Source: Rhodospirillaceae bacterium
GTDB lineage: Bacteria > Pseudomonadota > Alphaproteobacteria > Rhodospirillales > Magnetospirillaceae
DNA: 64,000 nt
Assembly (NCBI GenBank): GCA_031290545.1
Contig: JAITNJ010000037.1
Span: 62,001 to 126,000 of the forward strand
Direction: 5' to 3'
Shown here: positions 1-64,000 of the stretch, in pieces
Layout: each line of letters opens with the position of its first letter
Position numbering within the stretch: the first letter of the stretch is position 1
The notes under the pieces: model-generated
What the model was told of the DNA's origin: nothing
What the model saw: only the letters and a program-made list of their open reading frames with translations
The model's database searches: none
Translations under genes and position numbers: made by a program

Positions 1-189
1 ATAATTCTTAGAAATATGAATATGATTAATTAATCGTTTATTTATAAAAATTTCTACGTGAAAATATAATCAACATAAAAATGTAAAACTTCGCAACAAC
101 AAATTATAATATTTTTTATTAAAAGTATCTTCTTTAAAATCAAAATATAACAAGTTATATAGATTAATAAAAATGATAAAGATTTTATA

Positions 190-984
190 ATGAAGCAATA
201 TCTAGATCTAATGTATTACGTTCGAAATAACGGTATTTTCAAACAAGATCGAACTGGAACTGGTACTTTAAGCGTATTTGGTTGGCAGATGTTCATCGAT
301 CTTTCTGTTGGCTTTCCAATGATAACTACAAAGAAATTACATTTGCGTTCAATCATTCATGAATTATTATGGTTTTTAAGCGGTGATACAAATATAGCTT
401 ATTTGCATGATAATAATGTGTTTATTTGGGACAAATGGGCCAATGCTAACGGTGATCTTGGGCCAATCTATGGATACCAATGGAGATCCTGGCCTACACC
501 AAACGGGGGTACTATCGATCAAATTAGCAACATTATTTCTCAAATTCGTGAAACTCCAGATTCACGACGTTTGATCGTATCTGCGTGGAATCCAGCAGAT
601 ATTGATCTCATGGCATTGCCACCATGTCACTGTTTATTTCAATTCTACGTGGCTGACAATAGACTATCATGTCAACTTTATCAACGTTCAGCTGATATTT
701 TTTTAGGAGTACCATTCAACATAGCATCTTACGCTCTTCTAACATTAATGTTATCTCAAGTAACTGGATTATATCCAGGAAAATTTATCCACACTTTTGG
801 TGATGCACATCTTTATTTGAATCATCTAAAAAAAGCTGATTTACAATTATTACGTACACCTAAAAAATTGCCAATAATGCATCTTAATCCGAAAATCAAC
901 GATCTATTTGCTTTTCGTTTCGAGGATTTTACACTCGATGGATATAATCCTGATCCTCATATTGTAGCGTCGGTGTCTATCTAA
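190..984 (+). CDS. thyA: thymidylate synthase
   Basis: 264-aa ORF with ThyA motifs ([37 protein letters not shown]). Confidence 0.97.
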
Positions 985-1475
985 TGATATCTTTGATTGT
1001 ATCAGTAGCGACTAATGGTGTGATCGGCCGATCTAATTTACTGCCTTGGCACAATCCAGAAGATATGTCATATTTTAAAAAAATGACAATTGGTAAATCT
1101 GTAATTATGGGTCGAAAAACTTATCAATCAATTGGCAAACCTTTACAGGGAAGGATAAATATTGTACTAACGAACAATATAAACTGGACAAGCACAGGTA
1201 TTCATATAGCTCATTCTTTACAACAGGCACTTATTTTATCTGAAAACTTAAATTGTAACAACACAGAGATCATGATCATAGGTGGTTCTGAATTGTTCTT
1301 AAAAACACTACCAGACGCTGATAGACTATACATCACCGAAATACATCGTGATTACGTTGGCGATTCATTTTTTCCACATCCAAATCCAGCATTATGGTAT
1401 GAGATTAGTCGTGAAGATCATATCGGCGATCCATCGTTTAGCTTTGTAACAATGGAACGAAGATTCGGAATTTAA
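984..1475 (+). CDS. folA: dihydrofolate reductase
   Basis: 163-aa [18 protein letters not shown]...LPWHNPEDMSYFKKMT; TAATG overlap with thyA; thyA-folA order. Confidence 0.95.
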   Translation: MISLIVSVATNGVIGRSNLLPWHNPEDMSYFKKMTIGKSVIMGRKTYQSIGKPLQGRINIVLTNNINWTSTGIHIAHSLQQALILSENLNCNNTEIMIIGGSELFLKTLPDADRLYITEIHRDYVGDSFFPHPNPALWYEISREDHIGDPSFSFVTMERRFGI

Positions 1476-1980
1476 TCTTGATTAAATATATTAATCTAAT
1501 CAACGAGTTTAAACTTTTTTTCAGATCATTAAATTCTTTTAGATCAACAGTAGTGCAATGGGAGAAAATTATATTTTTAAATAGCTTTCTAAAAATAAAA
1601 TTTAGATTTTTCAAAATGAAAATTATCATTTGATAATAACAATTATTAGAATTCAACATTCTTACTTACAATCAAAATTTAATATTAATCACATCTACTA
1701 ATTACGAATTCTATTATTTATATATGCTATATACGCGCATTATTCATCTTTATAATTTATAGATATTAGTCCAAAGATGCGCTATCAATCTAAAATTAAC
1801 ATCCTGTCTATATAGTAATCATCATTGAGCAAATTATTTAAAGTAACTTAACGTTGCTTATTTATATTAATTAAAATTACAAATATTACACATCAAAATA
1901 ATCAATCTTTTTCTTGACACAATTAATTTAAACATTATCCTCTGAGTCAGGAATCTCTTATTAATAATTCGGATTTTGTT

Positions 1981-2148
1981 ATGGCTAAACAAACAACCAT
2001 TATTATTAAATTATTAAGCACTGCTGAAACTGGTTTTTTTTATGTAACAAAAAAAAACCCTCGTAAATTGACAGAAAAATTTGAATTTCGTAAATACGAT
2101 CCAGTTGTACGTAAGCACGTAATTTTCAAGGAAGTTAAAATCAAATAA
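1981..2148 (+). CDS. rpmG: 50S ribosomal protein L33 (55 aa, below the ORF-track cutoff)
   Basis: Manual translation [55 protein letters not shown]; Cys-free L33 type. Confidence 0.95.
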
Positions 2149-2611
2149 TAGTTGATATTTTATATGTGCATTAACTAATAACTTCGATCGATTTTTTCAG
2201 AATTAATTTTTCTTAGTAGATCTTAGTAGAAGTTGGTGATTTGTTAATATCATAGTTCTAGATTTGTGATGTATTATAGTAATATACGTACGTTGTGATG
2301 TTTTATGTACAATGATTATACTATTTACATGTGTTTATTAGTTAGTGATAGCATTCTGATTTTATGTAGAAATTCCGTATTGTTACATGACAGATCATTT
2401 ATAATAAACTTTCAAAAAGATTATGTTTAACTTTGAGAAAGTATCTTTATTAAATAGATTAAGTGGTTTTACCTTGGATAAAAATTTTCAATCAAATTAT
2501 AGTTGATCTAGTTAATATCAATTGTTGTTCGGTAAAATTTAGACTGATATTAGTTTATGACGGATTATATTATGTGTTTAAATCTATTATTTTCATAAAG
2601 GAGATATTATT

Positions 2612-3097
2612 TTGCCATCATTTGATATTGTATCAAAGGCTGATATGATGGAAATTAATAACGCACTATCTAATATAAGAAGAGAAATTGCTCAAAGATT
2701 TGATTTCAAGGATTCGATCTGTTCAATAGATTTCAAAGATGAAATCATTACTTTGTTGGCAGATGACACAATGAAACTGAAGCAATTACATGAATTAATA
2801 AAAATTCACCTAACACGCCGCAAAATTGATCTGAAGGCACTTGATTTTAAGTCAATCGAAAGAGCTACTGGGAACAACATAAGACAAATTGTCATAATTA
2901 AACATGGAATTAATAAAGAAATATCCAAGACTCTAGTAAAAGAAATTAAAAATAGTAAAATTAAAGTTCAAGTAGCAATTAATGGTGATGAACTACGAGT
3001 TCATGGAAAACAACGTGATCACTTACAGGAAGTAATTAAATTAACCATGGGAATATCAGTAGATCTACCATTGCAATATGTTAATTTTCGCGATTAA
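2612..3097 (+). CDS. yajQ: YajQ family (UPF0234) nucleotide-binding protein
   Basis: 161-aa ORF MPSFDIVSKADMMEINNALSNIRREIAQRFDFK; TTG start preceded by AAGGAG. Confidence 0.93.
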   Translation: MPSFDIVSKADMMEINNALSNIRREIAQRFDFKDSICSIDFKDEIITLLADDTMKLKQLHELIKIHLTRRKIDLKALDFKSIERATGNNIRQIVIIKHGINKEISKTLVKEIKNSKIKVQVAINGDELRVHGKQRDHLQEVIKLTMGISVDLPLQYVNFRD

Positions 3098-3106
3098 GTG
3101 TAAGTA

Positions 3107-4204
3107 TTATAATAATGACCAGTAATGTGGTGTAGGTACTGAGAATCCATCTTTCAAAGCAGAAACAATTGTTTCAATTTGTTGTAATCCAGTCTGCGTA
3201 TCAACATGACCAACCACAGAAGCTGCATTAAACGTTGCTGCGCATAGAGCATCCTCAACAGAATATCCAATAGTAATAAAAGCAGTAAATGTTGAGGCAA
3301 AAGCATCGCCAGCACCTGCAGTGCCAACTACATGACATTTAGCTACCGGACAAAACATAATATTGTCCTTAGTTGCGACAAAAGCGCCTCTATTACCATC
3401 TGTTAACACTATATATTTTGGTCCTAGAGCAATCAATGCTAAACAAAATCCAATCAAACTCATGTTAAAGCCACCACAACTCAACCCCATAATCGCTATA
3501 GATGAAGGATCTTCTTCTGTAGATAGATGAAGCATCGGACCGCCTTCTCCAGCTCTAGCTACCAAATGCGGAACCAGAGCACTTGCTTCTTTTCGATTAA
3601 GAGACAGAATATCAATATATTTTAAGCATTTTTGAAAATCTGAACCATAGATCGATAGTTGTCTTAACCCAGGATTGACAGAGATAATTAAATTAAATTT
3701 TTTAGATTTCTCGATAATTAGTGGTAAACATTCTGCAGATTTATTGCTCAAATTAGAAATATAAACGGCATCAACAGAAAAGGCATCATCATGCAGATCT
3801 GCAGGACCTAACAAAGTATTAGCACCACGGAACGTGAAAATAGCAGCATTTCGATCATGTGATGAGATTAACACTGACGCACCTGTAGGAGCGTGACAAT
3901 CACGCAAAACCCAACGAGTAGACACACCTTCTTCCATCAACCGTGTTAATACAGTCTCGGCACGTGCATCACGACCAAGTTTAATCAATATAGCAACATC
4001 CAATCCCAAACGAGACATAGAGATAGCGGCGTTTACAGCACCACCACCACAATGAGTGGAAATCTTTTTTGTTTCAGTCTTACCGCCTTCTTCAAGAAGC
4101 AAAAAAGAACTTTCTGCGTTAAACATAGACATACGCTCGATACGATCACTATCAATAATAGCAATTGTATCGATCATAGCGCCGCCAATAGTAAGAGCTT
4201 TCAT
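3107..4204 (-). CDS. PfkB-family carbohydrate/adenosine kinase
   Basis: 365 aa; GGGAVNAAISMSRLG and C-terminal GTAGAGDAFASTF PfkB signature. Confidence 0.9.
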   Translation of the reverse strand: MKALTIGGAMIDTIAIIDSDRIERMSMFNAESSFLLLEEGGKTETKKISTHCGGGAVNAAISMSRLGLDVAILIKLGRDARAETVLTRLMEEGVSTRWVLRDCHAPTGASVLISSHDRNAAIFTFRGANTLLGPADLHDDAFSVDAVYISNLSNKSAECLPLIIEKSKKFNLIISVNPGLRQLSIYGSDFQKCLKYIDILSLNRKEASALVPHLVARAGEGGPMLHLSTEEDPSSIAIMGLSCGGFNMSLIGFCLALIALGPKYIVLTDGNRGAFVATKDNIMFCPVAKCHVVGTAGAGDAFASTFTAFITIGYSVEDALCAATFNAASVVGHVDTQTGLQQIETIVSALKDGFSVPTPHYWSLL

Positions 4205-4478
4205 AGCATTATTTGTCGTTTAAACTTTAATAAAAGAATTGTTTCATGTTTTATATAAAGAGTCTTTATAGATTAAAGAGATATTGATTAACTATCAATT
4301 ACTACTAACATATAATATATTTAAAATAATTAAAACGTCATTGTAGTAAAATTCTGATGTTTTATAATATCGACGTGATTTTGTAGCTTACTACCTTATA
4401 AGACTATTTCTTTGTTGTTATTTATGAACAATTTGTAATAACAAATCTTTCATACATTAACATATATAGCTTCATATG

Positions 4479-7208
4479 TTATTTTATTGCACCATGACAA
4501 TGTTTGTATTTCTTTCCAGATCCACATGGACACATAGCATTACGAGAAGTTTTAAACCAACTTGACGAATCTTCTTGATTAATGATTTTTGCAGCATAAA
4601 CATGGCGATGCATAATAGCATTCATATTATCTGAAACATATTTCAAGTTTTGTTTGTTGTAATTAGGATCGTTGTGACTTTCAATATATTTATTAGATGG
4701 ATGTTCGGTTAATATTTTGTTAACATCATGTTCAATTCGTAATTCAACATGGAAAAGAACTGAAGTGATCTTTTCTCGTAATTGTACTAGCATTTCATCG
4801 AACAGATTAAAGGCCTCACGCTTATACTCATTCAATGGATCAAAATGACCATAAGCTCTGAGATTTATACCTTGACGTAAATAATCAAGTGTTAGCAAAT
4901 GATCTTTCCATGATTGGTCAAGAAGCTGTAATAACAAATTCTTCTCTACCATACGCATAATGTCTGAACCATAATTAGAAGTTTTTTCTTCCATCTTACT
5001 ATCAGTGGCTTCAATAATACGACGATAAATCTCATGATCATCAATATTGTCTTCATTACTCCATTCTGAAATTAATAAATTAATACCAAAAATTCGTAAA
5101 ATCTCTTCATGAAGACCAATAATATCCCATTGTTCAGAAAAAGTTTGTGGTGGAACACTTTTTACAATTACACTCTTTACAGTCTCATGACGCATATCAA
5201 CGATAGCTTGTGATATTTCAGTGGTATTTATCAGCTCCTTACGTTGCTCATAAATTACCTTACGCTGATCATTCATCACATCATCAAATTTCAAAAGATT
5301 CTTACGAACATCAAAGTTTCGTGCTTCAATTTTTTGTTGTGCTTTTTCTATAGCTTTATTAATCCATGGATGTACAATCGCTTCACCTTGCTTCAAACCT
5401 AATTTTAGAAGTACGCCATCCATACGTTGCGAGCCAAAGATACGCATGAGATCATCTTCAAGTGATAGAAAAAATTTCGAAATACCAGGATCTCCCTGAC
5501 GACCGGATCGACCACGCAATTGATTATCAATACGACGACTTTCATGACGTTCTGTACCTATAACAAAAAGACCACCAGCGGCCAACGCCTCTTTTTTAGC
5601 TTTCTCAACTTCTAATTTAATTATTTCTGTTTTATTTGTTCGTTCTATCTCGTTATTAACAGTATCTAGCTCATGACGTATTCTCATATCAAGGTTACCA
5701 CCCAACTGAATATCTGTGCCCCTACCAGCCATATTAGTAGCAATTGTTACAGCCCCAGGTATACCAGCTAAAGAAACAATGTATGCTTCACGTTCATGAT
5801 GTCTAGCATTCAAAATTTCGTGCGGAACTTTCTTTTTTTTTAAAAATTTTGAAAGTATTTCAGATTTTTCAATAGATACAGTACCAACGAGAACTGGTTG
5901 TCTACGTTTATAACAATCACAAATCAGATTAACAATTGCATCAAATTTCTCGTCTTTTGTACGATAAATTTCGTCATCAGCATCTTTACGTAATACTGGT
6001 AAATTAGTTGGAATATCAACAACATTAAGATTATAGATCTCAGAAAATTCTGAAGCTTCAGTCATTGCAGTGCCAGTCATTCCTGAAAGCTTAGGATAGA
6101 GACGAAAATAATTCTGAAAAGTAATTGATGCAAGTGTTTGATTTTCGTTTTGAATAGCTACAGATTCTTTTGCTTCCAATGCCTGATGCAATCCTTCTGA
6201 ATAACGCCTACCCTCCATCATGCGACCAGTAAATTCATCAACAATTACAACTTTATTATCCTTAACAATATAATCAACATCATTTGTAAATAATTTATGA
6301 GCACGCAAAGCTTGATTTACGTGATGCACTAGATTTATATTTTGAATATCATATAGATTGCCATTGTTAAGAAATCCAGCATCGATTAATAAAGACTCTA
6401 TATGTTCAACACCTGCTTCAGTTAAAGTAACAGCACGAATCTTCTCATCTTTTTCAAAATCTTCGAAAAGTAATTGTGGAATCAATCTATTAATTTTCAA
6501 ATAAAGATCTGAATTATCTTCGGTTGGACCAGAAATAATAAGCGGTGTTCGTGATTCATCAATTAAAATCGAATCAACTTCGTCAACTATTGCAAAATTG
6601 AACGATCGCTGAACCATTTCCTCAAAACGAAATTTCATATTATCACGTAAATAATCAAAGCCAAATTCATTGTTAGTACCATAAGTAATATCAGAACTAT
6701 AAGCTTTTTTTCGATCAACATCATTTAGATCGTGAACAATTACACCAACTGAAAGACCAAGAAAACGGAATACCTGACCCATCCACTCAGAATCACGCTT
6801 GGATAAATAATCATTAACTGTTACTATGTGAACGCCATTACCAGAAATTGCATTCAAATATGCAGCCAAAGTTGAAACCAATGTTTTACCTTCACCAGTA
6901 CGCATTTCGGCGATCATGCCTTTGTGCAAAACCAATCCGCCCAATAATTGAGAATCAAAATGTCGTTGTCCTAATGTTCTTTTAGCAGCTTCACGTACAA
7001 TGGCAAAAGCTTCAATAAGAATATCATTTTCGGTTTTACCCTTTAAAAGAAAATCTCGTAACAATGATGTTCGATCGCGAAGTTCATCATCTGACAAAAT
7101 TTGAAATTCGTGTTCTATATCGTTAATTGCAGTAACCTGAGCATTAAATTTCTTAAGCAAACGATTACTAGTAGTTCCAAAAAATCGTTGTGCTATAGCT
7201 CCAAACAT
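4479..7208 (-). CDS. secA: preprotein translocase ATPase SecA
   Basis: 909 aa; MRTGEGKT Walker A, full SecA body, C-terminal [14 protein letters not shown] zinc motif. Confidence 0.98.
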
Positions 7209-7541
7209 ACGATAAACCTCAATAATTTGGTAAAATTACTTTGTTTGAATGTTAAAATATAATCCATTTATTTATCAACGATAAAATATTAATTATTATA
7301 ATGTTATGCAAAACTGATTTTAATATGCTTATAATTCGTTTTATTATAAGCATACCTTTCTTACTATATACATTATTATCTAAATGATGATATAGATAAC
7401 ATGATTTAAGATTAAAATGATCGTGCATGATCATTTTTCTAATTTTTCAACTAAAACAACCATCATCAACGGTTTGATAGATATACCATCAATTAACTAT
7501 TGTTTAGCTATTAATTATATCTAAACAACAAATACAAAGGG

Positions 7542-8780
7542 ATGCAAATTATGTCAATCGTCTCACCGCTTGCTCCTAAAGCCATGATCACATTACAACC
7601 TATTAATGGAGTTCTCTTAGCATCTCATGCATGTGGTCTGCGCTATCATGGAAGAACTGATTTGATGATAATAAAACTAGCCATAGGAACAACAGTTGCC
7701 GGTGTTTTTACTAAGTCTAGGATGGCAGCAGCCCCAGTTTTATGGTGTCGTGAAGCTCTTATTCACGGAACAGCACGATTGATAATAGTTAATTCTGGAA
7801 GCGCTAATGCATTCACTGGAAAAACCGGAGTAGCATCTGTTCAACGCACAATAGATACAGCAGCAAAGCTTTTGGGATGCCACAAAAGAGAAATATTCAT
7901 CGCTTCTACTGGTGTTATTGGTATTCATCTTGACGATTTCAAAATTACAAGTTCTTTAGAACAAATTTTAAATAAATTATCTGATAATAAATGGATTGAA
8001 GCAGCAAAAGCTATACTAACTACTGATACTTATCCAAAAATGGCTACTCGAACAGCTAAAATTGGAAAAACTGTAGTACGTATAAACGGATTTTGCAAAG
8101 GATCTGGTATGATTGCTCCTGATATGGCAACCACACTAGCTTACGTTTTTACAGACGCCAAACTATCATCTAAAATACTTCAAGACCTACTTACAAGTGG
8201 CGTTAAAAAGTCTTTCAATTCTATAACAATTGATTCCGATATGTCTACCAATGACACATTAATGGTTTTTGCCACTGGTAAAATTATACATCAACAAATC
8301 AATTCTTTTACAGATCCATTGTTACGTGATTTTAAGAAAAATTTCGATGATCTGCTATTAGATCTTGCGTTGCAAGTAGTTAAAGATGGCGAAGGTGCGA
8401 GTAAATTTGTAAAAATTACTGTTAGTGGAGCATCAAGCGTCCGTGCTGCCAAAAAAATTGGAATGACTGTTGCTAATTCGCCATTAGTTAAAACTGCAAT
8501 CGCTGGAGCAGATGCAAATTGGGGACGTATAGTTATGGCAGTAGGAAAATCTGGAGAACTCGCCGATCGCGATCGTTTGTGTATTTCTATTGGTGGTATA
8601 GAAGTAGCAAAACATGGTCAAGTAGCACTAAACTACGATGAGCATTCAGTTAATACTCATATGCAAGGATCCGATATTGTTTTAAATATCGATGTTGGTA
8701 TAGGAAGTAGTAAAGCAACTGTATGGACTTGTGATTTAACACATGCTTATATTGATATAAATGGATCTTATCGCACTTGA
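7542..8780 (+). CDS. argJ: bifunctional ornithine acetyltransferase/N-acetylglutamate synthase
   Basis: 412 aa ArgJ; KMATRTAKIGKT cleavage-site region. Start may be the second ATG (7551) given AAAGGG spacing. Confidence 0.95.
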   Translation: MQIMSIVSPLAPKAMITLQPINGVLLASHACGLRYHGRTDLMIIKLAIGTTVAGVFTKSRMAAAPVLWCREALIHGTARLIIVNSGSANAFTGKTGVASVQRTIDTAAKLLGCHKREIFIASTGVIGIHLDDFKITSSLEQILNKLSDNKWIEAAKAILTTDTYPKMATRTAKIGKTVVRINGFCKGSGMIAPDMATTLAYVFTDAKLSSKILQDLLTSGVKKSFNSITIDSDMSTNDTLMVFATGKIIHQQINSFTDPLLRDFKKNFDDLLLDLALQVVKDGEGASKFVKITVSGASSVRAAKKIGMTVANSPLVKTAIAGADANWGRIVMAVGKSGELADRDRLCISIGGIEVAKHGQVALNYDEHSVNTHMQGSDIVLNIDVGIGSSKATVWTCDLTHAYIDINGSYRT

Positions 8781-9182
8781 TAAATAATTAACAAACTATT
8801 AGTTATTCTTATGATGTTTAAATAAATCGTTAATTAGAATATTAATCGTTTGTCTTTGTAACTGTTGTAAAATGATTATTGTTTTCTAATTAATAAATTA
8901 GCATCAGTTAAAATAAAAAATGCAGCTATTTTTATACTTCACTACTACTTCACTGGCTTTACTCAACTACATTTTGATTGTTTTAATAAAAATATGATGA
9001 TCAATTTATTAATATCCAGCATATTATTACTTTGTTATATAATTGCTATTTTTTCTTTGACTTTATAGTCAAAATATGTATAACTCTTAATCTCTTTCAA
9101 GAAAAATATTACATGTGTTTTCTAGATTAAATTCAGTAGCCATTATAGCAATACTATATTGATAATTAGTTAATAAATCATT

Positions 9183-9800
9183 ATGAGCAAACGCATAGAA
9201 GCAAAATACAAGATCAATCGTAGACTTGGTGTAAATTTATGGGGTAGAGATAAGAGCCCACTCAATCATGGTAAAGAAAATCCGCCAGGTCAGCATGGTC
9301 AACGACGCAAAAAACCGTCAGATTTTGGCATTCAGTTACTAGCCAAACAGAAATTGAAAAACTATTACGGAAATATTGGAGAAAAACAGTTTCGTAGACT
9401 TTATGGTGAAGCTATACGTCGTCGTGGTGATACTTCTGAAAATTTGATAGAATTACTGGAACGTAGACTTGATGCCGTGATCTATCGTATGAAATTTGCA
9501 CCAACTCCATTTGCTGCCCGTCAAATCATTAATCATTGTCATGTTCGTGTTAATAATAAAGTGGTTAATATTGCGTCATGCTTAATCTGCGATGGTGACA
9601 TTATTTCTATAAAACCAAAATCTCGAAATATGGCATTGATTCTTGAAGCAATTCAGTCTAATGAGCGCGATGTCCCCGAATATTTAAGTATTGATCATAA
9701 TGAAATGCACGGAACTTTCATACGATCTCCTAAATTACAGGACGTTCCTTATCCAGTAAAAATGGAACCAAATCTTGTGATTGAATTTTACTCACGGTAA
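9183..9800 (+). CDS. rpsD: 30S ribosomal protein S4
   Basis: 205 aa, S4 domain [37 protein letters not shown]. Confidence 0.97.
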
Positions 9801-10254
9801 GATTTTTTTACTTTCTATTTAAAAGATTCGTGTTTTTCCACATTATTTGCTAGATTTTGATTGTTACTTAAACAATTTCTACGAACATATTATTACTCAT
9901 TTCTAACATAAATATATAATCATATAGATTATATATTGGTAGTTTACTTTTAAATTTAAAATTATTATTTATATTAAAATCATAAATATGAACTTTTTTG
10001 GAGTTCTCTAGTGTTGTATAAACTTCATAGCTATATATCTTATAATTATTATTTTAAAATTCAAAAAAATCGTATGAAATTTTAAATTTTTTTATTAGAT
10101 GATTATTAATGTCTTATTAACTTAAAACCTGTTTTGTAGAAATTTCTAATTAAAAACTAAATATACAATGACTAATTACTTTTCTAATAAATTTAGTCTT
10201 GTTAGAAATTAGCTATTCTTTAATATGTTTATGTAATTTTGATTCTAAAAAAAA

Positions 10255-10285
10255 TAAACAAAAACACTATGATTTCAAATCATAG
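10255..10285 (-). terminator. Candidate intrinsic terminator downstream of purQL
   Basis: Perfect 9-bp arms CTATGATTT/AAATCATAG (10267-10285) followed on the minus strand by TGTTTTTGTTTATTTTTTTT. Confidence 0.6.
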
Positions 10286-10361
10286 CTTTAATTGTATTCA
10301 ATGAACTTTAAGTTGCAGTTTTAATAAAACTTAAATCAGCAGTTTTACTGTAATAGTAATT

Positions 10362-12578
10362 TTAAGAAGCACTTTCCATAAAATCAGGTAACCAATAATC
10401 GTTTAATTGTTTCAATTCTGTTACGGATATACCTTCTTCTCCGTTCAATATTAAACTATCGCCTCCTGTTTTTCCAATAACTTGAACTGAAATTTTATTA
10501 AATTTTGCTGTACTTAGAACAATACTTGCCAGATCAGGAGAAACTGTTAAAACATAGCGGCACTGATCTTCGCCAAAATACCAAGCGTGCGATAACATTT
10601 CATTTTGTGGAGCATTAATGATAGCACCGATTCCTGAAGCTATCGACATTTCGGCAATAGCCACAAGCAATCCTCCGTCAGATATATCATGAACAGCAGT
10701 TACATTATTTTCGAAAATAAGTTTACGAACAAAACATCCAGTAAGCTTTTCAAGATTTGGATCTACTTGTGGTGGCGCACCATCTTCACTATCACACAAT
10801 TCACGTAAATAAAGTGACGATCCTAAACAACCTTTAGTATCTCCAAGTAAAATTATAATATCCCCATCTTTCTTGAAAGATAATGAAGATATTTTTTTTA
10901 TATCATATATCAATCCTACGGCACCAATAACTGGTGTTGGAAGAATGGCTTCTCCATTAGTTTCGTTGTAAAGTGAAACATTTCCAGAAACAACAGGAAA
11001 ATCAAGTACATTACATGCTTCGCTCATGCCCTTAATTATCTCTACGATTTGACCCATGATTTCTGGCTTTTCCGGATTACCAAAATTAAGGTTATCAGTA
11101 ATAGCTAGAGGAAGAGCTCCAACAGATGATAAGTTACGATAAGCCTCAACAACTGCCTGACGACCACCCTCGCGCGGATCAGTTACGCAATATCTTGGTG
11201 TACAGTCAGTAGTCAGTGCTAGAGCTTTATTAGTACCATGAACTCTCACTATACCAGCATCAGCAGTTCCAGGTAATCCAATAGTATCATTCATCACTCT
11301 ATAATCATATTGCTCATAAATCCAACGTTTAGATGACAAATCTGGACACGATATCAATGTCTTTAAAGCTTCAATCGGCGGATGAATTGATACGTTTTTA
11401 ATGTTGATCATTTGTCGTTTTTTCACAGCTACAAATTGTCGATCGTATTCCGGACTAGCATTGATTAAAGGATCGATCGGTAGATCTGAAACTGTTTTAC
11501 CATGATGTTTGATTACCATACGTCCACTGTCAGTAAGATGCCCTATTACCGCAAAGTCGAGTTCCCATTTTTCAAAAATAGCACGTGCCATTTCCTCGTT
11601 ATTAGGTTTTAAAATCATTAGCATACGCTCTTGACTTTCCGAAAGCATGATATCATAAGATGTCATATTTATCTCACGAGTAGGTACAGAATCAAGATTC
11701 ATTTCAATACCTAGACCGCTTTTTGAAACCATTTCAAAGGACGATGAAGTGAGTCCCGCGGCGCCCATGTCCTGAATAGCAATAATTGAATCAGTAGACA
11801 TTATTTCAAGACAAGCCTCAATCAATAGTTTTTCAGTAAATGGATCCCCAACTTGAACAGTTGGTCTTTTTTCTTCATCAGAATCTTCAGAAAATTCAGT
11901 AGATGCCATAGTAGCACCATGAATACCATCACGTCCTGTTTTTGAACCAACATAAACTACTAAATTACCAACACCAGTAGCAACAGAATAGAAAATACGA
12001 TCAGTTTGAACTAAACCAACGGTCATTGCATTAACTAATATATTTCCATTGTAAGAAGCATGAAAATTAGTCTCACCACCAATTGTTGGGACACCAACAC
12101 AATTACCATAATCACCAATTCCTGCAATCACACCTGAAATTAAATTACGAGTTTTCGGATGCGATGGATCTCCAAAACGTAGAGCATTTAAATTAGCAAT
12201 AGGTCGTGCACCCATTGTAAAAACATCACGTAAAATACCACCGACTCCAGTAGCTGCTCCTTGATATGGCTCAATAAAACTCGGATGGTTATGACTTTCC
12301 ATTTTAAAAACAACAGCTTGACCATCACCTATATCGATGATACCCGCATTTTCACCAGGACCACAAATCACCCAAGGTGCAGTAGTTGGTAATAATTTTA
12401 ACCATTTCTTAGAACTCTTGTAGGAACAGTGCTCTGACCACATCACAGAAAAAATACCAAGTTCAGTTATATTAGGTTCACGGCCAATTATACTCAACAA
12501 ACGCTGATATTCTTCTGTTGTCAACCCATGAGCTTTAATCACATCTAAGGCAATAGGTGATGATTTATTTATAATCAT
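10362..12578 (-). CDS. purL: phosphoribosylformylglycinamidine synthase II (small PurL)
   Basis: 738 aa; [56 protein letters not shown]. Confidence 0.97.
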
Positions 12579-13285
12579 AGAAATGCTTCCATAATACCTT
12601 TGAACATCAATTTTCCATCTATACCGCCAAGTGCAATTTCTGTTAATCGTTCTGGATGTGGCATTAAACCTAACACACGTCTAGTATCGTTATAAATACC
12701 TGCAATATTACGCACAGATCCATTAGGATTTACAACAGACATGTCTGCCTTACCTTCAGTTGTTGCATAACGAAAAGCAACTCGATCGTCATCATCCAGA
12801 CGATCAAGTGTAGCTTTATCGGCAAAATAATTACCTTCAGAATGTGCAATCGGTAAGCATACCAAACAACCAATAGTATATTTTCTAGCAAATATACTAT
12901 TGGTTGTTTCAACACGAAGCAAAACATCTTTACAAACAAATCTACGATTAACATTTCTAATCAAAGCACCTGGTAATATTCCTATTTCAGTCAGAATCTG
13001 AAAGCCATTACAAATTCCTAAGATAAACATACCTGAATCAGCTTTAGTCTTAACTGCACGCATAATTGGAGAATTAGCTGCAATCGCACCACATCGTAAA
13101 TAATCACCATAAGAAAATCCACCAGGAATAACTATTAAATCAACAGATGGAAGTTCAGTATCACGATGCCAAACCATGATAACAGGATGACCTATAATAA
13201 ATTCGATCGCCGTCGCAACATCGCGATCACAATTAGACCCTGGAAAAACAATTACTGCAACTTTCAATGATTTATCTTTCTGCAT
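12575..13285 (-). CDS. purQ: phosphoribosylformylglycinamidine synthase glutaminase subunit
   Basis: 236 aa; [30 protein letters not shown]; 4-nt overlap with purL. Confidence 0.96.
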
Positions 13286-13426
13286 AAAGAAAATTTATTA
13301 TGATAATATAGACACTAGACGAGAAGTCTTTATCATTATATATAGTCATTTTATAAATTCTCATATCTTTGACTAAAATGAAAGTATCATATAAAATCCA
13401 TATTTTTATTAAGGAGATTGATTAAT

Positions 13427-13639
13427 TTGAATAAAGATAATATTTTATTACCATACAGCAGTGTTGCCATTTCTAAATTAGAACAAGCAATACATCGTCT
13501 AGAAAATACTATACAACAATGTGATTTATCACGCCGTTTCTGTAAAAGTAAACAACGTTTAGACGATCAAACGATACATATTGTCAAATCTCGTTTCGAT
13601 GCTATAATCTCTCAACTTAAGACAATTCTTGATTATTGA
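13427..13639 (+). CDS. small coiled-coil protein upstream of zapA (DUF4164-like)
   Basis: Adjacent to zapA; KLEQAIHRLENTIQ coiled coil. Track start is 13418; in-frame TTG at 13427 has better spacing from AAGGAG (13411-13416). Confidence 0.6.
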   Translation: MNKDNILLPYSSVAISKLEQAIHRLENTIQQCDLSRRFCKSKQRLDDQTIHIVKSRFDAIISQLKTILDY

Positions 13640-13642
13640 TCT

Positions 13643-13993
13643 ATGATTGCAAAAGTCAATATCAAAATTGGTGGTCGCAATTACGAAATCGGATGCGATG
13701 AGGGTCAAGAGCAAGATGTTCATGCATTAGCAATTGAGATAGATCGTCGTATCGAAAAATTATTAAATGATGTAGGGCAAATTGGCGATAGTCATCTTTT
13801 AGTCATGGCCGGACTGATGATGGTCGAGGAAATATATAAATTGCAACAAAGTGCCGAAAAAAATATATCATCAGTTCAAAATGAAATTGATTCCACATTT
13901 TCGACTAAACTCAATATTTTAACTCAACAAATTAATACTATTGCAGATTATCTTGAGAAGACATACAATACTACTGGAGCGGACACTACCTAG
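13643..13993 (+). CDS. zapA: cell division protein ZapA
   Basis: 116 aa; KVNIKIGGRNYEIGCDEGQEQDVHALAIEIDRRIEKL. Confidence 0.9.
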   Translation: MIAKVNIKIGGRNYEIGCDEGQEQDVHALAIEIDRRIEKLLNDVGQIGDSHLLVMAGLMMVEEIYKLQQSAEKNISSVQNEIDSTFSTKLNILTQQINTIADYLEKTYNTTGADTT

Positions 13994-14138
13994 TACGATC
14001 GAGAGTATCATCTACGGGGCCAATATTTCACTCTCGGGACTGTCACTGTCGGAATCGTGGTTTCGACACATGGTTACCACCTGCAACAGCAGGCCACGGA
14101 GAGATTTTAAAATCGAACGACTTTGGTGGTTCTGCTTC
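13976..14138 (+). ncRNA. ssrS: 6S RNA
   Basis: Located between zapA and fau (classic 6S locus); GC-rich noncoding island; terminal stem GGAGCGGA-C-ACTACC (13976-13990) pairs with GGTGGT-TCTGCTTC (14125-14138); CCAATATTTCACTC resembles the 6S GAUAUUUCAU segment; apical CCTGC-AACA-GCAGG hairpin. Ends approximate. Confidence 0.8.
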
Positions 14139-14178
14139 GTCATTAATTTTTTCATCAAAATATCTTGATTAACAAATC

Positions 14179-14772
14179 ATGACAAATCATCTTCTTTTTC
14201 CCGAAATTAGAAAAATGGAATTGCGTAGACGTTCTTTGTCTGTTCGGTTAAATACATGTAGATATTTAACTATCACTAGATGTAAAAAGATTATTGACTC
14301 CTTTTTAATGGTTATTCCTTGGACACCAAATTTAACAATCTCCGGTTATTGGCCAATGAAAGGAGAAGTTGACGTACGTCAACTTCTATACACATTAGTA
14401 GAATGTGGGTGCACAATTGTGTTACCTATGGTAGCGGCCAAAAATAAACCATTATTATTTTTTCATTGGTTGCCCGGAATGTCACTAACAATAGGACTGC
14501 ACAAAACATATCATCCGTTAATTACTAATATAGCTCTAACTCCAGATCTTCTTATTGTACCATTACTTGGATTTGATCGTCACGGAAATCGACTTGGTTA
14601 CGGAGGCGGATATTATGATAGAACAATAACTGAATTACGCAACAAACGAACAACAGTCACTGTTGGTATTGCTTATGAAACACAAGAAATTTCACATATA
14701 CCTCATGAACAACATGATCAGCGACTTGATTGGATTGTCACTGAAAAATCAATATTTAAATCACTATCATGA
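14179..14772 (+). CDS. fau: 5-formyltetrahydrofolate cyclo-ligase
   Basis: 197 aa; LLIVPLLGFDRHGNRLGYGGGYYDRT motif; downstream of 6S RNA. Confidence 0.93.
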   Translation: MTNHLLFPEIRKMELRRRSLSVRLNTCRYLTITRCKKIIDSFLMVIPWTPNLTISGYWPMKGEVDVRQLLYTLVECGCTIVLPMVAAKNKPLLFFHWLPGMSLTIGLHKTYHPLITNIALTPDLLIVPLLGFDRHGNRLGYGGGYYDRTITELRNKRTTVTVGIAYETQEISHIPHEQHDQRLDWIVTEKSIFKSLS

Positions 14773-15587
14773 GGCTTTTATTCTGCGGTGATGTAGTAGG
14801 TAGATCAGGACGTACCGTTATTATAAAACAAATTCCATTACTTCGACAAATATTGAACTTAGATTTCGTTTGTGTCAACGGAGAAAACTCGGCACATGGT
14901 TTCGGTATCACTCCAAAAATTTGCGATGAGTTCTTTATTGCAGGAGTTGATGTCATCACTCTTGGAAATCATACTTGGGATAGACAAGAAATTATTCCAT
15001 ATTTAAATAGTGAACTTCGTATTTTACGACCATGTAATTATCCTCATGAAATGCCTGGTAGAGGAACTGGTATTTACATAACATCATGCAATAAAAAAGT
15101 CATGGTAATTCAGGTGTTAGGACGACTGTTTATGGACTACTCCTTCGACAATCCATTTGTTGTTATAGAAAACGAATTATCAAATCATCGTCTAGGAAAC
15201 ACTGTTCATGCTATTATTTTAGATGTTCATTGCGAAGCATCTAGTGAAAAAATGGCTCTTGGACATTATTTCGATGGTAGAGTTTCACTAGTAATAGGCA
15301 GTCACAGTCACATCCCTACTGCAGATGCACAAATTCTTACCAGTGGAACTGCTTATCAAACAGATGCAGGTATGTGTGGAGATTATAATTCAGTAATTGG
15401 AATGGAAAAGGATGTCGCGATCTCACATTTAATTCATAAATTTCCGAACAAACGATTGAGCCCAGCTGAAAAACATGGAACTCTTTGTGCTGTTTTCGTA
15501 GAAACTGATGATGTGTCAGGATTGGCAAAAAAGATTGAACCAGTGCGTATAGGACATCATCTGAATCAAACTATTCCGATCGTTTAA
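14769..15587 (+). CDS. ymdB: YmdB-family metallophosphoesterase
   Basis: 272 aa; MRLLFCGDVVGRSGR, NGENSAHGFGIT, ITLGNHTWD, IGSHSHIPTAD. Confidence 0.93.
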   Translation: MRLLFCGDVVGRSGRTVIIKQIPLLRQILNLDFVCVNGENSAHGFGITPKICDEFFIAGVDVITLGNHTWDRQEIIPYLNSELRILRPCNYPHEMPGRGTGIYITSCNKKVMVIQVLGRLFMDYSFDNPFVVIENELSNHRLGNTVHAIILDVHCEASSEKMALGHYFDGRVSLVIGSHSHIPTADAQILTSGTAYQTDAGMCGDYNSVIGMEKDVAISHLIHKFPNKRLSPAEKHGTLCAVFVETDDVSGLAKKIEPVRIGHHLNQTIPIV

Positions 15588-17908
15588 TCAACAATACTAT
15601 TCCACCAACCCTTACGTTGTTGATATTTATTTATATTAATATCAGATGATATTTTTTGTTCAGAAGGAAGTAGTTTAACATCAGTAGAAACTTTTTGTAT
15701 TTGTAAATTTTTACTATTTATTATTGTTGGATCTATAATAATCTTTTTATGAAGTGCTGTAGTTCTCTTTTTTTCAGTAAACGCTTTAGATTTAGCGGAA
15801 ACTTCAACTTCTATTACAGGCATAATTTCAATTGGATTATCAGTTATAACTGAAATTATCTTTTTGCGATTACGTCTTCGTTTTGGTTGAGATTTAACTT
15901 TAATAGTCTCAGATAATTCTGACGGTGTAACATTTTTATCTGATATATTATCAGGTAACAAAATAGAAGAATCATTAGAATTGTTAATGTTCAAATCTTT
16001 AGTACTATAACGATTACTGTTACTGCTATCTATAGCTTCGTTATTAATAGCACCATCAATAATAGGAAAGTCTTTATTTTCAGATTGAATATCAATAATT
16101 TCTTCTTTTGCATTTTCAACTTCTTCTGCAATCAATTGTTCAACAATAGTAGGTTGTTGAATCTCAGCAGGTATTTTAAAATGCACTTTTTCTATTCGAT
16201 ATGCTGGTGGCACTAATAAATCATCACCGACTAAAAACACACGAAAATTATATCGTTCTTCTATATCAGTAAGATTCTTGCGTTTCTGATTAAGAATATA
16301 AAGAGCCACTGAATTATGAACAGTTAACGTTATTTCACTAGAATAACGACGAATCCCTTCTTCCTCAATAAGGTGCAAGATATACATAGAAGTTGATTCT
16401 ACAGAACGAACCAATCCAACTCCACCACAGTACGAACATGGCAGAAAATTCGTTTCTATTAAACTAGGACGTAAACGCTGACGAGACAATTCTATCAAAC
16501 CAAATTCACTAGTTTTTCCTATTTGAATCTTAGCACGATCAGAGCGCACCGCATCTTTCAAACGACGCTCTACTGTATAATTATTGCAATTTTCATTCAT
16601 GTCGATAAAATCGATAACAATTAGTCCAGCCAGATCTCGTAGCCTCAATTGACGCGCAACTTCATCAGCGGCCTCACAATTGGTTTTAAGTGCTGTTTCT
16701 TCTATATTACGCCACTTAATCGAACGACCGGAATTAACATCAATAGCAACCAACGCTTCAGTTTGATTGATCACTAAATAACCACCTGATTTTAATTGCG
16801 CAATCGGACTGTGCATCAAATCCAACTGTTCTTCTACCTTATAATACTGAAATAGAGATACAATCGAATCTTTAAATAATTTAACACGTCGAACATGACT
16901 AGGCACTAACATGCGCATAAAATTTTTAGCTAGATGATATCCTTTTTCACCAGCAACCTGGACTTCATCTATGTCACGTACATAAAGATCGCGAATCGAA
17001 CGCTTAATTAAATTAGCTTCTTCATAGATTAGAGTAGGTGCTATAGATTTAAGAGTTAATTCGCGTATGCTTTCCCATAAACGTATTAAATACTCGTAGT
17101 CTTTTTTTATTTCCGATTTAGTTCGTTCTGCTCCTGCAGTTCTAATAATTACTGTCATACCGTCAAAAATATTCATGTCGGAAATAATTTCTCTTAGACG
17201 CTTACGATCCTGAATATTTGTAATTTTACGTGATACACCTCCACCATTTGCAGTATTAGGCATAAGTATACAATAACGGCCCGCCAACGATACATTGGTA
17301 GTCAATGTAACACCTTTATTACCACGTTCCTCTTTAACTATTTGAACTAAAACAATCTGTCGTTGTTTAATAACTTCTTGGATCTTGTATTCATGTTTGT
17401 TGTAGTAATATTTTAAATTTTTTTTCTCAATATCTTTATTGCTGATAGAGTCAACATCTTCAAATTTTGAAGTATAGTTGCTATTATTTTCTGAGATAAC
17501 CGATTGAGAAAGTAATGTTTCTTTATTACTTAAAAAACCTTCTTGATCATCATTGCCGAATTGTTCATCATCACTATCACCATCAAAATCAACCGACGAA
17601 TCAGTAATACTTTGCTTAATAGCTTCATTGTGTTCGCTCAACAAAGCTTTCCGATCGGCAATCGGAATTTGGTAATAATCAGGGTGAATTTCGCTAAAAC
17701 TTAAAAAACCATGACGATTACCACCATACTCAACAAATGCTGCTTGTAATGCAGGTTCAACACGAATGATTTTAGCCAGATAAATATTGCCTCTTAATTG
17801 TTTTCTAGCAGAAGTTTCAATATCAAACTCTTCAAGACAGGTATCATTCATTACGGCTACACGAACTTCCTTCTCATGTACCGCATCTATTAATATTCGC
17901 TTAACCAT
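15584..17908 (-). CDS. rne: ribonuclease E/G
   Basis: 774 aa; N-terminal S1/catalytic core, CSYCGGVG Zn-link, C-terminal RKGWWNSIVD. Confidence 0.95.
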   Translation of the reverse strand: MVKRILIDAVHEKEVRVAVMNDTCLEEFDIETSARKQLRGNIYLAKIIRVEPALQAAFVEYGGNRHGFLSFSEIHPDYYQIPIADRKALLSEHNEAIKQSITDSSVDFDGDSDDEQFGNDDQEGFLSNKETLLSQSVISENNSNYTSKFEDVDSISNKDIEKKNLKYYYNKHEYKIQEVIKQRQIVLVQIVKEERGNKGVTLTTNVSLAGRYCILMPNTANGGGVSRKITNIQDRKRLREIISDMNIFDGMTVIIRTAGAERTKSEIKKDYEYLIRLWESIRELTLKSIAPTLIYEEANLIKRSIRDLYVRDIDEVQVAGEKGYHLAKNFMRMLVPSHVRRVKLFKDSIVSLFQYYKVEEQLDLMHSPIAQLKSGGYLVINQTEALVAIDVNSGRSIKWRNIEETALKTNCEAADEVARQLRLRDLAGLIVIDFIDMNENCNNYTVERRLKDAVRSDRAKIQIGKTSEFGLIELSRQRLRPSLIETNFLPCSYCGGVGLVRSVESTSMYILHLIEEEGIRRYSSEITLTVHNSVALYILNQKRKNLTDIEERYNFRVFLVGDDLLVPPAYRIEKVHFKIPAEIQQPTIVEQLIAEEVENAKEEIIDIQSENKDFPIIDGAINNEAIDSSNSNRYSTKDLNINNSNDSSILLPDNISDKNVTPSELSETIKVKSQPKRRRNRKKIISVITDNPIEIMPVIEVEVSAKSKAFTEKKRTTALHKKIIIDPTIINSKNLQIQKVSTDVKLLPSEQKISSDININKYQQRKGWWNSIVD

Positions 17909-18396
17909 TAAAAACTAAAACTCCAAATTGTTTATACTAACAATAATTACTCTAGTATCATCCAAAAAAATCAAAAACATATAAAAACACCTATTATTCT
18001 TTATTTCTATGTATGTACTCTTATTTATCTATATAGATAACACATAATCCATCTTAACAGATAATATCCTCATATTAAGAATAGCCAAAATTGACAGATA
18101 ATGATTTCTTAATACTCAATTGAAATAAAATCTTTTTATTAAGTAAATGATCTTATGATTGTATTTTAATAAAAATCTAATCACAAGTTTTACAATCAAA
18201 TCATTAATATCATACTCATGAAATTAAATCTCGACAACGATCTTATTTTAATTTTTATTAGTAATTTTTAAAGAAAATCTAGGATTGAAGAGTTATTATT
18301 AATCACTTAAATTACTAATAAAGATTTAAGCTTTCACAATAAAATAAGTTTCTATTATTATATTTATTACAACTTACATTACCATTTATAGGAGAT

Positions 18397-19548
18397 ATGT
18401 CTATAATGGAGCGATTTAGTAATTTGCTCCTCTGCATAGTTTGCATCATGTTACTTGAAATGCCAATTCGAACTGTAGCTCAAGAATGTTCAATAGTAAC
18501 CGGTGTACGCATTTCAGATCATAATGGAACTACACGTTTTGTTATGGATCTATCGTCAGCTACAACATTTAATATAATCAAACAAAATAATCCATTACAT
18601 GTTATTATAGAATTTCCAAATCTCAACTGGCCAACTAATATTAATAAACTACAGCGACCAATCGGAATTTTGCGTGACTATTATCATAAAAGTCTACAAT
18701 TAGGAACAAAACGACTAACTCTTAAAGCCATTTGTCCTGTAAGTGTAAAAAAAATCTTCTTGCTCTCGCCTAATATTTGGACCAATTACAGATTAGTTAT
18801 AGATCTTAAACCTGTTGGATCATTTCAATCAAAATCATTAAATCATAAAAATACAGATTTTAAAAAACCAATTGTTGTTATAGATCCTGGTCATGGTGGA
18901 ATTGATCCTGGAGCAATTAGTATTAGTGGAGTCAACGAAAAAAACATTGTACTTTCACTTGCTCATATTATAAAGGCACATTTAGACAAAAGTGGATTAG
19001 TTAAATGTGTTCTAACTCGTGACCGTGATGTATTTATTCCATTACGTAAACGAATCGAGATTGGACGTGAAGCTAATGCCGATCTATTTATATCACTACA
19101 TGTAGATACCGTAGCAAACCCTAAGATTCGCGGCTTATCAGTTTATACGCTCTCGCAAAAAGCGTCTGATAAAGAGACACAACATCTTGCAGATAAAGAA
19201 AATAAATCAGATATTGTATCTGGAATTGATCTATCTAACGAATCATCAGAGGTAACAAATGTTTTAATTGATTTAATACAACGAGAATCTTTGAATCTTT
19301 CATCAATATTTGCGCACCAATTGATCAAAGAAGTTTCCAACGAAACTCATCAGTTATTACAAAACACACATCGATTTGCTGGATTCGCTGTATTAAAAAC
19401 TCCAGATATTCCTTCAGTTTTGATCGAAACAGGATATCTATCAAATGCAGATGAAGAACAAATGTTAATTCGTAAAGAATATCGCGTTAAACTGGCTATA
19501 GCAATGAAACGTGCGATCGAACATTATTTTGCACAAACAAAAAATTGA
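18397..19548 (+). CDS. amiC: N-acetylmuramoyl-L-alanine amidase (AMIN + Amidase_3)
   Basis: 383 aa; signal peptide, VVIDPGHGGIDPGAI, VLIETGYLSNADEE. Confidence 0.93.
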   Translation: MSIMERFSNLLLCIVCIMLLEMPIRTVAQECSIVTGVRISDHNGTTRFVMDLSSATTFNIIKQNNPLHVIIEFPNLNWPTNINKLQRPIGILRDYYHKSLQLGTKRLTLKAICPVSVKKIFLLSPNIWTNYRLVIDLKPVGSFQSKSLNHKNTDFKKPIVVIDPGHGGIDPGAISISGVNEKNIVLSLAHIIKAHLDKSGLVKCVLTRDRDVFIPLRKRIEIGREANADLFISLHVDTVANPKIRGLSVYTLSQKASDKETQHLADKENKSDIVSGIDLSNESSEVTNVLIDLIQRESLNLSSIFAHQLIKEVSNETHQLLQNTHRFAGFAVLKTPDIPSVLIETGYLSNADEEQMLIRKEYRVKLAIAMKRAIEHYFAQTKN

Positions 19549-19616
19549 GATATTCTTGAAATTTTGTACGGTCAGACTTCATAATATTTCAAATAAACAT
19601 TTTAAAAGTCACAATA

Positions 19617-22049
19617 ATGATATATTCAAAATTTATTAAAAATAAAAACATCCTATTAAGATTTCTAATTCTATTTTTTAGCTCCACATTTACCTTCATT
19701 AGTATAAGTGCTGTAAGTATTCTTGGAATTATTTGGTATTATGGTCATGATCTTCCTGACTATCATAAATTATCACATTATGAGCCACCTGTAACTACTC
19801 GAGTTTATTCAAATGATGGTCGACTAATCATAGAATATGCTTTAGAAAAGCGTAGTTTTGTACCGATCATTGCTATACCGCAACTAGTAATAAATGCTTT
19901 CCTTTCTGCTGAAGATAAAAATTTCTACAATCACATTGGAATCGATATGGTTGGAATTGCGCGTGCAATTTTAATTAATATAAAGAATCATAGTTTTGGA
20001 AATAATCGAAGATCGATCGGAGCATCAACCATTACTCAACAGGTAGCCCGTAATTTTCTATTAACCAATGAAATTTCAATTTCCCGAAAAATCAAAGAAG
20101 TAATACTATCTTTCCGTATTGAACAAGCCTTTACAAAACAACACATACTAGAGCTTTATTTAAATGAAATTTATCTTGGTAATGGGGCATATGGCGTTGC
20201 AACTGCTGCGCTTCATTATTTTGATAAAAGTCTCGATGAATTATCTATTTCCGAAGTAGCCTTTTTAGCTTCACTACCTAAGGCACCAAGTCGTAATCCT
20301 CAGACCTTACGTGAAAGGCGTGATTATGTAATTAGACGTATGGTTGAAGATAATTGTATTTCAATAATTGAAGCACGCTCAGCGATGACCGAAATGATTA
20401 CAACGCGACATCATGATGAAGTTAGTTTAGTTTTCGGCGGTGAATACTTCGCAGAAGATATTCGTAGAAAATTAGCAGAACAATATGGTGAAGATTCTCT
20501 TTATATGGGTGGCTTGACAGTTCATTCTACCCTAGATCCTAAATTACAAGAATCAGCCATTAAAACATTACGAGTTGGTTTAGAATCTTATGACAGAAAA
20601 CATGGATGGCGTGGCGCTCTAACAAAAATAGACGTTGGAACTAAATGGAATTTAAACTTAGAAATATTGCAAATCAAATTTGATTTAATGCCATGGCTTA
20701 TAGCCGTAGTCATAGCAACAACAGCTGATCGTGCAGAAATAGGTTTTAAAGATGGTAGTAATGGATATATTCCAATGTCAGAATTACTTTGGGCACGTAA
20801 AGCAATTACATTACAAAAAATGGGACCTATACCTAAACAACCTTCTGATGTATTACAAATTGGAGATGTTGTGGCAGTAGAAGCAATATCAAAAAGCGGG
20901 AATTACTCATTACGTCAGCCACCGAAAGTTGAAGGAGCTTTAATTGCAATCGATCCACATACTGGCCGTGTATTGGCAATGCAGGGTGGATTTTCTTATG
21001 CTCGTAGTCAATTTAATCGAGCTACTCAAGCATTACGCCAACCAGGATCATCTTTTAAACCATTCGTTTATTTGGTAGCATTAGACAACGGATATACACC
21101 ATCGTCACTTATACTTGACAGTCCGATCGAGCTTGATCAAGGCATAGGTATGCCAAAATGGCATCCAAAAAATTATAATAATGACTACCTAGGCCCAACA
21201 ACACTCAGAGTTGGACTCGAAAAATCGCGTAATCTAATGGCTGTGCGTTTAGCAGCAACAGTTGGTATCACCAATGTAGCTAATTATGCTGAGAAATTTG
21301 GAATAACTGATAAATTGCCACATAAACTATCCATGGCTCTTGGTGCTGGAGAAACTACTCCGATGAAATTAACTGCCGCCTACGCACAGATCGTAAATGG
21401 TGGGCGTAAAATAACACCAACGTTAATAGATCGAATTCAAAATCGTAACGGAACAACAATCTATCGTCATGATAAGCGAATTTGTACAGACTGCAATATA
21501 ACATCTTATAATAATCAAAATATTCCAGAGATTTCTAGTACAAATGAACAATTAATAGATCCAATGACTGCATATCAGATGGTTCATATTCTTGAAGGAG
21601 TTGTAGCTCGCGGTACAGGAAAGGCAGTTGCTTCTATCGGTAAGCCAATTGCTGGTAAGACAGGAACTAGTAATGATTCAAAAGATGCTTGGTTTGTAGG
21701 ATTTTCCTCAAATCTTGCCGTAGGTGTTTTTATAGGATTTGATGACTCGACAAGCTTAGGTAAACACGAGTTAGGCTCTACCATTGCTGCTCCTATTTTT
21801 CGTGATTTTATGATAGAAGCATTAAAAAACAAACCGTCTATTCCATTTCGCGTTCCGCATGGTATCCGCTTTGTTCGTGTGAACGCTAACACTGGTAAGC
21901 CAGTACAATCAGATGAAACTAATGTTATCTATGAAGCATTCAAGCCAAATAGTTCGATTTTTGATGTTGAGAATCAAATAATTAACGTAAATGGGAAAGC
22001 GACATTTACTCCGATTACAGCACTTCCACAAGCTGGCGGATTGTACTGA
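19617..22049 (+). CDS. mrcA: penicillin-binding protein 1A
   Basis: 810 aa; SAEDKNFYNHIGID, RQPGSSFKPFVY, GKTGTSNDSKDAWF. Confidence 0.96.
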   Translation: MIYSKFIKNKNILLRFLILFFSSTFTFISISAVSILGIIWYYGHDLPDYHKLSHYEPPVTTRVYSNDGRLIIEYALEKRSFVPIIAIPQLVINAFLSAEDKNFYNHIGIDMVGIARAILINIKNHSFGNNRRSIGASTITQQVARNFLLTNEISISRKIKEVILSFRIEQAFTKQHILELYLNEIYLGNGAYGVATAALHYFDKSLDELSISEVAFLASLPKAPSRNPQTLRERRDYVIRRMVEDNCISIIEARSAMTEMITTRHHDEVSLVFGGEYFAEDIRRKLAEQYGEDSLYMGGLTVHSTLDPKLQESAIKTLRVGLESYDRKHGWRGALTKIDVGTKWNLNLEILQIKFDLMPWLIAVVIATTADRAEIGFKDGSNGYIPMSELLWARKAITLQKMGPIPKQPSDVLQIGDVVAVEAISKSGNYSLRQPPKVEGALIAIDPHTGRVLAMQGGFSYARSQFNRATQALRQPGSSFKPFVYLVALDNGYTPSSLILDSPIELDQGIGMPKWHPKNYNNDYLGPTTLRVGLEKSRNLMAVRLAATVGITNVANYAEKFGITDKLPHKLSMALGAGETTPMKLTAAYAQIVNGGRKITPTLIDRIQNRNGTTIYRHDKRICTDCNITSYNNQNIPEISSTNEQLIDPMTAYQMVHILEGVVARGTGKAVASIGKPIAGKTGTSNDSKDAWFVGFSSNLAVGVFIGFDDSTSLGKHELGSTIAAPIFRDFMIEALKNKPSIPFRVPHGIRFVRVNANTGKPVQSDETNVIYEAFKPNSSIFDVENQIINVNGKATFTPITALPQAGGLY

Positions 22050-22120
22050 TTGATGCAAATTAATTATCAAAAATTTTTTATTAATACAGTTTATATAAAA
22101 CAATCGAAAGAATTCTCATT

Positions 22121-23218
22121 ATGAGTGACGAAACAGAAATGATTATTAATGATATTAATCAATCGATCGAATTATTGAAACGTCATCTAGATTGGAAAAA
22201 TGCTATTAGTCGTCTTAATCAATTAACCATTGATTCAAATAATCATAATCTGTGGAATGATATTGTAATTGCACAAAAAGTGATGCGTGAACTAACACAT
22301 CTTGAACAATCAATAAACGTTGTACATAATATCGAACATAAGAGAGACGATTTTCTTGATTTAATCAAATTAGGAGAAATGGAAAATGACCAATCTATAA
22401 TAACCGACGCTGAAGAAGGATTGCGCACACTACGCGAACATACAAACAAGATTAAATTAGAAAATTTACTTTCCAAAGAGTCAAATTCTAATGATTGTTA
22501 TCTAGAAGTACATGCTGGTGCTGGTGGCACAGAAGCACAAGATTGGGCAGAAATTCTTTTACGTATGTATATTCGTTGGGCAGAACATCACGATTATAAA
22601 GTAGTTTGGCTTGAAGAAAACAGCGGTGAAGAAGCTGGTTTAAAATCAGCAACAATTAAGATTAACGGTAGAAATGCTTATGGTTGGCTAAAAACCGAAA
22701 GTGGAGTACATCGTTTAGTACGTATATCACCTTTCGATTCAGCATCAAGACGTCACACAAGCTTTAGTTCTGTTTGGGTTTATTCTGTAATTGATGACAG
22801 TATTGATATTAAGATCAATGAATCTGACTGCCGTATTGATACTTTCCGTGCTTCCGGTGCTGGAGGACAGCATATCAACAAAACTGATTCAGCTATTCGA
22901 ATAACACATATTCCTACTGGAATAGTCGTTAATTGTCAGGCAGATCGTTCGCAACATCGCAACCGTTCAATGGCATGGAATATGTTACGAGCACGCATGT
23001 ACGAATCTGAATTACAAAAACGCGAAGCAGTAGCGCAAGCAGTAGCAGATTCTAAAACTGAAATCGGATGGGGTCGTCATATTCGTTCTTATATACTACA
23101 GCCATATCAGATGGTTAAAGATCTACGAACTGGAGTCGAAACGTCAGATATTAAGGGCGTGCTTGATGGCAATCTTGATTCTTTTATGATAGCAGCTTTG
23201 GCGGCACGCATTGGTTAA
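22121..23218 (+). CDS. prfB: peptide chain release factor 2 (no programmed frameshift)
   Basis: 365 aa continuous ORF with SPFDSASRRHTSF and RASGAGGQHINKTDSA. Confidence 0.96.
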   Translation: MSDETEMIINDINQSIELLKRHLDWKNAISRLNQLTIDSNNHNLWNDIVIAQKVMRELTHLEQSINVVHNIEHKRDDFLDLIKLGEMENDQSIITDAEEGLRTLREHTNKIKLENLLSKESNSNDCYLEVHAGAGGTEAQDWAEILLRMYIRWAEHHDYKVVWLEENSGEEAGLKSATIKINGRNAYGWLKTESGVHRLVRISPFDSASRRHTSFSSVWVYSVIDDSIDIKINESDCRIDTFRASGAGGQHINKTDSAIRITHIPTGIVVNCQADRSQHRNRSMAWNMLRARMYESELQKREAVAQAVADSKTEIGWGRHIRSYILQPYQMVKDLRTGVETSDIKGVLDGNLDSFMIAALAARIG

Positions 23219-23755
23219 TTGTATATATGCAATTATATATTAAAACAAACACAAACCAGTAGTCTTATTATCGCACGCAGTCAAAATATTAATTAAAATG
23301 AAATTAAACATCTATATTTAATTAATAAGCAAAAATATATACAATCACAATTTCTATTATATTAATGATCAAATGTATATAGACATCGAATCTATATATA
23401 ACGGCAAATTAATTCATCATAAAAATATAACTTGCCACATTATTCTATTATCATAAAAAACGTTTCGATCATCTTTAATTATTTAAAATGCCTATGACAT
23501 GATAAATGTATTAAAAATTTTTCAATGAAAACACGAACGAATAGAAACCAGATCATAAGAAATTAGAATATTTAATATTACATATAAAGTAATAGATATT
23601 TTGAATAACCGATCGCTCTGTAGTATTCTATAATTTGATTATTAATTAAATATTCTTCGTTCTACATTATTTATAATTCTTATACTTAATACATGTAATA
23701 AATTCTCAATAACTAATGAGTTAAATATATATTTTATTATATTATATGTATCAAA

Positions 23756-24748
23756 ATGGAAAATATGAATACACTAGATAAACTAACAGCTTTGGTAACT
23801 AATGATTTAACTTTAGTCAATAAAGTAATTACTAAAAGAGTACACAACTCAATAAACTTAATTCCACAATTATCTAGTTATATTATAAATTCAGGAGGAA
23901 AGCGACTACGCCCCATTTTAACATTAGCAGCATCTAAATTGTGTAATTATCAAGGAAATCGTCATATTAATTTAGCAGCCTGTATCGAATTCATTCATAC
24001 AGCAACATTATTACATGACGATGTAGTTGATGATAGTTTACTTCGTCGTGGTCTTATAAGTGCTAATACTATTTGGGGCAATAAATCATCAATATTAGTT
24101 GGTGATTTTATGCTCAGTCAATCATTAGAATTAATTGTCGAAGATGGTAATCTTCAAGTTCTAGAAATCTTAGCTCATGCTTTCTCTGTGATTTCTGAAG
24201 GTGAAATTTTACACCTATCTACTTCCAATGACATTTATATCGATAAAAATTCATATTTCAAAATAATTAGATCTAAAACCGCTACTTTGTTTGCTGCAGC
24301 TTGTCAAATTGGAGCAATCATATCTAATTGTTCGAATGATGAAGAATTAGCCTTAAAAAATTATGGAATTAATCTTGGTATTGTTTTTCAATTGATTGAT
24401 GATGCACTTGATTATTCAGCTAAACAAAAACAATTTGGAAAAACATTAGGTAATGATTTTTACAATGGTAAAATTACATTGCCAATGATTCTTGCTTTTC
24501 ATCGTAGCAACGATAAAGAACAAGAATTTTTGTTTAGTATATTGAAAGATTCTGGAAAATTTAACAAAAAAACTGATCTTATACAAATACTACACTTAAT
24601 GGAAAAATATAAATGTCTAGAAGACACAATAAAATCAGCACATCACTACAGTGATATTGCGCGCGACGCACTTAGTATTTTCCAAAATAGCGCTATAAAA
24701 TCTGCAATGATAAGCATCATCGATTTTTGCATTAATAGAAAATTTTAG
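23756..24748 (+). CDS. ispB: polyprenyl (octaprenyl-type) diphosphate synthase
   Basis: 330 aa; LLHDDVVDDSLLRRG and QLIDDALDYSA DDxxD motifs. Confidence 0.93.
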   Translation: MENMNTLDKLTALVTNDLTLVNKVITKRVHNSINLIPQLSSYIINSGGKRLRPILTLAASKLCNYQGNRHINLAACIEFIHTATLLHDDVVDDSLLRRGLISANTIWGNKSSILVGDFMLSQSLELIVEDGNLQVLEILAHAFSVISEGEILHLSTSNDIYIDKNSYFKIIRSKTATLFAAACQIGAIISNCSNDEELALKNYGINLGIVFQLIDDALDYSAKQKQFGKTLGNDFYNGKITLPMILAFHRSNDKEQEFLFSILKDSGKFNKKTDLIQILHLMEKYKCLEDTIKSAHHYSDIARDALSIFQNSAIKSAMISIIDFCINRKF

Positions 24749-24807
24749 AAGCTAATTTAATAATACATTTATATAATGTCATATCTGTTTTCCTAATATC
24801 GCAAAAA

Positions 24808-24884
24808 CGGAGCGTAGCTCAGTTTGGTAGAGCACTGCCTTCGGGAGGCAGGGGGCGGAGGTTCAAATCCTCTCGCTCCGACCA
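24808..24884 (+). tRNA. tRNA-Pro(CGG)
   Basis: Cloverleaf CGGAGCG...CGCTCCGACCA, anticodon loop TTCGGGA, CCA encoded. Confidence 0.95.
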
Positions 24885-25205
24885 GCAAACTATTACAAAT
24901 CAATAATTATATTTAAATTTTAACCGTTACAATATCTAGTGTACTGTTTTCATCTGAATACATATCAAATTTTCATTTGAATTATATATTCAGTTCATCA
25001 GTGTTAAAATTGCTACTTAAAAAAAATCATTATCATCATTAAATAATAAAATTATTCGATCGAAAAACAACTTCAGTTCAAATATATTATTAAGTTACAT
25101 ATCAATACAGAATGTTAATTATTTCGAAATTGATTCTTGAACATCTCGTAAATTTTTCAAATTTCATTAGAACAATAATTAATATGCTTTTGATATATAA
25201 TTTAA

Positions 25206-26003
25206 TTAATTTGCCAATTCACGTGAACGTTTAATAGCAACTGTTACAGCTTCGATCATTAATGATGTAAACCCATCTTGTTTCATGAGAACTTGTAAAG
25301 CAGCAAACGTAGTTCCACCTGGACTAGTCACACTATGTCTAAGTTGATGCAAACTTTCGTGAGATTGATTGAGTAATTCTCCAGTACCTATTACAGTTTT
25401 GCGAACTAAATGTGTTACTAGTTTTTTTGGTAGTCCAAATGCTTCTCCGGCTATTATTAATGATTCTGCCAACAGGAAAATATAAGCTGGTCCACTTCCT
25501 GAAATGGCAGTAACAGCATCCATCAAAACTTCGTTTTCAATCCAGACTATATCCCCAACAGCTTTTAAAAGATCATTACATGATTCCTTTTGTGTTTCTG
25601 TAACAGAGTCATTAGAAATTGCAACAGTTATTCCACGTCGAACAGAAGCTGGAATATTAGTCATTGCTCGAATAATTGAAATTTCATTACCTAAAACTCG
25701 TGCAAAATATGAAAGTGATTTACCGGCAACAATAGTAAGAAATACGGCGTTATCAAATTGAGCATAAAGTGATGCGATATCATCAATTATTTGTGGTTTA
25801 ACGGCTAATACTATTACATCTGGATGAAATTCTTTTGGTAGGGTTGTAATATTTGTACTCATACGAACATGAGACCATTCTGAATGCCTTACGCTCATAG
25901 GATCTATAACAAAAATATTTGATGGTAACACTCCAAAATCTAACCAACCATCAAGCAAGGCTCCACCCATTTTACCGCAACCAACTAGAAGAATTTTTTT
26001 CAC
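25206..26003 (-). CDS. proC: pyrroline-5-carboxylate reductase
   Basis: 265 aa; ILLVGCGKMGGALLDGW, AISGSGPAYIFLLAESL. Confidence 0.95.
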   Translation of the reverse strand: MKKILLVGCGKMGGALLDGWLDFGVLPSNIFVIDPMSVRHSEWSHVRMSTNITTLPKEFHPDVIVLAVKPQIIDDIASLYAQFDNAVFLTIVAGKSLSYFARVLGNEISIIRAMTNIPASVRRGITVAISNDSVTETQKESCNDLLKAVGDIVWIENEVLMDAVTAISGSGPAYIFLLAESLIIAGEAFGLPKKLVTHLVRKTVIGTGELLNQSHESLHQLRHSVTSPGGTTFAALQVLMKQDGFTSLMIEAVTVAIKRSRELAN

Positions 26004-26054
26004 GTTTCTCCAATCGTATCAATTATTGAAATAAAAATATCATCTAATGAAAAT

Positions 26055-26400
26055 TAACAAATAAATCTGAAGAAAAGAATAAACAATCACATTCGTTTAG
26101 TGCAATAGCTAGCTATATCTTCATTTGTTTCATTATTATCATCATCTAGTTTTAGTAATAAAACAGAACGACCAAACATCTGTACGTTTTTTCTTTGTAA
26201 AAAAATGAATAAGTACATGCTAGCCCAAAGTAGCAAGAAGTTTTGTTAAATACTAGCTTTTACTTGAATTTTTATATCAAAAGCATAAATAAAGTTCAAT
26301 TTATCAACATATTCTGCCAAATAAATGCAGATCTGCAATAACACAATTTTATTTTTTCAGAAATTTCTACTATAATTTCACCATCGATTCTAAAATCAAA
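26055..26400 (-). pseudogene. YbjN-domain protein remnant upstream of proC
   Basis: Frame-broken segments: RIDGEIIVEISE, VDKLNFIYAFDIKI, MFGRSVLLLKLDDDNNETNEDIASYCTKRM (26179-26090); gene order YbjN-proC as recalled for alphaproteobacteria. Confidence 0.7.
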
Positions 26401-26659
26401 AAATCCAGTAGTTGACAATTAAAAATATTCCAAATTAAATTAAGTTAATTTACAATCCTCTTTTTATAAACATAACTGATGGCTATGATCGCACATCTCA
26501 CTTAATATATTATTAGTAACAACAGTGTAAAAATCAAATTCAGTACAGTTACATGGTAACAATACAAGTTACTTTAGTAGTTAATAATAGCTATTAATTA
26601 ATATGAGCGATTCTACTATTTATTGATTAATAAAAATATCTAGATCATTATAATAAAGA

Positions 26660-27994
26660 TTATTGGTTGACATCGTTCCTCTGTACAGAAGAGCGCCCAA
26701 TAGAAGTATAATGAAACCCACTAGCAACCATATTTGATGGATCGTATATGTTACGTAAATCAACCAAAATTGGATTTTTTAAAAGAGATTTAATCAATGT
26801 AAAATCCAGCGCACGAAATTCATCCCATTCAGTTAAGACTACCATTGCATCGGCAGATTGTAATGTTTTATAAACATTTTCACAAAAAGTTACATCAACA
26901 AACATGTGCCTAGCTTTTTCCATTCCTTTTGGATCAAATACACGAATTAAAGCCCCGGCTTTTTGTAGTGCTGGAACAATTTCCAGACTTGGAGAATCGC
27001 GTATATCGTCAGTATTAGGCTTAAATGTTAATCCTAATACTGCAATTGTTTTACCTGATACTGATCCGGAACAAGCAGTAATGATTTTATTAACCATTCT
27101 TTGTTTACGCTCATCATTGATCGAAATTACAGTTTCAATTATTCTAAGAGGCGCTCCTCTATCTCGCGCTATCTTAACTAAAGCCAATGTATCTTTTGGA
27201 AAACAAGATCCGCCGTAACCAGGCCCTGGATGAAGGAATTTTTTACCTATACGACCATCAAGACCAATACCACGGGCCACATCATGAACATCAGCTCCAA
27301 CTGCTTCGCACAGATCAGCAATTTCATTGATGAAAGTAACTTTAGTAGCTAAAAAAGTATTGGTAGCATATTTAATTAACTCTGACGTTTCAAGAGAAGT
27401 AAAAACAATCGGGGTATCTATTAAATAAAGAACACTATAAAGCCTTTTCATTATTTCCATAGAACGATCTGTCTCAACACCTATAATAATGCGATCAGGA
27501 TGCATAAAATCGTTAATCGCCGATCCTTCACGTAGAAATTCTGGATTTGAAACTACATCAAAATCAGCGTCCGGCCGAAATTCACGAATAATATTCTTGA
27601 TCTTACGACTAGTTCCAACTGGAACTGTCGATTTTATAGCAACTATTGTATATCTTGTTGTTAAAAATTGAGCAATTTCACGTGCCGCATCGTAAACGTA
27701 ATTTAAATCGGCATAATTCTCACTATGTAAATTAGGAGTTCCAACAGCTATAAATACTATATCAGCATCTTTCATCGCAATTTTTAAATCTGTAGTAAAA
27801 AATAATCGCTTTTCTTTTATATTATCAAAGACTAAATCGTCGAGATATGGTTCATAGATTGGCATTCTATTATTCTGCAGAGCTTCTATCTTTGTTATAT
27901 CCTTATCAACACAAACAACATTTGTTCCAAATTTTGAAAAACATGCGCCTGATACTAAACCTACATAACCAGTCCCAATCATTATAATGTGCAT
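26660..27994 (-). CDS. udg: UDP-glucose 6-dehydrogenase
   Basis: 444 aa; MHIIMIGTGYVGLVSGACFS, GPGYGGSCFPKDT. Confidence 0.96.
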   Translation of the reverse strand: MHIIMIGTGYVGLVSGACFSKFGTNVVCVDKDITKIEALQNNRMPIYEPYLDDLVFDNIKEKRLFFTTDLKIAMKDADIVFIAVGTPNLHSENYADLNYVYDAAREIAQFLTTRYTIVAIKSTVPVGTSRKIKNIIREFRPDADFDVVSNPEFLREGSAINDFMHPDRIIIGVETDRSMEIMKRLYSVLYLIDTPIVFTSLETSELIKYATNTFLATKVTFINEIADLCEAVGADVHDVARGIGLDGRIGKKFLHPGPGYGGSCFPKDTLALVKIARDRGAPLRIIETVISINDERKQRMVNKIITACSGSVSGKTIAVLGLTFKPNTDDIRDSPSLEIVPALQKAGALIRVFDPKGMEKARHMFVDVTFCENVYKTLQSADAMVVLTEWDEFRALDFTLIKSLLKNPILVDLRNIYDPSNMVASGFHYTSIGRSSVQRNDVNQ

Positions 27995-28006
27995 TACCTT
28001 CTCTAT

Positions 28007-28876
28007 TTATTTGAATTCTTTTAATACTTCCATCATCTGTTCACACATATCTATTCGATTCATAGCAAAAGCTAAATTAGCATGTAACCAACCAACTTTG
28101 TCTCCACAATCAAATCTCCTTCCTGAAAACCGCAAACCATAAAGTGGTACGCTATCGATGGTTTTTGCGATAGCGTCGGTCAATTGAATTTCATTATTTG
28201 CTCCATGAATTTGTTTATCTAGAAAAGCAAATACTTTTGGATGTAAAATATAACGACCAATAATCGATAAAGTTGATGGCACTTTACTCGGATCTGGTTT
28301 CTCGATCAGCCCCTTAGCACGAACAAGATGACCATTGTCAGTCATAATATCAAGAATGCCATATCGTTTTGTTTGTTCACGTGGTACATCGGCAACAGCT
28401 ACTATATTACCACCAACTTCCTTATATGCATTAATCAATTGCTTTATACAGGAAGTTTTAGCAAGAATTAGATCGTCAGGCAGAATCACAGCAAATGGCT
28501 CATTATTCACAAGATCACGAGCACACCAAACAGCATGACCTAAACCTAATGGTTCTTGTTGTCTAGTGTATGAAATTTGACCAGATTTCGGCATCCAAGA
28601 TGTAACTGCTTCGATCTCCATATTCTTACCATGCTCACGTAAAGTTCGTTCTAAATCTGGTGCGTGATCAAAATGATCCTCAAGTGCCGTTTTACCACGT
28701 CCGGTAACAAAAATAAAATGTTCTATACCAGCAATGATCGCCTCCTCAACTGCATATTGAATCAATGGCTTATCAACAATTGGTAACATTTCTTTCGGCA
28801 TAGCTTTAGTAGCTGGAAGAAATCGAGTACCCATACCCCCTACTGGAAAAACACATTTTCGAACTCGATATGACAT
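28007..28876 (-). CDS. galU: UTP-glucose-1-phosphate uridylyltransferase
   Basis: 289 aa; FPVGGMGTRFLPATKAMPKEMLPIVDKPLIQYAVEEA. Confidence 0.96.
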   Translation of the reverse strand: MSYRVRKCVFPVGGMGTRFLPATKAMPKEMLPIVDKPLIQYAVEEAIIAGIEHFIFVTGRGKTALEDHFDHAPDLERTLREHGKNMEIEAVTSWMPKSGQISYTRQQEPLGLGHAVWCARDLVNNEPFAVILPDDLILAKTSCIKQLINAYKEVGGNIVAVADVPREQTKRYGILDIMTDNGHLVRAKGLIEKPDPSKVPSTLSIIGRYILHPKVFAFLDKQIHGANNEIQLTDAIAKTIDSVPLYGLRFSGRRFDCGDKVGWLHANLAFAMNRIDMCEQMMEVLKEFK

Positions 28877-29065
28877 TCAATAAACCCCTAACTTTTTAAC
28901 AAAATCGGATTAATAGATAATTATTGCCATACTGTTACATATGCTAGATAGAAAATTACTAATAATTCAATTGAAACAATTAACTATGTAAGATTTTTTA
29001 CTTAATAATTTTGCGTATCACAAACATACATATATAAATATCATGTATGTTTTAATCTTAAATAA

Positions 29066-29704
29066 TTAGTTTTTAAGTAATGAGTCTTTTGCCTGATTGA
29101 TCTTAGCTGCAAGATAATTAGATCCTCCACAATCAGGATGTAATCGAATCATCAGGCGACGATGAGCATTCTTGATCATTTTAGCATCAGCATCAATATT
29201 AATTCCTAAAATATTACAGGCATCTTGACGTGACATTCGTTCATTAGTGTTTATATTATCATAATTTGAGTGTTTATTACGCCAATTTGGAAACGTCCGG
29301 TCAAGATAAATTTCTAAAAGATTATACGATTGAGAATCAGTAATACAAAAATTATAAAGATTTATAATTTCAGTATCTGAAAGTTTGGATAAATGAAGAC
29401 CTACAAAAGGCCCATCGATTATATCACATGAAACAAAATTGCCCTCATGATTAACAGTCATTCGCAAAAATCGAGTCTCAATTATAGATATATAATCAAA
29501 ATTCGTTTTAAACCATTTATTTTTAAAAAAATCACATGATCTGATTGTGCCACGAATTAGCCGTGGATTAAAACTAGCTAAAGTATTCAGAATCCGACTA
29601 AATCTTCCAGAAAATACAATAGACAAGACGTTACTAATCAATCTATAAAATACTATAGTAATCACTAAAAACAACAAACATAAAAACAAGCTTGACATTA
29701 TCAA
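29066..29704 (-). CDS. membrane-anchored C-terminal J-domain protein
   Basis: 212 aa; N-terminal TM, C-terminal DACNILGINIDADAKMIKNAHRRLMIRLHPDCGG (HPD). Confidence 0.85.
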   Translation of the reverse strand: MIMSSLFLCLLFLVITIVFYRLISNVLSIVFSGRFSRILNTLASFNPRLIRGTIRSCDFFKNKWFKTNFDYISIIETRFLRMTVNHEGNFVSCDIIDGPFVGLHLSKLSDTEIINLYNFCITDSQSYNLLEIYLDRTFPNWRNKHSNYDNINTNERMSRQDACNILGINIDADAKMIKNAHRRLMIRLHPDCGGSNYLAAKINQAKDSLLKN

Positions 29705-29866
29705 CTGCCATTTATTAAATAAGTTAATTATAAATAATATTTGTCTTATTGATTTAAAAAATCAAAATAACTTTATTAAAAATAATAATTAAATATAAAA
29801 TTGCTCTCAGCATTATTAATAAATAATTAACTCATAGTAAGTACGATGATACACTTTCGTTTATCT

Positions 29867-30667
29867 TTATTTTATTACTGCAAAACGTAATAATCCAAGT
29901 GAATCAATCAAACTACGCAGCTCATGACGAGCTGCAACATGTGATAAATTCATTTTAATATTTGAATCTTCTCCAAGATCTGATAGTGTTAAACCATCTA
30001 GAAATAATTCACGATATACTACTCTCTCGCCTAATCCATCAATTAATTTAAAACCAATTCGTTTTGACAATTTATTTAATAAACATCCCATCATAATTTT
30101 ATTTCTAGCATGTAATGTCGAAAGACGATTACGTAACACAAACCATTCAATCATAGTTTTCACACCACGCAAAGCACGTGTCTTTTTAGCATCCCAAACC
30201 ATCTCACTGTAATGACTTGGACTATCAATCTTCATATTGTTAGGATCTACTTTTGCTAAAACATCAAGATCAATTAAACTATCATTTAATGGAGTCACCA
30301 ATATGTCTGCATAAGAATGCCCTAATCTAGATAGTTGATTATCGCTACCAGGAGTATCAATAACGATCACGTCGTGCAAAACACATAATCTACTAAGTAT
30401 TTCTAAAAAGTATGCACTATCGTTTGCAAAATCAGTAGTAGATAATATTTTTATATGCTCAGGCATGTTTAGAGAATGTCTAATAGCTTTTTGATGAAAA
30501 CGATTTTTTAAATATTGAGTTAAAGTCGCTTGTCTTGCATCAAGATCAATCGTTCCAACAGATGCTCCTAATTTCAACAAAGAAACAATGAGATGCATTG
30601 CTACAGTTGACTTACCAGTTCCTCCTTTTTCATTACCAATGACAATAATATGAGCCAAACCGTTCAT
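29867..30667 (-). CDS. mipZ: MipZ-like ParA-family division-site ATPase
   Basis: HIIVIGNEKGGTGKSTVAMHL deviant Walker A, DLDARQATLTQYLKNR; track start 30697, likely ATG at 30667. Confidence 0.88.
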   Translation of the reverse strand: MNGLAHIIVIGNEKGGTGKSTVAMHLIVSLLKLGASVGTIDLDARQATLTQYLKNRFHQKAIRHSLNMPEHIKILSTTDFANDSAYFLEILSRLCVLHDVIVIDTPGSDNQLSRLGHSYADILVTPLNDSLIDLDVLAKVDPNNMKIDSPSHYSEMVWDAKKTRALRGVKTMIEWFVLRNRLSTLHARNKIMMGCLLNKLSKRIGFKLIDGLGERVVYRELFLDGLTLSDLGEDSNIKMNLSHVAARHELRSLIDSLGLLRFAVIK

Positions 30668-31252
30668 ATTTCTTAATCCTCTAATTATTAATAACAATCG
30701 ACAAAATAAAACTGTTGATTAATAAGATTAAATCGCTTTACAAATTAAATTCACTTATCTAGACAACAAACATTGTGATAATTTTTTATTACCCTATTAC
30801 GTTTATTTTCAACAAATTATTATATTTATTTTTTTCAAAACACTTAGTTATTAATAAATTTCAGTACTACATATATTATACGTATAAATTTGTACTAAAA
30901 TTCACACATTAACAGTATGTTGGTATCGTATTAATTGCTTATAAAATAATAGAATAAATAGATAAATATTATCTACAATTTTGAATTAAAACTATAAAGT
31001 TATAAATCAACAAATAAAATAATCTAAAATTATTCATCAAATTGATACATTTTATACTTCATAAGTGATAATATGGTTTAATTTTAAGAATCATTAATTC
31101 ACTCTGTTCGTCAACCAAATAAAAGTTAATCAGTAAAAATATTAGAGGATTATTTTTAATAATAAATTGTGATAGCAAAATAATCTTATTCAGATCAGTT
31201 AGTTAGATAATATAAATTGTATTTATTAAAATAGTTATTGTTCAATCAAACT

Positions 31253-31450
31253 ATGAATTTGGTCTTTTGATATTGTAAATATTGTTTCTTAACCATCATG
31301 CAGTTTGCATAGCCATATGCTTATTACAAAGTTTGTGTTATCAATTGTTTCTGAATGTTATTTTATATAATCAATCCAAATTGAATACATAATTTGATTT
31401 GTAAATCATATTGTAGACTGTCAATTCGGAGCTATCCTTTACATAGTAAT
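31253..31450 (+). pseudogene. probable remnant of 7Fe-type ferredoxin fdxA
   Basis: Frame-broken matches to FdxA just upstream of carD: KVCVINCF-stop-ML (cf. [15 protein letters not shown]) then IINPN / EYII..DC..GAI (cf. [13 protein letters not shown].EAI). Confidence 0.5.
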
Positions 31451-31647
31451 TTATCATACATCATTCGTAAATGACAATACGCCATATAATACTAATAAAT
31501 GAAAACCATACAAAAGCTAAATTAGTTAATCATAATACAGGAAACTTAATATATTTTTATTTAAATATGAACTTCCAATCAGCAATTTTTATAGTGATAT
31601 CCACGCAGATAACCTAATATAAATATTATTGAAAGCTGAGAGCTAAT

Positions 31648-32142
31648 ATGCTGAACGAATCGTTTTTTGAAGGCGAACATGTGGTTTATCCACCACACGG
31701 AGTTGGCATAATTGAATCAATCAAACTACAGCGTGTTGCTGGATATGAACTTGAATTATTTGTAATTATTTTCGATCGCGATCACATGACATTACTAGTT
31801 CCTGTACTAAAAGCACGTAAATTTGGTTTGCGTAAATTATCTTCACAAATAATCATGAATACAGCATTAGAAACGCTGAAGAATCAAATCAAATCAAAAA
31901 AAACAATCTGGAGTCGTCGTGTTCAGGAATACGAAGCAAAGATTAATTCTGGCAATCCAATTTTAATAGCTGAGGTTATACGAGACTTGCATAGAAATAC
32001 AAATCAGCCAGATCAATCTTATAGTGAACGTCAAATATATGAAACTGCAACAGATCGTCTAGCAAGTGAATTAGCAGTTATCGAATGTATTAAAACAGAA
32101 ATGGCAGAACAAAAATTAAAAAACTTACTTAATGCTAGCTAG
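31648..32142 (+). CDS. carD: CarD-family transcriptional regulator
   Basis: 164 aa; FFEGEHVVYPPHGVGIIESI, alphaproteobacterial CarD. Confidence 0.92.
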   Translation: MLNESFFEGEHVVYPPHGVGIIESIKLQRVAGYELELFVIIFDRDHMTLLVPVLKARKFGLRKLSSQIIMNTALETLKNQIKSKKTIWSRRVQEYEAKINSGNPILIAEVIRDLHRNTNQPDQSYSERQIYETATDRLASELAVIECIKTEMAEQKLKNLLNAS

Positions 32143-32342
32143 TTAAAGTAAGTAGAAATTATATTGCTATATATTCTATTATTAGATTAAGATTTTTAGC
32201 TCATGATCTTCGAAAGAAGAACATGTTATCAATTGTATAAATAATTTATTGCATTACAGATCAATAACTAGTTAATAACTAATTAATGATTCATAAAGTA
32301 CATCTTGCTTACAATAATCTAAATATTAATAATTATTACATA

Positions 32343-32419
32343 GCGCTCGTAGCTCAGTAGGATAGAGCACAAGATTCCTAATCTTGGTGCCGTGGGTTCA
32401 AATCCCGCCGGGCGCACCA
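32343..32419 (+). tRNA. tRNA-Arg(CCT)
   Basis: Cloverleaf GCGCTCG...CGGGCGCACCA, anticodon loop TTCCTAA. Confidence 0.95.
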
Positions 32420-32500
32420 TAAATCTTTGATTTTTCATAATATATCAATGATAGTAATAAGTTTTAAAACTTTGGAAAATCTAATAGATCAAATCTACAA

Positions 32501-33775
32501 TCACCGTTCGAATATTGCTACTATTTCCAAATGATACGACCAAGGAAATTGATCAATTGGTGTTGCATAAGTTAAATTATAACCACCATCAACTAAAATT
32601 TTAGCATCACGAGCAAATGTAACTGGATTGCAAGAAACTACGACTATCAATGATATATCTGTTTTTATCAACTGCTCTACTTGTTTAACAGCACCTATTC
32701 GTGGCGGATCGAGAACAACTGCATTAAAATATTTCAACTCATTAAATAAAAGTGGTCTACGAGATAAATCACGACATTCAACACTGACTCTACTAACATT
32801 ATTATGTTTTGCAGCAGATTTAAGCGCCATTATAGCTGATACATTTTTGTCAACAGCATGTACAAATACCTTATTATTAGCTAGCGGAAAAGTAAAACTA
32901 CCACAACCAGCAAATAAATCAGCAATAGCGTCAACTGAACCAGTAGCATTAATTATTAGGGACACCAAGATTCTTTCACCTTCAATACTAGGTTGTAAAA
33001 AGGCCCCAGGCGGCAAATCAACCATGATACCAGAAAAATTAACTAAAACATCACATCGATGAATAATTAGTTCGATTATCTTAGATATTGACCATCTCCA
33101 CGATAGACGAGCTAAATTAGTATCTTCAGCAAAGATTGTTAATAGATTACGATTTGATAAATTAAGCTGTGCTTCTCCTTCAATTATTACATCAAGCCCA
33201 AACTCAGTAGCAGTAACAATAACTCTACCGCGTAACTCGTTATTGATAAGCTTTATTAAAAGTGCACGCAACGGTTCTAATAAATCAATAAGAGACTTGT
33301 CAAATAATTGACATTCAATGATATCTATTATTTGATTACTTGCTCGTGCATAAAACCCTATCAATACTTTAAAATTTTGACGCTGAAATGTAAAGATTGC
33401 ACGACGGCGATTTCCAGGAACAACGCTGATCATTGGCATAACAACATTCTCGTAAAAACCGATCCGATGCAATGCATTAATTAACAGTTCATGTTTCCAT
33501 TTTTTATATACTACATCATCGAGATGTTGTAACCCGCAACCTCCACATTTACCAAAATGACGACAGACCGATTCTACTCGTATAGAACTAGCGTTCAAAA
33601 GTTGCAAAAATTTACCTGATAACCTATCACTTTTATGTTCATCTATACATACAAGCACACGATCACCTGGAATTGTATATGGAACAAAGACTGTTAGACC
33701 GTTATAATAACCGATCCCATCTCCTCGACTACCTAATTCAATGATATCGATCTCTATATGAGGCGTAGCACTCAC
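32501..33775 (-). CDS. class I SAM RNA (uracil-5) methyltransferase, TrmA/RlmD family
   Basis: 424 aa; TRAM domain, CRHFGKCGGCGLQHL cluster motif, VLDPPRIGA, VSCNPVTFARD. Confidence 0.92.
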   Translation of the reverse strand: MSATPHIEIDIIELGSRGDGIGYYNGLTVFVPYTIPGDRVLVCIDEHKSDRLSGKFLQLLNASSIRVESVCRHFGKCGGCGLQHLDDVVYKKWKHELLINALHRIGFYENVVMPMISVVPGNRRRAIFTFQRQNFKVLIGFYARASNQIIDIIECQLFDKSLIDLLEPLRALLIKLINNELRGRVIVTATEFGLDVIIEGEAQLNLSNRNLLTIFAEDTNLARLSWRWSISKIIELIIHRCDVLVNFSGIMVDLPPGAFLQPSIEGERILVSLIINATGSVDAIADLFAGCGSFTFPLANNKVFVHAVDKNVSAIMALKSAAKHNNVSRVSVECRDLSRRPLLFNELKYFNAVVLDPPRIGAVKQVEQLIKTDISLIVVVSCNPVTFARDAKILVDGGYNLTYATPIDQFPWSYHLEIVAIFER

Positions 33776-34260
33776 TACTTTACCTCGTTAGCAAATAAAT
33801 ATTTATTGTAAATAGTCTGATAGTTTTTTAATTCTCCAACTAAATATAGATTGGTATGAACAAGTCTACTACTACAATACATTGGGAATTTAACACTGAG
33901 ATCATTATATTACACACAGAACTATAACGCTGTAAACTCATTACATATAATGTTTATACCATTTATTACAAATTTCAAATTAACATAATTTAATTATATT
34001 GCTAATAATAATTATTGTTATAAAATTACTATCTTTACATTAAAAATAATGGTCACTCTAATACATTCTAATGAATGAATCGTCAACCTTCAAAAATTTT
34101 TTTCTCTATCAAATAACATTGTTAATCTTAAGAAAATTACTTAAGTTTTTTATTAAATATTTGAGATAGTTAATTATCACAAATAACTATACACACATAA
34201 TCAGCTGTTTTACACGCGCTGAAATTAATATTCTGATCATTTTTCTTATGTCTTATAAGA

Positions 34261-35469
34261 TTAAGTTTTTGCTGAAATAAGATCTAATAGCAATTCTGCT
34301 GGATGAATTGTTTTAATCTTTACTCCATGTTCTATTTGCATACGACAAGTAGCACATTCTGTAACAACCATTTGCGGATTAACATCGCGAATACTGTCAA
34401 AAAGTCTTTGTCCTATATCCATCGAAATTTTATATTTTTCCTCTTTAAACCCAAATGTTCCAGACATACCACAGCAACCTGCGTCAAGATCTTCAATCTG
34501 TAAGTTTGGAATTCGTTTTAATAGATGAAACCATGGACGTCCAATACCCTGTGATATTTGATGACAGGGTGCGTGATATGCAATACGTAAATTACTCGAA
34601 CTAATATTATTATCAAATAAAAATAGATCCGATCGTGACATTAAGAATTCACCAAAATCAAAGGTGCTTTTCGCAATCTTCTGCACCTTATGTTTCATAT
34701 CAGAGTCTTCATCCAATAAACCATCAAAGCAAGTTTTTAACATATGCCCACAACTAGTACAAGCAGCAACAACAAACGATCCTGCCAAAACATCTTTTAT
34801 CAAATACTCAGTATTAGATCTAGCTCGTACACGCGCTTCTTTAATATCTCCATTAGCTAAAGCTGGTAATCCACAACAGCCAGAAAAAATGTTGACAGAT
34901 TTTATTCCAATACGTTGTAAAAATAGGACAACCTTACGACCAAGATCTGGTTGATTATATCGAATAGAACATCCTAAAAAAAATATAACAGAATCAGATT
35001 TTGGTACGTCATGTATTGGCACATTAATATCAGAATCAATATAGATCGGAAAAATACGATTCGAAGAAATCTTAAGTAATCGTGACATCAACAATCGAAC
35101 TGGTCTAATGTTTAGCATAAGATTTGTTAGTCGTGGCATTATAGTCAATAACCTACCAAGTAGCCATGGACGAGAAAACCAAAAATCGCGCATTTTACGT
35201 ATTAATGGCTTTTTATGATGCGCTTTGGCCATATTAATCATGCCAGAAATATCAACTTGATTTGGACAGACCAAATTGCATCGATAACAATTGAGACAAT
35301 ATTCAATCCAATCAGTGTCACAAGAAATACCTTCCAGGCGCAGTCGCTCAAGTTCTGGACCTAAGTTTTTTGGTCCAGGATAAGCAGGATATACAATAGA
35401 CACTGGACAAACTGCATTACAGTCAGAACATTTTATACAATTATCGAGATTGATGCTATTGCACAACAT
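34261..35469 (-). CDS. glpC: anaerobic glycerol-3-phosphate dehydrogenase subunit C
   Basis: 402 aa; two 4Fe-4S motifs (CIKCSDCNAVCPVS, CLNCYRCNLVCPN) and two CCG domains; linked to glpB/glpA. Confidence 0.9.
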   Translation of the reverse strand: MLCNSINLDNCIKCSDCNAVCPVSIVYPAYPGPKNLGPELERLRLEGISCDTDWIEYCLNCYRCNLVCPNQVDISGMINMAKAHHKKPLIRKMRDFWFSRPWLLGRLLTIMPRLTNLMLNIRPVRLLMSRLLKISSNRIFPIYIDSDINVPIHDVPKSDSVIFFLGCSIRYNQPDLGRKVVLFLQRIGIKSVNIFSGCCGLPALANGDIKEARVRARSNTEYLIKDVLAGSFVVAACTSCGHMLKTCFDGLLDEDSDMKHKVQKIAKSTFDFGEFLMSRSDLFLFDNNISSSNLRIAYHAPCHQISQGIGRPWFHLLKRIPNLQIEDLDAGCCGMSGTFGFKEEKYKISMDIGQRLFDSIRDVNPQMVVTECATCRMQIEHGVKIKTIHPAELLLDLISAKT

Positions 35470-35477
35470 ATGAAATC

Positions 35478-36569
35478 CTATCTTCTCTCGACAATAGACA
35501 TTCCTGCTCGATATCCGGTTAATATAGAATGTCTATTATCATTACCACCAACGTTACGTAACAAATCGCCAATCGCATATAAGTTATCAGCAATAACTGT
35601 ACCAGATTTAGTAATTGGACGTAACCATTCGTCTACATCAAAAAAATCTAATCCAATCAGAGATTTAGAAAACTGCCCTGTAGCTAAAATAATAGAATCA
35701 AAATCAATACAAAGCGATCTAGCTGGAATATCAACTTCAATTGTTTGACAATGACCATTTTTGATTTCCAGATTTTTCACAGAAAATCCACTAAAAAATT
35801 CAGCTCCGTTCTTTCGTAAATGAGCTATAAGAACATTAAACAAACGTAATCCTGGAATAGATGGTGGAATATTAGATAGTTCACACAAGTTGCAATCAAG
35901 TTCATGTTCAAAATCATAGATTTTTTGAAATTTAGACCTAAGACCAAAAATACCAGGTATAATTATCAAATCAGCTTCACGTGAAATAGGTTTAAGTGCT
36001 TCTTGAAGTTCATCATAAAAACGTGAATCAAAATCAAAGCGATTTGCAAATTGTAACATCGAAGCAACGCTTTTTGGTTTTATAGAAAGATTAATTTCTT
36101 TAGCGACATAATTAGTTTTAAAATCATTAAATTTTGCTGTATAATTTAAACGTTCTGCAGTATAATCCGCATTGAATGATGAAACTCCATTAATACCTAC
36201 TACAGCACTACGAATTGATTCTGAAGCATTTCCTTTCCATAGATAAAATGGAGCAAATGAAACAGCTTGAAAACCGCCCATAATAGTCGGAAGATATCGT
36301 ATTTCATTAATGCTTCCGTAAAATGGACACTCAGCCAATCGTGCATTTTCAAGAAAAAGATCAATAGCTTTATTAAAATTTTCCGGTGCTTCTTTGTGCA
36401 GTGTTTGACAATTTTCTATACATCCAGAGCCAAAAACAAACAATCCAAAACCAGTATTGACTATACCAACTCTAAGACCTTGATTTAATGCAGTAATAAC
36501 TGCAGTCATGCCAGACATTCCAGCACCAATGACGATCAGATCAAAATGATAATTTTCCACTGTCGTCAA
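35478..36569 (-). CDS. glpB: anaerobic glycerol-3-phosphate dehydrogenase subunit B
   Basis: 363 aa; FDLIVIGAGMSGMTAVITALNQG; GlpB-like, overlaps glpA by 4 nt. Confidence 0.88.
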   Translation of the reverse strand: MTTVENYHFDLIVIGAGMSGMTAVITALNQGLRVGIVNTGFGLFVFGSGCIENCQTLHKEAPENFNKAIDLFLENARLAECPFYGSINEIRYLPTIMGGFQAVSFAPFYLWKGNASESIRSAVVGINGVSSFNADYTAERLNYTAKFNDFKTNYVAKEINLSIKPKSVASMLQFANRFDFDSRFYDELQEALKPISREADLIIIPGIFGLRSKFQKIYDFEHELDCNLCELSNIPPSIPGLRLFNVLIAHLRKNGAEFFSGFSVKNLEIKNGHCQTIEVDIPARSLCIDFDSIILATGQFSKSLIGLDFFDVDEWLRPITKSGTVIADNLYAIGDLLRNVGGNDNRHSILTGYRAGMSIVERR

Positions 36570-38230
36570 CCTTTCTTCTGATTGTAAAAATTATAAGCCA
36601 TTCCAAATAAGTAGTTGCTAAGAAAAAGCTGTTCGATCTGCTTACCTTGTGAAACAACGTATTGGCCCTTCCGTCTTTCATTAAGAAAACGTTCAAATTC
36701 TTCAGAAGCCTGTTTAGCTGTCCATCGTTTATTTTTATAACCAGCAAGCATTGCTTTATATCCGCAAAAAGTTCCTTGACAAGGACCAAAACCTAGACGA
36801 GTGCGACGACCAATATCACTAATTGTATTAACAGGAATCGACGTTTTATTTTTAAGAATAACATCAATTTCAGCTAATGTTATTTGTTCACACTCACAAA
36901 TGACCTCTGCAGTCTCTGGTTTTGTCTCTATGGTATTTACAACATGCGCTAAATCAGATCCTAAACGACGCTCAATAGTTGTAGCTATATGGATTGGTAA
37001 TAATTGACATGCACGTTTCATGACTCTTTCATCTGTAGCAACTCGAAGTGGCACTTCCTTAGTCATACATGGCCGATCGTTACCAAGCTTACTGGCAATA
37101 AGATCGCTAGTCATTTCAGCCATTAATCTATATGTTGTCAGTTTTCCACCAACTATTGAAATAAATCCTGAAATTTGATCATGAACTTTATGATCAAGCA
37201 ATGCAAAACCACGACTAATTTCACGACCAGCAGCCGTAGTAATATTTTTAGGTGTGTAAAGTGGACGCGCACCAGAAAAAATACGTAGTATGCGAGCATC
37301 TGTGATTTTCGGAACCAATTCAATTCCTATATTTAGAAGATGTTGTATTTCATTAAAATCAACAGTTAGGTTTTCAGGATTTGGAACTACAATCGAACTA
37401 GTTCCTAATATACAAACAGGACCAGCAGGAACAATAATATCAGCATCACCAGGCATACGACATCTATTTATTACATGGTTAACTAAACTATGGTTAAAAA
37501 CTATTAACGATCCTTTATCACATCGCATTGAAACATTAACGCCAACCATTGCTGCTATTTTTTGTGCCCAACCACCACTAGCGTTAACCACTATATCACA
37601 AGCAATTGCACCACTTTCTCCTGTAAGATTATTTATGTAATCAACATACCTAACGCGACCGCCATCACTATTAATTGCCGTAACCTCACAATAAGAACGA
37701 AAATTAGCACCACGCATTACAGCACTACCTATGTTAGATTTTACTAATTGAAAAACATCAACATAAGAATCACTACATGTAAAAGCTCCAAGAATATTTG
37801 TAGTAAGATTTGGTTCCATCGCAAGAACTTCATCAACTGAAAGACGCTCGCTAACAATGTCAATATTTTTGCAAGATTCTTCCCATTTAGTAAAAAATGT
37901 AGGATCATCTTGAGAACACTGAATAAAAAAACCGCCAGTATTTTGAACGCAATTTGGAGCAATTTTCTTAATAATTTTACTTTCAATTGCACATTCTTTA
38001 GCAGCATCAGAATCTTTTATTACATACCGACATCCAGAATGAAGCAAACCATGACATCTACCTGTAGCACCATTAGCTAGATCTTGTTTTTCAAACAAAA
38101 CTGCAGAAATACCTCGCAACGAAAGATCCCACAATATGCCAGCTCCGGTTATTCCACCACCAATAATGACAACTTGTGTTGATTCCATAGCATTCCTTTT
38201 TTGCAAGAAACGATAAGAGTCTGAATTCAA
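36566..38230 (-). CDS. glpA: anaerobic glycerol-3-phosphate dehydrogenase subunit A
   Basis: 554 aa; VVIIGGGITGAGILWDLSLRGI, C-terminal Fer2_BFD-type CECEQIT..GFGPCQGTFCG. Confidence 0.92.
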   Translation of the reverse strand: MNSDSYRFLQKRNAMESTQVVIIGGGITGAGILWDLSLRGISAVLFEKQDLANGATGRCHGLLHSGCRYVIKDSDAAKECAIESKIIKKIAPNCVQNTGGFFIQCSQDDPTFFTKWEESCKNIDIVSERLSVDEVLAMEPNLTTNILGAFTCSDSYVDVFQLVKSNIGSAVMRGANFRSYCEVTAINSDGGRVRYVDYINNLTGESGAIACDIVVNASGGWAQKIAAMVGVNVSMRCDKGSLIVFNHSLVNHVINRCRMPGDADIIVPAGPVCILGTSSIVVPNPENLTVDFNEIQHLLNIGIELVPKITDARILRIFSGARPLYTPKNITTAAGREISRGFALLDHKVHDQISGFISIVGGKLTTYRLMAEMTSDLIASKLGNDRPCMTKEVPLRVATDERVMKRACQLLPIHIATTIERRLGSDLAHVVNTIETKPETAEVICECEQITLAEIDVILKNKTSIPVNTISDIGRRTRLGFGPCQGTFCGYKAMLAGYKNKRWTAKQASEEFERFLNERRKGQYVVSQGKQIEQLFLSNYLFGMAYNFYNQKKG

Positions 38231-38357
38231 ACTTTCTTTAATTATTATTAATAAAGCAAATAGTTTTTATTTAATTAGTTTCTAATTTAAAGAAAGTTAA
38301 CCATTGATATTTCTCAATAGTCGAAAATTTTCGTTTAATATTCAGACATTTATGTGT

Positions 38358-39848
38358 TTATAATAAATCATTATCTTCATTAAAAAGCACTTTTAATGAT
38401 TCCAGCCTTTTTTTAAGAATTTCGTTAAGTATTACTGGATTGATTTTACCATTTGTAGCCTTCATTACTTGACCAACGAAAAAACCAAATAACTTATCTT
38501 TACCATTGAAATATTCAATTACTTTATTAGTATTACTTTCTAGTATTGAATCTACTGAAACTTCAATAACATCACTATCCGTTACTTGTTTTAATTCTTT
38601 TTCAATCACTATTTCGGTAGGTGTCTTGCCAGTTTCAATCATAGTTAAAAACACTTCTTTAGCAATATGTCCAGAAATAGTGTTTTTATAGATCAAATCA
38701 ATCAATTCACCCAAATTATCTGCACTAACTGGTGGATTATCAATAGTTCGCGTCATTCGCTTCATTGCAGAAGCAAAATCTCCCATCATCCAGTTACAAA
38801 CCATTTTAGGATCACGACCCTTAGCTACACTCTCAAAGAAATCAGCTACAGACTGCTCAGCCACTAATAAACAAGCATCATATGATGATAATTTATAATT
38901 ATCAATAAATCTTTTTTTCCTCTCATCAGGTAATTCTGGCAATTTCTCCTTTATTGCATCAACATATTTTTGTGTTAATGTTAGCGGCAACAGATCAGGA
39001 TCTGGAAAATAACGATAATCATTGGCATTTTCCTTACTTCGCATTGAGCGAGTCTCACCATTTTTAGGATCAAATAAACGAGTTTCTTGTCTAATTTGTA
39101 AACCTCTTTCATAAGCATCTATTTGGCGACGAGCTTCGTAATCAATTGCTTGACTCATAAAACGAATAGAGTTAATATTTTTAATTTCGGCGCGTGTTCT
39201 ATACGCTTCATTATGCTTTCTGACAGAAACATTAACATCACACCGAATTGAACCTTCAGACATATTGCCATTACAAACACCAATATATTGCAAAATTAGA
39301 CATAATTTTGTAACATAATTGATTGCTTCTTCAGAACTACGAATATCAGGTTTGGAGACAATCTCCATAAGAGCAATTCCAGAACGATTTAGGTCGATAA
39401 AGGATTTGCTATGGTGTTGATCGTGTAAGCTCTTACCAGCATCCTGTTCTAAATGTAGTCTTTCGATACCAATTACTCGCGTTGAACCATCATGCATATC
39501 AATAACAACATTACCATTACCGACTATTGGGTATTCGTATTGACTGATCTGATATCCCTGTGGTAAATCAGCATAAAAATAGTTCTTCCTAGCAAAAACT
39601 GAAGTAAGATTAATTTTCGCTTTCAAAGCTAAGCCTGTACGTATTGCCTGCTCAATACAATGTTCATTAATCACAGGTAACATACCTGGAAAAGCAACAT
39701 CTATTAAAGATACTTGAGTATTAGGGTCTGCTCCGAAATTAGTTGCAGAGCCAGAGAAAAGTTTAGATTTGCTAATAATTTGAGCGTGAACTTCAATTCC
39801 AACAACTAATTCCCAATCTCCAGTATTACCTTGAATTACGTGAGTCAT
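38358..39848 (-). CDS. gatB: Asp/Glu-tRNA amidotransferase subunit B
   Basis: 496 aa; [33 protein letters not shown]. Confidence 0.97.
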
Positions 39849-39852
39849 TGTT

Positions 39853-41337
39853 TCAATCCCTCAACAACGACGGTATCTCTTTAAAATCAATTGATCGTTC
39901 CATTACATCAGCAACTTTTAAGACTGTCTCTTCATCAAACGGTCGTCCGATTAACTGTAAACCAAGAGGCAAACCATCAACTGATAATCCAGCAGGTAAC
40001 GACAAGCTTGGCAATCCGGCCATGCTAGTAGGAATAGTAAAAATGTCATTCATCCACATAGCTATAGGATTATCATCAATTTCATTCAATCCGAAAGCAG
40101 ATGATGGAGCTGTTGGAGTCAAAATCACATCAACATTTTGAAAAGCCTTATTAAAATCATCATAGATCAATCTACGAACTTTCTGTGCTTTAACATAATA
40201 AGCATCATAGTAACCAGCTGACAGTACATAAGTTCCTATTAAAATTCTTCGTCGCACTTCTTTACCGAATCCATTAGCTCTAGTTTTTTTATACATTTCG
40301 TCCAGAGTTTTCCCATCTATACGTAAACCATAACGCACTCCATCATAACGTAGAAGATTCGATGAACATTCAGCTGACGCAACAATATAATAGGCCGGTA
40401 ACGCATATTTGGTATATGGTAGGCTAATTTGCACTGGGATTGCACCAGCATCCTTCATCATTGCTATACCATCATCCCACAATTTAGAAATCTCATTTGA
40501 CAAGTAGTCAAGACGATATTCTTGTGGAATTCCGATCTTAAGACCTTTAATATCTCTTGTTAATGCCATTTCAAAATCTGGAACAGAAATCTTTGCTGAA
40601 GTTGAATCTTTAGGATCATACCCAACCATAGAATTCAATACTATAGCAACATCACGTACATTTCTGGCAATAGGGCCTGCCTGATCAAGAGATGAAGCAA
40701 AAGCAACAATCCCCCAACGCGAACATCTACCATAAGTTGGTTTAATGCCGACCACACCACAAAAAGCTGCTGGCTGACGAATTGAACCGCCAGTGTCAGT
40801 TCCGATGGCTGCTAACGCAAGGTGAGCTGCTACAGCAACAGCTGAACCACCAGAAGATCCGCCTGGAACTAACGGAGATGCAAAATTTGATTTACGTCTC
40901 CATGGATTTATTACTGGCCCGAAAGTTGAAGTTGTATTCGACGATCCCATAGCAAATTCATCAAGTGAAGTTTTTCCCAACATAACAGCACCTGCCCTTT
41001 TCAATTTACCAGAAACTGTCGATTCGTAAGGAGGAATAAATGTTTCAAGAATTCGCGAACAAGCAGTAGTCCGCACACCTTCTGTACAAAACAGATCTTT
41101 TATACCTATAGGCAAACCCTCCATTGCGCCTGCATTACCTTTTGTCAACTTAATATCAGACAAACTAGCCTGTTTTAAAGCAATATCAGAAGTTTCAGTA
41201 ACAAACGCATTTAGTACACGTCTTTGTTCCATGACATCAAGGTATGCTTTAGTTAATTCAACTGCACTGAAATCTTTAGTTTTAAGACCGTCACGAGCTG
41301 CAGATAATGTCAATTTAGTCAAATTACTCATCGTCAT
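39853..41337 (-). CDS. gatA: Asp/Glu-tRNA amidotransferase subunit A
   Basis: 494 aa amidase; [40 protein letters not shown]. Confidence 0.97.
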
Positions 41338-41642
41338 TACTCAACAACTTTAGGTACAAGAAAAAACCCATCAAAACTTTCTGGTGCATTAATTAGTACT
41401 TTATCCCTACAATTACCATCAGTTACAACATCAGCTCGAAGTGGCAATTTCATATCGGCAACAACGGTCATTGGTATAATATCATCAGTATTTACTTCAG
41501 ATAATTGCTCAACAAATTGCAAAATGTTCGATAATTCCTTGACTATAGAATCAATCTCGTCTTCAAGAACTTCAATTCGTGCTAGATTGGCAATATTCCT
41601 TACAATATCTTTATCTAATGACATAAAAATACTTTCATCCAT
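41337..41642 (-). CDS. gatC: Asp/Glu-tRNA amidotransferase subunit C
   Basis: 101 aa; [31 protein letters not shown]. Confidence 0.94.
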
Positions 41643-41847
41643 TAATACGAATTATCATTAAACAAATTTAAAATACATACAACAATAAATTATCTAAAAA
41701 ATTTAGCTATTAATGATATACAATGTTCAATTCTAAAAAATCGTCTGTTAAAAATAATTAAATCAATAATCAAGATAGCAAATCAATTATATTGTTTTGT
41801 GTTTTACAATTAAAATTAATTTGTAATTATAAAATTGTTTTGATTTT

Positions 41848-42327
41848 ATGCCAATCACATCTGTAGCTAATCTAAAAATCAACTTAAAGCATAAAGAGCG
41901 TTTACTTTGTCTTGATTTAGGCAGAAAAACAATAGGTCTTGCTATTTCAGATATTAGTTGTACAATCGCTACACCATTGTGTACAATAATTAGAACGAAA
42001 TTCAAAGAAGATGTAAAAAAACTCTTCACAATCATTGATCTCCGATATGTTAATGGCTTGATCGTAGGACTTCCTGTTAACATGAATGGCATTGAAGGAT
42101 CTTCTTGTCAGTCAGTACGACAATTCGTCACAAATCTTTTGAACTTTCGTGAATTGCACATCGCTTTTTGGGATGAAAGATTATCAACAATTGCAGTAAC
42201 ACGCACTTTACTAGAAGCTGACGTATCACGACTACGGCGCCATAAGGTAATCGATAAAATAGCCGCAACCTATATAATGCAGGGCGCCCTTGACTACATT
42301 CAGGCCGTTACTAACAGTTCTATATAA
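41848..42327 (+). CDS. ruvX: RuvX/YqgF Holliday-junction-resolvase-like protein
   Basis: 159 aa; RLLCLDLGRKTIGLAISD, VGLPVNMNG, WDERLSTIAV. Confidence 0.9.
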   Translation: MPITSVANLKINLKHKERLLCLDLGRKTIGLAISDISCTIATPLCTIIRTKFKEDVKKLFTIIDLRYVNGLIVGLPVNMNGIEGSSCQSVRQFVTNLLNFRELHIAFWDERLSTIAVTRTLLEADVSRLRRHKVIDKIAATYIMQGALDYIQAVTNSSI

Positions 42328-42461
42328 ATTAAGAAAATAATTTCATATTCTTGAATCAATATAATTAAATAGTACTTTTGTGGTACGGATTACAAATTAA
42401 AAAATTTTTATTTGATATTAACAATTTAAGCGTCATTTTATAACTATAATTGTTAGATAGA

Positions 42462-42536
42462 TGGTGGGCCCGGCAGGACTCGAACCTGCAACCAGATCGT
42501 TATGAGCGACCGGCTCTACCATTGAGCTACAGGCCC
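42462..42536 (-). tRNA. tRNA with CAT anticodon (elongator Met or, more likely, lysidine-type Ile2)
   Basis: GGGCCTGTAGCTCAATGGTAGAGCCGGTCGCTCATAACGATCTGG...CGGGCCCACCA. Confidence 0.93.
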
Positions 42537-42790
42537 AACTTATTACACAAGAAATTCATTCTAATTAATAACGATATTTTATATAATCTATATTAGACGC
42601 ACTAACTAAATATTGCAGATTACATTAAGAAGTATTTTTTATTTTTTAAATTGATTTAAATAAAAACGATAATATCTATTGGTATCATTCTAAACATATC
42701 AAAGATTTGAACGAGCTATTGGTCAAACTCAAATTACCGAATAAATCGAACAAAAATACTTAAATTATTAATTTTAGTAAAATTGGTCCT

Positions 42791-42868
42791 TGGGGCGAGT
42801 GATGAGATTCGAACTCACGACATCCAGAACCACAACCTAGCGCTCTAACCAACTGAGCTACACCCGCC
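42791..42868 (-). tRNA. tRNA-His(GTG)
   Basis: GGCGGGTGTAGCTCAGTTGG...TTGTGGT...CACTCGCCCCA; encoded G-1 opposite C73. Confidence 0.94.
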
Positions 42869-43367
42869 ATAAAATACTCCATATTTAAAATATGTATCAC
42901 TAAATAAATATACAAATATAAAACTTTGTTTCAGTAAAAAATCATTACATATTATTTCAAATTTATAAGATTACAATAAATTTAAAACTATTTAATAGCA
43001 ATTCGTTATTTCTAGAATTATAGCACTTCAATTATCACTCATATTGGTCACTGACTAGCAAAATATAACATTTAAAAAGATTCATTTAAACTTGCAAGTA
43101 TAATAATTTATTTGTAGGAAAATGTTTTATATTTTTAGTTATATCAAAAATTAGAACAAAACAAGAATGTTTTACTTTAAAGAAAGATCAAAATTTATTT
43201 TAAATTAGAATGACTTCATCTATCTTGATTGAAGACGTTACAATGTCTATTTGATAAAATAGATTGTTTATAAGAATAATTTATGATAGTTAAACTACTT
43301 TATAACTTTAATGAAGTGATACGATCGACGATATAACTTGAATCACTTAATCAAATTACATGCATAG

Positions 43368-43745
<378 letters not shown>

Positions 43746-43863
43746 AGATCGTTTAGTAATATTTTTCTTATTCAAAGTCAATTTTGGAAGTAAATTTATT
43801 TTGCTTCTATAAAGATACATAAAGAAAATTTAACAATCTTCAATCAACTAGGAATTATTAATT

Positions 43864-45273
43864 ATGCCAGAAACTCAAAAAATTCTTGAATTAATTAAGA
43901 AGCATGACGTTAAATTTGTAGATTTTCGCTTTACCGATTTACGTGGCAAGTGGCAACACACTGCTCAACACGTTAGTTCAATTGATGAAGATATATTAAT
44001 CGATGGTATACTTATAGATGGATCGTCGATTGCAGGCTGGAAAAACATTAACGAATCAGATATTATATTACAACCAGATCTTTACACAGCTGTCATAGAT
44101 CCTTTCGCCGCACAAACTAGTCTTATTATTTTCTGTGATATTATTGAACCTTCAACAGGTCAACTATATGATCGAGATCCACGCTCTGTAGCTAAGCGTT
44201 CAGAAAAATATCTAACTTCAACTGGTATAGGCGATACTGCATTTTTTGGACCTGAAGCTGAATTTTTTGTATTCGATGATGTGCGTTATGAAATCAACAT
44301 GAATTCAGTTTTTTATAAAATCAATTCAGAAGAGGGTTCTTATGTTTCCGGCAAAAAATTCCCTGAGGGTAATTCAGGTCATCGCCCTAACACTAAGGGT
44401 GGTTATTTACCAGTTCCTCCAGTAGACAGTACCGTTGATATACGTGCTGAAATGTTAACAGTCATGGGCGATATGGGCTTACCAATTGAAAAGCATCATC
44501 ACGAGGTTGCTCCATCTCAACATGAACTTGGCTGTAAGTACAGTACTTTGATGCGCGCTTCTGATTTCATACAAATATACAAATATGTAGTACACAATGT
44601 TGCACACAGTTATGGGAAAACAGCCACATTCATGCCCAAACCAATTTTCGGAGATAATGGTTCTGGTATGCATGTCCATCAATCTATTTGGAAAAACAAC
44701 AAACCTACTTTTGCTGGCTCTAGCTACGCTGATTTATCTGAAACAGCGCTTTACTATATTGGCGGTATTCTAAATCATGCAAAGACATTAAATGCATTTA
44801 CCAATCCGCTAACCAACAGTTATAAGCGCCTAATTCCTGGATTTGAAGCTCCAGTATTATTAGCTTATTCATCCAGAAACCGTTCTGCATCTTGTCGCAT
44901 CCCATATAGCGTTAGTCCGAAAACAAAACGTGTTGAAGTGCGTTTTCCTGATTCAGGAGCAAATCCATATTTAGCATTTTCATCTATGTTACTTGCTGGA
45001 ATTGATGGAATTCAAAATAAAATTCATCCAGGTGATGCTATAGACAAAAATCTATATGATCTACCATACGAAGAATTGAATGCCGTTCCAACTGTCTGTG
45101 GATCTTTACGTGAAGCACTACAAAATCTGGAAAAAGATCATGATTTCCTTCTTAAAGGTGATGTTTTTTCACTAGGATTAATTGACAGTTATGCTAAATT
45201 GAAGTGGGAGGAAGTCTATAAATTCGAGCACATGCCACATCCAATTGAATATGCCATGTACTACAGCGTCTAA
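43864..45273 (+). CDS. glnA: type I glutamine synthetase
   Basis: 469 aa; [32 protein letters not shown], adenylylation-site region [10 protein letters not shown]. Confidence 0.97.
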
Positions 45274-45593
45274 TATATAACAAAGAATTCATACGATTTA
45301 ATAAAACAATTGCTATTTTATTAAAATAGATCATGACAACAACATTTATTTTTTCCGAATATTGCATTAATTACAAAAGATTTATTTATGTATCACGCTA
45401 GTTGACCGGTTTATTTTCTGTTTAATTTATGCAATATTTTCTACATGGTTAATTGAGACTTATTTGTATGTGATTCTCACATAATTGAAATAACAAATAT
45501 TGCCAAAAAAATATCAATGGATCATTAAAGCAATATAGTATTTGTAATGATAAAAATAAATTTAGATATTTTGATGAGTACGTCGAATTATCA

Positions 45594-45923
45594 ATGATTA
45601 ATAATATTATTAAATCATCTAATATTATTAAATCATCAAAAAACTTCATTAATGTTGGAAATATTTTATTTTCAATAATTTTTATAACTAGTTGTTCACT
45701 TATAGACGAAGTTTTTGATCAAAAAGATTGTACCGAAACAATTCATGATCGTGTATCTACTATCAATCAACAGCTAATTTCATCATGTGAAAATAAAGAT
45801 AGTTTTCCAATAATTATCAATGAAAAACGCCCTAAGATCTCGTCGATCGCTAAACGTACTGAGTTATTTAAAACCATGATAATTGATTACGAAAATGCAA
45901 AATATTTACATCATAAAAAATGA
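45594..45923 (+). CDS. putative small lipoprotein of unknown function
   Basis: 109-aa ORF; hydrophobic NILFSIIFITSC lipobox-like signal; no recognised family. Confidence 0.5.
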   Translation: MINNIIKSSNIIKSSKNFINVGNILFSIIFITSCSLIDEVFDQKDCTETIHDRVSTINQQLISSCENKDSFPIIINEKRPKISSIAKRTELFKTMIIDYENAKYLHHKK

Positions 45924-46334
45924 ATTTACTAGATCCTTTAACAAATACATATACTAAATGATTAAGACTATGTTTTGATAAAAATCATCAATCATTATAT
46001 TAGTAGATATAAATAGCAATCTGCTAATATTGAGGTATAATTTATTTCTATAAAATAAATTATATATGAGTCTTAAGATAATTAAATAACAATTGATAGC
46101 TAAATTAATTAGCTAGTATTATTTGAAACTGTTAGTTTCAACTTAAATCTAATAATTATATATCATTAACGATAAAGTGAATATTTTGTATCTGCTAATA
46201 GTTGATATAAATATTCAAGCTATTTTTCATATATACTTTAAATATAAACTATGTTTTTCAAATTGATTACAATATACATAAACAAGATCGAAAATTTTAT
46301 TATGTTCATTACTATATCTTAGGTATGTATAACT

Positions 46335-47561
46335 ATGGAAAGTGAATTTTTTCGTATAAAACGACTTCCTTCGTACGTTTTTGCAGAAGTCAATGCAATG
46401 AAGGAACATGCTCGTAGTGTTGGTGAAGATGTAATTGATCTTGGTATGGGCAACCCTGATCAACCAACGCCGCAGCATATAGTTGATAAATTAGTCGAGG
46501 TAGCGCGTAATCCACGAACACATCGTTATTCGATGTCACGCGGCATTTCAAGTTTGCGTAACGCACTGGTCGATTATTATAAACGTCGTTTCAACGTTGA
46601 TCTTGATCCAGAAAAGGAGTGCATTGTAACATTAGGATCCAAAGAAGGATTTGCTAATTTAGCATCTTCGATTACTAGTCCTGGTGATATATTTCTGATT
46701 CCAAATCCAAGTTATCCAATTCATCAATATTCCTTCATTCTTGCTGGAGGATCGATTCAATATGTTCCAATTTTACCAAATGACGATTTTTTAATTACAC
46801 TTAAACGAATAGTAAAGTATTCTATATCAAAGCCAATAGCATTAGTAATTAATTATCCATCCAACCCAACAGCTCTGATTGCTACATTGGATTTTTATGA
46901 ACAAGTTGTGGACTTCTGTTGTTTTCACGGTATTTATATACTTTCAGATTTAGCTTATGCTGAAATTTATTTTGACATTGATCCGCCACCTTCAATTTTA
47001 CAAATAAAAAATGCCAGAAATATTTCCATTGAATTCACATCAATGTCAAAAACATACAATATGCCAGGATGGAGAATTGGTTTTGCTGCTGGAAATAGTA
47101 CTTTAATTAAAGCCTTAGCAAGAATTAAATCATATCTTGATTATGGAGCTTTTACACCTATTCAAGTAGCTGCTAGCATTGCTTTGACAGAATCTCAAAA
47201 TTGCGTCGAGGAAATTCGTAATCTTTATAAGAATCGTCGCGATATTTTGATTGATGGATTAGCAGTTGCTGGATGGAAAATTCCAAAGCCGTCTGCTACT
47301 ATGTTCGCTTGGGCTCCAATACCATCATCATTCTCTCATCTTGGATCACTCGAATTTTCTAAACTTTTATTGAGCGAAGCTAAAGTTGTAGTCACACCAG
47401 GCATAGGTTTTGGTGAACACGGCGATGGTCATGTGAGAATTTCTCTCGTTGAAAATCAACATCGTATTCGACAGGCAATTCGTAATATCAAACATTTTTT
47501 AAACTCTTACGACATAATATTGAAAAATGTAGAAAACAGAAATTGTAAAAATCGTGATTAA
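46335..47561 (+). CDS. class I/II aminotransferase (AlaC / LL-DAP-aminotransferase-like)
   Basis: 408 aa; MGNPDQPTPQHIVDKL, NYPSNPTA, SMSKTYNMPGWRIGF; next to hom. Confidence 0.9.
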   Translation: MESEFFRIKRLPSYVFAEVNAMKEHARSVGEDVIDLGMGNPDQPTPQHIVDKLVEVARNPRTHRYSMSRGISSLRNALVDYYKRRFNVDLDPEKECIVTLGSKEGFANLASSITSPGDIFLIPNPSYPIHQYSFILAGGSIQYVPILPNDDFLITLKRIVKYSISKPIALVINYPSNPTALIATLDFYEQVVDFCCFHGIYILSDLAYAEIYFDIDPPPSILQIKNARNISIEFTSMSKTYNMPGWRIGFAAGNSTLIKALARIKSYLDYGAFTPIQVAASIALTESQNCVEEIRNLYKNRRDILIDGLAVAGWKIPKPSATMFAWAPIPSSFSHLGSLEFSKLLLSEAKVVVTPGIGFGEHGDGHVRISLVENQHRIRQAIRNIKHFLNSYDIILKNVENRNCKNRD

Positions 47562-48846
47562 TGAGTTAAAAATAGCAATAGCTGGTCTAGGAACAATCGG
47601 AAGTGGAACGGTTACTTTACTTAATCAACAAAATGATCTTCTAATTAATCGAACAGGTAGACATCTGCGTTTAGTATCCTGTTCAGCATTAAAAATGCCA
47701 ACTAATCTACCTCTTGATAATATTCCGTTTTTCAGTGATGCTCGTGAAATGATTAAAACCGTAGATTTCGATATTTTAATCGAATTAATTGGTGGTGCTG
47801 ACGATGTAGCGCTAGACATAGTAACAACTACTCTAAAACAAGCACGTCACGTTGTAACTGCAAATAAGGCTATGATTGCACATCATGGTCATACCTTAGC
47901 AATACTAGCTGAACAAACAGGAGTTACCTTTGGATTTGAGGCTGCAGTTGCAGGTGGAATTCCAATAATCAAAGTATTACGAGAAGGATTAGCAGCGAAT
48001 AGTTTATCGCAAATCTATGGTATATTAAACGGAACATGCAATTATATATTGACAACAATGCGTAAATCAGGACGTGAATTTAATGATGTTTTAGCTGAGT
48101 CACAATCTCTTGGATATGCTGAAGCAGATCCTAGTCTTGACATTGATGGACTAGATACAGCACATAAATTATCAATTCTAACAAGTTTAACTTTCGGAAC
48201 AATCATCGATTTTTCCAAAGTTCATATTGAGGGCATTCGTAATATTTCTACTTTCGATATTAATTCGGCAGAAGAACTTGGATATAGTATCAAACTTCTT
48301 GGAATTGCAAGACATACAGAAAATGGTATTGAACAACGAGTGCACCCATGTATGGTACCAATTCATTCTTCCATTGGTCATGTTGATGATGTATTTAATG
48401 CTATTGTCGCCGAAGGTCCTTTTATAGGCAGAACTTTATTCGAAGGACGTGGCGCAGGAGCAATACCGACAGCCTCAGCAGTAATTGCTGATATTCTTGA
48501 TATCGCTTCTGGTAGATATACACCAACATTTGGAATTCCAGCAAAGAAATTAATACCACTTCAAATCGCATCTATGAAAGATCATCGCAGTTCTTTTTAC
48601 ATTCGTTTAACAGTCCTCAATAGATCTGGTGTCTTTGCTAAAATAGCAGCTGCGTTTCGTGATGAAAAAATATCGATGGAAGCTATTCTACAACGAAGAC
48701 ACGTATCAGATAAAGAAATCATACCTGTAGTAATAACTGTACACGATACATTAGAATATTTAGTATTACGTGTTATAAATCGTATTCAAACAATTCAAGA
48801 AATAGTTAAATCTCCATACATGATTCGTATGGAAACACTACTATAA
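47554..48846 (+). CDS. hom: homoserine dehydrogenase
   Basis: 430 aa; IAGLGTIGSGTV, AAVAGGIPIIKVLREGLAAN, ILNGTCNYILT, C-terminal ACT; GTG start, 8-nt overlap with upstream gene. Confidence 0.95.
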   Translation: MINELKIAIAGLGTIGSGTVTLLNQQNDLLINRTGRHLRLVSCSALKMPTNLPLDNIPFFSDAREMIKTVDFDILIELIGGADDVALDIVTTTLKQARHVVTANKAMIAHHGHTLAILAEQTGVTFGFEAAVAGGIPIIKVLREGLAANSLSQIYGILNGTCNYILTTMRKSGREFNDVLAESQSLGYAEADPSLDIDGLDTAHKLSILTSLTFGTIIDFSKVHIEGIRNISTFDINSAEELGYSIKLLGIARHTENGIEQRVHPCMVPIHSSIGHVDDVFNAIVAEGPFIGRTLFEGRGAGAIPTASAVIADILDIASGRYTPTFGIPAKKLIPLQIASMKDHRSSFYIRLTVLNRSGVFAKIAAAFRDEKISMEAILQRRHVSDKEIIPVVITVHDTLEYLVLRVINRIQTIQEIVKSPYMIRMETLL

Positions 48847-48966
48847 CTATTAAATCAATTTATTAATTGTGTAATAACATGAATTAGAACATAATGTTAC
48901 ATTATTTTTATCTATTTATGTATAATTAATTTATCTCTATAATATTAAAATAAAAAGCTCAGCAGC

Positions 48967-50745
48967 ATGGAAGAAGCGTTTCTTAATATAGAACAATCAT
49001 TGACTGGTCGATATTGGCAGATGGCTATTGTTGACGAACGTAAAGCTATGGCAATATGTCAACGATTAGATCTGCCAGATACAGTTGGACGAGTGTTATC
49101 AACACGAAACATTGATTTAGATTCTATATCGTTTTTTCTTAATCCTAAATTACGTGAACTATTACCAGATCCTTTTCATCTTCTCGATATGCGCATTGCT
49201 GTTGATCGTCTAGTTAAAGCAATCATTGAAGGAGATACGATTGGTATTTTCGGTGATTACGATGTCGATGGTGCTACATCATTAGCATTATTACATCGTT
49301 TTTTCACCGCTGTTGGAGTTCCTGTTAGAACTTATATTCCGGATCGTATTACTGAGGGCTATGGTCCTAACATACCAGCTTTATTAACTTTAAGAACTGA
49401 AGGTATTAATATAGTAATTACTGTAGATTGTGGCACTACAGCATTTAATACTTTAGATGTAGCATACCAAATAGGTTTAGACTTAATCGTCGTTGATCAT
49501 CATAAATCTGAAACTAAATTACCTAAAGCATTTGCAGTAATCAACCCAAATCGTTTGGATGAAAGTAGTTCATATGGATATCTAGCTGGTGTCGGTGTTT
49601 CATTTCTACTTATCATAGCTATAAACAGTGAATTACGTAAAATTAATTGGTTTTCAAATGAACGCCAAACTCCAAATTTGTTACAATGGCTAGATATTGT
49701 GGCATTGGGAACTATTTGTGACATGGTACCATTGATTGGATTAAATCGTGCGATTGTTTCACAGGGATTAAAAATACTAGCTCTACGAACTAATGTTGGT
49801 ATATCTGCTCTAGTAGACAACTCTAACATTAAAGAACGTCTCACTTCTAATCATGTTGGTTATACTCTTGGGCCTAGAATAAATGCCGCCGGTAGAATTG
49901 GTCGGGCTGATCTTGGTATGCAATTACTAGTCACAGATGATCAGATAGAAGCAACTAGATTAGCCAATTCTCTTGAAATTTATAATAAAGATCGTAAAGA
50001 TCTAACAGAACAAATTTTACAAGCAGCCATCGAGCAAGTGGAAAGTGCTGAAAATAGAATATCTGATAGCAATTCGATAATCATTGTTGCTGGTAATAAT
50101 TGGCATCCTGGAATAATTGGAATCATCGCAGCGCGTTTAAGAGATCGTTATAACAAACCAGCCTGCGTGATCGCCATGAACGAAATAGAATGTAAGGGAT
50201 CTGGACGTTCAATACCAGGTCTCGATTTAGGTGCAACAATTATAGCAGCACGTCAGTCTGGTTTATTGATCAATGGTGGTGGCCATGCTTTAGCAGTAGG
50301 TTTCTCAGTAACACGAGAACGATTGAAAGAATTAAGTGTTTTCTTGGTTGAGCATTTAACAGCTCAAATGAATGAATCAATTATTCCAATATTACGACTT
50401 GATGGAATATTAAATATTAGTGGAATTTCTATTGATCTTGTTGAAAACTTAAATCGTCTAGAGCCGTTTGGTATAGGAAATGCTGAACCACGTTTTGTTA
50501 TTGTAGGCTCTCGTATAATTGCATCTAGAGTTGTTGGTATGAATCATATTTCATGTAAAGTAGCTGGAAGAAGCGGTAAATCAATAAAAGCAATTGCATA
50601 TAACTCTGTTGATTCTAAACTTGGTCAGACTCTCTTGATTAACAACGGCACACCTCTACATTTAACGGGAACATTACGTATAGACAATTGGCAAGGTAAA
50701 AAAAATATCCAACTGTTAATCGACGACGCTGCTACAATAACTTAA
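48967..50745 (+). CDS. recJ: single-stranded-DNA-specific exonuclease RecJ
   Basis: 592 aa; GIFGDYDVDGATSLALL, VDHHKSE, GPRINAAGRIG, GGGHALAVGF. Confidence 0.95.
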   Translation: MEEAFLNIEQSLTGRYWQMAIVDERKAMAICQRLDLPDTVGRVLSTRNIDLDSISFFLNPKLRELLPDPFHLLDMRIAVDRLVKAIIEGDTIGIFGDYDVDGATSLALLHRFFTAVGVPVRTYIPDRITEGYGPNIPALLTLRTEGINIVITVDCGTTAFNTLDVAYQIGLDLIVVDHHKSETKLPKAFAVINPNRLDESSSYGYLAGVGVSFLLIIAINSELRKINWFSNERQTPNLLQWLDIVALGTICDMVPLIGLNRAIVSQGLKILALRTNVGISALVDNSNIKERLTSNHVGYTLGPRINAAGRIGRADLGMQLLVTDDQIEATRLANSLEIYNKDRKDLTEQILQAAIEQVESAENRISDSNSIIIVAGNNWHPGIIGIIAARLRDRYNKPACVIAMNEIECKGSGRSIPGLDLGATIIAARQSGLLINGGGHALAVGFSVTRERLKELSVFLVEHLTAQMNESIIPILRLDGILNISGISIDLVENLNRLEPFGIGNAEPRFVIVGSRIIASRVVGMNHISCKVAGRSGKSIKAIAYNSVDSKLGQTLLINNGTPLHLTGTLRIDNWQGKKNIQLLIDDAATIT

Positions 50746-50852
50746 AAAGTTTGAATTCATGTAAATTTTATTGTTACTGTATACTTGACTCATGAATATA
50801 TAGGTTTAATTGTTACATTATTTCTGTTACATTTTACTTATTTTTAGATAAG

Positions 50853-50929
50853 GTCCCTATCGTCTAGACGGATTAGGACATCACCCTTTCACGGTGGTAA
50901 CACGAGTTCGAATCTCGTTGGGGACACCA
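50853..50929 (+). tRNA. tRNA-Glu(TTC)
   Basis: GTCCCTATCGTCTAGACGG...CCTTTCACGG...TGGGGACACCA. Confidence 0.95.
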
Positions 50930-51308
50930 GTTTAAAGACTAATCTAAAAGAATAAATTTTGATCGTTATATTAATCATAATTTAGTGTAGTTATAAACCT
51001 ACAAACGCTATTTTCTGTCTTTATTTTTTTATTCTTTAATTAAATTATTAATTTTTTTATTCACCAAATTTCTTAGACTTATTTATTGACATTATAATGC
51101 TTTAAAGTATTTATTATTTTCAATTTCTATAAGATAATTGATTATTTTTTAGAATACTTTTTAAGTAATTAAAATTAAAACTTCTTTTTTATAGAATTTA
51201 TTAAGTTTTCTTCAATTTTTAGCATTTAAATATTTTTAGATGGTAATATTCTTTTTACAAATTAATTGTCTGGATTTTCACATTTAATATTATAAATAAA
51301 CTTTCTTT

Positions 51309-51350
51309 AAAACTCTTTTAGGAATGAATATTCCTACTACTTAAGAGTTT
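51309..51350 (-). terminator. Hairpin overlapping the ilvE stop codon
   Basis: Outer arms AAACTCTT/AAGAGTTT plus inner AGGAAT/ATTCCT; the ilvE stop lies inside. Confidence 0.5.
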
Positions 51351-52464
51351 GCAATACACTCATCCAATTGTGACAATCTTTAATATCGCCATATTGAATA
51401 CTGACAATCATGTCATAAAGTTTCTGCATAAATGCCCCAGGCTTACCTCCGTTAATAATCACTTTATCATTTTTATATCTAAGTTCACCAATTGACAAAA
51501 CAACAACTGCTGTTCCAGTACCCCACATTTCATTTAGAGCTCCACTATGTGCTGCAGTCATCACCTCTTCTATTGAAATTCGACGCTCAGAAACCTTAAT
51601 ACCTAAATCACGACATAAAGTCAAAATCGAATCTCGTGTTACACCATCCAAAATAGCTCCATTTAATGGAGGTGTGATAATCTCATCTTTTATCTTCATC
51701 ATTACGTTCATAGTTCCTATTTCATCAAGATAGCGATGTTCGATACCGTCCAACCATAAAACTTGATTGCAACCAAACTTTTTAGCATCTTCAGATGCAA
51801 AAATACTAGCTGCATAGTTAGCCGCAGTCTTTGCTGCACCAAGGCCACCCTTTACTGCACGAACATAGGTATCAGTAGCCATAATTTTCACTGGACTAAT
51901 TCCTTCTTCATAATAAGAACCAACAGGTGACAAAATTAAAAAATAAGTGTATGTTTTTGCAGAGTGAACACCGAGAAAAGCTTCTGAAGCAATTACAGTA
52001 GGGCGAAGATAGAGCGCTGTACCACGTTTAGATGGAATCCATGTTTGATCGATACTGACAAGAGCATGAAATGATTGTATAATCATCTCAGAATCTATAG
52101 TAGGAATGCACAAATATTTACAGGACCTATTAAGACGTTCTGCATGTTTAGTAGCACGAAAAAATCTAATGATACCATCTTGACAGCGATAAACTTTCAG
52201 TCCATCAAAAACAGATTGTGCGTAATGCAACACTGCTGTAGCTGGATCTAGAATTAATGGCTGATACGGAACAATCCTAGGATCGTGCCATCCATTGCTC
52301 TCATTATAATCCATACAAAACATATGATCAGTAAAACTAGAACCAAAACGCAGCTCATCATCTGAAGGATGCGGCTTATGTTTTTTTGTACGAGTAATTG
52401 TTATTGATGTAGAATTTAGTTTTCCATCGGACCAAACAAAATCATTATAATTATCAAAAGTCAT
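51337..52464 (-). CDS. ilvE: branched-chain amino acid aminotransferase
   Basis: 375 aa; QSVFDGLKVYRC, KGGLGAAKTAANYAAS, NEMWGTGTAVVV. Confidence 0.95.
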   Translation of the reverse strand: MTFDNYNDFVWSDGKLNSTSITITRTKKHKPHPSDDELRFGSSFTDHMFCMDYNESNGWHDPRIVPYQPLILDPATAVLHYAQSVFDGLKVYRCQDGIIRFFRATKHAERLNRSCKYLCIPTIDSEMIIQSFHALVSIDQTWIPSKRGTALYLRPTVIASEAFLGVHSAKTYTYFLILSPVGSYYEEGISPVKIMATDTYVRAVKGGLGAAKTAANYAASIFASEDAKKFGCNQVLWLDGIEHRYLDEIGTMNVMMKIKDEIITPPLNGAILDGVTRDSILTLCRDLGIKVSERRISIEEVMTAAHSGALNEMWGTGTAVVVLSIGELRYKNDKVIINGGKPGAFMQKLYDMIVSIQYGDIKDCHNWMSVLQTLK

Positions 52465-52589
52465 TTAAAATCCCTCTATGATAAGTTAATAGTTATCAAT
52501 TGAGCTTATAATAAATATCTCGTTATAGTTTACATGATAATTCTATCAGTATTAATTAAAGAAATCACACCTTAGAATTGAATTTCTCT

Positions 52590-52625
52590 TAAATTGAATA
52601 TTCATATATGTGAATATTCAATTTA
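52590..52625. repeat. Perfect 15-bp inverted repeat with 6-nt spacer between divergent ilvE and response-regulator gene
   Basis: TAAATTGAATATTCA-TATATG-TGAATATTCAATTTA. Confidence 0.85.
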
Positions 52626-52860
52626 TCGTTTTATAATTTATTCAATTACATCACTATTTAAAGCAAACTTTAAAAAAATTTTAAATCATAAATAAAATTT
52701 AGCATATACTCATAAATACTAAATTTATTACAGAAATAATCATTACTCTTCTTTTTGTTAAAAACTGACAACCAATTTATTGACCACAAAATCTTCATTA
52801 ATATATGTGTACTAACCTTCATCAGTTCTGTTTATATAAAAATTATATATTTACTTAAAA

Positions 52861-53604
52861 ATGACTATTTCAAAATTTCATAACTTAAGATCTGCAGATG
52901 TGCATAAGAAACAAAGTATCATTAGCAAGAAAATACATATTTTAGTTGTAGATGACGATGCTCGTTTAAGACAATTGTTAAGCAAATATCTAATCGAAAA
53001 TAACTATTTAGTATCAGTAGCATCAGATGCAAATGAAGCACGTAAACAATTGAGTGCGATGATCTTTGATTTAATAATTTTAGACGTAATGATGCCTGGT
53101 GAAACTGGATTAGCATTAACAAAAAGTCTGCGATTTTATAATAGCGTACCAATCTTGTTATTAACAGCTATGAGTGAGCCAATAGATCGCATTATTGGAC
53201 TAGAGTCTGGAGCTGATGATTATCTCACAAAACCATTTGAGCCACGTGAATTATTATTACGCATCAATAACATAACATTGAGAAATGTAGATAGAATTTC
53301 CACAAATCTACGAAAATTTCGTTTCGATCGTTTTGTATTCGATCAATCTCGTGACGAATTGTTGTATGATAAAAAAATCATTCACTTAACTTCAACAGAA
53401 ATTACATTGCTTAATATCTTTATTACAAATCTAGGTAAAATTATGCGTCGTGAATATCTAATAATGCAAATTGGTAATAATTACAATTCAAGAACAGTAG
53501 ACGTTCAAATTAATCGCTTAAGGAAAAAGATAGAAAACAATCCGCACTCACCGCGCTACCTCCAAACAATACGTGGACAGGGGTACGTTCTTTGGATCGA
53601 TTAA
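52861..53604 (+). CDS. OmpR-family response regulator (PetR-like)
   Basis: 247 aa; HILVVDDDARLRQLL, LDVMMPGETGL, C-terminal wHTH ..TVDVQINRLRKKIE. Confidence 0.93.
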   Translation: MTISKFHNLRSADVHKKQSIISKKIHILVVDDDARLRQLLSKYLIENNYLVSVASDANEARKQLSAMIFDLIILDVMMPGETGLALTKSLRFYNSVPILLLTAMSEPIDRIIGLESGADDYLTKPFEPRELLLRINNITLRNVDRISTNLRKFRFDRFVFDQSRDELLYDKKIIHLTSTEITLLNIFITNLGKIMRREYLIMQIGNNYNSRTVDVQINRLRKKIENNPHSPRYLQTIRGQGYVLWID

Positions 53605-53605
53605 C

Positions 53606-54964
53606 ATGACAATATCATCATCAACAATTTCAATTAAATCATTTTTCCCACGAGGTCTATTAAGTCGTTCTTTGCTAATAATGGTTTCACCTTTGATCAT
53701 TTTGCAATTGATCTCTACTTATGTATTTTACAATACTCACTGGAACAGGATAACATATAGTTTAGCAACAAGTATAGCTGGAGAAATAAGCGCAATCATT
53801 AATATGATGCATGCTTTCCCAGGTGAGCAAAATCGATATGCTACATTTGCTATAGCAACTACAAGTTTAGATCTTAAAATAACTCTTAATAATAACGACA
53901 TTCTTAAAACTACTGATGTTAATAGTCTAGTATCAAAAAACAAATCATTTAATTTTAGCAAAAGCAATTCTGAAAAAATTTTAATAAAAGCTATTTCAGA
54001 GCGTGTTGATCTACCATTTTATATAGATGTTTGTAAAGCAAACCGAGATGTTGAAATTAGAGTATTACTACCTGAAGGCGTGCTTAATATTCATGCTTCC
54101 AGAAAACGTCTTTATAGCCCTACTACAACTATCTTCATTTTATGGATGACTGGAGCTGCGTTTCTTCTATTTGGCATTGCTACTATCTTTATGCGTAATC
54201 AAGTTAATTCCGTACGTCGATTGGCAATCGCTGTTGATAATTTCGGAAAGGGACGAGATGTTCCTTATTTCAAACCACAGGGTGCATCTGAAGTTCGTCA
54301 AGTAGCCATCTCTTTTGAACAAATGAGAGATCGAATTAAACTTCAGATCGATCAAAGAATGGAAATGCTAGCTTGTATTTCTCATGATCTAAGAACATCT
54401 ATAACACGCATGAAGTTAGCGCTAACCTTGATTAAAAACGACGACATCACTGAGCTCAAAGATGATGTTTTTGAAATGGAGCGAATGATTAAAGATTATC
54501 TAAATTTTGCTAGTAATGAAAGTGTCGAAAAAACCAGCATGATTGATCTTATGGAATTATTAAAAATAATAACAGGAAAATTTCTACGAAATAAAGCAAC
54601 AATCGACTTAAATTGCGAAGAGAGTTTATTTTTACCATTACGCCCACTAGCTATTAGTCGATGTCTTACCAACCTTATAGACAATGCAACTCGTTACGCC
54701 ACTAATGTTTCGATTCATTCAGAACGACATAAAAATATTATTGAAATTATTATTGATGATAATGGAACTGGAATTCATGCTGAACATCGCGAAATAGTAT
54801 TTAATAATTTTGTTCGTTTAGAAGAATCTCGTAATTCTAAAACAGGCGGTATTGGATTAGGTTTAACCATAGCGCGTGATGTGGCTCGTTCTCATGGTGG
54901 AGATATTTTATTAGAAGATAGTCCATTTGGGGGACTCAGAGTTAAGCTACAATTACCATTTTAA
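53606..54964 (+). CDS. EnvZ-like sensor histidine kinase
   Basis: HAMP, ACISHDLRTSITRMKLAL H-box, GTGIHAEHRE, GGIGLGLTIARDVARSHGG; track start 53573, likely ATG at 53606. Confidence 0.92.
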   Translation: MTISSSTISIKSFFPRGLLSRSLLIMVSPLIILQLISTYVFYNTHWNRITYSLATSIAGEISAIINMMHAFPGEQNRYATFAIATTSLDLKITLNNNDILKTTDVNSLVSKNKSFNFSKSNSEKILIKAISERVDLPFYIDVCKANRDVEIRVLLPEGVLNIHASRKRLYSPTTTIFILWMTGAAFLLFGIATIFMRNQVNSVRRLAIAVDNFGKGRDVPYFKPQGASEVRQVAISFEQMRDRIKLQIDQRMEMLACISHDLRTSITRMKLALTLIKNDDITELKDDVFEMERMIKDYLNFASNESVEKTSMIDLMELLKIITGKFLRNKATIDLNCEESLFLPLRPLAISRCLTNLIDNATRYATNVSIHSERHKNIIEIIIDDNGTGIHAEHREIVFNNFVRLEESRNSKTGGIGLGLTIARDVARSHGGDILLEDSPFGGLRVKLQLPF

Positions 54965-55089
54965 ATGAACGTAGACTCAAGTAATTGACAATTTTTTATA
55001 TTAGAATCTAGACTTCTAAATTAATGTGGTGTATTCATTTAAAATGAATTTTTTCATTTCGTATATTATTAAAGATAGTTAATCTACAT

Positions 55090-55166
55090 CGGGGTGTAGC
55101 TCAGCCTGGTAGAGCGCTAGCTTTGGGAGCTAGAAGCCGAAGGTTCAAATCCTTTCGCCCCGACCA
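55090..55166 (+). tRNA. tRNA-Pro(TGG)
   Basis: CGGGGTGTAGCTCAGCCTGG...CTTTGGGAG...CGCCCCGACCA. Confidence 0.95.
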
Positions 55167-55289
55167 AAAATCTCACAATTTCACGAAAGCTATCAATTTA
55201 ATAAATTATAATCAATTTCTATAATTAGAGTATGTTATTACCATTTGCAAAATCAATTAAGATACACGTAAACTATCTATTTTTTGTTA

Positions 55290-55364
55290 GGGCACTTAGC
55301 TCAGCGGAAGAGCGCTTCCTTGACATGGAAGAGGTCACAAGTTCGATCCTTGTAGTGCCCACCA
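55290..55364 (+). tRNA. tRNA-Val(GAC)
   Basis: GGGCACTTAGCTCAGCGG...TTGACAT...AGTGCCCACCA. Confidence 0.95.
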
Positions 55365-55602
55365 TTAGCTACAAAAAACTTATATGATTAATTTATGATA
55401 AAATAGAAGTATAATATGAAATTCGTACTGAATGATAGTAATCATAAACCAAATTCATTCAATATTCTCTAGATTAAATTAAAGTTTATTTCTATCATTT
55501 CTAGCTTCATTCAATATTTTTAAAAAACATTGGGTCCATATTCTATTAGAAAGTTTTTAAAGAATCAAAATTTCAAACTTGATTAAAGAAGAGTAAGAAG
55601 AG

Positions 55603-55917
55603 ATGAAATGTATTACAGATGATTCATTTGACTTTAACGTAGTAAATTCTACCATACCAGTACTCGTTGATTTTTGGGCAGAATGGTGTGGCCCCTGTAG
55701 ACAAATTGTTCCAATTCTCGAAGAATTATCTATTTATTTATCTAAAAAAATTATTGTAGCAAAAATCAATATTGACGAAAATCCACAAACAACAGCTAAA
55801 TATGGTGTTCGTAGCATCCCAACATTGATTCTCTTCAAGAATGGTCAGATAGTTGATACTAAAGTTGGCACATTAACAAAAAATAGTCTTTATAAATGGA
55901 TAGAATTAATGATCTAA
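55603..55917 (+). CDS. trxA: thioredoxin
   Basis: 104 aa; [36 protein letters not shown]. Confidence 0.95.
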
Positions 55918-56019
55918 TGATTCATAAATTTTAATTTTATAACCACATTAATAATGTAAATATCTTATACAAAAAATTTTTGATACCAGAATTATTATAT
56001 GGCAATCATTCATATAAAA

Positions 56020-57309
56020 TTAACAATATCTTTCATTCTCAGATAACACTACTCCTGCTAAATAAAGACTGCCACAGATTAAAATACGCCCTACATTTGA
56101 ATAGCTAGTCAAATCAATAATTGCTGTAGTTATGTCTGTAGACGGTGTAGCTGACAAACCTTCGGATTGTGCTAAAATACAAATTTGATCTGCTGTTTGA
56201 GAATTTAATTCGTTTAAAATCGAAATTCCCTTCATTCTACGAACTAATGGTGCCATAGGTGAAAGAAAATTACGGCTATCTTTGGTATTGAGCATACCAA
56301 CGATCACATCGAGCGGTCGATCCATCCAATTTTCTTTAATGAACAATGCTAATGCTTGACCAGCTGACGGATTGTGTCCACCATCAAGCCAAAGTTCAGA
56401 ACCAATTGGCATCAGTTCTAACAGAGAGCCATTTTTTAATAATTGCAATCTAGCAGACCATTCTACTTGACATAAACCGGTTGCTATTGTCAATGGAGTT
56501 GGGGTGATAATTTTAGTTAACATTTGTGCTGCAGCAATAGCAAGTCCTGAATTTTTCATCTGATGTGCACCAAGCAATGCAGGTGTTGGTAAAATCATCA
56601 TATTGTTTCCCATGACAAAGCGAAATCCATCAGTTATAGACTCGACTCTCCAATTTTTATTTTCAATAAATAATGGAACATTTAGAGCTTCGGATTTTTC
56701 GATAATAATAGTCTGCACCTTAGGATCTTGACTAGCTGAAATACAGGGTACATTAGGCTTTAAAATTCCTAACTTATTGTTTGCAATTACATCTAATGTA
56801 TCGCCAAGAAATTCTTTATGATCAAACGAAATCGTAGTTAGTATAGTAACTGCTGGATTGTCAACAATATTTGTAGCATCAAAACGACCACCCAATCCAG
56901 TCTCAATAAGACACAAATCTGCTGGACGATTAGCAAAAGCATAAAAAGCAGCTGCAGTTGTAATTTCAAAAAAAGTTATTGGTAAACCATCATTTTTTTC
57001 TTCACAATATATAAGAATGTTGTTTAATTCTTTCTCATCAATAATGTTTCCAGAAATACGTATACGTTCTGCAAAACGAACCAAATGTGGCGATGTATAA
57101 ACATGAACACGCATTCCTGCTGCCTCGGCAATAGCACGTAAAAATGCAATTGTCGATCCCTTACCGTTAGTTCCGGCAACATGTATTACCGGCGGTAGAC
57201 ACAACTCTGGATGATCTAAAGCATCTAATAAAATTAGAATACGATCCAGTGTCAGATCGATGAGTTTTGGATATAGTCTATTAAGGCGTTCGAGTGTAAC
57301 GTCAATCAA
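56020..57309 (-). CDS. folC: folylpolyglutamate/dihydrofolate synthase
   Basis: VIHVAGTNGKGSTIAFLRAI, YTSPHLVRFAERIRI; track start 57345, in-frame TTG at 57309 more likely (8-nt overlap with accD). Confidence 0.93.
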   Translation of the reverse strand: MIDVTLERLNRLYPKLIDLTLDRILILLDALDHPELCLPPVIHVAGTNGKGSTIAFLRAIAEAAGMRVHVYTSPHLVRFAERIRISGNIIDEKELNNILIYCEEKNDGLPITFFEITTAAAFYAFANRPADLCLIETGLGGRFDATNIVDNPAVTILTTISFDHKEFLGDTLDVIANNKLGILKPNVPCISASQDPKVQTIIIEKSEALNVPLFIENKNWRVESITDGFRFVMGNNMMILPTPALLGAHQMKNSGLAIAAAQMLTKIITPTPLTIATGLCQVEWSARLQLLKNGSLLELMPIGSELWLDGGHNPSAGQALALFIKENWMDRPLDVIVGMLNTKDSRNFLSPMAPLVRRMKGISILNELNSQTADQICILAQSEGLSATPSTDITTAIIDLTSYSNVGRILICGSLYLAGVVLSENERYC

Positions 57310-58222
57310 TAGTATCTGTCTCAAAATTGTTATTAGATGTACCAACAGGCAGCCTCATCATTTGACCGACCGGTCCACGATGACATAACAAGCTTAACAA
57401 ATTAGCCAAAGTTTCTAATAACTTGTGACGATGTATTACCATATCAATCATACCATGATCCAATAAATACTCTGCGCGTTGAAATCCTTCTGGTAATTTT
57501 TCTTGAATAGTAGATTCAATAACTCGTGTACCTGCAAATCCAATCATTGCACCTGGCTCTGCTATGTGAATATCACCTAACATTGCTAAAGAGGCTGAAA
57601 CACCACCAGTGGTTGGATCCGTTAATAGTACTATGTATGGCAAACCTTTTTCTTTGACCTTATCTACGGCAATCGTGGTACGGGCCATTTGCATAAGACT
57701 TAAAATTCCTTCTTGCATGCGCGCGCCTCCAGAAGCAGGAATTAGAATCAATGCAGCATCTTGTACTAAAGCAAGTTCAGCAGCAGCAACAATACCATCA
57801 CCAACAGCTACACCCATAGAGCCTCCCATAAAAGCAAAATTAAATGCAGCAATTACAGCATTAATACCATCGATTTTACCATACGCAACTATAATAGCAT
57901 CTTTCTCTTTGGTTTGATTCTGAAAATCACGAAGACGATCAACGTAGCTTTTAATGTCATTAAATTTTAATGGATCAACAACATTTTTTGGTAATTCAAT
58001 TCTCTGATAATATCCATCGTCAAACAATAAAATAAATCTATCATTAGCGCTAAGATGTAAGTGATGATCACAATGTGGGCATACAGACATGTTTTTAGCA
58101 AGATCACGATGAAAAATCATATGGCCGCATTGTGGACATTTGTTCCATAAATTTTCTGGAACATCACGCTGACGAACCAGTCGTTGAACCTTTGGACGAA
58201 CAAAATTAGTAAGCCAATTCAT
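57302..58222 (-). CDS. accD: acetyl-CoA carboxylase carboxyltransferase subunit beta
   Basis: 306 aa; zinc finger CPQCGHMIFHRDLAKNMSVCPHC, PASGGARMQEGILSLMQMART. Confidence 0.96.
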   Translation of the reverse strand: MNWLTNFVRPKVQRLVRQRDVPENLWNKCPQCGHMIFHRDLAKNMSVCPHCDHHLHLSANDRFILLFDDGYYQRIELPKNVVDPLKFNDIKSYVDRLRDFQNQTKEKDAIIVAYGKIDGINAVIAAFNFAFMGGSMGVAVGDGIVAAAELALVQDAALILIPASGGARMQEGILSLMQMARTTIAVDKVKEKGLPYIVLLTDPTTGGVSASLAMLGDIHIAEPGAMIGFAGTRVIESTIQEKLPEGFQRAEYLLDHGMIDMVIHRHKLLETLANLLSLLCHRGPVGQMMRLPVGTSNNNFETDTID

Positions 58223-58282
58223 GAAATTGATCCTGTTTTCAGCATACTAAATTAAATGATTTGTGACGAAAATTACTAATCA

Positions 58283-59113
58283 TTACTTTAGATTAACAGT
58301 TAGTTGTAAATTAGTTGCAAGTTCATTTACAAAATGAAGCACATTTTTTACTAAATCAGATTTAGGTCTATTATCTACAGTCAAACAATCAGCCAATTTT
58401 TGCACGATAGCAGATCCAACTACTGCAGCATCAGCTATTTTTCCTACAGCCATTACCTGGTTTGAAGATTTAAGACCAAATCCAACTGCCACAGGTAAAG
58501 TGGTATACCGACGTAATGACGTAACTGCATCTGCAATATCACAGATGCTTGCTGAACAAGCACCAGTAACTCCAGTAATTGAAACGTAATAAATAAACCC
58601 AGAAGTGTATTCTAGAATAAGAGGTAATCTAATATTATCAGTTGTCGGTGTAGCAAGAAAAATTAAATCGACACACTGATCTTTAGCTGGTTTAATTAAC
58701 TCTTCAGCTTCTTCAGGAGGAAGATCAACAACGATCAATCCATCAACACCGGATACTTTTGCTTCAATGCAAAATTTTACCACTCCATAAATATAAATTG
58801 GATTATAATAACCCATCAATATTATTGGTGTTATAGTATTTTTTTTACGAAAAATTTGAACCATTTTTAAAGTATTACTTACACTGGAGCCAGCTATTAA
58901 AGCTCGCAACGATGACGCCTGAATGATTGGTCCATCTGCCATAGGATCAGAAAACGGTATACCTATCTCGATCATATCAGCACCAGCCATAGACAAACCA
59001 TCCAATATAGCTTGACTAGTAACTAAATCAGGATCTCCAGCAACTAAAAATGTAATAAGTCCTGCTCTATTCTCATTTTTAAGTGTGGTAAATTTTTCAG
59101 ATATCCGACTCAA
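58283..59113 (-). CDS. trpA: tryptophan synthase alpha subunit
   Basis: 276 aa; ADMIEIGIPFSDPMADGPIIQ, GVDGLIVVDLPPEE. Confidence 0.96.
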   Translation of the reverse strand: MSRISEKFTTLKNENRAGLITFLVAGDPDLVTSQAILDGLSMAGADMIEIGIPFSDPMADGPIIQASSLRALIAGSSVSNTLKMVQIFRKKNTITPIILMGYYNPIYIYGVVKFCIEAKVSGVDGLIVVDLPPEEAEELIKPAKDQCVDLIFLATPTTDNIRLPLILEYTSGFIYYVSITGVTGACSASICDIADAVTSLRRYTTLPVAVGFGLKSSNQVMAVGKIADAAVVGSAIVQKLADCLTVDNRPKSDLVKNVLHFVNELATNLQLTVNLK

Positions 59114-59128
59114 ATTAAATCTCCTAAG

Positions 59129-60343
59129 TTAGCTATACCCATCAGCTAACAAATTAGCCACTGTTGGTACATCTTTATCACCTCGTCCAGATAGAGATAT
59201 TACTATTAAATGATCAAGGCTAAGATCTCTAGAAATGACTTTTGCGTAAGAAATGGCATGTGCAGATTCTAATGCAGGAATAATTCCTTCCAAACTGATT
59301 GTTTGTTGAAAAGCATCTAGCGCCTGATCATCGGTCACAGAAACATAATTTACACGACCAATATCGTGTAACCAAGCATGTTCCGGACCTATTCCTGGAT
59401 AATCAAGACCAGCTGAAATAGAATATGCCTCATTAATTTGACCATCTGTAGTTTGCAATAAATATGTGCGATTTCCATGCAATACACCCGGCATACCACC
59501 ATTCAACGATGAGGCATGTTTATTAGTTTGTAAACCACGCCCTGCAGCCTCAACGCCTACCATATGCACATCTTTATCATTTAGAAAAGTATGAAATAGG
59601 CCAATAGCATTGGAACCGCCGCCAATACAAGCAATTAAATAATTAGGCAATCGTCCCTCAGCAATCATGATCTGCATTCTTGTTTCTTTGCCTATAATTG
59701 ATTGAAAATCCCGAACCATTGTTGGAAATGGATGTGGACCAGCTACAGTACCGATCATATAATAAACATCATTTACATTAGTTACCCAGTAACGCATGGC
59801 TTCGTTCATTGCGTCCTTAAGAGTTGCCCCTCCAGAAGTAACAGCTCTAACCTCAGCACCTAAAAGTTTCATTCGATAAACATTTGGTTTTTGACGCTCT
59901 ATATCTGTAGCACCCATAAAAATCAAACACTTTAAACCAAATAAAGCACATACTGTAGCAGTTGCCACCCCGTGTTGCCCGGCACCTGTTTCAGCAATGA
60001 TTTGTTGTTTACCCATACGCTTAGCAAGCAAAATTTGACCAATACAATTGTTAATTTTGTGTGCTCCTGTATGGTTTAGATCTTCTCGTTTTAGATAAAT
60101 TTTAGCACCACCAAACGCTCTTGTTAAATTCTTAGCAAAATAAAGCGGACTTGGTCGACCAACATAATTATTGAGATAGTATGACAATTCATTAATAAAC
60201 ATAGGATCAGATTTAGCAAGTCTGTAAGCTCGTTCTACTGAAAGAATCAATGGCATCAAAGTTTCAGAAACGTACCGACCTCCATAAATTCCGAAGTGCC
60301 CACGATTATCAGGATTAGTAAAAGTAATATTTACGCTTTGCAT
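59129..60343 (-). CDS. trpB: tryptophan synthase beta subunit
   Basis: 404 aa; [38 protein letters not shown]. Confidence 0.97.
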
Positions 60344-61007
60344 GATCTTTTTAAAAATTTAAGAAATTATTAAAACAACACATATTGCAAATTATTTATA
60401 TACTCATTATAAATGCTTATTAATTAAACTAATTAATATTTAATTTATGAATTCAGATAAAAATCAAAGTAAATGAAGCAATCTATATTTAAATATTTAA
60501 CAATTTTATTTTATATGACTGCATAATAAAAAATTCACAAGAAATTTATGTACTATTTCTTAAACTTTTTAATATAAGCATTATATCAAACAACATAAAT
60601 ATTCTTATAGAATAATAATCTAGCATCGTATTATCTTTGCAAAAATTAATTTCGATCTAATATAAAGTAATAGTTCCATCAAATTTACATTATTAAATAT
60701 AATTAATTAATAAATATGGAAATGCATTTTAATAAATTTATTAGTTTTATTAGTTAAGTAGTTACAAATCGACATACATTGTTAATTAATTTTACATAAA
60801 TCTTTAAAATTCCTGCGAAAGCTCATGACAAATATAAATAAAACAATCATTTCTTATTGCCATCAAAAAAGAATTATAAAATTCTATTTTTTGATAAACA
60901 AATGATTCATAAAAAAATGGTTCCATATATAAGTCGTTTGTATACAATTTCATAAATAATTTTTTTATTATTGTTAATTTGTAAATATAAACTTTATAGA
61001 AGCGGAG

Positions 61008-61174
61008 ATGCTTGATGAGTATTCTAGATCTCTATCCAATCGCTTAAAACAAAGCATGCAGAACTTGATATTGCACTTAATAATGAGATGCAACAAACTT
61101 CAATTGCAAAAATAAAACGAGAAAAACTTAAAATTAAGGACGAATTGGAACGCTTAAATTCCTTGCATTTATAG
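61008..61174 (+). pseudogene. frameshifted DUF465/YdcH-family small protein
   Basis: MLDEYSRSLSNRLK in one frame, TKHAELDIALNNEMQQTSIAKIKREKLKIKDELERLNSLHL* in the -1 frame; one extra A in the AAAA run at 61046-61049 restores one ORF. Confidence 0.75.
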
Positions 61175-61334
61175 AGTTTTATATATCCATAGTTTAAAAC
61201 TATCACATATAACTAATAAATTAACTATTATTTATCACAAATCAATTTCTATTATTCTTATTTAGCTAAATAAACGACCACAAATAAGATACGATCATTA
61301 TATTTGTTTGTTTTTAAAAAAATTACATTTACAC

Positions 61335-61378
61335 AATTACGAAATATTAATCTTTTTAAAGATTAATATTTCGTAATT
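61335..61378 (-). terminator. 21-bp perfect hairpin spanning the trcR stop codon
   Basis: AATTACGAAATATTAATCTTT-TT-AAAGATTAATATTTCGTAATT; stop of the minus-strand ORF at 61358-61356 lies at the loop. Confidence 0.6.
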
Positions 61379-61886
61379 TAGCAATAATAATCGCATTTTT
61401 TAAATCTGACTCTGAACACAATCCTAATGTCATTGGATTACATGGTTTAGCATTTACAACAGTTCTGCGATTACGATCTCTTACCTTAGAAATTGTATCT
61501 TTGGTTGTTCCGATCAATTTACAAACTTGCGGATCTGATAACTCAGGATGGTGCTTTAATATCCAAGCAATGGCATCTGGCTTGTTTTGACGTTTAGATA
61601 CAGATATGTACCGAGCACCTCTGGTTTTTTTTGACACCAAATCTAGGCTGTTTGACAAACGTAGATTAGCACTTTTGTCTTTTTCACATCGCTCGATCTC
61701 TTCACGAGTCAATTGACCATTAATAACTGGATCAAATCCAATAATTCCAACAGCAACTTCGTCATTGGCGATAGCTTGAATTTCCAGCACATGCATTCCA
61801 CAGAATACAGATATCTGTTCGAATGACAACGCGCTATTTTCAATGAGCCAAACTGCCGTTGCTTTAGGCATTAGTGGTAAAATCAT
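61356..61886 (-). CDS. trcR: DUF1013 cell-cycle transcriptional regulator (TrcR family)
   Basis: 176 aa; MPKATAVWLIENSALSFEQISVFCGMHVLEIQAIAN, alphaproteobacterial DUF1013. Confidence 0.88.
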   Translation of the reverse strand: MILPLMPKATAVWLIENSALSFEQISVFCGMHVLEIQAIANDEVAVGIIGFDPVINGQLTREEIERCEKDKSANLRLSNSLDLVSKKTRGARYISVSKRQNKPDAIAWILKHHPELSDPQVCKLIGTTKDTISKVRDRNRRTVVNAKPCNPMTLGLCSESDLKNAIIIAKLRNINL

Positions 61887-61972
61887 AGCTTTACATTCCT
61901 TTCAAGATTTGAAAATTAAATTCATCGTAAAATTAATTAATTTTAATTAGCATAATTTTTCAAAAAAATTAT

Positions 61973-62968
61973 CTACAAAGTAAGTATAATTTTACCAATA
62001 TGTGTATTACTTTCCATAAGTTTATGAGCATCTGCTGCTTGAGATAGCGGAAAAGTAGCAGATATAATAGGTGTTATTCGTCCTTCATCGAGCAAAGGCC
62101 AAACTTTAGTACGTAGTGCTCTGACAATTGAAAATTTTTCATCTACAGTACGTGATCGCAAAGTAGATCCAGTAAGAGTAAGATGCTTCAACATCACAGG
62201 CAAAAAATTTACTTCAGCCTTATTGCTTTTTAAAAAAGCAATACTAACATGACGGCCATCAACAGCCAGACTCTTGATATTACGATTTAAATAATCACCA
62301 CCTATCATATCTAGAATAAGATCTACGCCACGACCTTTGGTTGCTATATCAATAATATCAACAAAATTCTCATTCTTGTAATTAATAGCTAAAGTAGCGC
62401 CTAGATCTAGACATACTTGACATTTATCTACTCCACCAGCAGTTGCATAAACAGTAGCTCCAAACACTTTAGCTAGTTGAATTGCAATAGTTCCAATACC
62501 GCTACTCCCACCATGAACTAAAAAACTCTCTCCATTTTTTAGATGTCCACATTTGAAAACATTATACCAAACCGTAAATAAAGTTTCTGGTAAAGCAGCA
62601 GCTTGAACAGCTTTGTAATTTTTAGGAAAAGGCATACACAATTTATCAACAGCTGTACAAAATTGTGCATAGCCACCACCAGTAACTAAAGCACAAACTG
62701 ATTTCCCAATTCTTAATTTACTAACAGATGGCCCAACATCAACAATAGTTCCGGCTACTTCCAATCCTAACAAATTAGACGAACCAAGTGGAGGAGAATA
62801 TTTACCTATACGTTGAAATATATCTGCTCTATTAACACCAGCAGCAACTACGTGAATTAATACCTCATTATTTTTTGGTTTAGGAGTGATACGTTCTGTT
62901 ATTTTCAAGGCTTCTGAAGAACCATCCTTAACTACTTCTACACATTTCATTTGTATAGGTAACTTCAT
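61973..62968 (-). CDS. qor: NAD(P)H quinone oxidoreductase (zinc-type, PIG3-like)
   Basis: 331 aa MDR family; NRADIFQRIGKYSPP, HGGSSGIGTIAIQLAK. Confidence 0.92.
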   Translation of the reverse strand: MKLPIQMKCVEVVKDGSSEALKITERITPKPKNNEVLIHVVAAGVNRADIFQRIGKYSPPLGSSNLLGLEVAGTIVDVGPSVSKLRIGKSVCALVTGGGYAQFCTAVDKLCMPFPKNYKAVQAAALPETLFTVWYNVFKCGHLKNGESFLVHGGSSGIGTIAIQLAKVFGATVYATAGGVDKCQVCLDLGATLAINYKNENFVDIIDIATKGRGVDLILDMIGGDYLNRNIKSLAVDGRHVSIAFLKSNKAEVNFLPVMLKHLTLTGSTLRSRTVDEKFSIVRALRTKVWPLLDEGRITPIISATFPLSQAADAHKLMESNTHIGKIILTL

Positions 62969-63319
62969 TTTAGTCTCTCTATTTTTTAATCTTTCTATTT
63001 AAAAAATAAGTACAAGTGGTACGTATAGAAGCAAAAAACATTTTTCAAATTTGAAATGCTTTTTATAAGATAGATCAACAAAATTCGGAACAAACATAAG
63101 ACATTTTGATGTAGATTGATTTTTATATCTACAGATTTGTGTAGTTAAAAAATTTATGATTGTTGTTCAGTTATTTCTTATATATCAAATAATTCTCAAA
63201 AATAAAAACCTGGACTACTAATTCACTACTGAATAAGAAAATTACAGAACTAATTTAAATCACGGAAGTTTATTTTCAGTAATTTTAGTCTGTTCTTTGA
63301 TCTTTGTAAAAACTAAATT

Positions 63320-63685
63320 GAAGTACTGAATAACTTAATACTTCAGAAATTTCACGAACTAAAAACTAGCACTAATTGAACGAACACGATCAGCTAGTTC
63401 CAATTCTCATTTAAACTGATGTTTAAATTCCATGGTGCAGAACATTAAGTTAATGATTCGTTGTTATTTATTTTTACATGAAATCAATAATGCGCATCTT
63501 GAGTAGTAATTTCAGAATCATTTCAGGAAAACCAGCTACAGACATGGTAATACGATAATGATCACAATCTAATTTTTCAATATTGTATTATGGATAATCA
63601 ACATATTGTTTTCAGTCTAGATGTCGAAACCTACAGTTGAGCGAAACAGCGATAACAAGTCGAATTCGCGAATAAACAATTTCAT
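63320..63685 (-). pseudogene. decayed small heat-shock protein (Hsp20/IbpA) gene
   Basis: Ordered frame-broken pieces: MKLFIREFDLLSLFRSTVGFDI; QYVDYP*YNIEKLDCDHYRITMSVAGFPE; DSEITTQDAHY; LHHGI; ELELADRVRSISASF; LVREISEVL. Confidence 0.85.
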
Positions 63686-64000
63686 CCTACAATAACACTG
63701 AATCTTACAATAACAACAAAACAAATTGCGACTAACGTATATCCCTATAAAAATATTATTAGAAAATAATATTAACCAACATACGATTACTAATCTAGGA
63801 TATATATGTCAAGATTCGGATCCAAAACATTACAACTGACAATTAATCATTTTAATTCATATATGACAACAATGAAAATACACCGCCTGATGTTACATGA
63901 AAAATGTACTAATCTATCATTACGTAATATTTAATTAAATTCTTATATTGTCGCATATTGTCGCCAAAATAACAAATGACATAAAAACATAGTAATATAT

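Follow-up and report, generated by a model that had tools for sequence, protein, structure and literature searches.

A zapA reading frame that runs into the closing stem of 6S RNA in a reduced Telmatospirillum genome, and a triplet apparently shared by the zapA stop codon and the 6S promoter in Alphaproteobacteria

In Escherichia coli K-12, the 6S RNA gene (ssrS) lies between zapA and fau, 41 nt after the zapA stop codon. Gene order, orientation, RNA family and the rod-like fold with a central bubble are the same at the locus presented here, but the closing stem begins inside zapA, the predicted 6S promoter occupies the zapA 3' end and the Rfam 6S model (RF00013) gives a score of 25 bits. Concerning Alphaproteobacteria, a predicted sigma-70 promoter (CTgGtG-n17-CTATAT) has been described for sra56/6S of Sinorhizobium meliloti (PMC2245857), in line with the promoter predicted here; its passages on this RNA mention no overlap with zapA, unlike what is found at our locus. 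The 6S RNAs of Telmatospirillum and other Rhodospirillales (e.g., T. siberiense, L034/G003) align over their full length with the one described here and have the same -35 position, spacing and -10-to-stem distance. In these, however, the zapA stop TAA starts the putative -10 box (TAAGTT/TAAGTA), whereas here the hexamer reads TACAAT and zapA is nine codons longer. Finally, 17 of 30 Acetobacter loci show a zapA-6S overlap in which, as here, TAC (in TACATA) stands in place of the zapA stop and the open frame extends into 6S, although it goes further, ending in TGA or TAA/TAG 20-56 nt beyond the start of the 6S model, and arose separately. A literature search for 6S together with zapA in Alphaproteobacteria found no description of such an overlap, which is weak evidence for novelty given the partial coverage of the search.

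Judged by its sequence, the RNA encoded at 13976-14138 (+) of the window (the whole 64-kb stretch of DNA analysed) is a 6S RNA, in agreement with the original prediction, and its gene, ssrS, occurs once in this reduced, AT-rich Telmatospirillum. The gene order zapA-ssrS-fau is present, as expected of 6S. The covariance-model search that had been suggested as a check gave a divided answer. Specifically, RF00013 had one full-length match in the whole genome (946,554 bases), at the zapA-fau locus, with 25 bits (E-value = 0.0016-0.0029) against a curated cut-off of 46.4 bits, and at its gathering threshold no 6S was reported in the 64-kb window. This counts against the prediction only nominally: the cut-off is a detection threshold and not a biological feature, and it was also missed by two controls and by several accepted 6S RNAs of relatives. 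Among 61 genomes, the source genome included, 54 have a 6S above the cut-off, and the source genome's is the weakest full-length match. The positive part of the answer comes from a covariance model (R1) built from 50 aligned 6S sequences of relatives, nearly all of which exceed the RF00013 cut-off, with the source genome left out. R1 matched 13980-14136 with 107.9 bits (E-value = 7.4e-19 for the window and 1.1e-17 for the genome), and a search of the whole genome returned no second match. Additionally, four 6S RNAs of the same genus align end to end with the one in the window at a mean column identity of 87%, and the alignment shows the bubble sequence around GGGGCCAAUAUUUCAC to be conserved. 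Genuine 6S RNAs of AT-rich reduced genomes go undetected at the RF00013 cut-off.

The RNA had been recognized initially as a GC-rich island of 163 nt between zapA and fau, and this holds: G+C is 0.46-0.54 at 13950-14149 and 0.26-0.34 in most flanking windows. On the forward strand, the 163 nt fold with -55.1 kcal/mol (z = -3.43, 1 of 200 shuffles being as good), while the reverse strand of 13976-14138 is unremarkable (z = -0.36). The minimum-energy fold contains exactly the bulged 14-bp terminal stem that had been proposed, as 8 + 6 bp (GGAGCGGA.ACTACC with GGTGGT.TCTGCTTC), its pairs running from 13976/14138 to 13990/14125. The 5' arm (13976-13990, +) consists of the zapA codons GGA GCG GAC ACT ACC and the 3' arm occupies 14125-14138 (+). 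A closing stem, a central bubble and a terminal hairpin are all present, and they are accompanied by covariation. When this fold was superimposed on the same-genus alignment, 96.4% of the cells were standard pairs, and eight pairs had both bases changed, compared with 2.5 in shuffled alignments. Of these eight, five belong to the outer helix, and four of the five separate the source genome from its genus. Three of these four, 13985/14130, 13988/14127 and 13992/14122, are compensatory, all from GC to AU, and have their 5' base within zapA. The identification as 6S draws on this compensatory change as well as on R1 and the alignment.

The zapA gene (13643-13993, +) encodes a 116 aa protein with the PF05164 domain of Pfam (E-value = 2.5e-18). 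Its end reads ..ACT GGA GCG GAC ACT ACC TAG, finishing at 13993 as predicted, and the overlap with 6S amounts to 18 nt (13976-13993). Same-genus ZapA proteins finish ..RLEKA*, whereas that of the source genome finishes ..YLEKTYNTTGADTT*; comparison with them delimits a nine-codon extension, YNTTGADTT (13964-13990, +), followed by a new stop TAG (13991-13993, +) that the sequence and the same-genus alignment place inside the 6S 5' strand. The comparison of the zapA-fau spacer among relatives, also suggested earlier, found zapA before 6S in 57 of 57. The zapA stop precedes the 6S model start by 10-33 nt in 55 of them and by more than 100 nt in the other two, and a negative distance (-13) occurs in the source genome only. 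At the T. siberiense junction, ..ATTGCGGATCGTCTGGAGAAAGCC TAAGTT.. is followed by about 10 nt and then 6S; in the identical register, the source genome has ..ATTGCAGATTATCTTGAGAAGACA TACAAT.. The ancestral stop position (13964-13966) is TAC in the source genome, and because of this change the zapA frame stays open for nine more codons and enters the 6S 5' arm. The overlap is thus apparently explained by loss of a stop codon in a triplet that, from sequence comparison, the zapA stop shared with the 6S -10 box. The loss itself may well be due to drift. We infer that the cells produce the extended ZapA and tolerate it, and a 3' extension of ZapA in annotations may have come about incidentally as the 6S promoter evolved. 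The stop loss is read from one assembly, where a single base decides (TAC for TAA/TAG), and an assembly error would leave the organism with an ordinary zapA stop before 6S. We give this explanation the least credence of those considered: the hexamer departs from those of the genus at other bases too, the change from TAAGTT or TAAGTA to TACAAT involving more than one base, and the TAC state is common to many Acetobacter species and hence viable.

Concerning transcription, we consider it very probable that 6S has its own sigma-70 type promoter inside the zapA 3' end and that the ancestral stop/-10 triplet became TAC, which extended zapA into the 6S stem. The predicted -35 box, TTGCAG (13941-13946, +), recognized by its conservation, lies within zapA coding sequence and consists of the last two bases of an Ile codon (ATT) followed by GCA and a G. 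The predicted -10 box, TACAAT (13964-13969, +), is located on the ancestral zapA stop, where relatives have TAA/TAG. The spacer between the two is 17 nt, and from the end of the -10 box it is 7 nt to 13976, which is the predicted start and the first base of 6S to be paired. Of the E. coli consensus bases, TTGCAG matches three of six and TACAAT five of six. With a promoter matrix derived from relatives, the site comes 28th among 127,940 positions of the window, though the matrix penalises its C; a generic promoter scan did not include the site in its output, the -35 box being below the scan threshold. We infer, from conserved sequence, that the promoter is active, that 6S starts near 13976 and that it binds polymerase. 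Transcription from TTGCAG-17-TACAAT would begin at the first base of the closing stem, and the RNA would presumably fold as usual and block RNA polymerase carrying the main sigma factor. In the zapA frame TATAAT would read Tyr-Asn, and a stop codon there would cost promoter similarity, with the -10 box deviating at its third base. A pyrimidine at that base would keep the TA of the box and remove the stop; in the source lineage it is C. For a group with little-studied 6S transcription, the analysis supplies a predicted promoter, a predicted start and bases that can be mutated.

The register shared by relatives (TTGCNN, 17 nt, TARNNN, about 7 nt, stem) has the layout of a sigma-70 promoter, with hexamers 16-18 nt apart and the -10 box about 7 nt before the start, as does the site in the window, and therefore zapA stops and codons were surveyed across the class. 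The survey comprised 172 distinct alphaproteobacterial 6S loci, 117 of them with the zapA stop 3-20 nt before 6S. The stops in these 117 are TAG (62), TAA (54) and TGA (1); 24 further loci all have TAA/TAG, giving 140 of 141 in total with TGA in one. By contrast, fau stops in the surveyed loci (n = 165) are TGA in 124, TAG in 21 and TAA in 20, and zapA stops farther from 6S are TGA again in 10 of 23. The commonest hexamers at the zapA stop are TAGATT, TAAGTA, TAAATT and TAAGTT. Upstream, at -23 to -20 from the ancestral stop, each position of TTGC is kept in 113-115 of the 117 relatives. All 96 Ile codons at the -35 place are ATT, compared with 66 of 364 Ile codons elsewhere in the same zapA genes, and another 17 loci keep the TT by way of Leu CTT, Val GTT or Phe TTT. 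The Fisher values from these counts (2e-42 and 2e-55) ignore shared ancestry and so overstate independence. Nevertheless, as far as sequence comparison goes, a synonymous bias together with a stop bias specific to adjacency would be hard to explain without a promoter, and in most of the sampled alphaproteobacterial relatives the zapA stop apparently supplies the first three bases of the 6S -10 box.

Could TTGC and TAR reflect constraint from the protein and the stop alone, the overlap having come about by drift as the genome degrades and being unrelated to any promoter? In ZapA the Ile-Ala pair shows wide conservation, the GC of TTGC falls in the Ala codon and is conserved in the protein as well, and drift is to be expected in a reduced, AT-rich genome. 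Such constraint does not account for ATT in 96 of 96 against 66 of 364, for TT kept despite a change of amino acid, for an avoidance of TGA that is specific to 6S adjacency, or for a stop loss that left the hexamer near consensus, and we regard this explanation as very unlikely. We think it likely instead, if less firmly than for the promoter at this locus, that across Alphaproteobacteria with zapA-6S adjacency one triplet would do two jobs, terminating ZapA and forming half of the 6S -10 box. Promoter strength and termination would then be in evolutionary conflict, and the source genome and the Acetobacter clade would have settled for the promoter, the 6S 5' arm becoming protein-coding. The 6S RNA of the window is an ordinary RNA in its ordinary place; of more interest is the triplet apparently shared across the class, a clean natural example of bases common to a stop codon and a promoter element, from which lineages have escaped repeatedly.

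In Acetobacter, the remaining 13 of the 30 loci end zapA before 6S, while the 17 overlapping ones all have TAC ATA at the ancestral stop. Their zapA ends in TGA at -20 or in TAA/TAG at -56 (past the 6S model start); in A. tropicalis (L064) and A. cerevisiae (L077) it runs 56 nt into 6S. The TAR-to-TAC loss in Acetobacter occurred independently of that in the source lineage. An arrangement in which zapA codes for the 6S 5' arm is stable, then, and has arisen at least twice. Among the Acetobacter loci (L064, L077, L209-L238), the extended zapA has a conserved tail such as AYIEEAELPGTSGESSPGPISTS. At the former stop, one Acetobacter locus (L216, G473) is a base shorter than its sister L213 (GGCTACATAG versus GGCTTACATAG), so that its zapA ends in TAG 6 nt before 6S; either the overlap was lost secondarily or the sequence contains an error.

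According to the original prediction, maturation would need a cut in the zapA stop or close to it. More generally, 6S might lack a promoter of its own and be released by RNases that cut a zapA-6S-fau transcript inside the zapA frame. 6S RNA of E. coli is processed from longer precursors, zapA, 6S and fau are co-directional and close to each other, and no intrinsic terminator was found around 6S, which makes a read-through transcript plausible. Processing nonetheless leaves unexplained why TAA/TAG makes up 140 of 141 stops beside 6S when fau is dominated by TGA, why the ATT codon and the 17-nt spacing are invariant, and why each of the two lineages without the stop arrived at TAC, with TA retained. 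We consider it unlikely, and the supposed cut finds no support, the conserved predicted -35 and -10 boxes placing the start at 13976. With transcription from the promoter in zapA, no cut inside zapA would be required, because 6S transcripts would begin at the stem, and the TA retained after stop loss would reflect promoter use.

Downstream of 6S lies its usual neighbour fau (14179-14772, +), encoding 5-formyltetrahydrofolate cyclo-ligase (PF01812, E-value = 5.1e-33). In the interval between them (14139-14178) no intrinsic terminator was found; a run of six T (14147-14152) is placed about 9 nt past the stem without adjoining it, and read-through into fau is possible. The 75-aa ORF drawn over the RNA (13941-14168) was rejected as a gene and is probably spurious, as had been suspected, having no Pfam match and a frame that is open for at least 70 codons in only 37 of 117 relatives (median 41). 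Just upstream of zapA there is also a 73-aa ORF (13418-13639, +) with no Pfam match. The source genome, small, symbiont-like, AT-rich and in 49 contigs, with its 946,554 bases belongs to the same GTDB genus as Telmatospirillum genomes of 6-7 Mb, so there is strong genome reduction within one genus; a literature search for a described Telmatospirillum endosymbiont or symbiont found none. Only two sigma-70 family genes were found in the source genome, with frames of 677 and 301 aa, and the 677-aa one could be the target of 6S.
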